Assembly (NCBI GenBank): GCA_031406795.1
Contig: JANOHV010000007.1
Location: forward strand, 1-64,000
Direction of reading: 5' to 3'
From: DATDCY01 sp031406795 [NCBI: Candidatus Rokuibacteriota bacterium]
GTDB lineage: Bacteria > JAUVQV01
DNA: 64,000 nt
Shown here: positions 1 through 64,000 of the stretch, in pieces
Layout: each line of letters opens with the position of its first letter
How positions within the stretch are numbered: the first letter of the stretch is position 1
Made by a program: the position numbers and the translations under genes
Notes under the pieces: generated by a model
Told to the model about the DNA's origin: nothing
Database searches by the model: none
Seen by the model: the letters and a program-made list of their open reading frames with translations, nothing else

Positions 1-558
1 GTAATGCTGCAGCGCGGCGCGGTCGACCTCCCGGGAGAAGGCGGGGCAGGCCATGATCCCTTTGAGCTCGGAGGCGAACAGCACGAGCCCCGGAGCGCGG
101 GCGAGATAGAGCGGCTTGATGCCGAGCCGGTCGCGCACGAGGGAAAGCCGCCGCTCCCGGTCGTCCCAGAGCGCGAAGGCGAACATGCCGATGAGGCGGG
201 ACGCCGCGCCCTCGGCGCCCCACTCGCGGCAGGCAGCCAGCAGCACCTCGGTGTCGGAGTCGCTCCGGAACGCGTGCCCGCGCCCCTTGAGCTCCTCGCG
301 GATCTCGTGGTAGTTGAACACCTCGCCGTTGAACGAAATCGCGAACCGGCGGTCGCCGGAGACCATAGGCTGCGCGCCGCCCTCGGACAGGTCCAGGATC
401 GCGAGACGCCGGTGGGCGAGGCCCGCGCGGCCGTCTGGCGAGAGCCACTCGCCCGAGCCGTCCGGTCCCCGGTGTGCCAACGCGTTGCCCATCGCCACGA
501 GCAGTTCCGGTCCGTGCCGTCCAGCACCCGTCGCAAGGAATCCGGCTATTCCGCACAT
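1..558 (-). CDS. asnB: Asparagine synthase (glutamine-hydrolysing), N-terminal part, cut by window edge
   Basis: The first 186 codons read MCGIAGF..., placing the catalytic Cys2 of a class II glutamine amidotransferase directly after the start Met. The family signatures AHRGPDGSG, FNGEVFNYHEIR, SDTEVLL and GMFAFALWD all follow, and the fragment ends at the LVRDRLGIKPLYLA region. The synthetase domain lies outside the window. Asparagine synthase transfers glutamine-derived ammonia to aspartate; copies inside polysaccharide loci may amidate sugars or precursors instead, which is inference. A second, complete paralogue lies at 13098-14996. The gene is divergent from the heparinase operon that begins at 1247. 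Confidence 0.92.
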   Translation of the reverse strand, partial: MCGIAGFLATGAGRHGPELLVAMGNALAHRGPDGSGEWLSPDGRAGLAHRRLAILDLSEGGAQPMVSGDRRFAISFNGEVFNYHEIREELKGRGHAFRSDSDTEVLLAACREWGAEGAASRLIGMFAFALWDDRERRLSLVRDRLGIKPLYLARAPGLVLFASELKGIMACPAFSREVDRAALQHY

Positions 559-1082
559 GAATCACCCGAACGAGCGAGCCAGAGCCGGTCGAATTCGATG
601 TGCCGCTGGTTCCGGACGGATTCAACGCAGGCGGGCCTGCTCGCCCATGACGAAGGGCTCTTGCGGAAAGGCAGAGGCGGAACACAGTACCTAGCGATTG
701 GCCGCTTATTCCCGGTCCCTGTGTCAGCGCTAAGGTTTCCCAATGGCTATCCACCGTTTTTTTGTTGTACCACGTCAGCGCGGTCTCTGTACCAGCGCGT
801 CCGCCATCGTATCACGCTGGTGATTTTCGAGGGGCCAGAGAAGCGTAGCGGCCGAAACCATAGCGGAGGCCCGCCATGGGCGAGTCCAGCGCGACCTGTG
901 GCAACAGGATTTGTCGCCATCTCAAACAAAAAGTTCACACCGGTCTCTCGAGCCAGATGCGGTTCAGCTCGGCTGTGTGGTATCGTGCTCAGGTGCAGAG
1001 CGGGCGCTGAACGATGAGCAGGACTGGATTTCAGGATGGAGAGCCGGTCGGACTGACAGAAGAGCCAGTGCTTGTTCTGGAG
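559..1082. other. Non-coding gap with no supported gene
   Basis: About 520 bases between the asparagine synthase start and a gene remnant. It must hold the asnB promoter on the minus strand, and there is a T-rich run near 765-775. I see no convincing protein in any frame. The open frames here have no family signatures and look like high-GC chance frames. It may contain decayed upstream parts of the DUF3047-like gene whose tail is at 1088-1243. Confidence 0.4.
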
Positions 1083-1087
1083 TCGGG

Positions 1088-1243
1088 CAGTGGGTCGAGG
1101 AGGAAGCCGACGTGCTCGGGGACTGCCGCCGCGCCTTCGGCAAGAACCCGCCGCGGTCCGCGAGCCTCGCCGTGATGAGCGACTCCGACAACACGGGTGA
1201 GAAGTGGGTCTCCTTCATCGGCAGGCTAGAGATCGCGCGCTGA
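1088..1243 (+). pseudogene. Remnant of a DUF3047-family protein (C-terminal tail only)
   Basis: The plus frame reads QWVEEEADVLGDCRRAFG, then NPPRSASLAVMSDSDNTGEK, ending IGRLEIAR and a stop. DUF3047 proteins typically end with a W-E-R-D-V-x-x-D-Y-R-R-A-F-G segment followed by M-T-D-T-D-N-T-G-E, as I recall the family. Just upstream the expected VLESG piece appears in a different frame, so a frameshift is likely. There is no start codon or N-terminal domain in the region. It ends 3 nt before the heparinase-like gene. I infer a degraded neighbour gene; a much shortened live gene is unlikely. Confidence 0.5.
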
Positions 1244-1246
1244 CCC

Positions 1247-3457
1247 GTGAGTGAGAGCCTGCGCCACTACCTGCACATGGCCCGCACGCTGCCGCCGCGC
1301 ACGGCAGTGCGTCGCGCGGGACAGATCGTCCACCGGGAGGTCGCTGCGCACGCGCGCTACCTGAAGGACCGCGTGCTGCCCACGCTCGCTGCACCTCGCG
1401 CCCCCGGAACGCCCTTGCTGCGCCACTTCCCCGCTCCTCCGCCGGAGCTTCTGAAGTCCCGGGCGGACGAAATCTGCGCCCGCAGCGCGCTCTGCATTGC
1501 CCACCGTTTCGACCTGCTCGGCTCCGGCTGGGTCGAAGTGCGCCACGGCATGAGCTGCCGCGGGCTGGACGGGCATCGCCGCGAGACCCCCGCCGTCGAC
1601 CCCGTGCGCGGCATCAATCGCGCGAATCGCGGCGCGGCGCGGCGCATCCGTCGGCTGATCCCCCGCGAATACCGGCCGATCGACTGGCACCTCGACTTCA
1701 AGTCCGGCTTCCGCTGGCCGGAGAGCCTCTGGTATCGCGACATCTCCTACGGTCACCTCGCCGGGGTTGACGTGAAGGTCCCCTGGGAACTCTCCCGCAT
1801 GCAACACCTTCCCGTTCTGGCCTGGGCTTTCGCGCTGGCGCGAGACAGGTCTCCCGGCTTTATGCCACCGCACTCCTACGCGCTGGAGTTTCGCTCGCAG
1901 GTGCTCGATTTCATCGCCGCCAATCCGCCGCGCTTCGGCGTCGCCTGGGCCTGCACGATGGACACGGCGATTCGCGCCGCCAACCTGCTCGTGGCGCGGG
2001 ATCTGCTGCTGGCCGCCGGGGTCGTTTTCGATCCACTCTTCGAGGGGTTGTTTGCCGAGTGCGTCGCCGAGCACGCGCGGCACATCGTCGCCAACCTGGA
2101 GTGGAGCGTCGAGTTGCGCGGGAACCATTACCTCGCGGACGTCTGCGGCCTGTTCTTCATCGCCGCCTACCTGCCGCGTTCGCCGCTCGCCGATGCCTGG
2201 CTGGCGTTCGCCGTGCGCGAACTGGTGACCGAGGTCGAACTGCAGTTCCATCCCGATGGCAGTTCTTTCGAGGCGTCCACTGGCTACCACCGCCTGGCGG
2301 GGGAGATGGTGCTCTGGACGACCGCTCTGGTGCTCGGCCTGCCCGAGCGGAAGCTGGCCGCCCTCGCCGAGTACGACCACCGGCTGCAGCCGCACCCCCC
2401 GGGACTCGCGCCCGCGCCCGTTCCGCTTCACCCGCTGGAGGGATCGGGGCGAAGCTCGCCCTTTCCGCCGTGGTACTTCGAACGGTTGGAGCGACTTGCC
2501 GATTTCACGCTCCATGTGGCCGGCCCCGATGGGCGCGTTCCCCCGGTCGGCGATTTCGACAGCGGTCGCTTCCTCAAACTCTGGCCCGCTTTCCGTCCGG
2601 AGCAGGTCGGGCAGGCCCGACGGCGTTGGTCGAATCTCGAGGGCTTCGACGATCTGCCGGAGCATGCCCGGTACTGGTGGGAAGACCACCTGGACCACCG
2701 GCACCTTCCGGCTGCGGCTGCCGGCCTCTTTGGACGGAGCGATTTCCTGGGCGCGGGCGACGAGGGGAACCTGGAGAATTTTCTGATCAGGCATCTGGCG
2801 AACGTGACGTTGCCCGCCGTGGCGGCCGGTGCCGGGGCGAATCCCGCGGTTCCCTCCGCGTGGGGGTGCGCCTCTCCCGCCGACGCCGTTTCCCTGGAGA
2901 TCCCTCTCCCCGGCGGCGATCTGCGCAGCGGGCTCGTCCTGCGCGCCTGGCCGGGTTTCGGGTTGTACCTTTTTCGCTCGAAGCGTCTGTACCTGCTGGT
3001 GCGCTGCGGTCCCGTCGGTCAACGCGGGAACGGGGGGCACGCTCACCACGACCAACTCGGGTTGGTGGTCGCGGCCGACGGGCAGATGATCGTTGCCGAC
3101 CCCGGCAGCTATCTGTACACGCCGCTGCCGGAGCGGCGCAACGAGTATCGTTCGGTGCATGCGCACTTCGCGCCGCACACAGTTGACGGCCGCGAGCCCG
3201 GGCGCTACGGACCGGGACTCTTCTGCCTGCCTGACGAGACGCGCGCCGAATGCCTCTCTTTCTGCCCGGAAGGCTTTCTCGGGGAGCACCACGGTTACGG
3301 GTCTCCCGTCCGGCGGCGGGTGGAGATCCTGGCCGACCGGCTGCGCGTGACCGACTGGGGGAGGGGACTGGCGTTGCTCGCTCCGGCACTGCCCCCCCAC
3401 GGCTTCAGCAGCGCGGTTCCCTTCTCCTCGGGCTACGGCTGGAGGGAGCGGCGATGA
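1247..3457 (+). CDS. Heparinase II/III-family protein (polysaccharide lyase-like)
   Basis: A 736-residue protein with the alpha/alpha-toroid N-terminal region (LSGNHYLAD-type segment GNHYLADVCGLFF, then FHPDGSSFEASTGYHRL) and a C-terminal heparinase II/III-like beta-sandwich (GHAHHDQLGLVV near residue 600, then VADPGSYLYTP and RNEYRSVHAHF). The GTG start is the first in frame and gives the expected N-terminus. Such proteins occur in exopolysaccharide loci next to bi-domain oxidoreductases, asnB and glycosyltransferases. The role there (polymer trimming, or epimerase/lyase) is not settled. Its stop overlaps the next gene by ATGA, so the two are translationally coupled. Confidence 0.88.
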   Translation: MSESLRHYLHMARTLPPRTAVRRAGQIVHREVAAHARYLKDRVLPTLAAPRAPGTPLLRHFPAPPPELLKSRADEICARSALCIAHRFDLLGSGWVEVRHGMSCRGLDGHRRETPAVDPVRGINRANRGAARRIRRLIPREYRPIDWHLDFKSGFRWPESLWYRDISYGHLAGVDVKVPWELSRMQHLPVLAWAFALARDRSPGFMPPHSYALEFRSQVLDFIAANPPRFGVAWACTMDTAIRAANLLVARDLLLAAGVVFDPLFEGLFAECVAEHARHIVANLEWSVELRGNHYLADVCGLFFIAAYLPRSPLADAWLAFAVRELVTEVELQFHPDGSSFEASTGYHRLAGEMVLWTTALVLGLPERKLAALAEYDHRLQPHPPGLAPAPVPLHPLEGSGRSSPFPPWYFERLERLADFTLHVAGPDGRVPPVGDFDSGRFLKLWPAFRPEQVGQARRRWSNLEGFDDLPEHARYWWEDHLDHRHLPAAAAGLFGRSDFLGAGDEGNLENFLIRHLANVTLPAVAAGAGANPAVPSAWGCASPADAVSLEIPLPGGDLRSGLVLRAWPGFGLYLFRSKRLYLLVRCGPVGQRGNGGHAHHDQLGLVVAADGQMIVADPGSYLYTPLPERRNEYRSVHAHFAPHTVDGREPGRYGPGLFCLPDETRAECLSFCPEGFLGEHHGYGSPVRRRVEILADRLRVTDWGRGLALLAPALPPHGFSSAVPFSSGYGWRERR

Positions 3458-4692
3458 GGATCCTGGTGGTCAGCTGCTGGTACGCTCCCCGGGAGCACCC
3501 CCGGGCGCTGCGCTGGTCGGCAATCACCAGGGAGTGGGCGGCCGGCGGCGCGGAGGTGACGGTGCTCTGTGCCGCGGGCGCCGGACTCGCGTCACAGGAG
3601 AGCAGCGACGGGGTGCGGGTGGTGCGCATCGGGCGCGGCCCGGCCGCCGCCGCGCCGCGGTGCTGCGGAAAACCCGGCCCGGGCGCGGATCTGGCGCGCC
3701 GGATCTGGCGGGCCGTGCGCTGGCCCGACTGGGCGTGTCTCTGGTATGCCCCGGCCAGGCAAAAAGCCCTCGAATTGTCCGCCGCCGGGCAGTACGATCG
3801 TCTGGTGAGCGTTTCGGACCCCTTCACGTCCCACCTCGTGGCGCTGGCCGCGCACCGGGCTTGGCCGCGGGTGCCGTGGCTCGTGGACATCGGCGACCCG
3901 TTCTCGCTGCAGGAGCGCCCGCCGGTGAACAACCCTCTGCTTTACGGCCGGCTCAATCGGCGCATGGAGCGGCGGGTGTTGGCGGCGGCGCGCGTGGTGA
4001 CTGTGACCGCCCCAGCGGTGCGCGAGCGCTACCTCTCGGCCTTTCCCGAGGCGGCCGCGAAGATCGTGGTGATCCCCCCGCTCTATGCCCCGCCGCCCCG
4101 TGCCGCCGCTGTCGCGGTCTTCCCCGTCGACGGGAGGCTGCGTTTGCTCTGGGTGGGCACGCTCTACCGCGCGGTCCGCGATCCCCGGCCGCTGTTCGAA
4201 CTCTTCCGGCGGCTGTGCGCCGGTTCCCTCGGGGATCGCGTCGAGCTGCACCTGATGGGCGATACGGGTGATTGCGGCGAGATCGTCGAGTCCGCCCGGC
4301 GATCGTTCGACGGACGGTTGATCGTGCACGGTATCGTGCCGCGAGCGACAGCGCTGGCCGCTGCCCGCCAGGTTGCCTGCCTGGTGAACATCGGCAACGC
4401 CACCGAGAGCCAGCTGCCGAGCAAGCTGGCCGAGTATGCCGCCTCCGGCCGGCCGATCCTCAACCTGGAGGGGAGCGACGCGGACACCTCGCGTGCGTTT
4501 CTCGCCGGGTACCCGGCTCTGCTCTCCCTGCCCCACCGCAGAGCGGCAACCGCGGAGGGGGCCGAACGGCTCGAGGTCTTCCTCAGCCAGGCGGGTACGC
4601 CCGACGCCGTGCGGCTCGCCGCCTGGCTCGAGCCCTGTACCGCCGCACGCGTGGCAGCGAGCTACGCCGCTCTTTTCGAGGGCGCGGCATGA
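3454..4692 (+). CDS. Glycosyltransferase, GT4-like (GT-B fold)
   Basis: A 412-residue protein beginning MRILVVSCWYAPREHPRALR, typical of the N-terminal Rossmann domain of GT4-like enzymes. The C-terminal half has LRLLWVGTLYRAVRDP and the nucleotide-sugar-binding segment SQLPSKLAEYAASGRPILNL. The start is the ATG overlapping the previous stop; longer in-frame extensions run inside the heparinase gene. Its stop overlaps wecB by ATGA. It probably adds a sugar to a lipid-linked polysaccharide precursor on the cytoplasmic face; donor and acceptor cannot be read from sequence. Confidence 0.85.
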   Translation: MRILVVSCWYAPREHPRALRWSAITREWAAGGAEVTVLCAAGAGLASQESSDGVRVVRIGRGPAAAAPRCCGKPGPGADLARRIWRAVRWPDWACLWYAPARQKALELSAAGQYDRLVSVSDPFTSHLVALAAHRAWPRVPWLVDIGDPFSLQERPPVNNPLLYGRLNRRMERRVLAAARVVTVTAPAVRERYLSAFPEAAAKIVVIPPLYAPPPRAAAVAVFPVDGRLRLLWVGTLYRAVRDPRPLFELFRRLCAGSLGDRVELHLMGDTGDCGEIVESARRSFDGRLIVHGIVPRATALAAARQVACLVNIGNATESQLPSKLAEYAASGRPILNLEGSDADTSRAFLAGYPALLSLPHRRAATAEGAERLEVFLSQAGTPDAVRLAAWLEPCTAARVAASYAALFEGAA

Positions 4693-5795
4693 AAATCCTC
4701 TCCGTGGTCGGGGCGCGCCCGAATTTCATGAAGATCGCACCGATCGTCCGCGAGCTGCTGCGGCGCGGGGTCCCGCACCGGCTCGTGCACACCGGCCAGC
4801 ACTACGACGCGGCAATGTCCGGGGATTTCTTCCGCGACCTGGCGATCCCGCCGCCGGAGATCTCGCTCGGCGTCGGCTCCGGGACGCACGCGGAGCAGAC
4901 GGCGCACGTGATGCTCGCGCTGGAGGCGCACCTGCTGGCCGAGCGACCCGACGTCGTGCTCGTGGTCGGCGACGTCAACTCCACGGTCGCAGCCGCATTG
5001 ACGGCGGCCAAACTCGGTATCGCGATTGCGCATGTCGAGGCCGGGCTGCGCTCGTTCGACCGCTCCATGCCCGAGGAGATCAACCGCCTGGTGACCGACG
5101 CTCTGGCCGACCTGCTCTTCGTCACCGAACCCTCGGGGGTCGAAAACCTGTGCCGCGAGGGCGTGGCCCAGGAGCGCATCCATCTGGTTGGCAACGTGAT
5201 GATCGACACGCTGCTGGCGCACCTGCCAAGAGCCCGCGCCCTGGACACCCCCGGGCGCCTCGGGCTCGTGCCCGGCGGCTACGCGCTGGTGACGCTGCAC
5301 CGTCCGTCGAACGTGGACGACGCGGAAGTCTTCGCGGGGATCCTCGGCGCCCTGGGGCAGCTCGCGCGCCGGGTGCCGGTGATCTTCCCGGTGCACCCGC
5401 GCACGCGAAAGCGGGTTGAGGCGATCGGCGCGGCGGGGATCTTCCGGGAGCCGGCCGGGCCGCTGCCGCCGGGCGCGACCGGGCTCTGGTGGCTCCCCCC
5501 CTCCGGCTATCTGGAGTTCCTTGCGCTGCAGGCGGCTGCGGCTCTGGTGCTCACCGACAGCGGCGGGGTCCAGGAGGAGACGACCGCGCTCGGCGTGCCC
5601 TGCCTGACGCTGCGCGCCAACACCGAGCGCCCGGTGACGGTGGGCGAGGGCACGAACATCATCGTCGGCGTCGACCCCTCGCGCATCGTCGAGGCGGCGA
5701 CAACGATCCTCGAGGGGCGGCGCAGGCCCGGCCGGGTGCCCGCGCTCTGGGACGGCCACGCCGCCGAGCGCATCGTCGCCATCCTGCTCAGGTAG
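4689..5795 (+). CDS. wecB: UDP-N-acetylglucosamine 2-epimerase, non-hydrolysing
   Basis: A 368-residue protein starting MKILSVVGARPNFMKIAPI, the family hallmark, followed by HTGQHYD, VVGDVNST, HVEAGLRSFD, MPEEINR and LTDSGGVQEE. It interconverts UDP-GlcNAc and UDP-ManNAc, supplying ManNAc-type sugars to the polysaccharide made here. It is the third gene of a plus-strand operon with 4-nt overlaps. Length and all motifs are normal. Transcription converges with the minus-strand glycosyltransferase ending at 5823. Confidence 0.96.
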   Translation: MKILSVVGARPNFMKIAPIVRELLRRGVPHRLVHTGQHYDAAMSGDFFRDLAIPPPEISLGVGSGTHAEQTAHVMLALEAHLLAERPDVVLVVGDVNSTVAAALTAAKLGIAIAHVEAGLRSFDRSMPEEINRLVTDALADLLFVTEPSGVENLCREGVAQERIHLVGNVMIDTLLAHLPRARALDTPGRLGLVPGGYALVTLHRPSNVDDAEVFAGILGALGQLARRVPVIFPVHPRTRKRVEAIGAAGIFREPAGPLPPGATGLWWLPPSGYLEFLALQAAAALVLTDSGGVQEETTALGVPCLTLRANTERPVTVGEGTNIIVGVDPSRIVEAATTILEGRRRPGRVPALWDGHAAERIVAILLR

Positions 5796-5797
5796 GA

Positions 5798-5825
5798 TGA
5801 GCCGGCGCTGTTCGGGCGCGGCTCA
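5798..5825. terminator. Inverted repeat between convergent genes, possible bidirectional terminator
   Basis: TGAGCC-GGCGC and GCGC-GGCTCA arms flank a 7-nt loop, exactly between the convergent wecB and glycosyltransferase stops. There is no strong U-tract, so efficient intrinsic termination is uncertain. Confidence 0.45.
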
Positions 5826-7430
5826 GACGCGTCGCGCGGTGCAGAGTTCCTTGAGTTTTTCGACGATCCTGCGGGTGTGCTCGGCCCACGTGTAGCGCGC
5901 CACGACCTCGTCCCGGGCGGCTCGGCCGAGGCGCTCGCGCAGCGGTCCGTCCCCGATCAGCACGAGCAGCCCCTCGGCGAGCGAGGCGACGTCGCCCGGG
6001 CGGACCAGCCACGCCGTCTCGTCGTGATGCAGCACCTCGCCGATCTGGTCGAGGTCCGAGGCCACGATCCCCTTGCCCATGGCCATGTACTCGAACAGCT
6101 TGGTGGGGGAACCGAAAAACGGCGTTCCGTCGGCATTCGGCACGTGAGGCGCCGCCAGGATGTCGCAGGCGGCGAGGTGCGCGGGGCCCTCCTGCTGGGC
6201 GACAGAGCCGGTCAACACGCACACGTCTCCCCCCCCGAGGCGCTCGACACAGGCGCGGACAAGGGGCATCGTATTGCCGTCCCCGATCATCAACAGACGC
6301 ACGTAACCGCGCAGGTCGGGCCGCTGCTCCAGCAGCCGGCCGAACGCCTCGACGAGCACCTCGGCGCCGTGCCAGCGCCCGAAGGTGCCGATGAACCCGA
6401 TGACCGTCTTTTGCTCGAAATGGTACTTCGCCCGAATTGCGGTGCCGTCCACCGCAGGTGAATACCGCTCTGGGTCGACGCCATTGGGATTCACCAGGAT
6501 CTTGCCGGGGTCGATCCCGCGCACCTCCAACTCGTTCCTCAGCGGTTTGCTGATCACGACCACGAGGTCGGCGCTGCGAAGGTTGAGGCGCTCGATCCGA
6601 TCCGCAAGGGCCTCGTATTTCAGAGGGCTGCCCCAGTTTCGGCTCACCCAGAGCTCGGAACCGTTGTACTCCAGCACGAACGGGACACCCTTCCGGCGTG
6701 CAAGCGCCAGGCCGGCATAGTTGTTCAGCGAGTAGCGCTGATAGACGAACCCGATCGCCCTCCCCTGGAGACAGGCCTCGGCGCCCCTCAGGAAGTCGTG
6801 GTTGAAATGCAGCAGCGGCAGCTGATTGAAATCCAGGAATCTCCCGGAGGGGAGGACGATGTGGGTTTCAATTCCAGGATCCACCGTCGGGATAGCATCG
6901 GTCGTGAAAAACACGGGCGGCGCCGTGAAAGCCTCGAGATTGTTCAGCACGCCGGCGATGTGTCCGACCGAACCCCCGGCACGGAGTCCGAAAATCAGGT
7001 CGGTGCGCAGGTAGACCGGCGGCAGAGCCGCGAAGCCCATGCTGCCGAGGCACGTGCCGCAGCGCTCGAGGGCATCGAGCTCTCGACGAATCCTGGCGAA
7101 AAGCGCGGGGCGCCCCAGGAGGTCCCGGATCAGATGGGCGAACGCGCCTGCGAGAAGGGCGGTCGTCACCCTGCGGTTCACTCCCTGGTCGTCCTCGATC
7201 CAGGCCGCTCTGCGGCTGAGGAGGCGCACGAACAGCGCCGAAAGCAGCGGTCTGCTCAGCATGTCCAGCCGGTTGGTCCACAGCCGTGCCTCCTGATAGG
7301 CCAGCAGCAGCTTGAGCACCTCTCCCCGGAGGATGCGCTGGCGCAACTCCTCGAAGGGGACGATCTGCTGGCCCGGTGTCCGGGGCGGGGTACGGGCGGA
7401 GCCCCTCAGGACGATGATCTTCTGCCGCAC
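5823..7430 (-). CDS. Glycosyltransferase family 4 protein with N-terminal extension
   Basis: A 535-residue protein. The GT4 part shows PFVLEYNGSE, a RSADLVVVISKPLRNEL segment, VNPNGVDPERYSP, IGFIGTFGRWHG and the SPTKLFEYMAMGKGIVAS donor-binding motif. About 150 N-terminal residues precede the recognisable fold and are unassigned. It is the last gene of the minus-strand polysaccharide operon and starts 4 nt after the stop of the methyltransferase upstream. It probably elongates the repeat unit; specificity is unknown. Confidence 0.85.
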   Translation of the reverse strand: MRQKIIVLRGSARTPPRTPGQQIVPFEELRQRILRGEVLKLLLAYQEARLWTNRLDMLSRPLLSALFVRLLSRRAAWIEDDQGVNRRVTTALLAGAFAHLIRDLLGRPALFARIRRELDALERCGTCLGSMGFAALPPVYLRTDLIFGLRAGGSVGHIAGVLNNLEAFTAPPVFFTTDAIPTVDPGIETHIVLPSGRFLDFNQLPLLHFNHDFLRGAEACLQGRAIGFVYQRYSLNNYAGLALARRKGVPFVLEYNGSELWVSRNWGSPLKYEALADRIERLNLRSADLVVVISKPLRNELEVRGIDPGKILVNPNGVDPERYSPAVDGTAIRAKYHFEQKTVIGFIGTFGRWHGAEVLVEAFGRLLEQRPDLRGYVRLLMIGDGNTMPLVRACVERLGGGDVCVLTGSVAQQEGPAHLAACDILAAPHVPNADGTPFFGSPTKLFEYMAMGKGIVASDLDQIGEVLHHDETAWLVRPGDVASLAEGLLVLIGDGPLRERLGRAARDEVVARYTWAEHTRRIVEKLKELCTARRV

Positions 7431-7434
7431 GATC

Positions 7435-8262
7435 TCACTCCTTGCGGGCGCTCAGGACGATATACCACCCGAACGCTCTCCCCAGACGGTCCAGCCACCC
7501 GACGGGGATGAGCGGCCAGAGATGCTGCACGAGCGGGATGTCGGGCAGGTCCTCGGGCGCAAGCTTGCGTATTTTTGTCGAAAGAACCGTGAAGCCGGCC
7601 TGCTGCACCCGGTGGCGGAAATCCCTCCGCCCGTAGACGTTCACCAGCGGGCGCTCACCGGAGGTGGAGTACTCGATCATCGCGAGGCGCTCGCGGAGGG
7701 TGCGCCTCAAGAATCCCAGCCGCAGCAACTGGTCAGTGAACCCAAGGGAGAGCCAGAAAAAAATCGAGTCCCGGTGGTAGACGGTGACCATTAGTTCGCC
7801 TCCTGGCGTGAGTACCCGTCGGGCCTCCCGCAGGGACGCTTCGAGATCCGGCGTGTGGTGCAGAACGCCGTTGGAGAAATAAACATCGAAGGTGTTGTCA
7901 CCGAAGGGGAGGGACTCCGCGTCGGCGCGCAGCAGCGGCGGGTTGAATCCGAAGAGGGCAAGGTGCCGCCGTGCCAGCGGGGGATTGCCGGGAGTGATAT
8001 CGAGCCCGACGTAGCGCGCGCCGTGGCGGCAGAACTCCCAGGCATCATACCCCGCGCCGCAGCCGACTTCCAGCACGCGCTTCCCGCGGGAGGCCTCGAA
8101 GGGGAAGAGCTCCTGGAGCCACCTCATCTCGCGGCTGTTCCGCAGATCGATCACCCGTTCGAAGAATTCCCTCGTCCCCCGGGCCAGATCCGGCGCATGG
8201 GCCGTGCCGGCCGGCGTTGCGCCCCAGACGCTTGCGGCCTTGTCCTTCCAGGCCGATGTCAC
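7435..8262 (-). CDS. Class I SAM-dependent methyltransferase
   Basis: A 275-residue protein with SAM motif I VLEVGCGAGYDAWEFC, motif II ADAESLPFGDNTFDVY, then SNGVLHHTPD and REARRVLTPGGELMV. The chosen GTG start at 8262 overlaps the upstream stop as GTGA, which sets it over the much longer open frame that only shadows the upstream gene. It is probably an O- or N-methyltransferase modifying sugars or capping the glycan chain; the substrate is unknown. Confidence 0.85.
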   Translation of the reverse strand: MTSAWKDKAASVWGATPAGTAHAPDLARGTREFFERVIDLRNSREMRWLQELFPFEASRGKRVLEVGCGAGYDAWEFCRHGARYVGLDITPGNPPLARRHLALFGFNPPLLRADAESLPFGDNTFDVYFSNGVLHHTPDLEASLREARRVLTPGGELMVTVYHRDSIFFWLSLGFTDQLLRLGFLRRTLRERLAMIEYSTSGERPLVNVYGRRDFRHRVQQAGFTVLSTKIRKLAPEDLPDIPLVQHLWPLIPVGWLDRLGRAFGWYIVLSARKE

Positions 8263-9053
8263 ACCCGCTCCGCCTTCGCCTCGCGCAGGGGGGGGACGCG
8301 GAGCACGAAGACAAGGCACCAGCCGCGGATCGGGCCGCTCATGAAGGGGGAGAGGAGGAAGCCGAGGAGGTTGCGCAGGAGAGCCCGCAGAGGCCGGTCG
8401 AGCCACAGCCGCGGCAACCAGCCCCCGGGCAGCTCGAGCTCGAGCTCGAGGCCGAGGATTGCGCAGATGTGGCGCATCTCGTCCCAGCCGACGGGGTTGA
8501 TGTGGCCGTAGGCCCGGTCGACCTCCTCGAACTGGTGGAGCCGCCCGCGGAAGAGGAAATTCATTCGGGAGTACCAGGAGGCGACGTTCGGCGTCGTGAG
8601 GACCATCCGCCCCCCTGGCTTGACGAGGCTCGCCAGATCGCGGAGGAACTGCCAGGGGTTTTCGAGGTGCTCCACGACCTCGACCCCGAGTGCCAGATCG
8701 AACGCGCCCCGGTGCCGCTCGACGAAGGAAGCGACGGCGGTGCGGTCGTTCAGGTCGAGCGGTTCGAAGGGGGTGTCGCCCCGGAAGGACGCCGCATCGC
8801 GTTCGGCGGCGAGGACCCGGTAGCCGAGGTCCTCGAGCCGGCGGGCGAGGGCGCCCTCCCCGGCCCCGAGGTCGACTACGGCCCCCCCCGGGGGCGCAAG
8901 CGTCGGGACGAGCGCCGCGAGTTGCTCGTGGAGGAGTGGGTCGGCGCCCATCCGAAGGCCCCGGTAGCTCCCCTGCGGCTTCGTGTGCACGCACGAAACA
9001 AAGTCCGAAGCAGGCGCGCGGCTGCCCGGGCGGGCCCCCTCACCGCGGGACAT
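8259..9053 (-). CDS. Class I SAM-dependent methyltransferase (UbiG/Methyltransf_23-like)
   Basis: A 264-residue protein with VVDLGAGEGALARRLEDLGY, the acidic residue after VLAAERD, LALGVEVVEHLENPWQFLRD and VKPGGRMVLTTPN. The C-terminal part carries hydrophobic and basic stretches often seen in membrane-associated glycan methyltransferases. The start at 9053 overlaps the upstream gene by 14 nt; an internal Met at about codon 35 is an alternative. It is the second of four consecutive methyltransferase genes. Confidence 0.82.
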   Translation of the reverse strand: MSRGEGARPGSRAPASDFVSCVHTKPQGSYRGLRMGADPLLHEQLAALVPTLAPPGGAVVDLGAGEGALARRLEDLGYRVLAAERDAASFRGDTPFEPLDLNDRTAVASFVERHRGAFDLALGVEVVEHLENPWQFLRDLASLVKPGGRMVLTTPNVASWYSRMNFLFRGRLHQFEEVDRAYGHINPVGWDEMRHICAILGLELELELPGGWLPRLWLDRPLRALLRNLLGFLLSPFMSGPIRGWCLVFVLRVPPLREAKAERV

Positions 9054-9903
9054 GGGCGATCACCAGCATGTTGCTGCTTGAGACGGCGCGCAAGACGAGG
9101 TCCCGCAGCCCGGCCGGAGGTTCGTCGTAACGCACTCGCGCCGCGAAACCGTGGCCGCGCAGGAAGCCGCGCCACTGCCGCCAGGACTTGACGTTGATGT
9201 GCGTCTGCTCGTAGTACAGCTGCTCCATGGAGCGCTCGAAGCCCCGGTAACCCTGCGTTGCGCCGAGCCAGGCCTCGAAGAGGCGGCTCGCTGCCGTGCG
9301 GTCGGTCCCGCAGCAGAGGGCCAGGCCGTTCGGGGTGTGCAGCAGCAGCTCTCCCCCCGGCGCAAGCAGCGCGCGTGTGGCGGCGAGCAGCGGCGCGAGC
9401 TCGCGGTCGGAGAGGTGCTCGGCGACGTCGTTGAGGACGACGAAGTCGAAGGTGGCGCCCCCCTCCCCGCGCGCCGCCAGCTCTGCGACGTCAGCCTGGA
9501 GGAAACGGGCGGGGAGGCCGCATTCGGCCGCCCGCCGGGCCGCGCGGGCGACGAACTCCGCGGAGCGGTCGACGCCGGTGCAGGCGCAGCCGCGGGAGGC
9601 GAGTGCCAGCGCGAACTCCCCGTCGCCGCAGCCGACGTCGAGCACCGCGGCGCCGCGCCGGCCTGCGAGCACGTGCGCAAAGGTATAGCGGTTGTAGACG
9701 TGGACGCGGAAGCGCCCGTCCACGAGCTCGTGCAGCGGCGTGGCCTGGATCCGCGCGCGGTAGGTCTCATCGTAAAGCTCCCCCACCTCCGCAGAGTCGA
9801 GGGCGGGGCGCAGAGCGTTCAAGAAAGCAGTGATTGTCACCGAGGCCCGGGGTTGCCCGAGCTTCGCGACGATGGCCCCGATCTGCTCCCGCGTGAGGTG
9901 CAT
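9040..9903 (-). CDS. Class I SAM-dependent methyltransferase
   Basis: A 287-residue protein with VLDVGCGDGEFALALASRG, FLQADVAELAA, FDFVVLNDVAEHLSDREL and LAPGGELLLHTPNG. The ATG at 9903 shares one base with the upstream stop (TGATG), which decides the start. About 80 residues precede the SAM fold and may contact the substrate. Role as for its neighbours: glycan or lipid-carrier modification, unknown site. Confidence 0.82.
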   Translation of the reverse strand: MHLTREQIGAIVAKLGQPRASVTITAFLNALRPALDSAEVGELYDETYRARIQATPLHELVDGRFRVHVYNRYTFAHVLAGRRGAAVLDVGCGDGEFALALASRGCACTGVDRSAEFVARAARRAAECGLPARFLQADVAELAARGEGGATFDFVVLNDVAEHLSDRELAPLLAATRALLAPGGELLLHTPNGLALCCGTDRTAASRLFEAWLGATQGYRGFERSMEQLYYEQTHINVKSWRQWRGFLRGHGFAARVRYDEPPAGLRDLVLRAVSSSNMLVIAHVPR

Positions 9904-10667
9904 CACGCGTCCGTCCCGTCGGGCCGGGTAAAAACCATGAGGTGCTGGAGGGCCAGGGGGGACCGCCGCCCCCGGCTCGCCGCCATGAGCAGGTAGTCGA
10001 GGGGATAGTCGAGGCAGACCGCGGCGAAGTCCCCGAGTTTCCCGTTCGGCTGAATGGCGCGTCGCCCGAGGATGAAGCAGTGTCCCGAGAGGTGCGCCGC
10101 TCGCAGCCCCGCCTGCGCCCAAATTTCCTGCCAGGCCTCGACCGACTGGCCGAAGACGTGCTCGGCCGGATCGTCCCAGGTGCTCTCGATCAGCACCGCG
10201 CTGCCCCCGGGGGCGAGGACGCGCGCCGCTTCCGCCACCGCGCGCTGCTTGGCGGCCGGGGGCAGGTGTGAGAGGACCGTCACCGAGGTGACGATGTCGA
10301 AGGAGCCGTCAGGGAAGGGGAGTGCTTCGATCGACCCCTCGCGGGCGTCGAACCCCTTCTCGCGGCAAGCGCGCACGGCCTTGGGGGAGATGTCGATCCC
10401 CGTCGCGCGTGCGCCCATCCCGCGGCCGAAGAAGGCGAGCCAGCGGCCCCGCCCGCAGCCGAGGTCGAGCAGGCGCCGCCCGGCGGGGGCGATGCCAACG
10501 TCGCGCAGGGCGCGGCGCAGCGCGTGCCGTTGGATGCGGTCGAAGAAGCGGTTGAGCCAGAGCGGCTTGCCGGGGAAGCAGACCGCCGCCAGGTCGCGCC
10601 CCTCGACGGAGTGCGTCCGCAGCCAGTAGTCCCGATAGTCGCCCGGTCCCGGTTGTATCCCACTCAT
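9903..10667 (-). CDS. Class I SAM-dependent methyltransferase
   Basis: A 254-residue protein with LLDLGCGRGRWLAFF, ATGIDISPKAVRACREKG, EALPFPDGSFDIVTSVTVLSHL and VLAPGGSAVLIESTW. I start it at MSGIQPGPGDYRDYW (10667); an upstream Met gives nine unlikely residues. Conserved D-Y-x-x-Y-W near the N-terminus is common in polysaccharide-locus methyltransferases. It is followed with a 1-nt overlap by another methyltransferase. Confidence 0.82.
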   Translation of the reverse strand: MSGIQPGPGDYRDYWLRTHSVEGRDLAAVCFPGKPLWLNRFFDRIQRHALRRALRDVGIAPAGRRLLDLGCGRGRWLAFFGRGMGARATGIDISPKAVRACREKGFDAREGSIEALPFPDGSFDIVTSVTVLSHLPPAAKQRAVAEAARVLAPGGSAVLIESTWDDPAEHVFGQSVEAWQEIWAQAGLRAAHLSGHCFILGRRAIQPNGKLGDFAAVCLDYPLDYLLMAASRGRRSPLALQHLMVFTRPDGTDA

Positions 10668-10756
10668 TGGCCGCTTTGTCCTCCCCTGGCTCACGCGCCG
10701 TCATCGTACCCCACGCATGGCCCCGGTGGAAAGGCGCGCGCGCCGCCGGGGCACGC

Positions 10757-12031
10757 TCAGGCCGCGCTCGGGTCCGGCCGCCGGCCCGCGAGCGCGCGCG
10801 ACCCGGCGAGGATGGCCAGGAGCACCGCTGTGTAGCTCACGGACGAAGCTACGGCGACGCCCACGATGCCGAAGCCGGCCGCGAGGGAGAAGTAGTTGAG
10901 GGCAATGTTCAGGACCGCGCCAGCGACGGCGACGGTGGTCACGAATCCCGTGCGGTTGAGGTTGTACGAGAGCATCCCCGCGACCACCTTCCCCGCCGAC
11001 CAGGCGACGACGCCGGGGACCAGGGCCGCGAGGGGTAACGCCGCACCGGCGAACTCCTGCCCGTAGAGGAGAAGGATGAGCGGGCGCGCAAGAAGTGCGA
11101 GGAGCAGCCCGCAGCCCCCGCTGATCGCCAGCTGGGTGCGGAAGACGCGCCGGGCGAGCGCGTAGCTCTCCCCGGGTGGGGCGGTGCAGACGCGGTAGAG
11201 GCTCGCGGTGGAGAGGGCGCCGTCGAGGAGGAAGAGTGTCTCGGCCCAGCGGACGGCAACGGCGTAGAGCCCCACCGAGGCGCTCCCGAGCCAATAGTTC
11301 ACCATCACCTGGTCGGCTTTGAAGTGCAGCACATTCGCGATGTTGGCGACGAAGAGCAGGGAACTGAAGCGCAGGCTCGCGCCGAGCAGCTTGCCGCTTG
11401 GTGCGAGCGCAGGCTCAGTGCGGTGCACGACAGCGTAGCTGACGGCGACGCCGACGACGGTGGTCGCCGCTGCGAGGGCGACGAGGGCCGGCACGTCCAG
11501 CCGTCCGGCGGCGAGCAGGACGAAGACCCCGGCGGTGCTCGCGACGGCGAACCCGAGGGCGAGCCAGTGGCTCTGCACGATGCGGTTGAGCCCGGTCATG
11601 AGGCTCGACCAGACGAGGTTGTAGTACCGGAAGGGAGCAAGGAGAAAGGCGGTGAGCAGGATCCACCCAGGCACGTTCGGGAAGAACTGCTGCCAGAGGG
11701 GGATACCGAAGACGCCGGCGGCAGCCGCGGCCAGCCCCGCCCCGAGGGAGAAGGCGAGTCCAGTGCCGTGCACCTCAGCCAGGGGGCGGCCGCGGTTCGC
11801 GAGCTGGAAGAGCAGGCCGCTGCCGATACCGAGCGTGCCGAAGTCGACGAGGAAGGAGGTGAGGAGGTTGAAGATGTCGATTTGTCCCTTCAGACCGGGG
11901 CCGAGCGTGCGCGCGATCGCGATGCCCGCCGCCGTGCCGATCCCGAGCGTCGCCGTCTGCAGGACGAGGATGCGCAGGGCGTCCCCCTTGATGGACCCCG
12001 GGGGGAAGAGCGTGCGGATCCGCGCGATCAA
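10757..12031 (-). CDS. wzx: Oligosaccharide flippase, Wzx/MATE-like
   Basis: A protein of about 424 residues, almost entirely hydrophobic with roughly twelve predicted membrane segments. It carries the polysaccharide-transporter pattern of this superfamily (early LGIGTAAGIAIARTLGP segment, LFQLANRG loop, a polar pair in WAETLFLLDGAL). It would flip lipid-linked repeat units across the inner membrane. The likely start is a TTG whose last bases overlap the upstream TGA (TTGA), but the spacing from the G-rich upstream run is tight, so the N-terminus is uncertain. No polymerase (Wzy) was recognised in the window. Confidence 0.78.
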   Translation of the reverse strand: MIARIRTLFPPGSIKGDALRILVLQTATLGIGTAAGIAIARTLGPGLKGQIDIFNLLTSFLVDFGTLGIGSGLLFQLANRGRPLAEVHGTGLAFSLGAGLAAAAAGVFGIPLWQQFFPNVPGWILLTAFLLAPFRYYNLVWSSLMTGLNRIVQSHWLALGFAVASTAGVFVLLAAGRLDVPALVALAAATTVVGVAVSYAVVHRTEPALAPSGKLLGASLRFSSLLFVANIANVLHFKADQVMVNYWLGSASVGLYAVAVRWAETLFLLDGALSTASLYRVCTAPPGESYALARRVFRTQLAISGGCGLLLALLARPLILLLYGQEFAGAALPLAALVPGVVAWSAGKVVAGMLSYNLNRTGFVTTVAVAGAVLNIALNYFSLAAGFGIVGVAVASSVSYTAVLLAILAGSRALAGRRPDPSAA

Positions 12032-13101
12032 GCTCCCCCCCCCGGCGGGCCGAGCGCCTGGAGGATAGCCACGAGGTTCTCCTGCGCCGCCGCCGCGTAC
12101 TCTGCTGCCACGGAAGGGTCCGGGGGCTCCTTGTCGCGGGCGAGGCGCGCTGCAATGCGGGAAGCTAGAGTTGCGGAGTCGCCGAAGGGGAAAAGCTCCA
12201 TCCCGCGGGTCTCCCCGGTCGGGGTGGCGAGTACCGGCGTGCCGCAAATGATCGACTCGACGCGCGAGAGGCCATAGCTCTCGGTCCGAGTGCCGCGCAC
12301 GAAGAGGTCGCAGCGCCGCAGGACCTCGAGGGTCGACGCATGCGGTACGCCGGTGAGCGCCGTCACCCAGGGGCGTCCCGCCGTGACTGCAGCGCGGCAG
12401 TCGGCGGTCGGCTCGAGTACGAAGCCCCCATCGATCAGCAGGAGGCCGACATCAGGTCCCCCATGCGCCCGCACCCGCTCCACCGCCTCGGCGAGCGCGG
12501 GGAAACCGTAGTCGGGGAGGAAAGCCCCGACGGAGCAGACGGTCCGCCGGTGGCTCGCAAGGACGCGGGCTGCCTCGGGGGGGAGCGCCGCCGCGCCCGC
12601 GGGGGGCAGGGGCAGAAGGCTGCCGATCCGGGACACCGGCGCCTGCACCCCGAGGGGGCCCGTGAGCCACTCCCCAAGCCCCGCACCGGTGACGAGGAAG
12701 GCGTCGACGAGCCCCGCGAGGCGCCGCACGAGGCGCTGCCGGGACTGCTCGAAACCGCCGAACCGCTCCGGCAGGGTGCCGTCGTGGATGACCTTCACCC
12801 AGCGGAAGCGGCGCACGCGCTTGAGCAGCTCCCAGGCGGCGGGCGCCGTGCCCCCGCGGTACTCGACGAAAATCGTTCCGGAGTCGAGGCAAACGTCGCG
12901 CTGCCCAGCGCCCCGGAAGTGGCGCCAGACGCTCGAGAAGGAGGGCAGGACCGGGTCCCGACCCACCTCCGGGTGCTGCCGCAGCTCCTTCGCGACGCAG
13001 GGGTAGCCCGCCGCGGCGAGGTGCCGGTGGAGGTTCGCGTCGAAAACGCTCACGCCGCCATGCGGGGGGGGGAAGGGGCCGAGGAGGTAGAGCCTCCTCA
13101 C
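12028..13101 (-). CDS. Glycosyltransferase (GT4/GT1-like)
   Basis: A 357-residue protein starting VRRLYLLGPFPPPHGGVSVF, the glycine-rich N-terminal loop of GT-B enzymes. The C-terminal half has LRRCDLFVRGTRTESYGLSR and VESIICGTPVLATPTGETRG, the usual E-x7-E-like sugar-nucleotide site. The GTG start at 13101 overlaps the asnB stop (GTGA), which rules out the longer upstream-extended frame. Member of the minus-strand polysaccharide operon. Confidence 0.82.
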   Translation of the reverse strand: MRRLYLLGPFPPPHGGVSVFDANLHRHLAAAGYPCVAKELRQHPEVGRDPVLPSFSSVWRHFRGAGQRDVCLDSGTIFVEYRGGTAPAAWELLKRVRRFRWVKVIHDGTLPERFGGFEQSRQRLVRRLAGLVDAFLVTGAGLGEWLTGPLGVQAPVSRIGSLLPLPPAGAAALPPEAARVLASHRRTVCSVGAFLPDYGFPALAEAVERVRAHGGPDVGLLLIDGGFVLEPTADCRAAVTAGRPWVTALTGVPHASTLEVLRRCDLFVRGTRTESYGLSRVESIICGTPVLATPTGETRGMELFPFGDSATLASRIAARLARDKEPPDPSVAAEYAAAAQENLVAILQALGPPGGGA

Positions 13102-14996
13102 CCGACGAATTCCTTCCACCAGAGCGCCAGGTTGAGCAGCAGCCAGCCGTGGATACGGCGCTCGCCGGCGAGGAGTCGACGCACCTCGCCGCGGTCCAGC
13201 AGGTCGGTGGCGTCGCAAAAAGATTCGAGTTCCTTCCCGACGCGTTCGCCCAGCCTCCCCATGAACCACTCGGTCACCGGCACGCCGAACCCCTGCTTGG
13301 GACGGTCGATCAGCTCATCGGGTATCAGCCCGCGCACTGCTTTCTTCAGGATGTGCTTGAGCTCCCCGTCGCGGGTCTTGACGGCGCTCGGGATGCTCAG
13401 CGCCAGAGAGACGAACTCGTGGTCCAGGAAAGGGACTCGCCCTTCGAGCGAGACCCCCATGCTCATCTTGTCCACGCGCATCAGCAGCAGCTCGGGCAGT
13501 CGCAGGTTCAGGTCGAGGTAGCTCATCCAGTGGAGGTTGGAAGGCTCCCAGGCCTTCGCCTCGAACCTCTCGCGGATCGGCCGCAGAACTTCCCAGGAGG
13601 TGAGTCCGGCGAACTTCTCGCGCAGCCGCGGCGAAAGCAGCCGACGCTTCTGCGCGTCGGTGAACGCCTCGGCGCCCCCCCAGAAAATCGGCTGCCCGAG
13701 GCTCGCCCGCCGCAGCCACTCGTACCGGGTGTCCTGGTCCTTCCCGAGCGCCCGCAGCGCGCCGACGCCCAAGCGCTTGAGGACCCGCGGCACCGGGAGG
13801 TCGTCGTACTGCTGCGTGCGCAGCGCGGTCTTCCAAGCGGGGTAGCCCCAGAAGAGTTCGTCTGCCCCTTCGCCGACCTGGCAGACGATGACGCCGTTGT
13901 CCCGCGCGAGCTTCGAGACGTAGTAGACGGGGACGCAGACCGGGTCGGCGATCGGCTCGTCCTGCAGGCGCACCATGGTCGGCAGGAAGTCGATGAGGTC
14001 GTCGACGGTCAGCAGCAGCTCGTGGTGCTCGGCGCCGACCTCGCGCGCCATCCTGCGCGCGAACTCCAGCTCGTTCCGGTAGCTGGCGAACTGCCCCTCG
14101 TACCCGATGGTGAAGGTCTTGATCGGCGCGCGCTCCCCCTCGGAGAACAGCGCGGCGTTGGTGCTCGAGTCGATCCCGCCCGAGAGGAAGACTCCGACGG
14201 GGACGTCGCTGACCTTGCGCAGGCGCACCGCGGTCCGCAGTTCCGCGAGGACCCGGTGCGCTATCTCCTCCTCGGAAACGCCACGCAGGGGCGTCACGTG
14301 GTCCCAGACGTCCCAGTAGCGCTGCTCCCGGACGTCGCCGTTTTCGCGAAAGCGCAGCCAGGTGCCCGGCGGCAGCTTGCGAATCCCCTCGAACAGGGTC
14401 TTGGGCGCCGGGACGGTCAAGAACGACAGGTAGTGAAAGAGCGACTCCTCGTCCACTGCGCGGCGCTGGTCCGGGTCGAGCAGCAGCGCTTTGATCTCGG
14501 AGGCGAAGGCGACCCGGCCGTGGTGGACAGAGTAGTAGAGCGGTTTGATCCCGATGCGGTCGCGGACCAGCCACAGTTCGCGCGCGCGGCCGTCCCAGAG
14601 CGCAAAGGCGAACATCCCTCGGAGGCGGTCGATGCAGTCGATCCCCCACTGCTCGAAGGCGTGAAGGATGACTTCCGTGTCGGAGTGGTCGGTTCGCCAG
14701 CGGTGCCCGCCGAGCTGTTCGAGCTCGGCCCGGATCTCGGCGTGGTTGTAAATCTCGCCGTTGAAGACGACCTGGAGCATGCCGTCCTCGTTGCCCATCG
14801 GCTGGGCGGCGCAGTCCGAAAGGTCGATGATCGAGAGGCGCCGGTGCCCGAGGCCGATCCGGCCGTCGGGGGAGACCCACGTTCCCGCGCCGTCGGGGCC
14901 CCGGTGGGCCATGGCGTCGCGCATCCGCGAGACGAACCCCTCAGTGATGGCGGAGGCGCCGGCCGTGAACGCCAGCGCACCGGTGATCCCGCACAA
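13098..14996 (-). CDS. asnB: Asparagine synthase (glutamine-hydrolysing)
   Basis: A complete 632-residue protein. The N-terminal glutaminase domain begins Met-Cys-Gly-Ile (catalytic Cys2), with AHRGPDGAG and FNGEIYNHAEIRAELE. The C-terminal synthetase domain has the PP-loop VFLSGGIDSSTNAALFSEG and GEGADELFWGYP. The start codon is TTG, directly after the TAG of the upstream oxidoreductase, which keeps Cys2 in place. It is likely an amidotransferase acting in the polysaccharide pathway; ordinary asparagine synthesis is equally possible. Confidence 0.95.
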   Translation of the reverse strand: MCGITGALAFTAGASAITEGFVSRMRDAMAHRGPDGAGTWVSPDGRIGLGHRRLSIIDLSDCAAQPMGNEDGMLQVVFNGEIYNHAEIRAELEQLGGHRWRTDHSDTEVILHAFEQWGIDCIDRLRGMFAFALWDGRARELWLVRDRIGIKPLYYSVHHGRVAFASEIKALLLDPDQRRAVDEESLFHYLSFLTVPAPKTLFEGIRKLPPGTWLRFRENGDVREQRYWDVWDHVTPLRGVSEEEIAHRVLAELRTAVRLRKVSDVPVGVFLSGGIDSSTNAALFSEGERAPIKTFTIGYEGQFASYRNELEFARRMAREVGAEHHELLLTVDDLIDFLPTMVRLQDEPIADPVCVPVYYVSKLARDNGVIVCQVGEGADELFWGYPAWKTALRTQQYDDLPVPRVLKRLGVGALRALGKDQDTRYEWLRRASLGQPIFWGGAEAFTDAQKRRLLSPRLREKFAGLTSWEVLRPIRERFEAKAWEPSNLHWMSYLDLNLRLPELLLMRVDKMSMGVSLEGRVPFLDHEFVSLALSIPSAVKTRDGELKHILKKAVRGLIPDELIDRPKQGFGVPVTEWFMGRLGERVGKELESFCDATDLLDRGEVRRLLAGERRIHGWLLLNLALWWKEFVG

Positions 14997-17150
14997 CTAC
15001 GGCGTCCCCTCAAGCTGCGCTTCCACGCGCAGCGCGATTTCAGTCGCCTGGACCTGCTGCTCCAGGGGGATCGGCCACTCGCCGCCGTCCTGCACGGCGC
15101 GCGCGAACGCGACGAGTTCCTCCTGGTGCCCCTTCTCAACCGCCGCGGTCTCGAGACCGCGGGTTTTCGCCCCGTACACGGAGAGTTTCCGGTAGTTGTC
15201 GAGCACAAAGACCCGGCCGTCCGAAAACGCCTCGAGCCGTTCCTTGGGGTAGTCGCCCGAACCGAGCGCGGTGTACGTCAAGGATGCGACGGAGCCGTCG
15301 TCGTAGTCCACGGTGGCGATGAAGTTGTCGCGCGCGCCGTAGTGATTCGTGGCCGGGCGGATCGCCTTCGTCGACACCGAGACGAAACGGCTGCCGGTGA
15401 GGTAGGCGAACAGGTCGTACACGTGGCAAGCCTCGCCGAGGTTGCGGCCGCCCCCCTCGCTCCCGTGGACCCAGTGGTCGAGGGGGATGTGCCCGGCGTT
15501 CATCGTGTAGGCGAGGACCACGGGGTTGCTGCGCCCGGCGAGCGCTTGGCGCAACGCGCGCGCATGGGGCGAAAATCTCCGGTTGAAGCCCGTGAGCAGG
15601 ACCGGCGGCGGAGCCCCGCCGGGGCGCTTCCCGTAGAAGCCGACCAGCCGTTCGAGGCCCTCGCGCGTCAGCGAGAGCGGCTTCTCGACGAGGACGTGCT
15701 TGCCGGCCTCGAGAGCCGCGAGAGCCATCTGCGCGTGCAAGTTGTGCCGCGTGGTGATAAGTACGGCGTCCACCGCGGGGTCGGCGAGCGCCTCCCGGTA
15801 GTCCGTGGCCGCCGTGGCCGCGCCGAACTGCTTCGCCACGGCGGCGGCGTTGGCGCCCGAGCGGCTGACGACCGACTGGATGTGGTAGGTCGACGAGAGC
15901 GCCTGGAGATTGGGCAGGTGCGTCCCCTTGGCGAAGCCGCCGGCGCCCACGACGGCGATCCGCACCTTCCCGGGCCCCGCCGGTTTCGCGTACGGGTTGG
16001 GCAGGGACCGGGCCGGCGCGTCCGCGTCGGCGGCGCGGGGGTAGGAGAGCAGAACCATCAGCGGGCGCTCCCCGGGCCGCTTCAGGGATTCATAGGCCTC
16101 GGCCGCCAGGTCGACCGGGTAGACGGCGGCCACGAGGGGGGCGACCTTCACGGCGCCTTCGGCCGTCAGACGCAGATACTCCGCCATGTTCCGGTTTTCG
16201 GTCCAGCGGACGTACGCGACCGGGTAGTCGAGCCCCCGCTCCTCGTAAGCCTCGTCGTACCGGCCGGGACCGTAGGAGGTCGAGATGAAAAAATCGAGCT
16301 CCTTCTTGTAGAAATCGCCGCGGTTAAGGTGCAGTCCCACGTCGCCGACGAGGACGACGCGGCCCTTTCTCCGGCACATGCCGAACGCGGTCGAAACGAT
16401 GGCGTCGGACGGCGAAGCCGCGGTGATGATCACGCCGTCGGCGCCCACCCCGTCGGTGAGTCGGGCCACCTGCGCCACGTCCGGCCCGTCGTCAGGATGG
16501 ATGCCGTGCGCCGCCCCGAGCGTGCCCGCCAGGGCGATGCGTTCGCGGTCGAGATCGGTGCCGATGACCCGGCAGCCGTTAGCCCGCAGTAACTGGACCG
16601 TCAGCTGCCCGAGGATGCCAAGCCCGAGCACCACGAATGTCTCGCCGAGGGTTGGCTGGGCCCGGCGTACCCCTTGAAGCGCGATCGCTCCGAGAGTCAC
16701 GGTACTGGCGGCGTCGAGGTCGAGTCCCGCGGGGACCGCGACGACGAGGTTGCGCGGGACGCGGACGATCTCCGCGTGGTTGGCGTACTGCGCGCCGGCA
16801 CAGGCGACACGGTCGCCCGGTCTCAGGTCGTCGACGCCGGCACCGATTTCGACGACCTCCCCCGCGGCGGAATACCCCGTCGGGCTCCCCGCCTGCAGTT
16901 TGCCCTCCACGACGCTGCGGGTGTGGGCCAGTCCCTGGGTCGCGACCATCTCCAGGGCCTTGCGGACCTTGGCCGGCTCCTTGAGGGCGCGCTTCCAGAG
17001 GGGAATGCCGCTTCCCTGGAGCCCGCTCATTTCGGTCCCCGCGGAAATGCAGGAGCGCTCCACCCGGATCAGGATGGTTCCCGGCTCGACCAGCGGCGCG
17101 GGAACTGCCTCGACGACGGCCTGCCCCTGGCGGATCAGGACTTGTTTCAA
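14997..17150 (-). CDS. Bi-domain oxidoreductase: zinc-type alcohol dehydrogenase plus Gfo/Idh/MocA
   Basis: About 717 residues. Residues 1-360 form an MDR alcohol-dehydrogenase-like domain (GYSAAGEVVEIG, GDRVACAG, VLGLGILGQLTVQLLRANG). Residues 390-717 form a Gfo/Idh/MocA domain (VRIAVVGAGGFAKGTHLPNL, LVEKPLSLTREGL, DYDDGSVASLTY). This fusion is frequent in polysaccharide loci next to heparinase-like proteins and asnB. The chosen TTG gives the canonical LKQVLIRQGQ start and follows an AGAGGG; an upstream ATG would add 21 poorly conserved residues. First gene of the long minus-strand operon. Substrate unknown, presumably a nucleotide sugar. Confidence 0.88.
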   Translation of the reverse strand: MKQVLIRQGQAVVEAVPAPLVEPGTILIRVERSCISAGTEMSGLQGSGIPLWKRALKEPAKVRKALEMVATQGLAHTRSVVEGKLQAGSPTGYSAAGEVVEIGAGVDDLRPGDRVACAGAQYANHAEIVRVPRNLVVAVPAGLDLDAASTVTLGAIALQGVRRAQPTLGETFVVLGLGILGQLTVQLLRANGCRVIGTDLDRERIALAGTLGAAHGIHPDDGPDVAQVARLTDGVGADGVIITAASPSDAIVSTAFGMCRRKGRVVLVGDVGLHLNRGDFYKKELDFFISTSYGPGRYDEAYEERGLDYPVAYVRWTENRNMAEYLRLTAEGAVKVAPLVAAVYPVDLAAEAYESLKRPGERPLMVLLSYPRAADADAPARSLPNPYAKPAGPGKVRIAVVGAGGFAKGTHLPNLQALSSTYHIQSVVSRSGANAAAVAKQFGAATAATDYREALADPAVDAVLITTRHNLHAQMALAALEAGKHVLVEKPLSLTREGLERLVGFYGKRPGGAPPPVLLTGFNRRFSPHARALRQALAGRSNPVVLAYTMNAGHIPLDHWVHGSEGGGRNLGEACHVYDLFAYLTGSRFVSVSTKAIRPATNHYGARDNFIATVDYDDGSVASLTYTALGSGDYPKERLEAFSDGRVFVLDNYRKLSVYGAKTRGLETAAVEKGHQEELVAFARAVQDGGEWPIPLEQQVQATEIALRVEAQLEGTP

Positions 17151-17376
17151 AGGACACCCTCTCGGACCAAAGCGGCTGCGTGCATACCGTGTGAAAATAC
17201 CACACTGCCGCATCTTTCTCCACGCGAGTGCCAGCTGGAGGCGACGACGGGGACAGGCGCCCCGGTTTGAGCATTGCCTTGAGAATGCAGGCGTTTTCAG
17301 GAAGTTTTGCCGTTGGTTGACAGGGTCCGGGTGCCGGGCCGCGCCGCTGACGGGCCGTTTGGGGCGGCGTGCTTCT

Positions 17377-18168
17377 CTACGCGCGCCGTCGCACCGGAAC
17401 CGCCTCGCTGACCGCGAAGAGCGCCGCCGCGGCCACGACGATCGACGGCCCAGCCGGCGTGTCCCAGCGCAGGGAGCCCCAGAGACCGCCGCCGACGGCG
17501 AGGCAGCCCACGAGCGAGGCTGCGACGGCCATCGCCTCCGGCGAGCGGGCGAACCGCCGTGCGGCGGCGGCGGGGATGATCAGCAGCGCGGTGATCAGCA
17601 GCATGCCGACGACCTTCATCATCAGCGCCACGACCACGGCCAGCAGCAGCACGAAGGCCGACTGGATCACCTCGACGCGAGCGCCCTCGACGCGGGCCAG
17701 TTCCTCGTGCACGGTCATGGCGAGCAGGGGCTTCCAGAGAACGATGAGAGCGGCGAGCGCCGCGATACCGCCGCCGTAGATCCAGAGCAGGTCCCCACGC
17801 GTGACGGCGAGTACGTCGCCGAAGAGGTAGGCGATGAGGTCCACGCGCAGCGTTTCGAGAAAGGCCACGGTCACGAGGCCGAGCGAGAGGGCGCCGTGGG
17901 AGAGGATGCCGAGGATTGCGTCCCCGGGCAGCCGCTGACGACGCTGCAGGGCGAGCAGCAGCAGGGCGACGCCCGCGCAGACGGCGAGCACGCCGAGCGC
18001 GAGGTTCACGTGCAGCGCGAACCCGAGTGCCACCCCGAGCAGCGAGGCGTGGGCCAGCGTGTCGCCGAAGTAGGCCATCCGCCGCCAGATGACGAACGAG
18101 CCGAACGGTCCCGCGACAAGGGCCACCCCGGCCCCGGCGGCCAGCGCGCGCCAGAGAAAATCATCCAC
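17377..18168 (-). CDS. znuB: Zinc/manganese ABC transporter permease
   Basis: A 263-residue ABC-3 family permease. It has about eight hydrophobic segments and the conserved [19 protein letters not shown] near the N-terminus, [13 protein letters not shown], and [20 protein letters not shown]. It forms the membrane channel of a high-affinity zinc (or manganese) importer. The start overlaps the end of znuC by 8 nt, so the two are coupled. Zinc is favoured over manganese because the binding protein has a His-rich loop. Confidence 0.92.
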
Positions 18169-18910
18169 CGTGCCGGCCTCCGGCGTCGCAGGCGTCGTCC
18201 TGCCCGTGGCGGTGGGCGTAGAGCGCGAAGCCCGGGGCGCTCATCGGGAAGAGGCGCAGGTACGCCGGGTCGCTGGAGACGGCCAGGGGCGCCCCGGTGC
18301 AGCAGACCGTGCGGTTGAGACAGACGACGCGATCCGTGGAGCTCATCACGAGGTGCAGGTCGTGCGAGACCATCAGCACCCCGCACCCGCATTCGTCGCG
18401 GATGCTCGTGATGAGCGCGAAGAGTTCCTCCTGGCCCGCGAGGTCGACCCCCTGGCTCGGCTCGTCGAGCACCAGCAGTTCGGGATCGCGCAGCAGCGCG
18501 CGCGCCAGCAGCACGCGCTGCATCTCGCCGCCGGAGATCGACTGGATCGGGGTCTGCAGCGTCCGGGGCGCGCCGACCCGGACGAGCGCCTGCTCGACGC
18601 GGCCCCCGGCGTCCGGAGCCGCCATCGCGAGAAAGCGGCGGACCGTGAGGGGGAGGGCCGGGTCGACCGTGAGGCGCTGGGGCATGTAGCCGATCCGCAG
18701 GCCCGGTTTGAGCCAGAGCTCGCCGCGCCCCGGCTTGAGCAGCCCGAGCGCAACTCGCAGCAGGGTTGTTTTGCCGGCGCCGTTGGGCCCGATGAGGGTC
18801 ACGATCTCCCCGGCGGCCACCGCAAGCTCCACGCCCTCGAGCACGCGCGTGGCGCCGAGATCGACGGTGACGCCGCGCAAAGAGAGCAGCGGGCGGCCGG
18901 ATTTTTCCAT
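18161..18910 (-). CDS. znuC: Zinc ABC transporter ATP-binding protein
   Basis: A 249-residue ABC ATPase: Walker [11 protein letters not shown]-loop GYMPQRL, signature [16 protein letters not shown], Walker [13 protein letters not shown], and the switch histidine in VMVSHD-like [10 protein letters not shown]. The start is placed at [10 protein letters not shown], since the further-upstream Met lies nearly at the divergent znuA gene. The C-terminus is rich in His, Asp and Cys ([17 protein letters not shown]), suggesting metal binding. Energises ZnuB. Confidence 0.93.
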
Positions 18911-18974
18911 TTGAGGCATGCCGCAGTGTATCATTCGTCGCGTGCGCCGGATAACTCAAGGAGCAGGCACCAGG

Positions 18975-19943
18975 GTGCCGAGGAGCGGCCCGCTGGTTGC
19001 CCTCGTCGTCGCACTGCTGTGCGCGCCTTCCGCAACGGCATTCGCCGGCCCCCGGGTGGTGGTGACTCTGAAGCCGCTGCACTCGCTGGTGGCCGGGGTG
19101 ATGGCGGGGGTCGGCGAGCCCGAGTTGATCTTGCGCGGCGCCGGGTCGCCGCACACCCATCATCTCAAGCCCTCCGAGGCGCGGCTGCTGGAGCGCGCGC
19201 AGGTGATCTTCTGGGTCGGCGCGTCGCTGGAGACCTTCATGGAGAAGCCGCTGGCGGCGCTCGGCGCCCGTGCGCACATCGTCACGGTTCAGCAATCGCC
19301 GGGGATCGCGATCCTCCCGGCGAGAAGAGGAGGCGCCTGGGACAATCACGAGGGGCACGACGGCTCCGAACATGCTCGCGCGGGCCGGCAGGCGCCCGCC
19401 CGCCACGGGATCGAGGGCCAGACGCTGCCCGACGGCCACCTCTGGCTCGACCCGGCCAACGCGCGCGTCATCGCGCGGGAGGCGGCGGCGGTGCTTGGCC
19501 AGCTGGACCCTGAAAACCGTGCGCGGTACGCCGCGAATGCCGATGCCCTGGTCGCCCGCATCGACGCGCTCGACGCCGACTTGCGGACGACGCTCGCCCC
19601 GGTGCGGGAGATCCCATTCGTCGTCTTTCACGACGCGTACCAGTATTTCGAGGCGCGCTACGCGCTGCGGGCGGCCGGCTCGATCACGGTCAGCGCGGAG
19701 CGCGCGCCGGGGGCGAGGCGGGTGCGAGAGATCCGGGAGAGGATCGGGCGCCTCGGCGCACGCTGCGTCTTCAGCGAGCCGCAGTTCCCGTCCGCGATCC
19801 TCGGCACGCTCCTCGAGGGGACGGACACCCGCAGGGGAACGCTCGACCCGCTCGGCGCCGGATTGCCCGTGGGCCCGGAGGCTTATTTCACGCTGATGCG
19901 CGCGCTTGGTTCTTCGCTCGCGGAGTGTCTGCTGCCGCGCTGA
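18975..19943 (+). CDS. znuA: Zinc ABC transporter substrate-binding protein
   Basis: A cluster A-I solute-binding protein of about 322 residues. I choose the GTG at 18975: AAGGAG lies 11 nt upstream and translation gives an immediate signal peptide (VPRSGPLVALVVALLCAPSA). The ATG at 18918 would leave only 7 nt to divergent znuC. Metal ligands are visible: the His of KPLHSLVAGVM, SPHTHHLKPSEA, a His-rich acidic loop (NHEGHDGSEH) and DGHLWLDP. It captures zinc in the periplasm. The 64-bp region between znuC and znuA is the natural place for a Zur-type operator, but no clear box was recognised. Confidence 0.92.
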   Translation: MPRSGPLVALVVALLCAPSATAFAGPRVVVTLKPLHSLVAGVMAGVGEPELILRGAGSPHTHHLKPSEARLLERAQVIFWVGASLETFMEKPLAALGARAHIVTVQQSPGIAILPARRGGAWDNHEGHDGSEHARAGRQAPARHGIEGQTLPDGHLWLDPANARVIAREAAAVLGQLDPENRARYAANADALVARIDALDADLRTTLAPVREIPFVVFHDAYQYFEARYALRAAGSITVSAERAPGARRVREIRERIGRLGARCVFSEPQFPSAILGTLLEGTDTRRGTLDPLGAGLPVGPEAYFTLMRALGSSLAECLLPR

Positions 19944-20040
19944 TCCGCACCCGGCTGCCGTGTCGGGGGGAGGCTCTCACCCTCCTGCCTCGCCTCCACG
20001 ACAAGTGGTAACTCTGCAATGAACGGTGACCTGATCAGTA

Positions 20041-20135
20041 CCGTTCGCCCTGAGCCCGTCGAAGGGCGTTTGTATGAAGACTCTTTCCCGTCCGTGGTTC
20101 GACCGTTCGTCAAGCTCACGGCTCACCACGAACGG
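20041..20135. repeat. Dispersed intergenic repeat with CCGTTCG/CGAACGG ends
   Basis: This stretch starts CCGTTCGCCCTGAGCCCGTC and ends CTCACCACGAACGG, so its 7-nt ends are inverted repeats. Both ends recur at 55021-55096. I recall such CCGTTCG...GAGC...GTCGAA units as common dispersed intergenic repeats in many genomes. The surrounding 317-base gap (19944-20260) holds this repeat and the rrf2 promoter and no gene. Confidence 0.6.
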
Positions 20136-20185
20136 AAAAAGTTACCGCGCTTCACGGAAGGGTTACGATAAGTTAAGGAATTCAC

Positions 20186-20214
20186 TTGACAGCAGATGCT
20201 CGTGCAATTACCTT
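20186..20214 (+). promoter_or_regulatory. Sigma-70-type promoter of the rrf2 gene
   Basis: TTGACA at 20186-20191, 17-nt spacer, TACCTT at 20209-20214. An AT-rich stretch and an AGGAGG ribosome-binding site lie between here and the ATG at 20261. The AT-rich leader (TATATATCTTAATTAGG) could hold the regulator's own operator. Confidence 0.6.
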
Positions 20215-20260
20215 CATCTCGGATCGATTGGATCCTATATATCTTAATTAGGAGGTCAGG

Positions 20261-20758
20261 ATGGAGATCACGCGTGCCACCGAGTATGCGGTGCGGTGTG
20301 TGCTGCACCTGGCGCTCGAACCCGGCGACCGGATCGTCCCGCGCCGGGAGATCGCCGCTGCCCGGGAGATCCCCGAACAGTTCCTGGGCAAGATCGCCCA
20401 GCGCCTGGCGCGTGCCGGGATCATCCGCATCCTGCAGGGCGCGCGCGGCGGCTACCAGCTCTCCGTCTCCGCCGACAAGATCACGCTGCTCGCCGTCGTG
20501 GAGGCCGCGGAGGGGGATCTGGGGCTCAACACCTGCGTCATGCACGCCAAGGCCTGCTCCCGCACCTGCGTCTGCGCCGCCCATCGTGTCTGGACGGAGG
20601 CCCGGCGTCAGTTGCGCGCCACGCTCGGGAGCGTCACCTTCGCCGAGCTCGCGGCGCAGGAGGGCCCGCTGCCGCCGCCCGGAGACGAACCGATAACCGA
20701 GAAATCATCCTTCATGCGGCGAAAAGGTGTCGCTGAACGGGGGCCCCCGGCAACTTGA
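20261..20758 (+). CDS. Rrf2-family transcriptional regulator (IscR-like)
   Basis: A 165-residue winged-helix regulator starting MEITRATEYAVRCVLHLA, with the family recognition region EIPEQFLGKIAQRLARAGII and GARGGYQLS. Cysteines C92, C99, C103 and C105 fall in the loop that holds the Fe-S cluster in IscR-type members, so redox or cluster sensing is likely. AGGAGG precedes the ATG. It sits just upstream of the cyd remnant and a peroxiredoxin; I infer it controlled a cytochrome bd operon that has since been deleted. The C-terminal 20 residues look non-conserved. Confidence 0.9.
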   Translation: MEITRATEYAVRCVLHLALEPGDRIVPRREIAAAREIPEQFLGKIAQRLARAGIIRILQGARGGYQLSVSADKITLLAVVEAAEGDLGLNTCVMHAKACSRTCVCAAHRVWTEARRQLRATLGSVTFAELAAQEGPLPPPGDEPITEKSSFMRRKGVAERGPPAT

Positions 20759-20932
20759 CACCCGCACGCCGCTGCACGGGCGGCGAAGGGGTGGCGCGGA
20801 GGGGAGGTCTCCAGCGGTGGAGCGGAGCGAGGCCGATGGAGGTCCGCAGCGACAGGACCCCGCAGCCAGAACGATTATGGGTGCCATCGGTCGGGGTTCG
20901 GTACTTGATCATCGCATGAGGGAGGTAGCACG

Positions 20933-21175
20933 ATGGAAGTCTTGATGCTCTCGCGGCTGCAGTTCGCCGTGACGGTGCTCTTCCCGAACATCTTCCCGTC
21001 GAGCCTCGACCCGGCGTTCAGCAGGACCGCCTTCAACGCCGCTTCGACCCCGATGACGCTCGGCATCATGCTCGCCGTGGCCCTCGTGATGGTGCCGATC
21101 GTGATCGCCTGCCAGACCTGGGCCTATCGGCTCTTCAGCGGCAAGATCACGCGGGAGAGCCCCTCGTACGACTGA
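20933..21175 (+). pseudogene. cydA-cydB deletion chimera (cytochrome bd oxidase remnant)
   Basis: This 80-residue frame has a good ribosome-binding site (GGGAGG). Residues 1-16, MEVLMLSRLQFAVTVL, are the start of CydA (bd oxidase subunit I). Residues 17-80 (FPNIFPSSLDPAFS, then FNAASTPMTLGIMLAVALVM and a final TM ending AYRLFSGKIT) match the C-terminal end of CydB (subunit II). Everything between, about 2.3 kb in a normal operon, is missing in frame. The product cannot bind haem and is best treated as a remnant, though a two-helix micro-protein could still be made. Assembly collapse is an alternative. Confidence 0.75.
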
Positions 21176-21227
21176 GCGCGGGGTCCATCGACCCCGCAAG
21201 GCAGAACCACCAACAAAGGAGAAGACC

Positions 21228-21830
21228 ATGGGCGTGCTCGTCGGAAAGCCGGCACCGGATTTCACCGCCAACGCGGTGCTGGGCAACAACGAAATCAAGG
21301 AGATCACCTTCTCGGAGGTCATCCAGGACAGCTATGCCGTCCTGTTTTTCTATCCGCTGGATTTCACGTTCGTCTGCCCCTCCGAACTGCTGGCGTTCGA
21401 CCACCGGCTCGCGGAGTTCGAGAAGCGCGGTGTCCGGGTGATCGGCGTCTCCATCGACTCGCAGTTCACCCATCTCGCCTGGAAGAACACAGCGATCGAA
21501 AATGGCGGCATCGGGAAGGTCAAGTACCCGCTCGTGGCCGACATCAAGCACGAGATCTGCCGGGCCTACGATGTCGAGTTCGCCGCGGCCGGCGTGGCTT
21601 TTCGCGGCTCGTTCCTGATCGACAAGGCCGGGCTGGTCCGGCACCAGGTCGTGAACGATCTGCCGCTCGGGCGCAACATCGACGAGATGCTGCGCATGAT
21701 CGACGCGCTGCAGTTCACCGAGAAGCACGGCGAGGTCTGCCCCGCCGGCTGGACGCAGGGGCAGGAGGGGATGCAGGCCACCCCGGCGGGGGTCGCCAAG
21801 TATCTCACCGCGCACCATCAGGAGCTCTGA
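21228..21830 (+). CDS. Peroxiredoxin, typical 2-Cys (AhpC/Prx1 type)
   Basis: A 200-residue protein with the peroxidatic Cys in FYPLDFTFVCPSELLAF, the GVSIDSQFTHLAW segment, and the resolving Cys in HGEVCPAGW. It reduces H2O2 and organic peroxides in the cytoplasm using thioredoxin-like or AhpF/D reductants. AAAGGAGA lies before the ATG. It lies downstream of the Rrf2 gene and the cyd remnant, consistent with an oxygen-defence cluster in an anaerobe. Confidence 0.95.
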   Translation: MGVLVGKPAPDFTANAVLGNNEIKEITFSEVIQDSYAVLFFYPLDFTFVCPSELLAFDHRLAEFEKRGVRVIGVSIDSQFTHLAWKNTAIENGGIGKVKYPLVADIKHEICRAYDVEFAAAGVAFRGSFLIDKAGLVRHQVVNDLPLGRNIDEMLRMIDALQFTEKHGEVCPAGWTQGQEGMQATPAGVAKYLTAHHQEL

Positions 21831-22029
21831 TCCGCCGCACGGCGGCGCCTGATCCACCCGGCCCGCGGTCGTTCCCCGGCGGACGCCCGCGGGCCGGTCT
21901 GTATCCCCACCCTGCCGCATGACAAAAGCATGACATCGAGGCCCCATATTCTCGTCCCAGGCAGCACACAGCGCAGACGGGCCGGCCGCGCCGCGGCGCG
22001 CACGACGGCCCGAGGACGGGAGGGGGAAC

Positions 22030-23748
22030 ATGAAGAAGCAAGTGGTACCCGGGCGGAAGAGAATTCTCCTGAGCGGGGTTTTCGGCCCCTTCGGCGTCGA
22101 CGACGCGTACGGTCGCCGCGAGAACATCATGGAACTATTCCACAACCAGGTGACCCGCGAGCAGGGCGCGGCGTCGTTTCGCTTCCATCACCGCTCGTTC
22201 GGGCTCTATTTTCTCGCCGAGAACGTCGATGCCGATGTGACCGTGCTCGACTTCCCGTCCAACGAGGAGTTCGAGCGCGAACTGCGCAACGGCTACGACA
22301 TCGTCGGCATTTCGTTCATCGCGCCGAACTTCGTCAAGGCCCGCGAAATGGCGCGCCTGGTGCGGCAGCACGCGCCGGGAACGGTCGTGGTGCTCGGCGG
22401 CCACGGCGCGGCGATTGAGGGGGTGGAGCGGCTCATCGACTGCGACCACGTCATCAAGGGCGAGGGCGTCGCCTGGCTGCGTCGATTTCTCGGGCAAGAC
22501 CCCGAAGCGCCGATCCGCCATCCGGTGCTGCCGAGCACGGAGCGGCAGAGCATCCTGGGCGTGCCGCTGACCGGCGTCTGTTCGAGCCTGCTGGTGCCCG
22601 GCCTCGGGTGCGTCAACGGCTGCCGCTTCTGCAGCACCACGCACTTCTTCGGCAAGACTTACACATCGTACCTGGCGACGGGAAGGGCGATCTTCGAGAA
22701 CGCCGTGCGCATTGCCGACCGGCGCGGCACTGACTCTTTCTTCGTGATGGACGAGAACTTTCTCAAGGACACCAGCCGCGCCCGGGAGCTGCTCGAGCTG
22801 ATGGAGCGCGAGCAGCGCTTCTTCCGGTTCCAGATCTTCTCGTCCGCCGAGGCAATCATGGCCTTCGGGCTCGACGAGCTGGTGCGGTTGGGCGTGACGT
22901 TTATCTGGATGGGGGTCGAGACGAAGAGCCGGGAGGCGAACTTCACGAAGAACGCCGGCGTGGACGCGCGGTGGCTCGTGCGCGAGCTGCGAAATCGCGG
23001 GATCACCGTGCTGGCCTCCGGGATCCTCTGCATGGAGCACCACACCCAGCAAAACATCCAGGAGGACATCGATCACCTGGTCGACCTGGAGGCGGACTTC
23101 ACGCAGTTCATGCTGCTGACCCCCTTGCCGACCACCGTGCTCTACCAGGAGAAGAAGGCCAGCGGGCAGCTCCGCGAGGACCTGCCGTTCGAGGAATGGC
23201 ACGGCCAGAAGATGCTGAACTACGTCCACCCGCACTTTCCGGGAGACAGCGCGGAACGCTGGATCAGGCAGGCTTTCCGTCAGGAGTACGCGGAGAACTC
23301 CAGCTCCATCTATCGAGTCACGGAGACGGCCCTGCGCGGCTACCTGCACCTGGCGGGCCTGCAGGACCGGGATGGCTGTCTCGAGGCGCGATTGGCCCAG
23401 GCCCGCGAGCGACTCGCGGAGTACGCGCTGATCCTGCCCGAAATCGGCCGGCATGCGGTCAACAATCTGGAGCGGGAACGCGTGGCGGACCTCGCCCGTC
23501 GGCTGGTCTCGGTCCTGGGAAAACCCGGCCTGAAGGAACGGCTGATCCGGTTGGGAATCCGGGTCCTTGCGGCGCGCTGGCGCTGGCGTATCTGGTTGAT
23601 CGGGGATGCCATCCAGCCGAAGACCATCCGCACCCGGTACGCCGCAGCGGGGCGCGCGCGCGACGCCGATCCGCCGGTCGCCTGCCCGATGCCGGAGGCG
23701 CAGCCGGCCCGGCGTCGGGTCCGGGCGGCCGAGGTGGTCGTCAAGTAG
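22030..23748 (+). CDS. B12-binding-domain radical SAM protein
   Basis: A 572-residue protein. The N-terminal ~170 residues form a cobalamin-binding-like domain (DIVGISFIAPNFVKAREMAR, VVVLGGHGAAIEGVE). The radical SAM core follows with the cluster motif CVNGCRFC, then FVMDENFLKD and GVTFIWMGVE. A further ~200-residue C-terminal region is unassigned. Related proteins modify hopanoids, lipids or other small molecules; no specific substrate can be named. It lies alone between the peroxiredoxin and a two-component system. Confidence 0.85.
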   Translation: MKKQVVPGRKRILLSGVFGPFGVDDAYGRRENIMELFHNQVTREQGAASFRFHHRSFGLYFLAENVDADVTVLDFPSNEEFERELRNGYDIVGISFIAPNFVKAREMARLVRQHAPGTVVVLGGHGAAIEGVERLIDCDHVIKGEGVAWLRRFLGQDPEAPIRHPVLPSTERQSILGVPLTGVCSSLLVPGLGCVNGCRFCSTTHFFGKTYTSYLATGRAIFENAVRIADRRGTDSFFVMDENFLKDTSRARELLELMEREQRFFRFQIFSSAEAIMAFGLDELVRLGVTFIWMGVETKSREANFTKNAGVDARWLVRELRNRGITVLASGILCMEHHTQQNIQEDIDHLVDLEADFTQFMLLTPLPTTVLYQEKKASGQLREDLPFEEWHGQKMLNYVHPHFPGDSAERWIRQAFRQEYAENSSSIYRVTETALRGYLHLAGLQDRDGCLEARLAQARERLAEYALILPEIGRHAVNNLERERVADLARRLVSVLGKPGLKERLIRLGIRVLAARWRWRIWLIGDAIQPKTIRTRYAAAGRARDADPPVACPMPEAQPARRRVRAAEVVVK

Positions 23749-23794
23749 CAGAGCCCGGTGCCGGGAGCGGGTCGGCGCGCTGAGCGCACCCGCA

Positions 23795-23823
23795 TTGACA
23801 ATCTTTCGCCATGTCCTGAGAAT
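23795..23823 (+). promoter_or_regulatory. Promoter for the two-component operon
   Basis: TTGACA at 23795-23800, 17-nt spacer and GAGAAT at 23818-23823. The same pair of hexamers with the same spacing precedes the second histidine kinase at 61568-61596. Confidence 0.5.
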
Positions 23824-23921
23824 CCCCGGCAGCGAGAGCGCGCTCTGCGTGAACTTCGAGTGGTTTCGCGCCGGGGGGCGGCAGCTGGCGGAATGCGTGG
23901 CGGGCGATCAGCGAGCGTATC

Positions 23922-24872
23922 ATGCAGAGCGAACAGTCGCACAAGATCGAGCGCATCCGTCAAAGCCTGAGTCTCGTCAAGCCGATCGTCACGCTCTCGG
24001 TCGGCGTCGTGCTCCCGGTGCTGCTCTCGACGGCGGTCGGTATCGTGGCCATCGTCGCCGGGGAAAGTTCGCTGACGTTGATCCTGGGGATCCTGATGGT
24101 TTCCTTCACCGCTGCGGCGATCGGCGGGGCGGTGATCCTCTACGTGCTGCTGGGGCGGCGCGCCCGCCTCGCGCGGCTGCAGTCCGACCTGCTGGCCAAC
24201 GTCACGCACGATCTGCGCACGCCGCTGGCCGCGATCCGGGTCTACGCCCAGACGCTGCAGACCGGTCTGCTGCGCAGCGACCCGGCGCGCGCCGAGGACT
24301 GCCTGCGGACGATCGTCCGGGAGACCGAGTGGCTGGACGCCATGATCGACCGGGTGATCAGCTGGCGGGTGGCGTCGAAAGACCGGGGACTCGTCGATCT
24401 GCGATGCGGCCCGATCCGCCCGGTGGTGGACGAGACGGCGGCGCGGTTCCTGCGGATGGTCCCCACCGACGAGGTGCAGTTGAGCTACATTTTCGAGAGC
24501 GCTCGCGATGTCCGCCACGATCCCCGCGCGCTGGAGCAGGCGCTCCTCAACCTGCTGGTCAATGCGGCCAAGTACTCCGCGGCGCCGAAGCGGATCGGCC
24601 TGCAGGTCCGCGATGAGGGAGACTGGGTGGTCGTCGCCGTGGAGGACAACGGGATCGGCATCCCCGCCGCGGAGGTCCGCCGGATCTTCGAGCCGTTCTA
24701 CCGGGTCAGCGGCGCCGGCTCCCGCGCTTCAGGGGCCGGCCTGGGACTGGCGATCGTGCACCACGCGGTGAAGGCCCACGGCGGGAAGATCATCGTCGAC
24801 ACGAAAGAAGGCGTCGGCAGCCGTTTCTCAATCTTCCTGCCGGCCTGCGCGGCGCAGGAGGGCAGCGGGTGA
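23922..24872 (+). CDS. Sensor histidine kinase
   Basis: A 316-residue protein. Two membrane segments (about residues 22-45 and 52-75) with almost no periplasmic loop are followed by a HisKA domain (H-box LLANVTHDLRTPLAAIR) and a HATPase domain (N-box LLNLLVNAAKY, G1 VEDNGIGIP, G2 GAGLGLAIVHH). The short extracytoplasmic loop suggests sensing within the membrane or of cytosolic signals. The stop overlaps the response regulator by GTGA, so the pair is co-translated. Confidence 0.92.
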   Translation: MQSEQSHKIERIRQSLSLVKPIVTLSVGVVLPVLLSTAVGIVAIVAGESSLTLILGILMVSFTAAAIGGAVILYVLLGRRARLARLQSDLLANVTHDLRTPLAAIRVYAQTLQTGLLRSDPARAEDCLRTIVRETEWLDAMIDRVISWRVASKDRGLVDLRCGPIRPVVDETAARFLRMVPTDEVQLSYIFESARDVRHDPRALEQALLNLLVNAAKYSAAPKRIGLQVRDEGDWVVVAVEDNGIGIPAAEVRRIFEPFYRVSGAGSRASGAGLGLAIVHHAVKAHGGKIIVDTKEGVGSRFSIFLPACAAQEGSG

Positions 24873-25594
24873 AGCGCGGGGAGCCAGGGTCCGCGGCCGC
24901 GCCGAAGGCCCGCGGGGAGACGATCCTGGTCGTGGAGGACGACCGCTCCCTCCGCGAAGGGCTCGTGATGAACTTCGAGCTGCGCGGATACCGGGTGCTG
25001 GCCGCCGCGGAGGGGGAGACCGGCGTGCGGCTCGCCTTCGACGAGCGGCCGGACCTGATCGTGCTGGATCTGATGCTCCCCGGGTTCGACGGCTTCGAAA
25101 TCCTGTCCCAGCTGCGCGAACGGGAGATCGACGTGCCGGTGCTGATTCTTTCGGCCCGGGGCGAAGTGTCGGACAAAGTCGACGGTTTCCGGCTCGGGGC
25201 GGACGACTATGTCACGAAGCCCTTTCAACTTCCGGAACTGATCGCCCGCGTCGAAGGGATGCTGCGCCGGCGCCGGCGTCAGCGCGCGGCCCGAGACTCG
25301 ATCACTTTCGGGGAGATCGCCCTCGACCCCGCGGGCCGGACCGTGCGGCGGGCGGGGCGGGAGGTCTCGCTGCTCGCCAAGGAGTTCGACCTGCTCTACC
25401 TGCTGGCGAGCAATCCGGGACACCCTTTCAGCCGCGAGACGATCCTCGACCGCGTTTGGGGGTGGGGTTTCGACGGCACCACCCGCACGGTCGACAACTA
25501 CATCCACGCGCTGCGCCAGAAACTCGAGGCCGACCCGGCGCGGCCGCGCCACATCACGACCGTCCGCCAGATCGGCTACCGCCTCGATCCATAA
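24869..25594 (+). CDS. Response regulator, OmpR/PhoB family
   Basis: A 241-residue protein with receiver residues in VVEDDRSLREGL, the phospho-acceptor Asp in LIVLDLMLPGFDGFEI, and the conserved Lys in DDYVTKPFQLPEL. A C-terminal winged-helix DNA-binding domain follows (RETILDRVWGWGF, RTVDNYIHALRQKLE, IGYRLDP). The GTG start overlaps the kinase stop. About 15 extra residues precede the receiver domain. Targets unknown. Confidence 0.93.
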   Translation: MKRGEPGSAAAPKARGETILVVEDDRSLREGLVMNFELRGYRVLAAAEGETGVRLAFDERPDLIVLDLMLPGFDGFEILSQLREREIDVPVLILSARGEVSDKVDGFRLGADDYVTKPFQLPELIARVEGMLRRRRRQRAARDSITFGEIALDPAGRTVRRAGREVSLLAKEFDLLYLLASNPGHPFSRETILDRVWGWGFDGTTRTVDNYIHALRQKLEADPARPRHITTVRQIGYRLDP

Positions 25595-25692
25595 CGGTGA
25601 GCTGCCTGCTCAGTCAGCGCCTTCATCAGGGGAAACCGATCGTGGTCTATAATCTCGACGATTGCGCAGTAAGCCTGCAGGGGGGATGGTCG

Positions 25693-25803
25693 ATGCCGGT
25701 GTACGAGTACGATCATGTCGCGAAGAAGTGCGGCGAAAACCGCATCTGGGAGATGAACAAGCCCGAAACCCGGCCGAAGCTGCGCGCGAAGACCCGGGAC
25801 TGA
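25693..25803 (+). CDS. Small protein with an FmdB-like start, possibly truncated
   Basis: A 36-residue frame beginning MPVYEYDHVAKKCG. The MPxYEYxx start is characteristic of FmdB-family zinc-ribbon proteins, but the later Cys pairs of the ribbon are absent and the frame ends early. TATAAT at 25648-25653 and a G-rich Shine-Dalgarno-like run precede the ATG. It converges on hgcB. It may be a broken FmdB gene, a real short peptide or a chance frame; I cannot decide. Confidence 0.35.
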   Translation: MPVYEYDHVAKKCGENRIWEMNKPETRPKLRAKTRD

Positions 25804-25843
25804 GGACCGCAAGCGGATCGTCGTCCCCGGGATCGGCCCCGTC

Positions 25844-26134
25844 TCAGCAACAGCCGCCGCTGCCGCGTCGTCCCGGGAGCACCTCGCCGAGCCACTCGCT
25901 GATCAACCCGGCGGCGCAACCGACGCCGACATCGACTTTGATCGCTTCGACCGGGCAATTCGTCCGGCAGGCGCCGCACTCCATGCAGCGGTTGGCGTCC
26001 ACGATCTGCGCCTTGTCGTCGCTCAAAGTGAAGACCTGGTGCGGGCAGACCTCCGCGCACATGCCGCAACCGATGCACGCCTCCCGGTCCATCTGGAGTG
26101 TCGCGACATCCGGCAGGTAGGAAAAGCCCTTCAT
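25844..26134 (-). CDS. hgcB: Mercury methylation ferredoxin HgcB
   Basis: A 96-residue dicluster ferredoxin. Two motifs, C20IGCGMCAEVCP and C50MECGACRTNCP, bind two [4Fe-4S] clusters. HgcB-specific features are also present: the N-terminal F-x-Y-L segment, the extra Cys73 in GVGCA and the C-terminal Cys95-Cys96 pair, which is thought to bind and hand over Hg(II). HgcB reduces the HgcA cobalamin during conversion of Hg(II) to methylmercury. It starts 14 nt after the hgcA stop. These features separate it from ordinary ferredoxins, and the hgcA neighbour confirms it. Confidence 0.96.
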   Translation of the reverse strand: MKGFSYLPDVATLQMDREACIGCGMCAEVCPHQVFTLSDDKAQIVDANRCMECGACRTNCPVEAIKVDVGVGCAAGLISEWLGEVLPGRRGSGGCC

Positions 26135-26148
26135 TGCCCCTCCTCAGC

Positions 26149-27270
26149 TCAACGCAGCGCGGCGGCAATCCAGCAGCCGAAGCCGGCAACCAGTCCGCAG
26201 GCCATCACCGGCATCGAGAGGCGCATCTCCCGCTTCACCCCGGAGAGCGACGTGAAGGGGGTACTGCCCGTGAAGTTCAGGGCGAGGAAGGAGCTGACGG
26301 CGCTCACCAGGAGCAGGGTCGCCGCCGCCTCGAGCCCCCGCCACCCGGTGACCGCCAGGAAGGCCAGGGACCAGAGCAGCCCGACGACCGCCCCCTTGAC
26401 GGCGAAGCTGCGCGTCGGCAGCCAGGGGAGGGCCAGCGGGGTGACGATCGTGCCGGTCGCCAACGCCCCGCCATACGCCAGGACCGCCGGGATCGCGGCG
26501 GCGGGGGAAAACTGGCCGTCGCGCCAGGCCGCGGCGAGCGCGAGCGGCGGCACAATCCAGGCCGAGCCCTTGAGGGCGATGACCAGTTCGATCGGGATCA
26601 GCACCAGGCGCTCCCGCAGCGTGAAGGTCAGCTCCCGCATCCGCGGCGTCGTCTGTTGGCCGCCGTCGAGGTAGCGGGGGATATCGGCCGCCTGGATCGC
26701 GGCAAAGTGCACCGAAAACCCCGTGCGCGCGCGGATCTCGAACGCCGAAACCCCGGGCGCCCCGAGCAGCGGCAGAATCAGGCGCCGGTGCCGCACGACC
26801 CTCGCCAGGCCGGAAGTCTCGATCCGGGTGATGAGTTCCTCGCTCCCGAAGGTGCCCTTGCCGGCGGCGCACCAGACGTTGATCCCGTGCGTCTCCAGCA
26901 CGAGGAGCCAAACGTTGCGCCCGACGAGCACCGCCCTGACGAGGTCGAAGCTCATCTTGTAGTTCGCCGTGACCAGCACCGGGTCGTCGGGGGTGGGAGC
27001 GCCGAAGGCATAAAGTCCCGGGGGAACCAGGTAGGACATGCGGCCGATTCCCCAACGCGCCTTCCAGGCCCCGAGGCGGTCGGCGCGGGCGAGCGCCGGC
27101 GAGATCACCGGCACCCGGCCCGCGGGCGTCTCCAGCCAGTGCTGGAATCCCGCCACCCGCTCGTCGACCTTCCCGCTGACCGCGGGAGTCTTCGGTCCTC
27201 AGCACGGTTCCTTGTCGACGGCGGGCCCGCACGCGGCGGCCGGCGCCATCGGCAGGAACTGTTGTGTCAT
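26149..27270 (-). CDS. hgcA: Mercury methyltransferase corrinoid protein HgcA, probable selenoprotein
   Basis: Membrane corrinoid protein that transfers a methyl group to Hg(II). The cobalamin-binding domain contains the diagnostic cap-helix motif NVWCAAGK, whose Cys is the cobalt ligand, and LVTANYKMSFDLVR upstream. About five to six hydrophobic segments form the C-terminal membrane domain. The uninterrupted frame begins at a GTG (27156). In the same frame upstream lies an ATG (27270), 23 codons ending Glu-Pro-Cys, and an in-frame TGA (27199-27201) followed by Gly-Pro-Lys. I read the gene as one 373-residue protein with selenocysteine at position 24 (Cys23-Sec24). If TGA is a real stop, HgcA starts at 27156 and lacks its N-terminal cysteines. 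It begins 13 nt after the cysteine-rich lipoprotein gene. Confidence 0.93.
27166..27190 (-). promoter_or_regulatory. Candidate bacterial SECIS hairpin inside hgcA
   Basis: Directly downstream of the in-frame TGA the RNA can fold as GAC-UCCCGC-(GGUCA)-GCGGGA-AG-GUC. The upper stem is a perfect 6 bp. The loop starts with G, contains GGUC, and begins 18 nt after the UGA. The E. coli fdhF SECIS has a GGUC loop about 19 nt after its UGA. Loop G identity and distance both fit bacterial SECIS rules. Fold stability and SelB binding were not computed. Confidence 0.6.
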
Positions 27271-27283
27271 CGCAACGCCGTCC

Positions 27284-27751
27284 CTATTTTGCCTGGTGCA
27301 GCTGCATCCCGCACATGCAGGCGCCGGGCTTGTCCGAGAGGGTGTTGCAGCCGCAGGAACCGCCGCAGTTGCAGAAGTAAAGGCCGCTGCCCTCGAGGTT
27401 GAGCCGCTTGATCGGCTTGCCGCAGCCGCACTTGGCGTGGTCCTTCGGGTCGATCTTGCAGGTGCAGGTCGGGCCGCAGGTGCAAGCCAGCGCGGTGTTG
27501 CCCTCCGTGAAGACCACGTGGCCGCCCGCCATCTCCTTACCGCAGGTGCACTTGCCCGGCTTCAGGGATACGGTGTTGCACTTGCACTCGGGGCCGCAGG
27601 CGCACCAGTAGACAACCGACGACCCGTGCGACCCGCCCTCCATGGAACCGTGCCCCTTGTGCTTCCCCTGATGCCCCCCGCCGTGGTGGGCGCAGGCGCC
27701 GAGGACGAAGGCGGCGGCGATCAGGACGAATGCTGCTGCGAATCTCTTCAT
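27284..27751 (-). CDS. Cysteine-rich lipoprotein with three metallothionein-like repeats, first gene of the hgc operon
   Basis: A 155-residue protein. Residues 1-20 are a lipoprotein signal peptide with lipobox LGAC, so Cys20 is acylated and the protein is exported. A His/Gly-rich linker (AHHGGGHQGKHKGHG) follows. Three repeats then have identical spacing, CxC-x3-CxC-x9-CxCG, with Cys at 50/52/56/58/68/70, 90/92/96/98/108/110 and 127/129/133/135/145/147: 18 thiols. This is a soft-metal-binding design. AAGGAGG precedes the ATG, a promoter lies at 27809-27837, and hgcA follows after 13 nt. I infer a periplasmic-side Hg(II) or other thiophilic metal trap or chaperone linked to HgcAB. The family name is unknown to me. 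Confidence 0.88.
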   Translation of the reverse strand: MKRFAAAFVLIAAAFVLGACAHHGGGHQGKHKGHGSMEGGSHGSSVVYWCACGPECKCNTVSLKPGKCTCGKEMAGGHVVFTEGNTALACTCGPTCTCKIDPKDHAKCGCGKPIKRLNLEGSGLYFCNCGGSCGCNTLSDKPGACMCGMQLHQAK

Positions 27752-27786
27752 GGCGCTCCCTCCTTGATGGGTATCCCGGATTCGCC

Positions 27787-27803
27787 GGTCAGGTCGACCG
27801 ACC
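27787..27803. promoter_or_regulatory. Near-palindromic candidate operator at the hgc operon start
   Basis: GGTCAGGTCGACCGACC is an almost perfect inverted repeat around GGTCGACC. It sits immediately downstream of the -10 box, covering the likely transcription start, where a repressor such as an ArsR-type metal sensor would act. No cognate regulator gene is adjacent. Confidence 0.4.
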
Positions 27804-27808
27804 CCCCT

Positions 27809-27837
27809 AATGTACGGCGCGCGGCGGGGTGCGTCAA
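27809..27837 (-). promoter_or_regulatory. Promoter of the lipoprotein-hgcA-hgcB operon
   Basis: On the minus strand TTGACG (27832-27837), a 17-nt spacer and TACATT (27809-27814) make a near-consensus sigma-70 promoter, about 58 bp from the lipoprotein ATG. No other strong promoter was seen before hgcA. Confidence 0.65.
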
Positions 27838-27853
27838 GGGCGCCGTGCAATTT

Positions 27854-27874
27854 TGGGCCTTTTTCAGCGGCCCG
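27854..27874. repeat. Solo end of an intergenic inverted-repeat element
   Basis: TGGGCCTTTTTCAGCGGCCC resembles the right arm (TGGGCCCTTTTGAGCGGCCT) of the 128-bp element at 32289-32416. It abuts the ppnP stop codon and may act as a terminator or be an element remnant. Confidence 0.4.
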
Positions 27875-28201
27875 CTACCCGAACGAGCAGACATACTCGG
27901 TGATGCCGCCCTCGACCTCGATGTCGAAGGCGGAGTTGGCCGCAACCGGGAACGAGGTGCCCGCGACGTACGTTTTCCATGAACTCTCGCCCTTGAGGCG
28001 CACGCGGCAGGAGCCGGCGACGATCGCCATCACCTCGGCGGCGGCGGTGGTGAAGTTGAACGAGCCCGGATAGATCAGGCCGATCGTCTTCTTCGCGCCG
28101 TCGGCGGTGAAGACGGTGTGGCTGACCACCTTGCCCTCGAAATAGATGTTGGCCTTGGTGACGACGGAGACGCCGTCGAACTTCTCGGGTGCCTTGGACA
28201 T
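27875..28201 (-). CDS. ppnP: Pyrimidine/purine nucleoside phosphorylase (PpnP/YaiE family)
   Basis: A 108-residue single-domain cupin matching the PpnP/DUF1255 pattern: KANIYFEGKVVSHTV, IYPGSFNFTTAAAEVMAIVAG, and an F-x-V-x-A-x-S-x-F-D-I-x-V end with YVCSFG. It catalyses phosphorolysis of nucleosides to base and ribose-1-phosphate. It lies between thrC and the hgc operon on the same strand and is probably transcribed separately from hgc. Slightly longer at the N-terminus than the E. coli protein. Confidence 0.9.
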   Translation of the reverse strand: MSKAPEKFDGVSVVTKANIYFEGKVVSHTVFTADGAKKTIGLIYPGSFNFTTAAAEVMAIVAGSCRVRLKGESSWKTYVAGTSFPVAANSAFDIEVEGGITEYVCSFG

Positions 28202-28226
28202 TCTGCGCTCTCCCTTGCGATGGGTC

Positions 28227-29633
28227 TTACTGCTTGCGGTCCAGATGCAGGAACTCCGCGATCGCCGTCGCCGACGCCGGCAGTTCCACCGGGCGGTTCT
28301 GCAGCTCCTTCTTCGGCTCGATCTCGTATTCGGCGCTCAAGCTCCCCTCGAAGTACTTCTGCTGGAAGTCGGCGAACTTGAGCTGGTGCGCGGTGGAGTC
28401 GACGACGACCCGCATCCCCGGCTCGATCACCTTCGCCCGCAGCGCCGCGGTCAGCCCGGCGACGCCCTCGCCGCCCTGCGTGCAGATCACGTGCCCGTGG
28501 CGGTTGGCGGTGAGCATCGCGTCCATGATCTGTTGTTCGGTGACCTCGACCACGGCGAAACGCTCGCGGAAGTGCTCCTCGACGAGCCGGCGTACTTTCG
28601 GAAAGGAGACCGGGTTGCCGATCATCGCCGCCTGCGCGACGCTCGCGGTCACCCGCACCGGCTCATAGGTGCCGCGCTTCTTCCAGAGGTACACGGGATT
28701 CGCGTGGCGGCTCTGCACCCCGACGAGCAGCGGCAGCCGCCCGATCATCCCGAGGCGCTGCAGGTCGAGGAAGCCTTCCATGACCGCGGTGACGTTGCCG
28801 GCGTTGCCGATCGGCACGACCACGGCCAGGTCATCGGTTCGCCAGCCGGCGTTCATCGCCACCTCGTAGGCATAGGACTTCTGCCCGTTGATGCGCACCG
28901 GGTTCTTGGAGTTGAGCAGGAAGACCTGGTAGTCGCGCGAGAGCTCCTCGACGATGCGCATGCAGTCGTCGAAGACGCCCGGAACCTGGATGACGGTGGC
29001 CCCGCTGCCGAGCGGCTGCGAGAGCTGCTGCGGGGTCACCTTGCCGGCGGGCAGCAGCACGACCGATTTGACCGTCCCCTTGGGGAGGTAGGCGAGATAG
29101 AGCGCTGCGGCGGCCGACGTGTCGCCCGTGGAGGCGCAGATGCCGAGCACGTCGCGCACTCCCCAGCGCTTGATGGCGTGATTGAGGTACGAGATCGCCG
29201 AGGCCATGCCGCGATCCTTGAAGGAAGCCGAGGGGTTGAGCCCGTCGTATTTGATGAAGAAGGGCGCGCCGACCGCCGCGGCGAGATCGGCGTTGGCGGG
29301 TATGACCGGCGTGTGCCCCTCGCCGAGCCAGATGACGTCTTCCGGCGGCACGCAGGGGAGGATCAATTCGTGGAACCGGAAGATCCCTTGCAGCGAGGCG
29401 GGTTCGGCTGCCAGCGCCCGGTAGGCGAAAAGACGCTGCCAGAACTCCCCGCTGCGGCTCTTGAGGGACTCGAAGGCGAGATCGCGCAGCGAAAGCAGGC
29501 CGCCGCAGGCCGGGCAGGTGTAGGCGAAGCGCTCGATCGGGTGGCGGGCGGCGCACGAGACGCATTCGTAAACCACCTCGCCACGGTACGTGGGGGCAAT
29601 GGCGTCGCGGATGTCATCAGGGAAGTCGATCAT
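28227..29633 (-). CDS. thrC: Threonine synthase
   Basis: A 468-residue PLP enzyme converting O-phosphohomoserine to threonine. An N-terminal zinc-ribbon-like segment (CVSCAARHP...YTCPACG) is followed by the LGEGHTPVIPA substrate loop, the PLP lysine in NPSASFKDRGMASAI, CASTGDTSAAAALYLA, and the phosphate-binding PIGNAGNVTAVMEG. The start at 29633 follows AGGAGGAGCC, which decides against the upstream Met. It shares strand with ppnP downstream. Confidence 0.95.
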   Translation of the reverse strand: MIDFPDDIRDAIAPTYRGEVVYECVSCAARHPIERFAYTCPACGGLLSLRDLAFESLKSRSGEFWQRLFAYRALAAEPASLQGIFRFHELILPCVPPEDVIWLGEGHTPVIPANADLAAAVGAPFFIKYDGLNPSASFKDRGMASAISYLNHAIKRWGVRDVLGICASTGDTSAAAALYLAYLPKGTVKSVVLLPAGKVTPQQLSQPLGSGATVIQVPGVFDDCMRIVEELSRDYQVFLLNSKNPVRINGQKSYAYEVAMNAGWRTDDLAVVVPIGNAGNVTAVMEGFLDLQRLGMIGRLPLLVGVQSRHANPVYLWKKRGTYEPVRVTASVAQAAMIGNPVSFPKVRRLVEEHFRERFAVVEVTEQQIMDAMLTANRHGHVICTQGGEGVAGLTAALRAKVIEPGMRVVVDSTAHQLKFADFQQKYFEGSLSAEYEIEPKKELQNRPVELPASATAIAEFLHLDRKQ

Positions 29634-29791
29634 CAACGGCTCCTCCTGTCCCAAAGTCCTACGGGGTCCTGTCGCTGCGCACCGCCGGGGGCCCCCGCTT
29701 CGCGCCACCCCTTCGTCCCGCTCGAGTCGAAAAAGCCGGTCCGATGTGCGCCTTTAAAGAATACCACGAACTTTACCGGGCCGAGTGGCGC

Positions 29792-30334
29792 TCAGGGCTG
29801 CGTCGGAGCCGTCCCCTCCTCGGGGAGCGCGCCGAGGTAGGGGAGATTGCGGTACTGCTCGCGGTTGTCGAGGCCGTAGCCCACCAGGAAGCGGTCGGGA
29901 ACCTCGAAACCGACATATTGGATCGGTAGCTTCGTTAGCCGCCGGACGCGCCGGTCGAGCAGGGTGCAGATGGCGAGGCTGGCCGGCTCGCGCGACTGAA
30001 GATTGCGCACGAGGTAGCCGAGGGTCAGGCCGGTGTCGACGATGTCCTCGATGAACAGGACGTCGCGGCCGGTGATCGGGAGGTCGAGATCCTTCTCGAT
30101 GCGCACTACGCCGCCGCGCTTGCCGGCGCCATAGCGGGTGATCGCCATGAAGTCGAGGTTGATCGGGAGAGTGATAGCGCGCGAGAGATCGGCGAGGAAG
30201 ACGAACGACCCCTTGAGCACGGAGACGAGGACGGGGATGCGGCCGGCGTAATCGCGGGAGATTTCCGCACCCAACTCCCCAACGCGCCGCCTCAGCTCGT
30301 CCTCGCCGATCACCACGGGAATATTTTCGCGCAT
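29792..30334 (-). CDS. hpt: Hypoxanthine phosphoribosyltransferase
   Basis: A 180-residue type I phosphoribosyltransferase: PRPP-binding motif VLFIEDIVDTGLTLGYL, the loop LVSVLKGSFVFLADL, the flexible-loop region MAITRYGAG, and the C-terminal DRFLVGYGLDNREQYRNLPYL. It salvages hypoxanthine and guanine to IMP and GMP. The start at MRENIP follows GGAGG by six bases; the upstream Met is unlikely. An intergenic region with two structured RNAs on the opposite strand lies upstream. Confidence 0.95.
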   Translation of the reverse strand: MRENIPVVIGEDELRRRVGELGAEISRDYAGRIPVLVSVLKGSFVFLADLSRAITLPINLDFMAITRYGAGKRGGVVRIEKDLDLPITGRDVLFIEDIVDTGLTLGYLVRNLQSREPASLAICTLLDRRVRRLTKLPIQYVGFEVPDRFLVGYGLDNREQYRNLPYLGALPEEGTAPTQP

Positions 30335-30384
30335 GGCGCCTCCGGGGTGGTGCATTTTCCCCGGAAGGCATTATATTGGAAGTG

Positions 30385-30531
30385 GGCCCCGAGAGGTTGG
30401 AACGGCGTGCCCTAGAGGGAACGGGAAGAAGGCTGGCTCCAGAGCTTGAAACAGAGCCTGTGCCAGGAACCAAGCGACCGTTAGGAGATTCCCTCTAGAG
30501 CGGAAGATGCCAAGTACGGTCACTCGGGGCC
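30385..30531 (+). ncRNA. Structured small RNA, copy 1 of a tandem pair (family unknown)
   Basis: The 147-nt unit is closed by GGCCCCGAG (30385-30393) pairing with CTCGGGGCC (30523-30531), extended by a further GGTTG/CGGTC helix. A long rod follows with CTAGAGGGAA/TTCCCTCTAG. The apical part GCTTGAAACAGAGCCTGTGC (from 30444) is identical in copy 2. A TATATT -10-like box (30372-30377) puts +1 at about 30384, and a U-rich tail follows the closing stem. The 493-base gap 30356-30848 is fully explained by the two copies. 6S RNA is one alternative, but the conserved block is apical, which is not the 6S pattern. Confidence 0.7.
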
Positions 30532-30673
30532 GTACTTTATTTCCTTCTGTCGACGCCTCCGGGAGGTGTCACCCCCCTAAGTCGCTTCTGCATGAACCGC
30601 ATGGGCCGAGCGAGTGCTCTCGTCCGACGGTTTTCCTGTTGCAAATCCCGTGGAGGATATTAGATTGATATCA

Positions 30674-30819
30674 GGCCCCGAGAGGTTGGAAAGGCGGCAC
30701 TAAAGAGGGGATAAGGGACGGTTGGCTTCAGGGCTTGAAACAGAGCCTGTGCCAGAAGCAACAAAAGCCGTTGGGATGTCCCTCAGGTGCCAGAAAGCCC
30801 GGTACGATCACTCGGGGCC
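30674..30819 (+). ncRNA. Structured small RNA, copy 2 of a tandem pair (family unknown)
   Basis: A 146-nt paralogue of the unit at 30385. It has the same closing helix GGCCCCGAG/CTCGGGGCC, covarying internal helices (GGCAC/GGTGCC, GAGGG/CCCTC, GTTG-GCTTC/GAAGC-AAC) and an identical apical block from 30733. TTGCAA (30639-30644), a 16-nt spacer and TAGATT (30661-30666) form a promoter just upstream, and TCTTTTCTT follows the closing stem like an intrinsic terminator. No open frame is shared by the copies, so it is RNA, not protein. Confidence 0.72.
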
Positions 30820-30848
30820 TCTTTTCTTGTGAGAGCCCTGCGCCCGCG

Positions 30849-31808
30849 CTACTCGAAGCCGAACTTCTGAGCGAGCTTTTTGAAGTCCCGGCCGTAGAAG
30901 ATCAGCAGTTTCTTGTCCGGGTAGCGCTCCCTGAAGAGCCGGACCTTGCGGTTCTTCTTCGTCACGAGGGATTGCTTCATCGTGGTCAGCTCGAGATACG
31001 TGTCCATCTCGGTGAGATAGAAGTCGGGAGAGAAGCTCGACTTGACGCGGCCGTCGGGCCACCACTCGACGGGGAACGTCTCGGGTTCGTACTTCCAGGG
31101 GATGCGATAGAAATCGAGGACTCTCGCGAACTCCGCCTCGCTTTCATTGGCGAAGCGCGTCGGCGTGGGCGACGCCGGGAGGGGGTCGAGGTCGATTTCC
31201 CGAGCCCCCCGTGTCTGGGCGCACGCCCGGATCTCCTCGAAGCCGCCGGAACCGGTCAGGCCGCAGGCCGCGACCGCCTGTTCGATGAGAGCCGCCGCCG
31301 TTTCAACGCCGAGCGTGTCGACGCGCAGCACCAGGTCGTAATGCTCGGCCCGCGTCAGATCCTCGCCGAAGTGCTGCCGCACCAGCCGCCGCCGCGCCTG
31401 TTCCCGGCGCTGGAGTGCCGCGCCGCTGCGCCGGGTCCCCTGCGCCTCGGCTGTCGCGAGGCGGAATTCGAGTGCGGCGCCCAGTCGGACGTGCAGCGCG
31501 CCGGGGCAGCCGCTGAACAGGAACTGTCCGCCGAAGCCCAGCAGTACGATATTCTCCCGAAATGCCAGGTGCCAGATGATGCCTTCGGTGGCAGCGCGAA
31601 CAGCGCGCGCCTCCGCGTCCGGTTGCCCCGGCGAATCGGCGGCTGGAGGTTCGTCGAGGCGGCCGATGGCGGCGAGCAGATCGTAACTGTAGAGCAGTTC
31701 GCGCATCAGCGCGCGGTCGAGCAGGCGGAAGCCCAGGCGGCGAGCGACCTCGGCGGCGACGTCCTCGCCGCGGCAGGCCTCGAGGCGCGAGACGGTTACG
31801 ATCGCCAT
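30849..31808 (-). CDS. Cytidylate-kinase-like protein fused to a nuclease-like C-terminal domain
   Basis: A 319-residue protein. Residues 1-190 resemble the cytidylate kinase-like family (MAIVTVSRLEACRGEDVAAE, VARRLGFRLLDRALM, VLLGFGGQFLFSG), but the usual glycine-rich GSGG loop is degenerate, so kinase activity is doubtful. Residues about 225-319 (FARVLDFYRIPWKYEPE, SFSPDFYLTEMDTYLELT, KKLLIFYGRDF) look like a PD-(D/E)xK-type domain: Asp in PDFYL, E-L-T, then Lys. A stand-alone paralogue of the first domain lies at 34904. Function unknown. Confidence 0.65.
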   Translation of the reverse strand: MAIVTVSRLEACRGEDVAAEVARRLGFRLLDRALMRELLYSYDLLAAIGRLDEPPAADSPGQPDAEARAVRAATEGIIWHLAFRENIVLLGFGGQFLFSGCPGALHVRLGAALEFRLATAEAQGTRRSGAALQRREQARRRLVRQHFGEDLTRAEHYDLVLRVDTLGVETAAALIEQAVAACGLTGSGGFEEIRACAQTRGAREIDLDPLPASPTPTRFANESEAEFARVLDFYRIPWKYEPETFPVEWWPDGRVKSSFSPDFYLTEMDTYLELTTMKQSLVTKKNRKVRLFRERYPDKKLLIFYGRDFKKLAQKFGFE

Positions 31809-31968
31809 GGAGAGTCGCGCGGCGGGAAAATGCCCATGGGCGGACTATAGCGGTGAAATCGCCGGCCGCCAAGCCTTCCGCCTCCCAAGTTTCGTCGCCC
31901 GAGCAGATCCGCCGCGTATCATCCGCGGGGAGTTGCGGACGTTGCGCCCAGCGGGTAAAGTAGCGCTC

Positions 31969-32301
31969 ATGGCAGCGCGTCAGCGACTCCGCGACATGAA
32001 GCCGAAGGCTCCCGACAGCCGGCCGGTCTCCGAGATCGTCGGAGAACTCCGGAAGAATCTGCCGGCCTCGGACTATCGCGAGCAGAGCCTGAAGATTCAC
32101 GGGCTGATCTGCGCCAAGTGTGCGCGGGAGTTCGAGCCCAAGGACCGGCATCTGCTGACGGTGCACCACAAGGACGGCAACCACGGGAACAACCCCCAGA
32201 ACGGCTCGAACTGGGAGAATCTCTGCGTCTACTGCCACGACGACGAGCACAGCCGCGGCGGACTCGGCGAGTACTACCGCAAATCCCGGGCAGGCCGCTG
32301 A
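31969..32301 (+). CDS. yajD: HNH endonuclease-like protein, YajD family
   Basis: A 110-residue protein with the YajD layout: YREQSLKIHGLICAKCAREF, LLTVHHKDGNHGNNPQNGSN, WENLCVYCHDDEHSRGG. The HH-x-D-x-N-H-x-N-N-P core and two CxxC pairs form an HNH/beta-beta-alpha-metal finger. The biological substrate of this family is not known. The start at 31969 is tentative; Met at 31996 is an alternative. Its last codons and stop lie in the left arm of an inverted-repeat element, so the C-terminal tail may come from the element. Confidence 0.85.
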   Translation: MAARQRLRDMKPKAPDSRPVSEIVGELRKNLPASDYREQSLKIHGLICAKCAREFEPKDRHLLTVHHKDGNHGNNPQNGSNWENLCVYCHDDEHSRGGLGEYYRKSRAGR

Positions 32302-32416
32302 AAAGGGCCCATCTGCGGCGTTGGGCTTCGCCCTTCGTCACTGCGGCGTACTGCTCGTACGCCTCATTCCTCAGGACTTGCCCGCCTTGCACCTGGGCCC
32401 TTTTGAGCGGCCTGCC
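32289..32416. repeat. 128-bp inverted-repeat (MITE-like) element
   Basis: The left arm 32289-32311 (GGCAGGCCGCTGAAAAGGGC...) and right arm 32394-32416 are 23-bp inverted repeats with one mismatch. The interior is GC-rich with its own short inverted repeat (GCGGCGTA...TACGCC). It overlaps the yajD stop codon and ends 10 bp before trmH. A one-arm relative is at 27854-27874. It could also serve as a transcription terminator. Confidence 0.6.
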
Positions 32417-32425
32417 TGAGGACAG

Positions 32426-33238
32426 ATGAAGGAAATCACCAGTGTGCGGAACGCGGCGCTGCAGCGCTATCGCGCCCTGCGCGACTCGAAAGTGCGGCGT
32501 GAGACCGGCCTCGCCGCTGCCGAGGGCTTCAACCTGCTGCGCGAGGCGCTGCTCTCCGAGGTCGGGCTCGTCCAGGTCTTCCTGAGCGAGCGCGCGCGGG
32601 GCAGGACGGACTTCACGGACATCGCGGCGCGGCTGGAGGCCGGCGAGTCGGCAGGTCACTGGGAGTGCTTCGCGGTCCCCGGGGAGGTGCTCGAGCGTGC
32701 GGCGCACACCGAAAGCCCCCAGGGGGTGCTCGCGTTGTTTCGGCCGCCCGTCTTCGATCTCGAGGATGTGCTCGCCGGAGACGCTCCCGTCCTGCTGCTC
32801 GACCGGATCGCCGACCCCGGCAACCTCGGCCTGATCCTGAGGACCGCGGAGGCCGCCGGCTGCGGCGGCGTCGTTGTCGGCCCGGGGACCGTGGACCCGC
32901 TCAATCCCAAGTGTGTCCGCGCCAGCGCCGGGAGCATTTTTCGCTTGCCGGTTGCGCACGCGGGACTCGAGGCGGCGGCCACGTCCCTGGCGACTCGCGG
33001 CGGGCGTCTTTTCGCGACTTCGCCCCACGGCGGCATCGTGTACACCGAGGCGGACCTCTCCGGACGGGTCGGCCTGCTCCTTGGCCAGGAGGGCGGAGGG
33101 CTCGCGCCGGGACTTCTCGAACAGTTCGAGGGTTTGCGTATCCCCACCGGACGGGTCGAGTCGCTCAATGTCGCCATGGCGGCGGGTGTCCTGCTCTACG
33201 AGGCCCGGCGACAGCGGTTGACCGGGAACCGGCAATAG
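32426..33238 (+). CDS. TrmH-family RNA 2'-O-methyltransferase (SpoU superfamily)
   Basis: A 270-residue protein with an N-terminal substrate-binding domain starting MKEITSVRNAALQRYRAL. The SPOUT knot follows with LLDRIADPGNLGLILRTAEAAG, the second motif LLLGQEGGGLAP, and the third, IPTGRVESLNVAMAAGVLLYE. Members methylate ribose 2'-OH in 23S rRNA or tRNA. The arginine in ILRTAEA and Asn in SLNVA are the key residues and are present. Exact target not assignable. Confidence 0.9.
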   Translation: MKEITSVRNAALQRYRALRDSKVRRETGLAAAEGFNLLREALLSEVGLVQVFLSERARGRTDFTDIAARLEAGESAGHWECFAVPGEVLERAAHTESPQGVLALFRPPVFDLEDVLAGDAPVLLLDRIADPGNLGLILRTAEAAGCGGVVVGPGTVDPLNPKCVRASAGSIFRLPVAHAGLEAAATSLATRGGRLFATSPHGGIVYTEADLSGRVGLLLGQEGGGLAPGLLEQFEGLRIPTGRVESLNVAMAAGVLLYEARRQRLTGNRQ

Positions 33239-33282
33239 GCGTTCCCATCCGGCGGCGTGCCGGGAGCAGGGGGCTGACAGGG

Positions 33283-33310
33283 TTGTGTTATTTCTCTTTT
33301 TCGCTATCAT
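33283..33310 (+). promoter_or_regulatory. Probable promoter of the CBM48-like gene
   Basis: TTGTGT (33283-33288), 16-nt spacer, TATCAT (33305-33310), in an AT-rich patch that stands out from the GC-rich surroundings. About 100 bp upstream of the ATG at 33409. Confidence 0.4.
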
Positions 33311-33408
33311 TATCTGAAAATCGAAGAGTCCTAGCACATTGCAGGAGCATTACCCTCGGGGACGGGCGCCTGTTCGCGTCGGGGTATTGAGACAAGGGAG
33401 GATTTCAC

Positions 33409-33894
33409 ATGGCGAAGGCGAAGAAGGTGACCGCGGCTTCCAAGACCGCAGCTGAAACAAGGACGGCGTCGGCCGGCAAGAAGGCAGCCGTCGCCAAGGC
33501 GGCAAAACCGGCTCCCAAGGCGGCAGCCCCCAAGGCCGCTTCAGCCGTACCGGCGAAAAAGTCCCATGAAATCAAGGCGCTGAAGCCAGGCGGGCTCGAG
33601 AAGAAGTACCTCAAGCAGGGTTCCGTCTGCAGCGTGACGTTCGTCCTGCCCAAGGCCGCGGCCCCCGATGCCGGGTCGGTCTGCATCCTCGGCGAGTTCA
33701 ACAACTGGTCGGTGGACGCGCATCCGCTCGTCAGACGTGAAGAGGGCGACTTCGTGGTCACCCTCGATCTCGAGGCCGGCCGGGCGTATCGTTTCCGGTA
33801 CGTGATCGATGGCTGGAAGTTCGAAAACGACTGGTTTGCCGATCGATACGAGCCCAACCCCTACGGCGGCGAAGATTCTGTAGTTGACGTCTAG
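33409..33894 (+). CDS. Histone H1-like Lys/Ala tail plus CBM48/AMPK-type glycogen-binding domain
   Basis: A 161-residue protein. Residues 1-60 are a Lys/Ala/Pro-rich, low-complexity tail (AKAKKV, KKAAVAKAAKPAPKAAAPKA) like bacterial histone H1-like proteins. Residues 70-161 form a CBM48-type domain: VTFVLPKAA, VCILGEFNNWS, FVVTLDLEAGRAYRFRYVIDG and ENDWFADRYEPNPYG. Free-standing CBM48 proteins of this kind may bind glycogen or act as regulators. The tail suggests nucleic-acid or polyanion contact, which is inference. AGGGAGG precedes the ATG. Confidence 0.85.
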   Translation: MAKAKKVTAASKTAAETRTASAGKKAAVAKAAKPAPKAAAPKAASAVPAKKSHEIKALKPGGLEKKYLKQGSVCSVTFVLPKAAAPDAGSVCILGEFNNWSVDAHPLVRREEGDFVVTLDLEAGRAYRFRYVIDGWKFENDWFADRYEPNPYGGEDSVVDV

Positions 33895-34894
33895 CCGATC
33901 GCCGAGCGATCCACCGCAGCGAATCGTCGTCCGCGCGCCCAACTGGCTCGGGGACCTGATGATGGCGACGGGGGTCTTGCGCGCAATCATCGAGCGCTGG
34001 CCGGCCGCGTCGGTCGACCTCATCGTGCGTGCCGGCCACGAGGCGCTCCCGCTGCCGCGCCGCGGCCGGGTGATCCCGTTCGACCCCGGCACGATCTCGG
34101 CCGGGGCCTTCGGCGCCCGCCTGCGGCAGGCCAGGTATGATCGGTTTTATGTTCTGCCGCCGAGTTTCTCGGCGGCGTGGATGGCCTGGCGCAGCGGGGT
34201 TCCGGAGCGTGTCGGCCACCGCGGGCACTTTCGCGCCCGGCTGCTGCGGCGGCCGCTCGCTCCGCGCGCGCCGGCGCGCAGCGTGCATCTCACGCGCGAG
34301 TATCTCGACCTGGTCGATCCGGCGCTCGAGATCGACTGCTATCCGCCCCGGATCGACCTCCCCTCCGGCTGGCCGGCCGAACAGCTGTCGCGGATCTGCC
34401 GCGCGCTGCCGGATCGGTTTGTCGCGATCGCGCCCGGGGCGGTGTACGGCCCGGCCAAGTCCTGGCCCGCGGAACGCTACCGGGAGCTGGCGCGCGAGTT
34501 GCGCGATCGCGCCGGGACACCGGTGGTACTGCTCGGCACGCGCGAGGAACATGCGCTGGCGGAGGAGGTTCGCGGCGACGAGGGGGGGATTCTCAACTGG
34601 TGCGGCACGACCGACCTGCCGGGCCTGGTCGCGGTTCTCTCCCGCGCGGCGCTGCTCGTAAGCAACGACTCGGGCGCGATGCACGTGATGGCCGCGCTCG
34701 GGCGCCCGCAGGTGGCGATCTTCGGTTCGACATCGCCCGTCTGGACCGCCCCGATCAATGCGAAGGCCGTCGTGGTCACGCGCGGTCAGGAATGCGCGCC
34801 CTGCTTCGCGCGCACCTGTCGCTACGGTCACTACGACTGCGTGAGGAAGATTCCCGCCTCCGAAGTGCTGGCAGCCGCACTTGCGCGCCTCTGA
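33884..34894 (+). CDS. waaF: Lipopolysaccharide heptosyltransferase II (GT9)
   Basis: A 336-residue GT9 enzyme with RIVVRAPNWLGDLMMATGV, FVAIAPGAVYGPAKSWPAERY and LLVSNDSGAMHVMAALGRPQVAIFGS (ADP-heptose site), then the C-terminal Cys-rich ECAPCFARTCRYGHYDC typical of WaaF. It adds the second heptose of the LPS inner core at the cytoplasmic face. The TTG start at 33884 overlaps the preceding gene by 11 nt; no better start exists before the conserved N-terminus. Confidence 0.92.
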   Translation: MTSSRSPSDPPQRIVVRAPNWLGDLMMATGVLRAIIERWPAASVDLIVRAGHEALPLPRRGRVIPFDPGTISAGAFGARLRQARYDRFYVLPPSFSAAWMAWRSGVPERVGHRGHFRARLLRRPLAPRAPARSVHLTREYLDLVDPALEIDCYPPRIDLPSGWPAEQLSRICRALPDRFVAIAPGAVYGPAKSWPAERYRELARELRDRAGTPVVLLGTREEHALAEEVRGDEGGILNWCGTTDLPGLVAVLSRAALLVSNDSGAMHVMAALGRPQVAIFGSTSPVWTAPINAKAVVVTRGQECAPCFARTCRYGHYDCVRKIPASEVLAAALARL

Positions 34895-34903
34895 GGCGGT
34901 CCG

Positions 34904-35506
34904 CTAGCGGGATTTCAGATCGAAGCGCACCGGGAGGCCCGCGGCGTGCGCGCCGGCGATGCGCGCGACGATGTCGTCGACGATTGCCGCCGGCTCGAGC
35001 AGGCCCGTGTCGCAGGTCAGGTCGTAGTCGTTCGGGTCGTCCCACGGCCGCTTGAAGATCGCGCGGATGAAACCGACGCGCTCGCGGTCGATCCGTTCGG
35101 TCAGCGCGCGTACGCTGTCGTGGTCGGCGTGCTCGCGGCGCATGATGCGTTCGATGCGCGCGGCGAGCGGCGCGACGATGCGCACGTGCAGCGTGGTGGG
35201 GACCCCGGCGAGCAGGAACGCTCCGCCGCAGCCGACGATGACGACACGGTCGGCCGCGGCGGCCGCGAGCAGGTGGCGTTGCAGCAGCGCGGCGTACCCG
35301 CGGTACGACCAGTCGAAGCGCTCCCAGACCGACGGCTTGTGCTCGTCGTATTCCGCGCCGAAACGCTCCCATTTCGGGTCCGACGCGCGCAGGCCGGCCA
35401 GCAGGGTGACGCGATCCTCGTAGGCATACCCGAGCCGCGCGGCGACGGCGCGCCCGATTTCGCGCCCGCCGCTGCCGTACTCCCGGGAGATCGTCAGAAT
35501 GGCCAT
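34904..35506 (-). CDS. Cytidylate kinase-like family protein
   Basis: A 200-residue P-loop protein with MAILTISREYGSGGREIGRAVAARLGY, the family's modified Walker A, VVIVGCGGAFLLAG, and a late DPNDYDLTCDTG. Members are common in deltaproteobacteria and their substrate is uncertain; true CMP kinases carry GxxGxGK, which differs here. Convergent with waaF and followed upstream on the same strand by a terC remnant. Confidence 0.82.
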   Translation of the reverse strand: MAILTISREYGSGGREIGRAVAARLGYAYEDRVTLLAGLRASDPKWERFGAEYDEHKPSVWERFDWSYRGYAALLQRHLLAAAAADRVVIVGCGGAFLLAGVPTTLHVRIVAPLAARIERIMRREHADHDSVRALTERIDRERVGFIRAIFKRPWDDPNDYDLTCDTGLLEPAAIVDDIVARIAGAHAAGLPVRFDLKSR

Positions 35507-35536
35507 GCGGTGCTTACCCCCCCCGTTGTTCCGCGG

Positions 35537-35707
35537 TTAATGGTCGGGTTCGGCGGCATGGTGACGCTCCCGCGGCAGCGAGCGCACCGCCATCGCGATC
35601 ACCACCGCATAGTCGCCGGCGAGAATCAGGTCGATCAGCACGATGCTCGCCAGCGCCGAGAAGAACGCTGCGTCGAAGGTCACGGTGCCGAACATCCCGA
35701 AGCTCAT
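35537..35707 (-). pseudogene. Truncated TerC/YjbE-family membrane protein (N-terminus only)
   Basis: A 56-residue frame with a GGGGAG ribosome-binding site reads TFDAAFFSALASIVLIDLIL, then AGDYAVVIAMAVRSLP, the first membrane region of TerC-type proteins. The usual AGDNAVVIA appears here with Tyr instead of Asn. After PRERHH the frame runs into unrelated residues and stops, so about 170 residues and six or so helices are missing. I infer a deletion remnant. Confidence 0.65.
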
Positions 35708-35860
35708 GCCGCTCTCCCCGATTGTTCCCCCTGGTGTCGCCGGAAGGGCGCTGTTGTCAACCGGGAAGCGGCACCGTACACTCCGGGGCGTGGTTGCAGC
35801 CGATGGTTCCGCGCGGATGATGCACCGGGCCCCTGTCGGGCGCCGGCGAATCCTGACGGC

Positions 35861-36634
35861 ATGAGCGCCAGGACCCGGGACACGCTCGCCGTCTGCATCG
35901 TCACCCGTGACGAGGAGGATCGGATCGGCGACAGCCTGGCCTCGGTGGCCTGGGCCGACGAGGTTCTCGTCGTCGACTCGGGAAGCACGGACCGGACGGT
36001 TGAGATCGCCCGCGAGCGGGGGGCGCGCGTCATCGTGCGCGACTGGCCCGGGTACGCCGCGCAGAAAAACTTCGCGCAGCAGCAGGTCGCGGCCGACTGG
36101 GTGCTGAGCATCGATGCCGACGAGCGGGTCACCCCGGAGCTGGCGCGGGAGCTCGGCGAGCTGCTCGCGGCCGCGCCCGCGGAGCTGGCCGGCGCCAGCG
36201 TGCCGCGACGCACCTGGTACCTCGGGCGGTGGATCCGCCATGGCGGCTGGTACCCCGACCGCAAAGTCCGCCTGGTGCGCCGGGGGCGGGGAGGCTGGGA
36301 AGGGGAGAGCATCCACGAGCGGCTCTTTGCCGAGGGGGCGGTCCGGGCGCTCTGCGGCGATCTGCTGCACTACACCTACCGCGACATTGCTGACCACCTC
36401 AAGACCATCGACCGCTACACGACGGTTGCGGCACGGGGGATGGCGGCGCGCGGCGCGCGGGGGGCGGCTCTGGGCCTGCTCGTGAACCCGCCGCTGAAAT
36501 TCCTGAAGATGTATCTGCTCAAGGCGGGGTTTCTCGATGGGCCGCCCGGGTTCGTGGTCGCGGTACTGGGGAGCTACTATGTTTTTCTGAAATATGCCAA
36601 GCTCTGGGAATTGCAGCGCGTGAGGAGGCGTTGA
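35861..36634 (+). CDS. Glycosyltransferase family 2 (LPS core type, WaaE/KdtX-like)
   Basis: A 257-residue protein with the GT-A features LAVCIVTRDEEDRIGDSLAS, WADEVLVVDSGSTDRTVEIA, and the metal-binding DWVLSIDADERVTPEL. The acceptor-region residues RHGGWYPDRKVRLVRRGRG and the WEGESIHERL motif are typical of core beta-glucosyltransferases of the WaaE group. It probably adds glucose or a related sugar to inner-core heptose. Close to waaF on the same strand. Confidence 0.87.
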   Translation: MSARTRDTLAVCIVTRDEEDRIGDSLASVAWADEVLVVDSGSTDRTVEIARERGARVIVRDWPGYAAQKNFAQQQVAADWVLSIDADERVTPELARELGELLAAAPAELAGASVPRRTWYLGRWIRHGGWYPDRKVRLVRRGRGGWEGESIHERLFAEGAVRALCGDLLHYTYRDIADHLKTIDRYTTVAARGMAARGARGAALGLLVNPPLKFLKMYLLKAGFLDGPPGFVVAVLGSYYVFLKYAKLWELQRVRRR

Positions 36635-36638
36635 GGCG

Positions 36639-37766
36639 ATGGGAACGGATAACCTGATCTTCCTGGAAATCCTCGAGTGGTTCGACCCGACCGGCCGCGA
36701 ACTCGTGCACCGTATCCCCGAAGGCGGCTCGGGCGAGATCAAGCTTGGCGCGCAGCTGACGGTGCGAGAGAGCCAGGCGGCCGTGATGTTCTACCAGGGC
36801 CGGGCCTACGACGCCTTCGGCCCGGGGCGGCACACGCTGGTCACCGGCAATATCCCGATCCTCACCAGGCTGCTCTCGGCGCCCTGGGGCATGAAGAGCC
36901 CGCTGCGCGCCGAAGTCTATTTCGTCAGCCTCAAGGACTTCGCGAATCTGACCTGGGGGACGCGCGACCCGGTGGCCTTCAAAGACTCGAAGCTCGGCCT
37001 GATCCGACTGCGGGCGCACGGCGTGTTCAACGTGAAGGTGGTGCAGCCGGTGCTGCTGATCAACAGCCTGGTCGGCACCCAGGGCGTCTTCACGACCGAG
37101 CAGATCGAGGAGTACCTGGCGCGCGTCATCGTCTCGCGCTTCAATGACCACCTCGGCGAGCACCTGGACTCGGTGATCGATCTGCCCGGCACCTACGAGG
37201 AGCTCTCGGCCGGCCTCGCAAAGCGGCTGGCCGAGGACTTCGCGCGCTACGGGCTGGCGCTGACGCAGCTGGTCATCGTCTCGGTGACGCCGCCCGCGGA
37301 GGTTCAGAAGGCGATCGACGACAAGAGCCGGCTCGGCGTGTTCGACGATCTGAACAAGCTGCTGCAGATGAAGGCGGCGATGGCAGTGGAGAAGGTCGCC
37401 GAGCAGCAGGGGGCGGCCGGCGCCGGCGCCGGGATGGGAATCGGCCTGATGATGCCCGCGATGTTCGCGAGCGCTCTCGCCGGGGGCGCCGCCGCCGCGG
37501 GCGCGAGTGCACCGGCAGCGCCCTGTCCGAAGTGCGGTCACCCGGCCGCGGCGGACGCGCGTTTTTGCGCCAGCTGCGGCGGCCAGCTCGTGGTCTTCCA
37601 GAAATGCGTGCGGTGCTCCGAAGACATCGCCCCGGGGGCCCGCTTCTGCGCGCGCTGCGGCACGCCGGCGGGCGCGAAGCCTCAGGAGCGAAGTTGCGCG
37701 AAGTGCGGTTTGTCGAACCTGCCCGAATCGGTCTTCTGCAACCAGTGCGGCGAGAAGCTTGTCTGA
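36639..37766 (+). CDS. SPFH/band-7-like protein with C-terminal zinc ribbons
   Basis: A 375-residue protein. Residues 1-260 form an SPFH-type domain of the virion-core/YdjI type (QLTVRESQAAVMFYQGRAYD, FGPGRHTLVTGNIP, LALTQLVIVSVTPP). A hydrophobic Gly/Ala-rich segment (GMGIGLMMPAMFASALAG) is followed by three zinc ribbons with CxxCG pairs (CPKCG/CASCG, CVRCS/CARCG, CAKCG/CNQCG). It starts 4 nt after the glycosyltransferase. Likely a membrane-scaffold or stress protein; the ribbons suggest protein-protein contacts. Confidence 0.82.
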   Translation: MGTDNLIFLEILEWFDPTGRELVHRIPEGGSGEIKLGAQLTVRESQAAVMFYQGRAYDAFGPGRHTLVTGNIPILTRLLSAPWGMKSPLRAEVYFVSLKDFANLTWGTRDPVAFKDSKLGLIRLRAHGVFNVKVVQPVLLINSLVGTQGVFTTEQIEEYLARVIVSRFNDHLGEHLDSVIDLPGTYEELSAGLAKRLAEDFARYGLALTQLVIVSVTPPAEVQKAIDDKSRLGVFDDLNKLLQMKAAMAVEKVAEQQGAAGAGAGMGIGLMMPAMFASALAGGAAAAGASAPAAPCPKCGHPAAADARFCASCGGQLVVFQKCVRCSEDIAPGARFCARCGTPAGAKPQERSCAKCGLSNLPESVFCNQCGEKLV

Positions 37767-39009
37767 CGGCAGGGCCCTGCCGGTCGAGCACGAGTGCCCG
37801 CAGTGCGGCGGCGCGGTGCACCTCGGCGAGGCCGATCGGCTGCTGGCCTGCCCGTACTGCCGGGCGCGCCTGGCCCTCTGGCCGGGGGAGTTCTTCCGCT
37901 ACTGGATTCCCCCGGCGGCCGCGGCCGGCGATGAGCTGCTGCTCGCGCCGTACTGGCGGATCCGCGGCCTGGACTGCGCGCTGCGGCCGTACCAGGTGCG
38001 CGAGCGAGTGCTTGACGCCACGTTTCCGGCGACTTCGGCGGCATGTCTGCCGCAGACTCTCGGCCTGCGGCCGCAGACGATGAAGCTGCGCTTCGCCACC
38101 GCGAAGACGCCGGCCTTCTTCCTCGCGCCGGACCGTCCGCTCGGCGAGGCGCTCGCCGGCACCGCGGTGCTCTCGCGTCTCGCGGACGAGGCGATCGAGG
38201 GCGCGCCGCCGCTGCACCGCGAGTTCATCGTCGAGACGGCGAGCCTCGTCTACGCGCCGCTCACGGTGCGCGACGGGAGCGTTCTCGACGCGCTGCTGAT
38301 GCGGGAGATCGCCGGGTGCGCCGGGCAGGCCGACGCGCTGCTGGAGCGGGTGGAGCGCAGCAGGCGCTGGGGGCTGAACTTTTTCGCGGCGCTCTGCCCC
38401 GAGTGCGGCCGGGACCTGGACGGCGGGCCGCGCAGCGTCGTGCTTTTCTGCCGGAGCTGCCGCGCCGGCTGGCAGGGCGCGAGCGGGGGACTGCAGCGCG
38501 TGTCCTGCGAGGCGCTCGTTGGGTCGCCGGGTTCCGCCCTGCTGCCCTTCTGGCGCTTGCGGGCCGCACTCAGCGAATTCTCGCTGGAGACCGGCGACGA
38601 CCTGATCCGTTTCGCGAACCTCTCCGCCGGGGTGCGCAAGGGGGCCGGCGCCGACCCGCTCTGGTTCTGGGTGCCGGCGTTCGCGCTTGCGCCGGGGACG
38701 TTCCTGCGCGTGGCCCGCCAGCTCACGCTCGCCCAGCTCCCGCTCGATGCGGATGTTCCGGAGGGCGCGGAATGGGAACCGGTGCAGTCGGCGACGATCG
38801 AAGCCGCGCGGGCGTTCGGGGCGGTCAAAGTCCTGCTCGCCCAGCTCGGGCAGCCGCGCCGGGAAGTCTTCGCGCGGATCCCGGCGCTGGCGGCGACGCT
38901 TCTCGACGCGCGTCTCGCGCTGCTGCCGTTTTCCGGATCCGGCGGCGACTGGATCCAGCCGCAGACCGGCGTCGCGATTTCGCGCAACTCCCTGCGGCCG
39001 GGGCGATGA
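37759..39009 (+). CDS. Zinc-ribbon protein of unknown function, partner of the SPFH protein
   Basis: About 416 residues. The N-terminal ribbon HECPQCGGAVHLGEADRLLACPYCRARL is followed by an unassigned domain (APYWRIRGLDCAL), a second ribbon (CPECGRDLDGG...FCRSCRAGW), and another LLPFWRLRAAL segment like the first. The start is uncertain: a TTG overlapping the SPFH stop fits best. It sits between the SPFH gene and recQ with overlaps on both sides (ATGA with recQ), implying co-expression. I do not recognise the family. Confidence 0.7.
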   Translation: MSDGRALPVEHECPQCGGAVHLGEADRLLACPYCRARLALWPGEFFRYWIPPAAAAGDELLLAPYWRIRGLDCALRPYQVRERVLDATFPATSAACLPQTLGLRPQTMKLRFATAKTPAFFLAPDRPLGEALAGTAVLSRLADEAIEGAPPLHREFIVETASLVYAPLTVRDGSVLDALLMREIAGCAGQADALLERVERSRRWGLNFFAALCPECGRDLDGGPRSVVLFCRSCRAGWQGASGGLQRVSCEALVGSPGSALLPFWRLRAALSEFSLETGDDLIRFANLSAGVRKGAGADPLWFWVPAFALAPGTFLRVARQLTLAQLPLDADVPEGAEWEPVQSATIEAARAFGAVKVLLAQLGQPRREVFARIPALAATLLDARLALLPFSGSGGDWIQPQTGVAISRNSLRPGR

Positions 39010-40886
39010 CGCAGACTCCCCCGCCCGGTGCCGCGCTCGCGGCGCTGCAGAAACACTGGGGCTTTCCGGCCTTCCGGCCGCTGCAGCGCGAGGCGGTCGA
39101 GGCGGCGATCACCGGGAGAGACGCGCTGCTGGTGCTACCCACCGGCGGCGGCAAGAGTCTCTGTTACCAGCTGCCGGCGGTCTGCGGCCGGGCGCTCGTG
39201 CTGGTCGTCTCGCCGCTGATCGCCCTGATGGACGACCAGGTGGCCGGCGCCCGGGAGGCCGGCCTGCGCGCGGCCGCCCTGCACTCGAACCTGAGCGAGG
39301 AGCGCCGCCGCCGGGCCTTCGGCGAAGCGGCGCGCGGCGATCTGGAGATTCTCTACGTCTCGCCCGAGCGTCTCGCCGTCGGCGACCTGATCGACGTGCT
39401 CGCCCCGCGTCTTCGCCTGATCGCCGTCGATGAGGCGCACTGCGTCTCGCACTGGGGTCACGACTTCCGGCCCGAATACCGCCAGCTCGCCCCGCTCTTC
39501 GACCGGGTGCCGGCTGCTGCGCGCATGGCGCTCACGGCCACCGCCACGCCGCAGGTCCAGGACGACATCTGCGCCCAGCTCGGCCTGCGCGCGCCGCTGC
39601 GGCTGATCGGCCACCCGGACCGGTCGAACCTGATCTACCGCGCCCACCCGCGCGCGGAGGGCGCCCGCCAGATCCTCGACGTCGTGCGCCGCTACCCGGG
39701 ACAGGGGGGGATCGTCTACGCGCTCACGCGCAAGGACACCGAGCGGATCGCCGAAGCGCTGCAGAAGGCCGGCGTCGATGCCCGAACGTACCACGCGGGC
39801 ATGGACGCGGCCGATCGCGCGAAAGTTCAGGACGACTTCGTGAACGAGCGGCTGCAGGTAGTCGCGGCGACGATCGCCTTCGGCATGGGGATCGACCGCT
39901 CGAACGTGCGCTTCGTCGTCCACGCGCACCTGCCGCGCTCGCTCGAACACTACCAGCAGGAGTCGGGGCGCGCCGGGCGCGACGGGCTGCCGGCCGAGTG
40001 CGTGCTGCTGACGAGCGCCGGGGATCTTTTCCGCCACAGGAGGATGGCGCAGCTCGACGGCCCGCTGACGCAGGAGCGGCGCGTCGCGCTCGACCGCCAA
40101 CTCGCGGGCATCGGCCGCTTCGCCGTGGCGCCGGTCTGCCGCCACCGCATCCTCGTCGAGCACTTCGGGTTTGAACTGGAGCACGGGCCGGCCGGGTGCA
40201 AAGCCTGCGACGTCTGCCTCGGCGAGACCTCCGAGCTGCCGGCAGAAGAGGCGCTGGTGACCGCCCGCAAGATCATCAGCGCGGCCTGGCGCTGCGGCAA
40301 TTCGTTCGGGGCGGCGCACGTGGCCGAGGTGCTGCGCGGCGGCGATTCCGAGAAGGTGCGACGGTTCGGCCACGAGAAGCTCTCGGTTTTCGGCCTGCTC
40401 GCCGGCGTCCCCGAGGGCGCGGTGCGCTCCTGGATCGACCAGCTGGTCATCCAGGGGTATCTGGAGATCCGCGACAAGGAGGGGTTCCCGCTGCTCGCGA
40501 TGACGGAGGCCGGTCGTACGCTCTGCCACGAGGAGGGCGCGGTGCGCCTCGGGCGCTTTGAGGAGCGGCCCCGAGCGAGCAAGGCGAAGACCTCCGGGAA
40601 GGCGACGCGAGCCGCGCACGAGGAGGCCCTCGGCGCCGAAGGCGCGGAACTGTTCGAGCGGCTGCGCGCGCTGCGACGGCTGATCGCCGAGCGGCTGCAC
40701 GTTCCGCCCTACGTGGTCTTTTCGGACGCGACCCTGCGCGACCTGATCTTGGTGCGCCCGCGCGACGCCGACCAGCTGCTGCTCGTCAAGGGCATCGGCG
40801 AGCACAAGCGCGAGCGCTTCGGTGCGCCGTTCCTTGCGCTGCTCGAGGGGGCGGAGCCGGAGGCGGCAGTGCAGCTCCTCGAGTAG
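39006..40886 (+). CDS. recQ: ATP-dependent DNA helicase RecQ
   Basis: A 626-residue protein with helicase motifs in order: FRPLQREAVEAAI, Walker A VLPTGGGKSLCYQLP, SPLIALMDDQV, DEAH box AVDEAHCVSHWGHDFRPEY, ALTATATP, and motif VI HYQQESGRAGRDG. A RecQ-Ct zinc site follows (VCRHRILVEHFG, CKACDVC), and an HRDC domain ends the protein (FERLRALRRLIAERLHVPPY). It unwinds DNA 3'-5' in recombination and repair. ATGA overlap with the upstream gene. Confidence 0.96.
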   Translation: MTQTPPPGAALAALQKHWGFPAFRPLQREAVEAAITGRDALLVLPTGGGKSLCYQLPAVCGRALVLVVSPLIALMDDQVAGAREAGLRAAALHSNLSEERRRRAFGEAARGDLEILYVSPERLAVGDLIDVLAPRLRLIAVDEAHCVSHWGHDFRPEYRQLAPLFDRVPAAARMALTATATPQVQDDICAQLGLRAPLRLIGHPDRSNLIYRAHPRAEGARQILDVVRRYPGQGGIVYALTRKDTERIAEALQKAGVDARTYHAGMDAADRAKVQDDFVNERLQVVAATIAFGMGIDRSNVRFVVHAHLPRSLEHYQQESGRAGRDGLPAECVLLTSAGDLFRHRRMAQLDGPLTQERRVALDRQLAGIGRFAVAPVCRHRILVEHFGFELEHGPAGCKACDVCLGETSELPAEEALVTARKIISAAWRCGNSFGAAHVAEVLRGGDSEKVRRFGHEKLSVFGLLAGVPEGAVRSWIDQLVIQGYLEIRDKEGFPLLAMTEAGRTLCHEEGAVRLGRFEERPRASKAKTSGKATRAAHEEALGAEGAELFERLRALRRLIAERLHVPPYVVFSDATLRDLILVRPRDADQLLLVKGIGEHKRERFGAPFLALLEGAEPEAAVQLLE

Positions 40887-40944
40887 CCCGACGGGCGGCC
40901 TCAGGAGGGCAAGCGCGCCTCCCGGTCGAAGAGGACGGCCAGGC

Positions 40945-41538
40945 TCACGGGCGAACGTCTCCCGCAGCGGACTCCGGTTCCTGTTCGAGGGTTACTCTAT
41001 TGAGTTCGCGGTAGAGCGCTCCTGTCGGCTTGAGCTCGCTCGCCATCAAGCTGACCCCGGTGACTTCGAACCCCGGGCCCGCGGCGGCCTTGACCTCCTC
41101 GAGCCGCTTCAGCCAGACGTCGCGCCGGCGGACGCGCCTGATCCTGCCGAGCGTCAGGTGCGGCGTGAAGGGTCTGGCCTCGCGTACGAAGCCGATACCG
41201 GCCATCGCCTCCTCGACAGCAGCCTGAAGCGCGAGGAGCTTGTCGACGCCGCCGGTGAGGCCGAACCAGTCCACCCGGGCGGAGGCCGGCTGCGGGAAGG
41301 TCCCCACCCCTTCGACGCCGAGCCCGAAGCGTTTCCGGTCGCCCAGCGCGCGGGTCAGGGCCTGTGCGATCTCCGGCACGCGCTCTTCGCTCGTCTCGCC
41401 GAGGAACTTCAGCGTCAGATGGATGCCCTCGGGCCGGGTCCAGCTCGCGTCGACGGCGTCGCTCCTGATCTGGGCCTGGAGCTCCGCCATCGCTTTCTTC
41501 GTCGCTTCAGGAACTTCGACGGCGATGAAGGCACGCAT
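40945..41538 (-). CDS. thpR: RNA 2',3'-cyclic phosphodiesterase (2H superfamily)
   Basis: A 197-residue 2H phosphoesterase with MRAFIAVEVPE at the start and both catalytic motifs, HLTLKFLG and HLTLGRIRR. It hydrolyses 2',3'-cyclic phosphates on RNA ends (2'-5' RNA ligase family). Normal length. It lies convergent to recQ and downstream of hsp20 on the same strand. Confidence 0.94.
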   Translation of the reverse strand: MRAFIAVEVPEATKKAMAELQAQIRSDAVDASWTRPEGIHLTLKFLGETSEERVPEIAQALTRALGDRKRFGLGVEGVGTFPQPASARVDWFGLTGGVDKLLALQAAVEEAMAGIGFVREARPFTPHLTLGRIRRVRRRDVWLKRLEEVKAAAGPGFEVTGVSLMASELKPTGALYRELNRVTLEQEPESAAGDVRP

Positions 41539-41582
41539 CGAGAAACCGGGTCACCAGTCCGTGGCGCCAGCCCGCTGCGCGA

Positions 41583-42038
41583 TCACGCGGGCGCGACGTC
41601 GATCTTGATCTGCTTGGGCTTAACCTCTTCCTTCTTCGGGAGGAGCACCGTGAGAACACCGTCCTTGTAGGAGGCCTTGATCTGCTCCCGGTCCACGGTG
41701 CGCGGCAGCGTGAAGCTGCGGTTGAAGTTCCCGTAGGACCGCTCGATGCGGTGGTAATTCTCCTCTTTGACCTCCTTGGCCATGCGCCGCTCGCCGGAGA
41801 CGATCAGGATGTTGTCCTCGACCTTGATCTCGATGTCCTTCTCCTGCATCTCGGGCAGCTCGGCTTTCATGACGATCTCTTTGTCGGTCTCGTAGATGTC
41901 CACGGCCGGCGCCCAGGCCGCTACCGCGAAACCCTCGTCGGCGCGATTCGGCGAGCGCATCACATCCTCGAAGAGTTTGTTCATGCGCTCCTGCATGGTC
42001 GAGAGTTCGCGCAAGGGTGTCCACCTGACAATGGCCAT
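41583..42038 (-). CDS. Small heat shock protein, Hsp20/alpha-crystallin
   Basis: A 151-residue chaperone with the alpha-crystallin domain: AVDIYETDKEIVMKAELPEM, DNILIVSGERRMAKEV, ENYHRIERSYGNFNRSFTLP and DGVLTVLLPKKEE, then a C-terminal I-x-I-like end (QIKIDV). It holds unfolding proteins in the cytoplasm. The start at 42038 follows AAGGAGG; the longer frame upstream is leader RNA. Promoter at 42072-42100. Confidence 0.95.
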   Translation of the reverse strand: MAIVRWTPLRELSTMQERMNKLFEDVMRSPNRADEGFAVAAWAPAVDIYETDKEIVMKAELPEMQEKDIEIKVEDNILIVSGERRMAKEVKEENYHRIERSYGNFNRSFTLPRTVDREQIKASYKDGVLTVLLPKKEEVKPKQIKIDVAPA

Positions 42039-42071
42039 GGCAATGTCCTCCTTGGGGTTGTTAATGCGCAA

Positions 42072-42100
42072 AATATTGGTTGTCTGCAATAGAATGTCAA
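42072..42100 (-). promoter_or_regulatory. hsp20 promoter
   Basis: Minus strand: TTGACA (42095-42100), 17-nt spacer, AATATT (42072-42077). A consensus -35 with housekeeping spacing; no sigma-32-type sequence was recognised. The region is AT-rich relative to the neighbourhood. Confidence 0.6.
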
Positions 42101-42151
42101 CCTCACAACGCCATCTGGGTGCTCGGCAATTAGCTGCCCGAATGACCCGGG

Positions 42152-44026
42152 CTAATCAAACTCCATGGTGAAGCTGTAGACGTCCTCTTCGAGGCGGCTG
42201 CTGACCTTGAGGCCGCTGTGGTTGAAGACGGCCTGCATCCGGCGGTTCTCGCGCAGCACCTCGGCGGTGAAGCCGGCGATGCCGGCGCGCTTGGCGAGAG
42301 TGACCAGATGGGCGAAGAGCGCGTGACCGATGCCGCGGCCCTGCCACTCGTCGCGCACCGTGAAGGCGACCTCGGCGCGGTTGGTCTTCTCGTCGAGGTA
42401 GTAGCGTCCGACGGCGATCATCTCCTCGCCGTGCGCCTCGGGCACGGTGCCGACGATCGCCACGTCGCGGCGGTGGTCGATGTAGACGTAGTTGAGGATC
42501 TCCTTGTGCGTGAAGCGCTGCACCCGCGTCATGAAGCGGTAGTAGATCGTGTCCTGCGAGAGCGCGTAGTGCAGCTCGCGCATGCTCGCTTCGTCCGTCG
42601 GGTGCACCGGCCGGAAGGTGACCTGGGTGCCGTCCTCGAGCACGAAAGCGGTGCGCATCTCCGGCGCGGCGACGACGAACTTGTCTTCGACCTGGGCCAG
42701 CTCCTGGCGCAGGTAGCGCGCCTCGATGGCCTCGTGGAAGAGTTGGGCGCGAAACTTCGGGTGCGCGATCGAGATCAGCGCGAGCGCCCGCTCCTGGATG
42801 CTTTTGCCGAACAGGTAGGCGACGCCGTACTCGGTGACGATGTAGTGCACCGCGCCGCGCGTCGTGACGACGCCCGCCCCGGGGGAGAGGCGGGTCACGA
42901 TGCGCGAAATCTCGCCGTTCTGGGCCGTCGAGGGCAGCGCGATGATCGGCTTGCCGCCGGGCGAGCGCGCCGCGCCGCGGTTGAAGTCGACCTGCCCGCC
43001 GATGCCGGAGTAGAAGCGCCCGCCGAGCGAGTCGGCGCAGACCTGGCCGGTGAGGTCGATCTCGAGCGCGGTGTTGATCGCGACCATCTTGTGCTGCTTG
43101 GCGATCACCCCGGGGTCGTTGACGTACTCGGTCGGCCGGAAGGAGAAGAGCGGGTTCTCGTTCACGTAATCGTAGAGGCGCTTCGAGCCCATGCAGAAGC
43201 TGGTCACGATCAGCCCGCGGTCGAGCCGCTTGCGCGCCCCGGTCACCGCGCCCGACTCGATCAGCTCGATGATGCTGTCGGTGAGCATCTCGGTGTGGAT
43301 ACCCAGGTTCTTCTTCTTCTTGAGAAATTCCACGACTGCGTGCGGGATGCGCCCGATGCCGAACTCGATGGTCGAGCCGTCCTCGACGAGGCCCGCGATG
43401 TGCTCGCCGATCTGACGCGTGGCCTCGGTGAGCTCCGGCGGCGGGATCTCGATCAGCGCCCGCTCCGCCGGAACGAGCACGTCGAGATCCGCGACATCCA
43501 GGAAGGAGTCGCCCATCGTGCGCGGCATGCATGGGTTGACCTGCGCGATGATCAGCGACCCGTTCGCGGCGGCGCTCTTGACGATGTCGACCGAGACGCC
43601 GAGGCTGACCTTGCCGTGGATGTCCGGCGGGGTGACCTGGATCAGCGCCGCGTCGAGCGGGATCTGCCCGGAGTCGAACAGGTGCGGGATGTCGATCAGC
43701 ATGATCGGCGTGTAGTCCCCGAGCCCCTCCTGGATGTGGCTGCGGATGTTCGCGCCGATGAAGAAGCTGTTGACCAGGAAGCGGTCGGTGAGCGTGCGGT
43801 CGGCGTACGGCGCGTCCCCCATGGTCAGCAGGTGGATGATCTCGACGTCCGCCAGTTCGTGGGCCCGCTTGACGAGCGCCTCGACGAGCACCGTCGGGGT
43901 GCCGCAGCCGGTGCCGACGAAGACGCGATTGCCGGCGCGCAGCCGGGCCACCGCCTCGGCCGGGGTGGCGATCATGTCGCGGTATTTCGCCTGCCACGCG
44001 GGGTCAAACGGGAAGGGGTGCTGCAT
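42152..44026 (-). CDS. Acetyl-CoA hydrolase/CoA-transferase fused to a GNAT acetyltransferase
   Basis: A 624-residue fusion. Residues 1-440 are an acetyl-CoA hydrolase/4-hydroxybutyrate CoA-transferase domain (VFVGTGCGTPTVLVEAL, GIGRIPHAVVEFL, GVAYLFGKSIQERALALI, with a catalytic-Glu region around VTEYGVAYL). Residues 460-624 are a GNAT domain (VTFRPVHPTDEASMRELHYA, VRDEWQGRGIGHALFAHLV as the acetyl-CoA loop). The GNAT part is of the Pat/AcuA protein-acetyltransferase kind. Last gene of an operon with an ADP-forming acyl-CoA synthetase, a CBS-ACT protein and a deacetylase. Confidence 0.9.
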   Translation of the reverse strand: MQHPFPFDPAWQAKYRDMIATPAEAVARLRAGNRVFVGTGCGTPTVLVEALVKRAHELADVEIIHLLTMGDAPYADRTLTDRFLVNSFFIGANIRSHIQEGLGDYTPIMLIDIPHLFDSGQIPLDAALIQVTPPDIHGKVSLGVSVDIVKSAAANGSLIIAQVNPCMPRTMGDSFLDVADLDVLVPAERALIEIPPPELTEATRQIGEHIAGLVEDGSTIEFGIGRIPHAVVEFLKKKKNLGIHTEMLTDSIIELIESGAVTGARKRLDRGLIVTSFCMGSKRLYDYVNENPLFSFRPTEYVNDPGVIAKQHKMVAINTALEIDLTGQVCADSLGGRFYSGIGGQVDFNRGAARSPGGKPIIALPSTAQNGEISRIVTRLSPGAGVVTTRGAVHYIVTEYGVAYLFGKSIQERALALISIAHPKFRAQLFHEAIEARYLRQELAQVEDKFVVAAPEMRTAFVLEDGTQVTFRPVHPTDEASMRELHYALSQDTIYYRFMTRVQRFTHKEILNYVYIDHRRDVAIVGTVPEAHGEEMIAVGRYYLDEKTNRAEVAFTVRDEWQGRGIGHALFAHLVTLAKRAGIAGFTAEVLRENRRMQAVFNHSGLKVSSRLEEDVYSFTMEFD

Positions 44027-44027
44027 C

Positions 44028-46145
44028 TCAGGCCCCCTGTTCGCGGGGCGCGGGCGCGCGCAGCATGATCCGCGCGTCGGCGGCGATCGGCTCGGTGCCC
44101 GCCTCGCCCACCATCAGCGGGTTGATGTCGAGCTCGGCGATCTCGGGAAAATCGGTCGCGAGCTGGCTGATGCGCTGCAGGCCCGTGGCAATAGCGGCGA
44201 CGTCCACCCCGCGCTGTCCGCGCGCGCCCTGGAGCAACGCGTAGGAGCGAGTCGCGGTGAGCATCTGCATTGCCTCGTCCGCGGTGATGGGCGCCAGGTG
44301 AAAGGCCACGTCCTTCATGACTTCGACGAAGATCCCCCCGAGGCCGAACATCAGCATCGGTCCGAACTGCGCGTCGCGGGTCATCCCGAGGATGACCTCG
44401 AGCCCGCGGGGCACCATGCGCTCGACGTAATAGCCCTCGATGTGCGCCTCGGGGGCGTGCTCGCGGATCCGCAGGCTCATCAAATCGAAGGCGTCCTTGA
44501 CCTCCCGGCGCGTGGTGATCCCGACGCGCACGCCGCCGATATCCGACTTGTGGACGATGTCCGGGGAGACGACCTTCATCACCACGGGGTAGCCGATGTG
44601 TTCGGCGCCCTCGACGGCCTCGTCGGACGAGGTCGCGAGCACGCCCCCGGGGACGCGGAAGCCGTAGGCCGCGAGGATGCTCTTCGCCTTGACCTCGCCC
44701 AGCTGCAGCGGCCCGGTCCTGATCCGGCGCGAGATGATGCGTTCGACGCGCCGGCGGTTGACGCGAAAGCGCGTCACGATGCGCGGCGGTCGCCGGCGCC
44801 ACATGGCGTATTCGTGCATCGCGCGCAGCGCGCCGACCGCGCGCTCGGGCGAGGGGTACTCGGGCAGGCCGGCGGCGACCAACTCCTCGCGCCCGGGCAT
44901 CACCTCACGCCCGCCCATGAAGGCCGCAAGCACCGGTTTGTCGTGGCGCAGACAGCCGGCGATGGCGCGCGCCGTTTCGGCGGGGCGGGTCATCGCCTGC
45001 GGGGTGAGCAGGACGAGGATCGCGTCGACGCCGGGGTCGTCCTGGGCCGCTTCGAGCGCGGCCACGTAGCGGGCGGGGTCCGCGTCGCCGAGCACGTCCA
45101 CCGGGTTGCCGGTGCCCGCAGCCCGCGGCAGTTGCGAGCGCAGCGCGGCGGCGGTGTTGCTTCCGAGCGAGGCCACGTGCAGGCCGGCCCGTTCCGCGGC
45201 GTCCGCGGCCATCGTGCCGGGCCCGCCGGCGTTGGTGATGATCAGCAGCCGGTCCCCGCGCGGCAACGGCTGCATCGACAGGGCCGTGGCGAAGTCCAGG
45301 ATCTGCTCGAAGACGTCGGCGCGGATGATCCCCGAACGGCGGAAGGCCGCGCCGAAGGCGATCTCGGTGCCCGCGAGCACGCCGGTGTGGGAGGTGGCGG
45401 CCCGCTGGCCGGCCTGCGTCGTGCCGGACTTCATCAGGATCACCGGCTTTTTGGACGCGGCCTCCTCGGCGGCCTCCATGAAGGCGTCCCCGGTGGCGAT
45501 GCTCTCGAGGTAGCCGACGATGACCTTCGTCTGGGGGTCGTCCCCGAGCGCGGTCAGCAAATCGACCTCGGTGATGTCGGCCTTGTTGCCGATGCTCACC
45601 AGCTTGGCGAGGCCGAAGCCGCGGCCCGCGGCGTGGTCGAGGATCGCCGTGCACAGCGCCCCCGATTGCGAGAAGATCGAGATGTTCCCGGCGCGGGGCA
45701 TCGCGCCGGCGAAGGAGGCGTTCATCCGGTGGCCGGTGTTGATCAGGCCGAGACAGTTGGGGCCGAGCAGCCGCACACGCTGGGCGGCGCAGAGGCGGGC
45801 GATCTGCGCCTCCAGTTCGGCGCCCTCGCGGCCGGTCTCGCGAAAGCCCGCAGTGATGATGACGATCGCCTTGGCGCCGGACTGGATGCACTCATGGACG
45901 GCCTGCAGCACCGCAGCCGCGGGGACCGCGATGACGCCGAGCTCGATCGCCCCGCCCGCCGCCTCGAGCGTGGGGAAGCAGGGCAGATCGAGGATCGTGG
46001 TTGCGGTCGGGTTCACGGGCACGATCCGGCCGGCGAAACCGCCGGCGACCAGGTTGGCGAGGATGTCGTGCCCGACTTTCCCCGGGGTACGGGAAGCGCC
46101 GATGACGGCGATCGAGCCGGGTGTCAGAAGCGCGTCGAGGTTCAT
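44028..46145 (-). CDS. Acetate-CoA ligase (ADP-forming) family protein
   Basis: A 705-residue protein with fused alpha and beta parts. An N-terminal CoA-binding domain (IAVIGASRTPGKVGHDIL) and succinyl-CoA-ligase-like domains (LLGPNCLGLINTG, SQSGALCTAILDHA, the phospho-His region SHTGVLAGTE) are followed by a C-terminal ATP-grasp domain (AAYGFRVPGGVLATS, YPVVMKVVSPDIVHKSDIGG). It interconverts acyl-CoA plus ADP and acyl acid plus ATP. It begins 2 nt after the CBS-ACT gene and ends 1 nt before the CoA-transferase/GNAT gene. Confidence 0.92.
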   Translation of the reverse strand: MNLDALLTPGSIAVIGASRTPGKVGHDILANLVAGGFAGRIVPVNPTATTILDLPCFPTLEAAGGAIELGVIAVPAAAVLQAVHECIQSGAKAIVIITAGFRETGREGAELEAQIARLCAAQRVRLLGPNCLGLINTGHRMNASFAGAMPRAGNISIFSQSGALCTAILDHAAGRGFGLAKLVSIGNKADITEVDLLTALGDDPQTKVIVGYLESIATGDAFMEAAEEAASKKPVILMKSGTTQAGQRAATSHTGVLAGTEIAFGAAFRRSGIIRADVFEQILDFATALSMQPLPRGDRLLIITNAGGPGTMAADAAERAGLHVASLGSNTAAALRSQLPRAAGTGNPVDVLGDADPARYVAALEAAQDDPGVDAILVLLTPQAMTRPAETARAIAGCLRHDKPVLAAFMGGREVMPGREELVAAGLPEYPSPERAVGALRAMHEYAMWRRRPPRIVTRFRVNRRRVERIISRRIRTGPLQLGEVKAKSILAAYGFRVPGGVLATSSDEAVEGAEHIGYPVVMKVVSPDIVHKSDIGGVRVGITTRREVKDAFDLMSLRIREHAPEAHIEGYYVERMVPRGLEVILGMTRDAQFGPMLMFGLGGIFVEVMKDVAFHLAPITADEAMQMLTATRSYALLQGARGQRGVDVAAIATGLQRISQLATDFPEIAELDINPLMVGEAGTEPIAADARIMLRAPAPREQGA

Positions 46146-46147
46146 CG

Positions 46148-46816
46148 TCAGGGGCGCTCCGGTTTGCGCTGGATCGGTTCGAGCCCCGCGGCCCGCAAGG
46201 CTTCGTGCACCGCGTGGATATTGTAGGTTTGCACGCGTGCGTAAACCGCGCCGGGGGCGCTGTCCGCGCCGTCCGCCCCGCCCGTCCTGACGAGTCGGGT
46301 GCAGGCGATGCCGCCGCCCTCGAGTGCCGCGGCGATTCGCGATAGCAGCCCGGGACGGCCGTCGTCGAGCACCTCGACGAGCGAGGAGCCGGCCCCGCCG
46401 ATCCCGAAGAGTTTGCGGTAGGCGCCGAGCACGTCGCGCACCGTGATGATGCCGACCAGCCTCTCGTCGTGATCGACAACGGGGAGCGCTCCGACGCAGT
46501 GCCGATCGAAGAGCAGCAGCGCATCGTCGAGGGTCGCATCGCGCGGCAGCGCGATCGCCGGGCGGCTCATGATCGTGTCGATCCGCACCTGCCCGAGGCG
46601 CTCGAGCTGGTCCTGGCGCACGGTGGGGCTCAGGGCCGTCGAGGGGAAGGCGGAGCGCAGGTCGCGGTCGCTCACCATACCGACGAGGCGGCCGGCGGAG
46701 TCGGTCACGGGGAAGTGACGGAAATTCTTCCCGGAGATCAGATCCCGCGCCTGGAGCAGCGACATCTCCGGGTGAAGGCAGAGCGGGTCCGTGGTCATCG
46801 AGGCGGCTAGGTACAT
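46148..46816 (-). CDS. acuB: CBS-domain plus ACT-domain protein (AcuB-like)
   Basis: A 222-residue protein. Two CBS motifs (MTTDPLCLHPEMSLLQARDL and IMSRPAIALPRDATLDDALL, each followed by LVGMVSDRDL- or LVGIITVRDVL-type ends) occupy residues 5-140, and an ACT-like domain starts at SSLVEVLDDGRPGLLSRIA. This architecture matches AcuB of the Bacillus acuABC operon. CBS pairs bind adenosyl ligands such as AMP, so it likely reports energy charge to the acyl-CoA enzymes. 7 nt after the deacetylase gene. Confidence 0.85.
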   Translation of the reverse strand: MYLAASMTTDPLCLHPEMSLLQARDLISGKNFRHFPVTDSAGRLVGMVSDRDLRSAFPSTALSPTVRQDQLERLGQVRIDTIMSRPAIALPRDATLDDALLLFDRHCVGALPVVDHDERLVGIITVRDVLGAYRKLFGIGGAGSSLVEVLDDGRPGLLSRIAAALEGGGIACTRLVRTGGADGADSAPGAVYARVQTYNIHAVHEALRAAGLEPIQRKPERP

Positions 46817-46823
46817 GGCGATC

Positions 46824-47807
46824 TCATGTCGGTTTTCCCCGTCTTTCGTCGTCGGCTCCGAGGAGTCCGAACAGGTACTGCTCGACCCCGTCGCAGAGCG
46901 AGCCGAGATGGTAGCCGCCCTCGAGCAGCGTCAGGGACCGGCCGGTGGCGAATTCGGCCGCCCAGAGGGACACGGCGCGGCCGAGATGTCGGAACAGCTC
47001 CGTGGTGTAGCCGAGCCCCGACATGTCGTCGAGGAGGTGGCCGTCGAAGCCCGCCGCGACGACGATCGCCTCCGGACGAAAGGCGCGCACGGCGGGGTCG
47101 ACTCGCTCCGCCAGCGCCTCGAGCACCGCCGCGTCGCGGGCCCCCGGCAGCAGCGGGATGTTGAGCGTCGCGCCCGTGCCGGGGCCGGTGCCGGTCTCCT
47201 CGGCGTAGCCGGTGCCGGGGAAGCTGAAGGTCGGGTGTTCGTGCAGGCTCACGTACAGGACGTCCGGGTCGGCCTCGAACGCGCGCTGGATGCCGTTGCC
47301 GTGGTGGGCGTCGAAGTCGAAGACGAGCACCCGGCGGCGCCCGTGCGCCTTCTGCCAGTGGCGCGCCGCGATCACGGCGTTGTTGAGAAAGCAGAAGCCC
47401 AGGGCTCGCGAGCGCTCGGCGTGGTGCCCGGGGGGACGCACGGCGCAGAAGGCGGAGGAAGCGCGGCCGGCCTCGAGGAGATCGATCGCGGTCGGGCCTG
47501 CGGCGGCGGAGAGCAGCGCCGCGTCGTACGAGGCCTCGCCGATCTGGTTGTCGCGGTGATCGAACCACTCGCGCCCGCAGAGCGCCGCCTCCTCGAAGCG
47601 CAGCAGATAGTCTTCGTCGTGGGCGGCGAGGATGGTGTCCCACTCGGCGGCGCGGGGTCGTTGCTCGATCAGCGACGACGACAGCGGCCCGGAGCGCAGC
47701 CGCTCGCACACCGCGGTGACGCGCTCTCGCGTCTCGGGGTGTCCGCCCCACGTGGCGTGATCAAGGGTGCGCTCGTCGCTCATCAGAATGAACTTTCGCG
47801 TAGTCAT
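46824..47807 (-). CDS. acuC: Histone deacetylase family protein (AcuC-like)
   Basis: A 327-residue zinc deacetylase with GGHPETRERV, RPPGHHAERSRALGFCFLNN (catalytic His pair), the metal ligands in VFDFDAHHGNG, SLHEHPTFSFPGTG, and the C-terminal LLEGGYHL. Bacterial members deacetylate lysines (AcuC on acetyl-CoA synthetase), acetylpolyamines or acetoin-pathway targets. The start at 47807 gives MTTRKFILMSDERT; MSDERT at 47783 is an alternative. First gene of the four-gene acylation operon. Confidence 0.88.
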   Translation of the reverse strand: MTTRKFILMSDERTLDHATWGGHPETRERVTAVCERLRSGPLSSSLIEQRPRAAEWDTILAAHDEDYLLRFEEAALCGREWFDHRDNQIGEASYDAALLSAAAGPTAIDLLEAGRASSAFCAVRPPGHHAERSRALGFCFLNNAVIAARHWQKAHGRRRVLVFDFDAHHGNGIQRAFEADPDVLYVSLHEHPTFSFPGTGYAEETGTGPGTGATLNIPLLPGARDAAVLEALAERVDPAVRAFRPEAIVVAAGFDGHLLDDMSGLGYTTELFRHLGRAVSLWAAEFATGRSLTLLEGGYHLGSLCDGVEQYLFGLLGADDERRGKPT

Positions 47808-47886
47808 GCGTACGGTGCGAAGGTAGCACCGGGCCCGGAGACTGTCCACAGAGTAAATGCCTCGGGAACGAGGACTGCCCGGGTCA

Positions 47887-48576
47887 TCAGGGCTGCGTGG
47901 GGCTGTTGTCGTCTCGTGTGCGATTCTTGCCGAAGGAGTCGGCGATCGCCCATGCCGCGCGGAGCTCATCCGGGCGTGACAGCCGCAGGCCCTTGGCGCT
48001 TCGTTCGACCCATTCGCGGTCTTCCAGTAGTTTCTTGACGTTGGCGGCCTGGCCGAGGCTCACCCGTGCCTCCTTGGCCAGTTCCAGGACCTTCCACGAC
48101 CGCTTGGGATCAGCCAGGAGCACGCTCAGGACGCGCGAAGCCTTGGGGGTGAAGAGCGACCGCAACTCCCGCTTCACGATCGAGGGATTCGGCCAGTCGC
48201 ACCGTTCGATGTAGATCTGCCCGAAGACGAGGCGGCAGTTCCCCGCCAGGTCGGCATACCCGATACCGGCCTTCTCGCAGATGGCTGCCGCCTGGGATGA
48301 GATGTAGGGGGCCATGAAGACCGCGTACATGCCGGGGGACTCATCGCGGTACCGATAGAGCTGATTCACCGCCTCCCGTGCGATGCGCGGCTGGCCGCTG
48401 CTCCTGATGAGGGCGATGATGACCTGCTCAGTTGTCGCGAGCGATACTTTGATCGCCAGGTCGGGCATGAATTCGCCCAACCGGGCATCCTTCTTCCACG
48501 AGACGATCTTCAGAAACGGGACTTTCTCGAGATAGGCCCTGAATGTGGCGACCAGCCGGCCGGCTCCCTCTTGCAT
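47887..48576 (-). CDS. Winged-helix regulator with nuclease-like N-terminal domain, probable autorepressor
   Basis: A 229-residue protein. The N-terminal half (YLEKVPFLKIVSWKKDARLG, AVNQLYRYRDESPGMYAVF, GYADLAGNCRLVF) resembles restriction-endonuclease-fold regions of AbiEi-related proteins. The C-terminal half (KASRVLSVLLADPKRSWKVL, then KEARVSLGQAANVKKLLEDR) is a winged helix. A strong promoter with the palindrome GTTTCAGCAAATGCTGAAAC on its start site lies upstream, suggesting autorepression; the same site lies before hsdR. Exact family uncertain; a type IV antitoxin relative is possible. Confidence 0.65.
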   Translation of the reverse strand: MQEGAGRLVATFRAYLEKVPFLKIVSWKKDARLGEFMPDLAIKVSLATTEQVIIALIRSSGQPRIAREAVNQLYRYRDESPGMYAVFMAPYISSQAAAICEKAGIGYADLAGNCRLVFGQIYIERCDWPNPSIVKRELRSLFTPKASRVLSVLLADPKRSWKVLELAKEARVSLGQAANVKKLLEDREWVERSAKGLRLSRPDELRAAWAIADSFGKNRTRDDNSPTQP

Positions 48577-48600
48577 AGGGGCTCCTAACAGTTGAAGTGT

Positions 48601-48620
48601 GTTTCAGCAAATGCTGAAAC
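48601..48620. promoter_or_regulatory. Palindromic operator 1
   Basis: GTTTCAGCAAATGCTGAAAC: perfect 9-bp arms around AA. It starts right after the -10 box (48622-48627) of the regulator gene on the minus strand, covering +1. Isolated half-sites CTGAAA and TTTCAG lie nearby at 48632 and 48656. Confidence 0.7.
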
Positions 48621-48621
48621 C

Positions 48622-48650
48622 ACTATAAATACTGAAATTCGCGGGGTCAA
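48622..48650 (-). promoter_or_regulatory. Promoter of the winged-helix regulator gene
   Basis: Minus strand: TTGACC (48645-48650), 17-nt spacer, TATAGT (48622-48627). Near-consensus, placed between operators 1 and 2. AGGAG lies before the ATG at 48576. Confidence 0.7.
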
Positions 48651-48672
48651 TAGAGTTTCAGTGATTTGGCAT

Positions 48673-48692
48673 GTTTCAGCGTGTGCTGAAAC
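48673..48692. promoter_or_regulatory. Palindromic operator 2
   Basis: GTTTCAGCGTGTGCTGAAAC: 8-bp perfect arms around GTGT, same half-site as operator 1. It lies about 22 bp upstream of the -35 box. Paired sites could allow looping or cooperative binding. Confidence 0.65.
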
Positions 48693-48755
48693 ACTCATGA
48701 AGTCTTTTCTGTCTGAATACTCATGGCAGCCCCACGATTGCGGACCCCTCGATTC

Positions 48756-49637
48756 TTACGGCAAGGGGAACGTAAGCGGAGTGCAACCGATTCCTCGCCA
48801 GAATCCAGCAATGGCGATGATGGTCGCTTCCACTTCCTCAAAGGTGCAACCGTCCTTCGGGATAACGCGGCTCGCCTCGAAAGTGGCTCTTGTGACCGCC
48901 CAGTCTTCCATGAAGCTGTCCAATCCGGAGCAATCGACATAACGGGATTCGCAAGCGAGCTGAAACTCTTGGCCCGCGATGGTCCAGAACTCGGTCTTGG
49001 AAATCGGTTTGGCCCTGATGATTCTGGTGAGATCGTACAGGTCCTTCACGCGGACGGCTTCCCCCGGCTTCTTCATCTTTGCCCGATAGGCCGGCAGGGT
49101 GCTGAGATAGGCGCGGGCCTTTTCGCCGGCGATGCGTTCCAGGGTGTAGGCCCTGATCGGGACACCATCTATGTCCAGGTCAGCGATCGACCGTTCAGAC
49201 AACTCCTCGGGGGCCGCCACATCGATTTTAACATTCGGCAATCCCCTGCCACCGGCATGTTTGTGGTCGATCAGGGAGACCGCAATGGCAAAGGCGTTCC
49301 ATTCTCGGGGATGCTGCTTCTCCGGGCTCGACGCGATGCTCAATCTCTTCAGCTCGTACCGCACGGGGTCTTGCGATTCGAAGTGCCGTGAAATAGCTCT
49401 CCCTATATGCTCCTCGAGGAAGGCCTTCTGTCCCTCCCTGTCGGGGTGCAGCTTCGCAAAATCCACGTCGAGATTGGCGTCGATGTCGAGGGACATCCTC
49501 GGCGTCCCCAGTCGCCGATTGAGGACCAAGGCCCCCTTGAAGACGAGGCTGTCCCTCAGGTCTCGACTCTTCGCCAACGCCAGCAGGATGTGGTTGATCG
49601 CCTCGAATCGCCATTCTTCCTGCTGAGATGGATTCAT
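48756..49637 (-). CDS. abiEii: AbiEii/AbiGii-family nucleotidyltransferase toxin
   Basis: A 293-residue protein with the DUF1814 nucleotidyltransferase motif: VFKGALVLNRRLGTPRMSLDID (K-G-A, then S-x-D-I-D metal-binding aspartates), a downstream NVKIDVAAPEEL, and VRVKDLYDLTRI. AbiEii toxins transfer nucleotides to tRNA acceptor stems and cause growth arrest during phage attack. It follows the antitoxin gene after 1 nt. All catalytic residues look intact. Start at MNPSQQEEWR. Confidence 0.88.
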   Translation of the reverse strand: MNPSQQEEWRFEAINHILLALAKSRDLRDSLVFKGALVLNRRLGTPRMSLDIDANLDVDFAKLHPDREGQKAFLEEHIGRAISRHFESQDPVRYELKRLSIASSPEKQHPREWNAFAIAVSLIDHKHAGGRGLPNVKIDVAAPEELSERSIADLDIDGVPIRAYTLERIAGEKARAYLSTLPAYRAKMKKPGEAVRVKDLYDLTRIIRAKPISKTEFWTIAGQEFQLACESRYVDCSGLDSFMEDWAVTRATFEASRVIPKDGCTFEEVEATIIAIAGFWRGIGCTPLTFPLP

Positions 49638-49638
49638 C

Positions 49639-50616
49639 TCAAGGCACCAGGACTTTCCACTCGGCGATCTCTCTGGAGTATGGAACCCCGCGCAGAAGGG
49701 GAATCCAGGGAGTCTCGGGCTGCTCCAGAACGGTTTTTTTCGTCGCATCGAGATACGAGCCGAGTGCGCCCGTCGCCGGGATCCCGAGAAGCTCGAAGAG
49801 GGCGCCCACCCGCCGCGTCAAAGGCGGAATCTGGATTGCCTTCAGGTAAGCGAGGTAGAGTTCCTCGTCGGTTGTTCCCGTTTGCCGCTCCCAGGACTCC
49901 AGAACCACCTCCGGCCCTCCGCAATGAAAGGGGTATTGCAGCGTATCCAGGAGGGTTTGCTCTATCGTCGCAATGTGGATGTTCGTTGCCGGCCCGAGAA
50001 CCCTCGTCTTGACGCCGGGGATGGATTTCCGGGAACGCTTCGTCGAATAAAAAGGCACACCGCCATAGGAGAACACACGCGTCCCAAGTTTCGACCTCGC
50101 GGTGCTTCTAGGGGATGTGCTCAACTTCTCCGCGGACTTGGCGACTGACGAAGTTTTGTGTGTGACGAGGGAAGCGATGTGATGCGACGCGGGGATTTGC
50201 GTGGTCAGGTTGTAGTAGGCGAGCGCGCTGAAGTAACAGATCACCCCTTGTGGATCGTATGCCTGAAGCAGCTCCAGGGGATCGACTTGCAACTCTCGTG
50301 ACTCCTGGATCCCGAGCAGGATGAAATCCCGCGAGGGACCCGGTCTCGAAACCTCCTCTATCGGGACATGGGAGGCCAGCCCCATCGAGACCAGGTGCTC
50401 GATGATCTTCTTTCCGGTGGGGAAGGTGGAAGGCAGATGCAACTCGCTCGCCGCCTCGCCGATGAGCTGGACGAGATTCTGCCTGGTGACGCATCGGACT
50501 GATGGGAGATCGGGCGTTGGCTGTGCCAGCCTGCCGGTGAGGGCCTTGAGGAATGGCTCCCAATGGGAATCAGCGAGGATGTCTGGTGTAGCTCTTGGTA
50601 AGAGGATTGTGCTCAT
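49639..50616 (-). CDS. abiEi: AbiEi-family antitoxin/transcriptional regulator
   Basis: A 325-residue protein placed directly before the AbiEii toxin. A winged-helix region lies near the N-terminus (VTRQNLVQLIGEAAS, FPTGKKIIEHLVSMGL), followed by the AbiEi core (YDPQGVICYFSALAYYNLTT, ASHHIASLVTHK, IATIEQTLLDTLQYP). Type IV antitoxins neutralise the toxin's effect and repress their own operon. The start MSTILLPRATPD at 50616 is preferred over a longer frame. A 53-nt hairpin repeat begins 13 bp upstream of the start codon. Confidence 0.85.
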   Translation of the reverse strand: MSTILLPRATPDILADSHWEPFLKALTGRLAQPTPDLPSVRCVTRQNLVQLIGEAASELHLPSTFPTGKKIIEHLVSMGLASHVPIEEVSRPGPSRDFILLGIQESRELQVDPLELLQAYDPQGVICYFSALAYYNLTTQIPASHHIASLVTHKTSSVAKSAEKLSTSPRSTARSKLGTRVFSYGGVPFYSTKRSRKSIPGVKTRVLGPATNIHIATIEQTLLDTLQYPFHCGGPEVVLESWERQTGTTDEELYLAYLKAIQIPPLTRRVGALFELLGIPATGALGSYLDATKKTVLEQPETPWIPLLRGVPYSREIAEWKVLVP

Positions 50617-50628
50617 GGTGTGTCTTTT

Positions 50629-50681
50629 GATGCCCTCCACTTGATACGCTTGCGAAGCAAGCGTATCAAGTGGAGGGCATC
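50629..50681. repeat. 53-nt perfect hairpin repeat, copy 1
   Basis: Two 25-bp perfect inverted arms (left begins GATGCCCTCCACTTGATACG) flank a GAA triloop, so the tip is GCGAAGC. The sequence GTCAAGCC follows a few bases after. Located between the abiEi start and the second copy. No open frame. Confidence 0.75.
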
Positions 50682-50762
50682 GCGTCAAGCCAAAAACATT
50701 GATGCCATAATATAGACAAATGTCTCATGGAGAAAGATGACGGCAGCTGGATACTCTAGCTA

Positions 50763-50815
50763 GATGAGACCCCGTTGATAGGCTGGCGAAGCCAGCCTAT
50801 CAACGGGGTCTCATC
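50763..50815. repeat. 53-nt perfect hairpin repeat, copy 2
   Basis: Same design as copy 1: 25-bp perfect arms (left begins GATGAGACCCCGTTGATAGG), GAA triloop, GCGAAGC tip, then GTCAAGCC. Differences from copy 1 are compensatory: every changed base on one arm is matched on the other. Confidence 0.75.
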
Positions 50816-50876
50816 ATGTCAAGCCTAACCCGGCGCGTCCTGCATTTTCAACGGCAGCCTGGTTGGCGTCAGCCGG

Positions 50877-51017
50877 CTATGCCGGTGGCGCAGCATCCCT
50901 TGGCTTTTTCCTGAGCGGCAGGAACGCGAGGATGATTTCTCTCCGCGCGCGGACCTTACGTCCAACCCTGTCAAGAAGCCCGAGGCTGACGAGAGCGTTC
51001 ACATCCCGTCGGCAAGA
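50877..51017 (-). pseudogene. Remnant of a winged-helix regulator C-terminus
   Basis: The minus frame directly after the hicA-like stop reads RRDVNALVSLGLLDRVGRKV, then RARREIILAFLPL, and stops at 50877. The first part resembles the end of an HTH domain (R-x-D-V-x-A-L-V-x-L-G-L-L-x-x-x-G-x-x-V), as in HVO_A0114-type regulators. There is no start codon or N-terminal half. Probably a deletion remnant of a toxin-antitoxin or defence regulator. Confidence 0.4.
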
Positions 51018-51140
51018 TCACCCAAAGATTAGCGAGATGAGCTGATCCTTGGTGATTTTTCTCTGGTCGGCAATGTCGCCGAGCATCGCCGAGAGTGTTC
51101 CCACGCGGATCGGGTCATGATTCGGCACCGTGACATGGTG
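51018..51140 (-). pseudogene. Remnant of HicA toxin (C-terminal 40 residues)
   Basis: The frame reads HHVTVPNHDPIRVGTLSAML and ends GDIADQRKITKDQLISLIFG before a TGA. This matches the HicA end with its H-x-x-T/V-V-P and G-T-L-x-x-I-L pattern. The N-terminal part with the catalytic Gly-Ser-His region and a start codon are missing; the frame begins at the hicB-like stop. It is inactive as an mRNA interferase. Confidence 0.6.
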
Positions 51141-51141
51141 T

Positions 51142-51348
51142 TCAGGCGCTGATCACTTCCTCGCGTACGAAGTGCAGACGGATAATCCGCGGCTCCTGCC
51201 CGGGTTCGAAGTGGCAGTGCACGGCATCACGAACATGGGTATGGAGTTGCTCGACGGAGTCCGCCTCGGTGAATATGGATACTCCGAGAGCTCGCGCCTC
51301 ATAGCCGCCCTCGGAGGATTCCGACACCATGAAAATCAGTTCGTTCAT
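51142..51348 (-). CDS. HicB-like antitoxin
   Basis: A 68-residue protein MNELIFMVSESSEGGYEARA..., with the partial RNase H-like fold of HicB (GGYEARALGVSIFTEADSVE, a following amphipathic helix). No separate DNA-binding domain is present. Its ATG overlaps the hsdS stop (ATGA), so it is now translated as part of the restriction operon. Its partner hicA survives only as a fragment just downstream, making this an orphan. Confidence 0.7.
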   Translation of the reverse strand: MNELIFMVSESSEGGYEARALGVSIFTEADSVEQLHTHVRDAVHCHFEPGQEPRIIRLHFVREEVISA

Positions 51349-52952
51349 CGTCTCCTCCCAATCAATTCGTCAATCTTTGCCACAATCCGGTGCTGTTCGG
51401 CGATGGGAGGAATTGGGATCCGTACCAACTTTAGATTGGAGGCGCTGATACCCCAATTCCCAACCGTCGTCGCACAATAAGTTTCTATGTCTTCACGTAC
51501 TACTGCTGATTTAGCAAACCATCGAACAAGTTCCGGAAGGACGATCCTTGTAGACAAACGGAGGCGGATAAGCTTATCCGGAAAGATCTGACGTAAACCC
51601 AGGTAGCCGGTGTACAGGGAAAGGCGACCTACAAAGTCTCGATTACCATTGAAACGGCATGCCAGGAGATCACCGGGTTTTAGGCTGAATTGCTCCTGGA
51701 GTTTGCGAGTTATCCCGCCAATGAGTTTATATTCTTCTTCAGCAACAATTCCGTCTCTTCTGATTGTCCCAGCGCTAATACGAAGGATCGGAACTCCATT
51801 TGTTGCCTCGTCTGGCTTCTTGGAATATCCGTTTCGGGAGTCGTCAAGGAGTATGTCCTCAATCCTGACCCATTCCCAACCAGACGGAAGCTGAAGAGGT
51901 TGAATCTTCCCACCTTCTTGGGTCACCGATTCCTGACGTATCGCTCGGTCTGCTGATTTTAGTTGATCGTTCGCTGAACGTGTCCGCCCCAAAAGGGTAG
52001 CGACAGGCTCGTTCCTTGAATCCTGGGGGACGAGTTTGCCGCGAACGGCTAGGTTTAGGATGGTTTTGCGGAGTTGGTGGATGTGTTCGGGACGGGTGGT
52101 GAGGCGCGGGAGGTAGTTGAAGTAGAAGCGGGCGCTCTCCTCGAAGGTGGTGGGGGCGCCGGGTGTCTGGGTGGCGTCGCCGTTGTTCAGGCCGTGGAGA
52201 GTTGCCGCCACCAGGCGGTCGCGGCGCTTCTCGCGTTTGGTTTGCGCCGCCTCCAGTTCGTCGCACAGCGCCATCAGCTCGTCCACCTTCGCCACGATTC
52301 GGCGTTGCTCGGCGAGGGGCGGAAGTGGAATTGCCGCGGCTCTTAGAAGTTTGAAATGGCGACCATACCCACGGCTGTCCAGTGGCAACCATCTGAGCGC
52401 GAGATAGTAAAATTCTGTCAGCACGCCAAGGGGATGAAGGAGTTTCACGCCATCTGCCCCGACTACGAAGTCAAAGTCGATTAGTTTTGTTTCTCGTGTA
52501 TGGTCACCAAACAGGATGATCGGCGCATCAACATGGATGACTTTATGCTGATCGTTGCAATAACCCCTGATGAAAACCTTGCCTTGGTCGACTACAGGGA
52601 AAGCACCCGATTCCAAAACATCCTTTGTCTGAACCTTTTTCCCCATGTCCGAGATCAGATATGCTGGAAAAGTGGCAGGAACCCATTCCCATGTCGGCGG
52701 AATCTCGAACGGCATCTCTGATCTTTCAATCGACTCGAACGGCTCTTGGCTTCTGATCTCCCCGGCCTTCACCAGCTTCGTTTTCTCAGCCTGAATTTGT
52801 TTCAGCAACTCCCCCGCCGGCTCATCCTTCGGATCCTGCTCCACGAGCTTTCCGCGCACGGCCAGATCCAGGATGAATCTTCGGAGGCGCGGGACGGCCT
52901 CGGGGGTGTCGATGAGACGATCGAAATGTTCGAGGAGGCGGGCGGGACTCAT
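51345..52952 (-). CDS. hsdS: Type I restriction-modification specificity subunit
   Basis: A 535-residue protein with two target-recognition domains, each ending in the conserved S-subunit coil: IPLPPLAEQRRIVAKVDELM near residue 240 and IPIPPIAEQHRIVAKIDELI near the C-terminus. Each half begins with a RxxILNLAVRGKLV-type segment (RRFILDLAVRGKLVEQD, RKTILNLAVRGKLVPQD). It sets DNA target specificity for HsdM and HsdR. ATGA overlaps join it to hsdM upstream and to the hicB-like gene downstream. It appears intact. Confidence 0.92.
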   Translation of the reverse strand: MSPARLLEHFDRLIDTPEAVPRLRRFILDLAVRGKLVEQDPKDEPAGELLKQIQAEKTKLVKAGEIRSQEPFESIERSEMPFEIPPTWEWVPATFPAYLISDMGKKVQTKDVLESGAFPVVDQGKVFIRGYCNDQHKVIHVDAPIILFGDHTRETKLIDFDFVVGADGVKLLHPLGVLTEFYYLALRWLPLDSRGYGRHFKLLRAAAIPLPPLAEQRRIVAKVDELMALCDELEAAQTKREKRRDRLVAATLHGLNNGDATQTPGAPTTFEESARFYFNYLPRLTTRPEHIHQLRKTILNLAVRGKLVPQDSRNEPVATLLGRTRSANDQLKSADRAIRQESVTQEGGKIQPLQLPSGWEWVRIEDILLDDSRNGYSKKPDEATNGVPILRISAGTIRRDGIVAEEEYKLIGGITRKLQEQFSLKPGDLLACRFNGNRDFVGRLSLYTGYLGLRQIFPDKLIRLRLSTRIVLPELVRWFAKSAVVREDIETYCATTVGNWGISASNLKLVRIPIPPIAEQHRIVAKIDELIGRRR

Positions 52953-54388
52953 CGCAGCAGCGCCTGCTCCAGAATGGCCTTGAGTTTGTCGCGGAGCTTT
53001 GCCGTCGCGGCCTCGCTCTCGTTGAGTTTGGCGAGCAGCTCGGCGGGATCGCCGTGGTCTTCCTCGACGGTGTGGGGATTCTTGATGTCGAGGTTGTAGC
53101 CGCGGGCCTTGATGTCGTCGATCGTGACCTTCCAGGCGATCTCGTTCTTCTCGCGCTTGTCCCACCAGTCGATGCAGGGCTTGAAGTGCTCGAAGCGGAT
53201 CGGCCTGGTCATGGAGTAGGCCTTCTGGCCGTCGGGGACGCGGTGCTCGTAGAACCAGACGGTTTGGGTCGGCGTCCCCTTCTCGAAGAAGAGCAGGTTG
53301 GTGCCGATGGAGGCGTAGGGCTTGAAGACGCTGTTGGGCAGCCGGACGATGGTGTGGAGGTTGCACTCCTCCAGCAGGTGCTCCTTGAGGCGCGTCTTGA
53401 CCCCCTCGCCGAAGAGCGTGCCGTCGGGCAAGACCACGGCGGCGCGGCCCTGGGACTTGAGCAGGCGCACGATGAGGGCGAGGAAGAGGTCGGCGGTCTC
53501 GCGCGTCTGGAACTGCTACGGGAAGTTGCTCTCGATGCCGTCTTCCTCGCGGCCACCGAAGGGGGGATTGGTCAGGACGATGTCCACCCGGTCGGACTGG
53601 GTGTAGCTGGTGTAGGGGCGCGCCAGGGTGTTGTCGTGACGGACGAAGGAGGGGTCCTCGATGCCGTGGAGCAGCATGTTCGTCACGCAGAGCATGTGCG
53701 GGAGCTGTTTCTTCTCGGTGGCGCGCAGGGCTCCCTGCATCTTACGTTCGGCGGCCGGGGTCTTCACGTAGCGCTCGCGCATGTGGCGGATGGCGCAGGT
53801 GAGGAAGCCGCCGGTGCCGCATGCGGGATCGTAGAGGATCTCGCCGGGCTTCGGGTCGATGCGGTCGGCCATGAAGGCGGTGACGGCGCGCGGGGTGTAG
53901 TACTCGCCCGCGTTGCCGGCGCTCTGGAGGTCGGTGAGGACCTGTTCGTAGATGTCGCCGAAGTGCTGACGCTCGCTGAGGTTGTTGAAGTCGATGCCGT
54001 TGATCTTGTTGATCACCTGGCGCATCAGCTGACCGGACTTCATGCAGTTGTAGGCGTCCTCGAAGACGTCGCGCACGACGCGGCGCCGGCCGTCCCGGGC
54101 GACGCCGGAGAGTTCCTTAAGGGTCGGGAAGAGCTTGTCGTTGATGAAGGCGAGCAGCGCATCGCCGGTCAGCCCCTCGGGGTCGGCGGCCCAGGCGCGC
54201 CACTGGAGCTTGGCCGGGATCGGCGAGCGGTAGCCCTTCTGGAGCTGCTCCAGCTCCTGGTCCTGGTCGTCGATGATCTTGAGGAAGAACATCCAGCAGA
54301 GCTGGGAGATGCGCTGGGCGTCGCCGTCGACGCCGACGTCCTGGCGAATGATGTCCTGGATGGATTTGACGGTGGTGCGGACGGACAA
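52949..54388 (-). pseudogene. hsdM: Type I restriction-modification methyltransferase with in-frame amber stop
   Basis: N6-adenine methyltransferase of about 479 codons. The N-terminal HsdM domain, SAM motif I (LYDPACGTGGFLTCAI) and catalytic LTNPPFGG are present. Codon 291 is TAG (53516-53518), between GIESNFP and QFQTRETADLFLALIVRLLK, where a Ser or Ala is normal in relatives as I recall. The frame continues perfectly afterwards to the natural stop. The truncated product keeps the catalytic motifs but loses about 190 C-terminal residues. Real nonsense mutation, suppression or base-call error are the options. Confidence 0.88.
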
Positions 54389-54444
54389 GCTGCTTCCCTC
54401 GCTCTTCCTTCTTCGGATATTGCCAGGAGTCGACTTTCCCAGGC

Positions 54445-54734
54445 TCAGGCGCGGTCGATCCAGTACGACGGTTTGCGATGCAAATGCGCTACGGCAACCA
54501 CAATCAGCGTTTCGCCATCCAGGCCGTTGATCATTCCGTAAGGGAAACGATTTAGCAGACAGCGCCGCAGTCCAGGATCGATCTCCGGGCAGCCGAGAGG
54601 AAAGGTAACCGATCTGCGGATCGCGCGATCGAACTCGTCGAGGAAGTCGTACCCGAGGTTGACTGCCTGCGTATTGTACCAGACGAAAGCGTCGTCAAGT
54701 TCATGCTGGGCGGCCGCGAGAAGCCGGACTTCAT
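54445..54734 (-). pseudogene. ParE/RelE-type toxin with a frameshift at codon 3
   Basis: The body of the toxin reads EVRLLAAAQHELDDAFVWYN, then GYDFLDEFDRAIRRSV and GMINGLDGETLIVVAVAHLH, a standard ParE/RelE fold of about 95 residues. The only start codon, ATG at 54732-54734 overlapping the antitoxin stop, is in a different frame. One missing base in ATGAAG-TCCGG would restore M-K-V-R-L-L. No other start lies in the body frame before the conserved part, so the toxin is probably dead. Confidence 0.7.
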
Positions 54735-54952
54735 GGATGGTGATACTTGCCCATCACGGTCTGATAGTCTTCAGAGGCCGTCCGGCCGCCCAAGTATACG
54801 GCCCAGCGCTTGCGGGCTTCATCCGCCCAGATCCGATCAATCTCTGGGTCTGGCTTGTCCAAGTCCGTGAGGATCGATTCCACGAGGTGCAACTTCTCCA
54901 TGTCGGACAACGCACGGATCTCCTCTGCCAATTTCTCAGTTGAAGTCGTCAT
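54731..54952 (-). CDS. Addiction-module antitoxin (RelB/StbD-like, TIGR02574 type)
   Basis: A 73-residue protein with EIRALSDMEKLHLVESILTD and RIWADEARKRWAVYLGGR, the helix pattern of addiction-module component proteins that wrap ParE/RelE toxins. GGAGA precedes the ATG. The stop overlaps the toxin start. It remains intact although the toxin is frameshifted. The pair sits between the hsdR and hsdM genes of the type I system, so it was probably inserted there. Confidence 0.8.
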   Translation of the reverse strand: MTTSTEKLAEEIRALSDMEKLHLVESILTDLDKPDPEIDRIWADEARKRWAVYLGGRTASEDYQTVMGKYHHP

Positions 54953-55020
54953 TGCGTCTCTCCTTGTTCGCTGTGTACCTCAATATAATCGAGGCTCCTG
55001 CAAATGTCTTGCTTGTGGTT

Positions 55021-55096
55021 CGACAGGCCCACCACGAACGGGATTATCGCTGAAGAATCAATATTCCGCCGTTCGCCCTGAGCAAGCGAAGGGTAA
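55021..55096. repeat. Second locus of the CCGTTCG/CGAACGG dispersed repeat
   Basis: CGACAGGCCCACCACGAACG (55021) and CCGTTCGCCCTGAGCAAGCG (55072) match the two ends of the repeat at 20041-20135 but in the opposite relative arrangement, with about 30 bp between. It lies between the hsdR end and the antitoxin gene and may mark an insertion boundary. Confidence 0.5.
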
Positions 55097-55105
55097 TAAC
55101 TATAC

Positions 55106-57570
55106 CTATGCAACGGCGTAGAGGGCGGATTGGAGTTCGTGGACGGCCCGCTCGAAGCCCTCTCGGCCGCCGAAGCGCCGCAGGAGCTGGACCGGGGTGC
55201 CCATGGTATCGAAAGGGGCGATCTTGAGGATCTGCGGGTCGTCGAGATCGGCAATCCCCTGGTCCTGGTACTTCTGCAGCAGCGCTTCGAGCACGGCGCG
55301 GGCCTGTTCGCCGTAGCGGGTGAAAACGTCGCGCTTGCGGACGCTGTCGACGCGCTCGCGCCGGGTGAGCGGCGGCTGGTCGAAGGCGACGTGGCAGATC
55401 AGGTCGAAGGCATCGAGGTCTTTCCCCACCTCGTCCGCGAGCGGCTCCAGCAAGAGACCCTCGTTTTCCAACTCCTCGATGACCGCTTCCTTGCGCTCGG
55501 CGGTGTTCCAGCGCCCGAGGAAGTCATCGAGGCTGGCGAAGTGCTTGCGCAGCGTGCGCTTGGAGTAGTCGCGGAGGCTCTCGGTGACGAGCTTCCCGTT
55601 TTCGTCGAGGTATTCGATGCGCTCGGTAAGGATGCGGACCTCGTGGCCGCGGATGAAGTACTTGGACGGGTGCTCGTTGGCGTTGCCGGGAGGAAGGCTG
55701 ATATCAGGAGGCCAGGGCTGGCCGTCGACGATTACTTCGTCGTTGCCCGGTTCGGGCGGAATAGGGTCTTCATCATCGACAGGCGGCGGCACATCGTCCG
55801 GTGGACTGACCGGATCCCCATCCCCCGGCTCGTAGATCTGCACCGGCTCGCCGTCGAAGTCCGGATCGGCAAAGTGGTTCGTGGCCTTGCGGAAATCGAT
55901 CAGCGTGAAATAGAACTTCTTCGTGTCCTCATGCACGCGGGTGCCGCGCCCGACGATCTGCTTGAACTCGGTCATGGAGCCGACTTCACGATCGAGCACG
56001 ATCAGCCGGCAGGTCTGGGCGTCGACGCCGGTGGAGAGCAGCCGCGAGGTGGTGACGATCACCGGAAATCTCGCTTCAGGGTCGATGAAATTGCCGAGCG
56101 CGCCTGGCCCTCGGGGTCGTCGCCCGTGATGCGCATGACGTAGCGCGGGTTCTGGAGCGTCAGGTCCTGGTTTTCGTTGATCAGCGCCTGACGCATCCGG
56201 GCGGCGTGTTCGGTGTCCACGCAGAAGATGATGGTCTTCTGATAGCGATCGCCGCTCTCCCTCAGGAACTCGGTCACCCGGCGGGCGACGCGCTTCGTGC
56301 GCTCGTCGATCACGAGATTGCGGTCGAAATCCTTCTGGTTATAAATCCGGTCTTCAATCTCGTAGCCGTACGTGTCGGTCTCGCCGCGGGTGGGGCGATA
56401 GCCCTCCACATCGACGTCGAAGTGGACCTTCACCGCCTTGTAGGGCGCGAGGAAGCCGTCGCGGATCCCTTCTCTGAGCGAGTAGGTGTATACCGGTTCG
56501 CCGAAGTAGTGGATGTTGGAGACGTATTCGGTCTCTTTCGGCGTGGCGGTGAGACCGATCTGCGTGGCGGAGGAGAAATGGTCGAGGATCTCGCGCCAAG
56601 CGGAATCCGCTGCCGCACTGCCGCGGTGGCATTCGTCGATGACAATGAGGTCGAAGAAATCGGGAGAAAGTTCGCGGAAGAGCTTCTGGCGCTCCTCCGG
56701 GCCGGTGATTGCCTGGTAGAGGGCGAGGTAGATCTCGTAGGAGGTGTCGATGCGCCGCTGCTTGCGATCAACGGCGGTGGGGAGCCGGACCTCGCTGCCG
56801 TCCTCGCGTTCGATGGTCTTCGAGGATGTGCTGAGCTTGGCCATCGCGGCGCCGAAGGGACGGAAGTCGTTGACCATCGTCTGGTCGATCAGAACGTTGC
56901 GGTCGGCGAGGTAGAGAATGCGCTTTCTGCGGCCGGCCTTCCAGAGGCGCCAGATGATCTGAAAGGCCGTGTACGTCTTTCCGGTTCCGGTGGCCATGAC
57001 GAGGAGGAGGCGATTCTGTCCCGCTGCGATGGCCTCGATGGCCTTGTTGATCGCGATGCGCTGGTAGTATCGCGGCTCCGTGCCTCCCGGATCCTCGTAG
57101 TAATTCTGGAGGACGACCTCCTCCTGGGCTGGTGCGAGGCTCTTCCAAGTTCGATATCTGGACCAAAGCCTTTCGGGGGAGGGAAAGGCGTCGAGGGAAA
57201 GGTTCGTCTCGGTCTGCTCGCCGAGGCCGGTCCGGTCGTGGAAGACAAAGCCGCTGCCGTTGGATGTAAAGACGAACGGGATATCGAGGGTAGTCGCGTA
57301 TTCCAGAGCCTGCTGCATCCCGGCGCCGACGGCGTTGTTGCCGTCCTTGGCCTCGATCAGTGCGAGGGGGATGTTCGGCTTGTGGTAGAGGATGTAATCG
57401 GCCCGTTTGGCCTTGCCCCGGGTGACCAGCTTGCCGCGGACGATGATCCGCCCTTTGGTGAACCCGACCTCCTCGCGAATCTGGGAATGGACATCCCATC
57501 CCGCTTTGACAAGAGCGGGAGTGATGAACTTGGTGCAGATGTCCCGCTCGCTGAGGTCCTTTACGGCCAT
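55106..57570 (-). pseudogene. hsdR: Type I restriction endonuclease subunit with frameshift
   Basis: About 820 residues in two frames. The N-terminal PD-(D/E)xK nuclease region ([20 protein letters not shown]) is followed by helicase motifs: Walker [18 protein letters not shown] box [31 protein letters not shown], and after the shift LLSTGVDAQTCRLIVLDREV and FKQIVGRGTRVHED. Near 56095 one base is missing: the frame that reads GQARSAISS should read [20 protein letters not shown]. The gap is not in a homopolymer. Translocation and cleavage activity would be lost unless frameshifting occurs. Confidence 0.88.
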
Positions 57571-57608
57571 AGAGCCATATCCACCTCTGTTTTCAATGAG
57601 TTCGAGCG

Positions 57609-57637
57609 ATTTTGCGGTCGGGATAACGGACTGTCAA
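57609..57637 (-). promoter_or_regulatory. hsdR promoter
   Basis: Minus strand: TTGACA (57632-57637), 17-nt spacer, CAAAAT (57609-57614), about 40 bp from the hsdR ATG. Operator 3 lies 33 bp upstream of the -35 box. Confidence 0.6.
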
Positions 57638-57670
57638 GCAGGAACGCCAACAATTTCATTATTTCTGGCT

Positions 57671-57690
57671 GTTTCAGCATTTGCTGAAAT
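57671..57690. promoter_or_regulatory. Palindromic operator 3, upstream of hsdR
   Basis: GTTTCAGCATTTGCTGAAAT shares the TTTCAGCA-NN-TGCTGAAA core with operators 1 and 2 at 48601 and 48673. No other copy was noticed elsewhere in the window. Confidence 0.65.
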
Positions 57691-57736
57691 GAAGGTGATG
57701 TCTTTTCGAGCCGGATAGCAATGAGGAGCAGGGGGC

Positions 57737-58384
57737 TTACTCGAGAAGCCCGCGCTCCCGGGCCTTGAGCACGGCCTCGGTTCTCGAGCGCGCCTGGAGC
57801 TTGCGGTAGATCTTCCCGACGTGGGTGTGGACCGTGTGGGGGCTCAGCGCGAGCTCAGCCGCCAGTTCCTTCTCGGGCAGGCCGGTGGCGAGCCGGCGCA
57901 GCACGTCGCGCTCGCGCGCGGTGAGTGTCGGGCCCGCGGCCGGTCCCTTCCCCTGGCGCAGCTCTTCGACGACGCTGCGCGCCACCCGGGCGGAGAGGGG
58001 TGAGCCGCCTGCAGCGGCCGTGCGCACCGCGGCGAGAATATCGACCGCGGAGGAGCCCTTGAGCAGGTAGCCGCTCGCGCCAGCCCGCAGCGCCGCGAGG
58101 AGGTGCTCCCGGTCTTCATGCATCGTCAGCACGACGATCTCGACGAGCGGGAAGTACTCCTTGATGGACCTGATGACCTCGAGTCCCGGGAGGTCCGGCA
58201 ATCCGAGGTCGACAAGGGCAACATTCGGCAAGGTGCGCCGCAGCCCGTCGACGGCCTCGCGGCCGGTGGCGTAGGCCCCGACGACCTCGATCCCCTCCGT
58301 CCCGTGGAACAGCGCGGCCAGGTAGTTCAGGGTCGCGCGGTGGTCCTCGACGATCGCGAGCTTCAGGTTGGTCTGCACTTTCAT
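57737..58384 (-). CDS. Response regulator, NarL/LuxR family
   Basis: A 215-residue protein. The receiver domain has LAIVEDHRATLNYLAAL, the phospho-acceptor Asp in VALVDLGLPDLPGLEVI, and Lys in SGYLLKGSSAVDIL. The LuxR-type HTH follows (LTARERDVLRRLATGLPEKE, LAAELALSPHTVHTHVGKIY). The start MKVQTNLKLAIVEDH follows GAGGAAG. No kinase is adjacent on its strand; the PAS kinase at 61605 is a candidate partner. Confidence 0.92.
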   Translation of the reverse strand: MKVQTNLKLAIVEDHRATLNYLAALFHGTEGIEVVGAYATGREAVDGLRRTLPNVALVDLGLPDLPGLEVIRSIKEYFPLVEIVVLTMHEDREHLLAALRAGASGYLLKGSSAVDILAAVRTAAAGGSPLSARVARSVVEELRQGKGPAAGPTLTARERDVLRRLATGLPEKELAAELALSPHTVHTHVGKIYRKLQARSRTEAVLKARERGLLE

Positions 58385-58719
58385 CGGGCCGCTTCCTCGG
58401 GCAAGGGGTGAACGGCTGTTGTCCCGGGGATTAGACGGCAGCGGGCCGCAGCTGTCAACGGCGCTTGATGGACGGCCGACCGGGCTCACCCGCCATCGCC
58501 TGGTCAGGTGAGGGGCGCTTCACCTGCTGCGTCAGCATGAAAACGACCGTTGCGGCGCGGTCCCGCGGATGCACTGCCGTATTTTCATGGGCCTGGCGGT
58601 ACGCCGCCCGCGGAACGGGCTCGCGTTCTCCATTGCCGTGCTGCAACCGGAGCCGCCGCCCCGGCGTAACGGATGCCGTCAGGGTGTCGTGGTCAACCAC
58701 CAACGGAGGAGTGCCAGGT
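58385..58719. other. 335-base gap between divergent genes, no gene seen
   Basis: This region separates the divergent response regulator and the secreted repeat protein and should carry both promoters. I see ATGAAAA/TTTTCAT arms (about 58537 and 58579) that could pair, but no recognised riboswitch; in particular the conserved blocks of a c-di-GMP-I riboswitch are absent. A GGAGG sits before the ATG at 58720. Confidence 0.4.
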
Positions 58720-61479
58720 ATGAAGGCTCGTCGAGGTACGCTTCGCACACTCGTCGCTCTCGCGCTGTTCTGTTCGCTGCTCGTCGGCGGAGGCGGGCTC
58801 GCCCGCGCCGACCTGCAGAGTCCGTGGGTCACCGTGCTCTCCGGAAGGGTCCAGGCCGTGGTCACGACCGCGAGCGCCGCCCCGGGAGCCCCCCGGGTCG
58901 TGTTCGCCGGCACCCCCACTGCTACGCTCAGGAGCGAGGACGGCGGGCTGACCTGGACGCAGGTGCTCGCAACGTACACGAGTGCCTTGGCCGCCGACCC
59001 GGTCAGCGGCGGCGTCGTCTATGCCGCGACGGCGTCGGGCCTGCAGAAAACCGCCGACTACGGCCTGACCTGGACGAACCTCAACCCATCGATCAGGACC
59101 AGCATCGCCGTGAGCCCCTTCGACGGCCAGGTGCTCTTCGGCGGCAGCTATCGGAGCACCGACGGCGGCGCGACGTGGACGGTGATGTCTGGATTGACGT
59201 CAGGGTCCTCGACCCCCCATCTCAGTGCATCGCGGGACCCGGCCAACCCCGGGGACCTGCTCTACTTCACCGGCAGCGTCCACCGCAGCCTGGACAACGG
59301 CCTGAGTTGGACGCCGGTGAACGTCGGGTTCAACGAGGACTCGGCCGCGCTGGACCCGACGGACCCCCGCTACTATTACGTCGGCGCCTGCGGCGGCACC
59401 ATCTTCCGCGCGTTCCCCGGCGGGAGTTCGAGCTCTTCGAATATCGGCGGGCACGTCCACGGGATCGTCGTCGACCCGGGGTCCCACAACCGGGTGTACG
59501 CGGCGCGCGACTCCGGCGGCGTCATGGTCAGCCAGGACTTCGGCGCGACCTGGGCCTCGTCAGGAACCGGCGCACCCTCCGGCGTTGTCGAGAACAGGAT
59601 GTTCTTCGACGCCGACTCCGGGATCATCTACCTGCCGACCTACGGAGGCCTCTCCGTCAAGAACAGCCGCTGCTCCGACCTCGACCACGACGGCGCCTCC
59701 GCCGAGGGCGGGCTCTGCGGCGCGGTCGACTGCAACGATGCCGACGCGGCGCGCAGCCCGTTCAAGAAGGAGAACTGTTTCGACGGGATCGACAACAACT
59801 GCACGGAGGCGATAGATTTCGCGGACACCTGGTGCGCCACGATGTGCGTGGACGGCGACGGCGACGGGCACTTCCCGCTGCTCTGCGGCGGCGACGACAC
59901 CAAGGACGCCGACGCGACGATCTACCCCGGCGCCCCCGAGCTCTGCGACGACAAGGACAACGACGTCGACTTCGTGGTGGACGAGGGGTGCACGCGCTAC
60001 ACGTACTATCGCGACTCCGACCTCGACGGCTTCGGCAACCCCGATTACACGACCCTTTCCTCCTTCACCACGCCGCCTGTCGGCTTTCTCGCAGACAATC
60101 GGGACTGCAACGACTGGGATCTGAACACGCACCCGGGGGCCGTGGACTTCTGCGGCGATGCGGCCGACAACGACTGCGACGGAACGCCGGACAACGGCTG
60201 TCCGACGTTCACGTACTTTGCCGACATGGACGGCGACAGTTTCGGCGATCAGAGTCGGGTGGTCGTGACGACCGTTACCGATCCCCTCGCCGTCGGGGCG
60301 AGCCTGAACAATCTCGACTGCAACGACGCGGCGTACTGGGTCAACCCCGACGCCCTCGAGGAGTGCGACTGGGTCGACAACAACTGCGACGGGGTCGTCG
60401 ACGAAGTCTGCGGCCACGCGGCCATGCTCTGGGGCGACAACGCCAAGGGACAGGTCGGCGACGGCACCACGACGGACCGCAAGTCCCCGGCGTCGCTGGC
60501 CGGGCTCTCCCCGCTCGCGGTTGCCGCCGGCAATCAGCACACGCTGGTCGTCAACAACGACGGCACGGTCTGGGCCTGGGGAGTCAACGGGAGCGGTCAG
60601 CTCGGCGACGGGACGACGACGACGAGGAAAAGCCCGATCAAGGTTTCAGGGATCTCCGGCGTCGCCGCGGTCTCGGCCGGGCTGAACCACAGCCTGGCGC
60701 TCAAGGCCGACGGCACGGTCTGGGCCTGGGGCGCCAACGGCAACGGTCAGCTCGGCGACGGCACGACGACCACGAGAAAGACGCCCGTCCAGGTCTTCGG
60801 CCTCGCTGGCGTCATCGCCGTGTCGGCGGGCAACTACCACAACCTGGCGCTCAAGAGCGACCAGACGGTCTGGGCCTGGGGCAGCAACGGCGACGGCCGG
60901 CTTGGCGACGGCACGGCGACCACGCGGAAGACGCCGATCCAGGTAATCGACACTCTTGCGGGCTTCGAATACGCAATCGCGGTCGCTGCCGGCGGGGACT
61001 TCAGCCTGGCAATCGATCAGTACGGGTCCGTCTGGTCCTGGGGTAGCAACTGCGCCGGGCAGCTCGGTGACGGCTCCACGGTCACCAGGAAGAGTCCAGT
61101 CATGGTACCCGGCCTCTCCAACGTCGCATGGGGCATTGCCGCGGGCGCGAGCCACGGCCTGGCCATGACTGGCGAAGGCGTGATGGCGTGGGGGTCGAAC
61201 GCGAAGGGGCAACTCGGCGACGGCACGACGACGACGCGCAAGACGCCCGTGTTGCTGCCGGAGAGCTACAACATCTGGGCGATCGCCGCAGGCGGCAGCC
61301 ACTCCCTGGCGCTGGGTTGGGTCGGCGATGTCATTGAACTGCAGGCCTGGGGGAGCAACGGTGACGGGCAACTCGGCGACGGCACCACGACGAACCGGAA
61401 GACGCCGGTCGTGGTGCCGGGTCAGAGCGACGCGCTCTTCTTCGCGGCCGGCGGGGCGCACAGCGTTACGTTGAGATAG
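58720..61479 (+). CDS. Secreted protein with BNR-like, MopE-type and RCC1 repeats
   Basis: A 919-residue protein with a signal peptide (MKARRGTLRTLVALALFCSL, then ARA cleavage). Residues 40-320 hold BNR/sortilin-like repeats (GGLTWTQVL, YGLTWTNLN, GATWTVMSG, GLSWTPVN, GATWASS). Residues 325-560 hold about four Asp/Cys repeats of the MopE metal-binding type (DCNDADA, CFDGIDNNCTE, DGDGDGHFP, CDDKDNDVD, ADNDCDGTPDNGC). Residues 565-919 are seven RCC1 blades (VWAWGVNGSGQLGDGTTTT). It is exported and Ca2+ or metal rich, perhaps a cell-surface adhesin or propeller scaffold. GGAGG decides the start. Confidence 0.85.
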   Translation: MKARRGTLRTLVALALFCSLLVGGGGLARADLQSPWVTVLSGRVQAVVTTASAAPGAPRVVFAGTPTATLRSEDGGLTWTQVLATYTSALAADPVSGGVVYAATASGLQKTADYGLTWTNLNPSIRTSIAVSPFDGQVLFGGSYRSTDGGATWTVMSGLTSGSSTPHLSASRDPANPGDLLYFTGSVHRSLDNGLSWTPVNVGFNEDSAALDPTDPRYYYVGACGGTIFRAFPGGSSSSSNIGGHVHGIVVDPGSHNRVYAARDSGGVMVSQDFGATWASSGTGAPSGVVENRMFFDADSGIIYLPTYGGLSVKNSRCSDLDHDGASAEGGLCGAVDCNDADAARSPFKKENCFDGIDNNCTEAIDFADTWCATMCVDGDGDGHFPLLCGGDDTKDADATIYPGAPELCDDKDNDVDFVVDEGCTRYTYYRDSDLDGFGNPDYTTLSSFTTPPVGFLADNRDCNDWDLNTHPGAVDFCGDAADNDCDGTPDNGCPTFTYFADMDGDSFGDQSRVVVTTVTDPLAVGASLNNLDCNDAAYWVNPDALEECDWVDNNCDGVVDEVCGHAAMLWGDNAKGQVGDGTTTDRKSPASLAGLSPLAVAAGNQHTLVVNNDGTVWAWGVNGSGQLGDGTTTTRKSPIKVSGISGVAAVSAGLNHSLALKADGTVWAWGANGNGQLGDGTTTTRKTPVQVFGLAGVIAVSAGNYHNLALKSDQTVWAWGSNGDGRLGDGTATTRKTPIQVIDTLAGFEYAIAVAAGGDFSLAIDQYGSVWSWGSNCAGQLGDGSTVTRKSPVMVPGLSNVAWGIAAGASHGLAMTGEGVMAWGSNAKGQLGDGTTTTRKTPVLLPESYNIWAIAAGGSHSLALGWVGDVIELQAWGSNGDGQLGDGTTTNRKTPVVVPGQSDALFFAAGGAHSVTLR

Positions 61480-61506
61480 CGCACCAGAGGATCGGGATTC
61501 CCGGCA

Positions 61507-61544
61507 GGGGCGCCGACCTTCAGTCGCGAGGTCGGCGCCCCTTT
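61507..61544 (+). terminator. Strong intrinsic terminator
   Basis: GGGGCGCCGACCT (61507-61519) pairs perfectly with AGGTCGGCGCCCC (61529-61541) across a 9-nt loop, followed by TTT. It lies 28 nt after the secreted-protein stop. An outer GGATTCCC/GGGGAATCC pair may extend the stem. Confidence 0.8.
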
Positions 61545-61567
61545 CCGGGGAATCCTGTGGGCAATTC

Positions 61568-61596
61568 TTGACAATGACGGGCCGCGTCCGGAGAAT
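61568..61596 (+). promoter_or_regulatory. Promoter of the PAS histidine kinase gene
   Basis: TTGACA (61568-61573), 17-nt spacer, GAGAAT (61591-61596). The predicted start is only 1-2 nt before the ATG at 61605, so the mRNA may be nearly leaderless; no Shine-Dalgarno sequence is visible. Confidence 0.5.
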
Positions 61597-61604
61597 CGCC
61601 CGGC

Positions 61605-63074
61605 ATGGCAGGCGGGGAGCTCTTTTCGCAGATCTTCTCCCTCTGTCCCGACGCCATCAACGTCAACCGGCTGCGGGACGGGGTGTTCCTGGCGGTCAAC
61701 GAGGGCTTCACCCGGCTGACAGGGTACAGCGAGGAGGACGTCCGGGGGAGATCGGCCCTGGACCTGCAGCTCTGGGTCAATCCCGAAGACCGCAGCCTGC
61801 TGCTCGCCCGGCTGCGGTCGGGCGACGAGGTCGCGGATTTCACGACGGAATTCCGGCTCAAGAGCGGTCTGACGAAACCCGGCTCCCTCTCCGCGCGGCT
61901 GATCGTCGTCGACGGCGAAGAGTGCCTGCTCAGCTACACCCGCGACATCTCCGAGCGGCAGATGGCCGAGGATGCGCTGCGGCAGTACCACGAGGCCGCG
62001 TTCATGATCGAGAACGCGCCGATGGGGATCTACATCGCCCAGAACGGCCTGCTCGTCTACGGCAACCAGTGGCTGCGCGAGTTCTGCGGCATCGCAATGT
62101 CCGATCTGCCGCGCGACCCCTTGAGCGTGGTCGTCCCCGAAGACCGTGAGCTCGTCCGCGAGCAGATGGTCAAGAGGATGCGCGGCGAAGAGTCGCTGCC
62201 CCAGTACACCGTACGCCTCCCGAGGAAGGACGGCTCCATCGCGCACGTGGAGCTCATCGCCAAGGTGGTGACCTATCGTGGCCTGCCGGCGATACAGGGT
62301 TCCATCGTGGACATCTCGGCGAAGGTCGCCGCCGAGCAGCGGCTCCGCGAATATGCGGCCGAACTCGAAGAGTCCAACCAGCTCAAACTGCTCTTCAACG
62401 ACATCCTGAGCCACGACCTTATGGACCCGCTCTGGGTGGCCACCGGCCAGACGGACCTGCTTGCCGATCGGGTCTCGCCGGAGCACCGGGATGTGCTGCG
62501 GTCGATCCAGGCGGCGCTCGCGGAGGCGAGGGAGATCCTCTCCGACGCCCACGCGTTCCTGCGGCTCAGGGACGACGAGGGACTCTCCTTCGCGTCGCTG
62601 GACCTCTGCGCGCTGCTCCGCGAGGTCGCGGCGGCTTTCGCGCCGGAGATGGCGCAGCAACGGATCGGCGTCGATATGCGCGTCCCGCGGGAACTGCAGG
62701 TGGAAGCCAGCCCCGTTTTGCGGCAGGCGTTCTCGAACCTGCTCTCCAACGCCCTCAAGTATGGGCCCGCGGGTTCGGCGGTGATCGTCGAGGCGCAGGA
62801 GGGGCCGCCCGTGCGGGTCGTCTTCCGGAACCGGGGCGAGCGCATTCCCCCGGAATTCCGCGAGCGGGTCTTTCAGCGCTTCGTCCAGGGGGGCAAGCAA
62901 GGCATCAAGGGGGTCGGCCTGGGCCTCGCCATCGTGAGGAGAATCGCGGACCTCCACGGGGGGAGAGCCTGGGTCGAGGACGACCCGGAGGGCGGGTGCG
63001 CCTTCTTCTTCGAGTTCCCGCGCCAGCAGCCGGAAACGGTCGGCGAAAAGGGTCAAGAGTCTCCAGCTGGTTGA
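61605..63074 (+). CDS. PAS-domain sensor histidine kinase
   Basis: A 489-residue cytosolic kinase without membrane segments. Two PAS domains (VFLAVNEGFTRLTGYSEEDV about residue 30; IENAPMGIYIAQNGLLVYGN about residue 140) are followed by a HisKA-like region with H-box LFNDILSHDLMDPLWVATG. The HATPase domain has N-box FSNLLSNALKYG and GVGLGLAIVRRIADLHGG. The G1 region reads VFRNRGERIPPEF, where the usual D-x-G-x-G Asp is replaced by Asn-Arg, as in some PAS kinases. Its signal is probably intracellular and redox- or ligand-based. Confidence 0.88.
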   Translation: MAGGELFSQIFSLCPDAINVNRLRDGVFLAVNEGFTRLTGYSEEDVRGRSALDLQLWVNPEDRSLLLARLRSGDEVADFTTEFRLKSGLTKPGSLSARLIVVDGEECLLSYTRDISERQMAEDALRQYHEAAFMIENAPMGIYIAQNGLLVYGNQWLREFCGIAMSDLPRDPLSVVVPEDRELVREQMVKRMRGEESLPQYTVRLPRKDGSIAHVELIAKVVTYRGLPAIQGSIVDISAKVAAEQRLREYAAELEESNQLKLLFNDILSHDLMDPLWVATGQTDLLADRVSPEHRDVLRSIQAALAEAREILSDAHAFLRLRDDEGLSFASLDLCALLREVAAAFAPEMAQQRIGVDMRVPRELQVEASPVLRQAFSNLLSNALKYGPAGSAVIVEAQEGPPVRVVFRNRGERIPPEFRERVFQRFVQGGKQGIKGVGLGLAIVRRIADLHGGRAWVEDDPEGGCAFFFEFPRQQPETVGEKGQESPAG

Positions 63075-63118
63075 ACACGCCCGCCGACTCGGGGATAAGC
63101 CGGCGGCGGCCTGCAGAC

Positions 63119-63487
63119 TTACGGGGGAAGTTCCGATTCGTCCAGTCCGAAGTAGTGGCCGAGTTCGTGGATCACGGTCGTGCGCACCTCCGCGACCGCC
63201 TCCGCGCGCGTCTCGCAGGCCCAGAGGATCGGCAAGCGGTAGATCGCGATGCGGTCGGGGAGCACGGGGGCGTCGGGGCCGCGCTCGGGCAGCGGCACCC
63301 CCTGGTAGAGGCCGAAGAGGTCGTCCTGTTCCGGGTCGAGCCCGAGCGACTCGAGTTCCTCCGCGGTCGGCTCCTCCTCGACGACGACGGCGACGTTTTC
63401 CATCGCGCGTGCGAATTCCTCGGGCAGTTCGGTGAGCGCCTCCTGCACGAGCTCCCGGAATGCGCGGCGGTTGATGCGAATCGGCAT
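63119..63487 (-). CDS. Metallopeptidase family protein (DUF1025, minimal gluzincin)
   Basis: A 122-residue protein with the zinc motif VIHELGHYFGLDESEL near its C-terminus (HExxH plus distal acidic residues), and FARAMENVAVVVEEEP, ALIYRLPI-like RIAIYRLPI. It is the standard size for this family of small single-domain metallopeptidases. Physiological role not known. Divergent from the ptsP-like gene with 20 bp between the start codons. Confidence 0.88.
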   Translation of the reverse strand: MPIRINRRAFRELVQEALTELPEEFARAMENVAVVVEEEPTAEELESLGLDPEQDDLFGLYQGVPLPERGPDAPVLPDRIAIYRLPILWACETRAEAVAEVRTTVIHELGHYFGLDESELPP

Positions 63488-63495
63488 GATGTCGG

Positions 63496-63501
63496 TATAA
63501 T
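63496..63501 (+). promoter_or_regulatory. Consensus -10 box, leaderless start for the ptsP-like gene
   Basis: TATAAT followed by six bases and the ATG at 63508, so transcription would start at or next to the A of the start codon. TTGATG at 63471-63476 is a possible -35 with a long 19-nt spacer. Confidence 0.5.
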
Positions 63502-63507
63502 GCCCGC

Positions 63508-64000
63508 ATGCCGCCCAGGAAGAAAGAGCCGCTCGGTGTCGCGACCCTCGAGGACATCGGCCGGCTGATCCTGCACTCGCACGACCTCGACGAGACGCTG
63601 CGCAACGTCGCGGACCTGGTCGCCCGGCGCGCCGGCACCGATGTCTGTTCGATCTACCTGATCGGCGAAGACGGCGAGACGCTCGTGCTGCGCGCCAGCC
63701 ACGGGCTGGCGAAGAAGGCGATCGGGAAGGTCAGCATGAAGTCCACCGAGGGGCTGACCGGCCTGGTCGTGCGCGAGCGGCGCATCGTCGCGGTGCGCGA
63801 GCCGCAGCGGCACCCACTCTACCGCTACTTCAAGGAGACGGGCGAGGAGCGCTTTCACAGTTTTTTCGGCGTCCCGCTGCTCGACCGCGGCGTCCCGGTT
63901 GGCGTGCTTGTGCTGCAGACGCGCGAGCCGCGGGATTTCACCGCCGTCGAGACGAGCGCGCTCTCCTCAATCGCGTACCAGGTGGCCGCGATCGTCGTGA
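63508..64000 (+). CDS. ptsP: GAF-domain N-terminus of a PtsP-like phosphotransferase, cut by window edge
   Basis: The 164 visible residues form a GAF domain: LEDIGRLILHSHDLDETLRN, VARRAGTDVCSIYLIG, MKSTEGLTGLVVRERRIVAV, HSFFGVPLLDRGVPVGVLVL and FTAVETSALSSIAYQVAAIV. This matches the N-terminus of PtsP (enzyme I-Ntr), which starts the nitrogen phosphotransferase chain, but the PEP-utiliser domains lie outside the window. A different GAF protein, such as a sensor kinase, cannot be excluded. Confidence 0.7.
   Translation, partial: MPPRKKEPLGVATLEDIGRLILHSHDLDETLRNVADLVARRAGTDVCSIYLIGEDGETLVLRASHGLAKKAIGKVSMKSTEGLTGLVVRERRIVAVREPQRHPLYRYFKETGEERFHSFFGVPLLDRGVPVGVLVLQTREPRDFTAVETSALSSIAYQVAAIVV

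What the first reader, a model, noticed from the sequence alone, without database searches (positions are those of the whole stretch)
27166..27270. HgcA appears to be a selenoprotein: in-frame UGA after Cys with a SECIS-like hairpin
Seen: from the ATG at 27270 the hgcA frame is open for 23 codons ending in Cys, meets TGA at 27199-27201, and continues without interruption through the whole corrinoid protein. The UGA is followed at +18 by a hairpin with a 6-bp perfect stem and a GGUCA loop; the E. coli fdhF SECIS has a GGUC loop at about +19. Known: bacterial SECIS elements lie directly 3' of UGA with a conserved loop G at a limited distance, and Sec usually replaces Cys. Inference: residues 23-24 are a Cys-Sec pair, and a selenolate next to a thiol would be an unusually strong Hg(II) ligand. 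I know of no described selenocysteine HgcA. Alternative: a 23-codon leader followed by a GTG start at 27156.
Basis: partly seen in the sequence, partly recalled or inferred. Interest (0 to 1): 0.95.

Follow-up and report, generated by a model that had tools for sequence, protein, structure and literature searches.

The report
Selenium-containing mercury-methylation protein HgcA gene
The gene for HgcA, the protein that helps bacteria make methylmercury, carries here a UGA codon that is very probably read as selenocysteine rather than stop, a form of HgcA already reported in print and seen here in many related bacteria.

Summary
On the minus strand an ATG at 27270 opens 23 codons ending in TGC, then TGA (27201-27199), a hairpin (27187-27171, loop GGUCA, 17 nt from the UGA), and in frame the HgcA core (27156-26149, NF040863, 428 bits), with hgcB behind it. 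The window's hairpin alone is weak (z -0.27). Comparison decides. Over 131 distinct HgcA loci including the window, all 71 in-frame stops at codons -20 to -10 before the core are TGA; 69 belong to this site. Three relatives have TGC there and no rule-matching hairpin. Published bacterial SECIS rules are met by 31 of 34 TGA loci (7.5 expected from shuffles) and 34 of 35 further ones (10.7 expected). 32 of 33 TGA-form genomes hold SelB, SelA or tRNA-Sec, but 41 of 46 non-TGA genomes hold SelB or tRNA-Sec, so that test does not discriminate. HgcA as a selenoprotein (motif CU) is already listed in a 2026 review citing papers of 2008 and 2023 (PMC13188914, passages). So: real, read correctly, a known kind. 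Extra: a second, more distal in-frame TGA site in 10 loci.

The parts
27202..27270 (-). Piece of hgcA before the UGA: 23 codons, ATG 27270 to TGC 27204-27202
   Evidence: Read directly; residues -2 and -1 before the TGA are Pro and Cys in 9 of 9 clade members
27199..27201 (-). In-frame TGA, probable selenocysteine codon
   Evidence: 69 of 131 distinct loci have TGA at this site, and no TAA or TAG lies in columns -20 to -10
27171..27187 (-). Bacterial-SECIS-like hairpin, 6 bp, loop GGUCA, 17 nt after the UGA
   Evidence: the 6 pairs are kept in 54 of 54 cells of 9 clade members
26149..27156 (-). hgcA core piece after the UGA (ORF of 335 aa from GTG), HgcA family
   Evidence: NF040863 428.2 bits, PF03599 41.8 bits
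25844..26134 (-). hgcB, ferredoxin partner, 96 aa, with GVGC (Cys form) and a C-terminal CC
   Evidence: NF040864 125.7 bits, cut-off 99; sequence
27284..27751 (-). Cys-rich small ORF just upstream (its stop TAG ends 13 nt before the hgcA ATG); no family found; may or may not belong with hgcAB
   Evidence: 0 Pfam and 0 NCBIfam matches; no tblastn match at 1e-3 in the 80 loci L001-L080

Best explanation
The window holds a selenocysteine-coding hgcA. Translation most likely starts at ATG 27270; at the UGA 27201-27199 the hairpin just downstream recruits SelB with Sec-tRNA, and Sec is inserted next to a Cys in an N-terminal tail ahead of the corrinoid-binding domain. The Cys-Sec pair probably binds Hg(II) or methylmercury and hands it on, in the way proposed for the C-terminal Cys pair of HgcB. 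Shown: codon, frame, hairpin, comparative conservation, Cys counterparts. Inferred: Sec insertion in this host, the start codon, and the role of the pair.
For: TGA only, never TAA or TAG, among 71 stops in codons -20 to -10, of which 69 belong to the site (131 loci; the other two frames hold all three stops); a Cys codon before the TGA in 31 of 34 and 35 of 35 further loci; TGC in its place in L116, L117, L125; SECIS rules met by 31 of 34 (expected 7.5; non-TGA relatives 10 of 47) and 34 of 35 (expected 10.7); pairs 54 of 54 in the window's clade, slid controls 20-40 of 54; at least 6 changes of TGA state forced on the HgcA tree; in 6 of 34 the first ATG/GTG/TTG after the TGA lies at residue 15 or later, where the HgcA model begins; SelB, SelA or tRNA-Sec in 32 of 33 TGA-form genomes; published family.
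Against: The window's own genome is not held, so its Sec machinery is untested; 40 of 45 picked ORFs were scanned and no Sec-machinery family appeared in the rows shown; no tRNA was found in the window. GTG 27156, with a GGGAAGG stretch before it by eye, could start the core without the UGA. The window's hairpin alone is no better than shuffles. SelB is about as common in non-TGA genomes (39 of 46, against 29 of 33). One TGA-form genome, G018, showed none of the three markers. Three TGA members have Gln or Gly, not Cys, before the TGA; 3 of 34 and 1 of 35 fail the hairpin rules.
Confidence: 0.93

Rival explanations
1. The UGA is an ordinary stop of a short upstream ORF, and HgcA starts downstream at GTG 27156.
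For: The piece from GTG 27156 gives the full NF040863 match; 28 of 34 TGA loci have an in-frame ATG/GTG/TTG before residue 15.
Against: Six of 34 have none before residue 15, L063 none before residue 68; residues on both sides of the TGA are kept with synonymous codon changes in the clade of 9; only TGA occurs; TGC replaces it in three relatives.
Confidence: 0.04
2. The gene is decayed: a nonsense change in an old Cys codon.
For: TGA is one base from TGC and TGT.
Against: The same TGA at 69 of 131 loci in several lineages, beside intact cores and hairpins, is not decay; TAA and TAG do not appear at the site.
Confidence: 0.01
3. The organism reads TGA as a normal amino acid throughout (another genetic code).
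For: None found.
Against: 25 of 45 ORFs picked by table 11 with codon-composition filters end in TGA, hgcA and hgcB among them.
Confidence: 0.005

Closest known systems
Selenoprotein HgcA (NF040863, motif CU, WP_250697417.1, listed in PMC13188914 with refs 61 and 63; ref 63 is Haft and Gwadz 2023)
   Same: Same family; Cys followed by UGA fits the listed motif CU
   Different: The listed protein was not compared here; the window copy is from an unnamed organism, its core 67% identical to the nearest locus found (L081)
Cys-form HgcA of relatives L116, L117, L125
   Same: Same tail context and spacing to the core
   Different: TGC instead of TGA and no rule-matching hairpin; cores 54-57% identical to the window's
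Selenoprotein HgcB (NF040864, motif GVGU, PMC13188914)
   Same: Partner protein, also listed in a Sec form
   Different: The window's HgcB has GVGC, as do 74 of 78 HgcB found behind the first-set hgcA; 2 of the others have GAGC or GEGC and 2 were unreadable

Membership tests
HgcA (mercury methylation corrinoid protein) | Match above the curated cut-off of NF040863 | tested here: met
   428.2 bits against 275, for the piece after the UGA
HgcA (mercury methylation corrinoid protein) | Conserved cap-helix Cys (C93 in ND132; motif wording recalled) | tested here: met
   NVWCAAGKG in the core translation; C93 named in a PMC11588087 passage
HgcA (mercury methylation corrinoid protein) | hgcB directly downstream | tested here: met
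   NF040864 at 26134-25844
HgcA (mercury methylation corrinoid protein) | Mercury methylation activity | not testable with these tools
   No experiment
Bacterial selenoprotein gene | In-frame UGA with conserved coding on both sides | tested here: met
Bacterial selenoprotein gene | Cys in place of the UGA in homologues | tested here: met
   TGC in L116, L117, L125
Bacterial selenoprotein gene | SECIS by the rules of PMC13188914 (loop 3-9 nt, stem 4-16 bp, G in the first two loop positions, 16-37 nt from the UGA, energy at most -7.5) | tested here: met
   The window meets them (rules read); weak alone, since 38% of its shuffles pass; the upper stem limit of 16 bp was not coded, the window's stem is 6 bp
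Bacterial selenoprotein gene | Host has selA, selB, selD and tRNA-Sec | not testable with these tools
   Own genome not held; 32 of 33 TGA-form relatives have SelB, SelA or tRNA-Sec; selD not searched
Bacterial selenoprotein gene | Selenium shown in the protein | not testable with these tools
   No experiment

The most novel reading that the evidence does not exclude
HgcA tails have acquired selenocysteine at two different places: next to the core (window type) and in a distal tail motif 36-63 codons before the core (10 loci from the search of L001's order), both beside a Cys. The N-terminal Cys-Sec pair would then be a recurrent, selenium-strengthened mercury relay of HgcA, matching the Cys pair at the HgcB tail.
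Probability: 0.35. Interest if true: 0.6.

Novelty: new member of a known kind. Interest (0 to 1): 0.35.

Why it matters
If Sec sits in HgcA of many environmental methylators, their mercury methylation may depend on selenium supply, and gene callers that stop at UGA would lose the N-terminal tail (inference). The principle is in print; this copy and the survey add breadth (69 of 131 loci, a set chosen by likeness to the window), repeated switching between TGA and other codons, and a possible second site.

Tried and rejected
Single-sequence stability of the hairpin: not above shuffles, so not used as evidence alone. Sec machinery as a discriminating test: SelB in 29 of 33 TGA-form and 39 of 46 non-TGA genomes; tRNA-Sec at E <= 1e-9 in 27 of 33 (my count from the rows) and 35 of 46 (run with stricter filters): consistent, not discriminating. 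The tRNA-Sec search at E <= 0.001 rings in all 14 control genomes, so only strong hits were counted. Altered genetic code: rejected. Viral contigs: no HgcA relative. Link of the upstream Cys-rich ORF with hgcA: no match in the 80 loci L001-L080. Zhang and Gladyshev 2008 (PMC2398784), cited by the review for HgcA: four CODH/ACS-type terms do not occur in its main text; nothing else of it was seen. suffers from my orientation error (minus-strand loci read the wrong way round) and is superseded as a whole. An earlier count gave 38-63 codons for the second site; the checked range is 36-63.

Full report
What is there. The minus strand carries, in order, a Cys-rich small ORF (27751-27284), an ATG at 27270, 23 codons ending in TGC, TGA at 27201-27199, and in the same frame the HgcA core (ORF 27156-26149), then hgcB (26134-25844). 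The core matches NF040863 at 428.2 bits (cut-off 275), beginning at residue 15 of the ORF; HgcB matches NF040864 at 125.7 (cut-off 99). hgcA and hgcB end in TGA, as do 25 of 45 ORFs picked across the window, so TGA is a normal stop in this organism.

The hairpin. After the UGA come 11 nt, then TCCCGC-GGTCA-GCGGGA (27187-27171). It fits the bacterial SECIS rules quoted in PMC13188914 section 5 (read): apical loop of 5 nt, 6 bp, G in the first two loop positions, 17 nt from the UGA, energy below -7.5 kcal/mol. Alone it proves little: z -0.27, and of 60 shuffles 38% pass (15% with a GG/GU loop).

Comparison, first set. The core piece found 261 relatives among the candidate stretches of genome contigs, of which the tool kept the best 80. 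In 33 of 80, plus the window, TGA stands 14 to 16 codons before the core start, at exactly -15 in 31 of the 34. The residue before it is Cys in 31 of 34, Gln in 2, Gly in 1. Thirty-one of 34 meet the SECIS rules (expected 7.5 from shuffles) and 30 with a GG or GU loop (expected 3.3); at the same ungapped offset in the non-TGA relatives 10 and 4 of 47 do. In the window's clade of 9 the six pairs hold in 54 of 54 cells, with CG, TA, TG and AT at one pair; slid controls give 20-40 of 54. In 22 other members the five inner pairs hold in 110 of 110 cells and a sixth, outer pair in 11 of 22 (121 of 132 in all; slid controls 39-78). Non-TGA relatives give 96 and 113 of 282 at the two offsets. L043, L063 and L065 were left out of these pair counts because their spacing differs.

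Comparison, second set. Searches of 48 genomes of one family (39 with a match) and 136 of one order (62 with a match) gave the best 30 loci each, 60 in all, 50 of them distinct from the first set. Thirty-five of the 50 have the TGA at -15, all after Cys; 34 of 35 meet the SECIS rules (expected 10.7), 33 with GG or GU (expected 5.5). L116, L117 and L125 have TGC at that position, with KPPC before and GPP after it, and no rule-matching hairpin. The other 12 have no stop there. Over the 131 distinct loci the 71 in-frame stops in columns -20 to -10 are all TGA: 69 at this site (66 at -15, two at -16, one at -14) and two that look unrelated by eye (L072 at -16, L073 at -19). The two other frames hold mixed stops (7 TGA, 7 TAA, 2 TAG; 22 TGA, 14 TAA, 3 TAG). 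The loci were gathered by likeness to the window, so 69 of 131 is not a rate for all HgcA.

History. On a tree of 81 cores (first set and window) the window lies in a TGA-only clade of 9 with Geobacteraceae and Desulfuromonadales rows (100/100); the TGA label needs 8 changes, at least 6 forced by well-supported branches, where shuffled labels need about 26. So the trait is inherited within clades and has switched repeatedly, as Sec/Cys sites do; the non-TGA rows are a mixture of Cys and other tails. The nearest core found is 67% identical (L081). The copy looks intact and maintained, not decayed.

Host machinery. SelB was found in 29 of 33 TGA-form genomes. tRNA-Sec above 70 bits was found in 26 of 33 (counted from the rows). 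SelA was searched only in the 9 that lacked SelB or such a tRNA hit, and found in 7. Together 32 of 33 have at least one marker; G018 has none of the three. Of 46 non-TGA genomes 39 have SelB and 35 tRNA-Sec, 41 either; the result is consistent with Sec but does not discriminate. The hosts of the second set were not tested, and the window's own genome is not held.

Mechanism. Shown: codon, frame, hairpin, conservation, Cys counterparts. Inferred: Sec insertion through SelB, and the role. Cooper et al. [quoted passage not shown] A Cys-Sec pair in a tail of HgcA could do the same with stronger mercury binding; it could instead serve in reduction or protection. I find the relay the likeliest (inference).

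What is known. PMC13188914 lists HgcA (NF040863, motif CU, WP_250697417.1, refs 61 and 63) and HgcB (motif GVGU, ref 63) as selenoproteins (passages, section 5, part of the reference list and abstract seen). PMC11588087 says that some hgcA and hgcB homologues may be selenoproteins, citing Haft and Gwadz 2023 (passages seen). That 2023 paper is not held, so how far its survey went is unknown to me. Searches for HgcA with selenocysteine, selenoprotein and UGA codon found 3, 4 and 1 papers. The window's HgcB has GVGC; so do 74 of 78 HgcB found behind the first-set hgcA, 2 have GAGC or GEGC, and 2 were masked or cut.

A second site. In L135, L137, L139 and L141-L147 a TGA follows Cys and precedes PPKAPPGA (PPKAPPGV in L142, PPVAPPGA in L141, PPSAPPGA in L146 and L147), 36 to 63 codons before the core, with a rule-matching hairpin whose loop begins 16-18 nt downstream. 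In L135, L137 and L139 it is the nearest in-frame stop before the core; in L141-L147 it is in frame with no stop up to the core match. The loci were chosen by their open-frame length, and 3 of its 10 stretches (L148-L150) showed no such motif, so 10 is not a rate. No shuffle control was run for this site and its hosts were not tested for Sec machinery. Whether it is the same tail site moved by insertions or a separate gain is open.

Noticed in passing
L135, L137, L139, L141-L147 (from the search of L001's order): A second in-frame TGA after Cys, 36-63 codons before the HgcA core, with a SECIS-rule hairpin 16-18 nt downstream; Cys pairs nearer the core are seen in L135 and L139.
   Followed up: partly
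27284-27751 (-): Cys-rich small protein with repeated CxCG-like stretches directly before hgcA; no Pfam or NCBIfam match and no match in the 80 loci L001-L080.
   Followed up: partly
27190-27201 (-): The residues after the UGA are G-P-K, which by eye fits the U-x-P-K wording of a selenoprotein family named UXPK-star in PMC13188914; kinship not tested.
   Followed up: no
53516-57570 (-): Type I restriction-modification genes; HsdR-like parts lie in two abutting ORFs (56059-57570 and 55106-56062) and the N6-methylase match covers only 147 of 311 profile positions, so these may be broken.
   Followed up: no
22030-23748 (+): B12-binding radical SAM protein about 2.4 kb from hgcA, followed by a sensor kinase and a response regulator.
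   Followed up: no
17377-19943: Zinc-type ABC transporter genes resembling znuB, znuC and znuA, each somewhat below the curated cut-off of those models.
   Followed up: no
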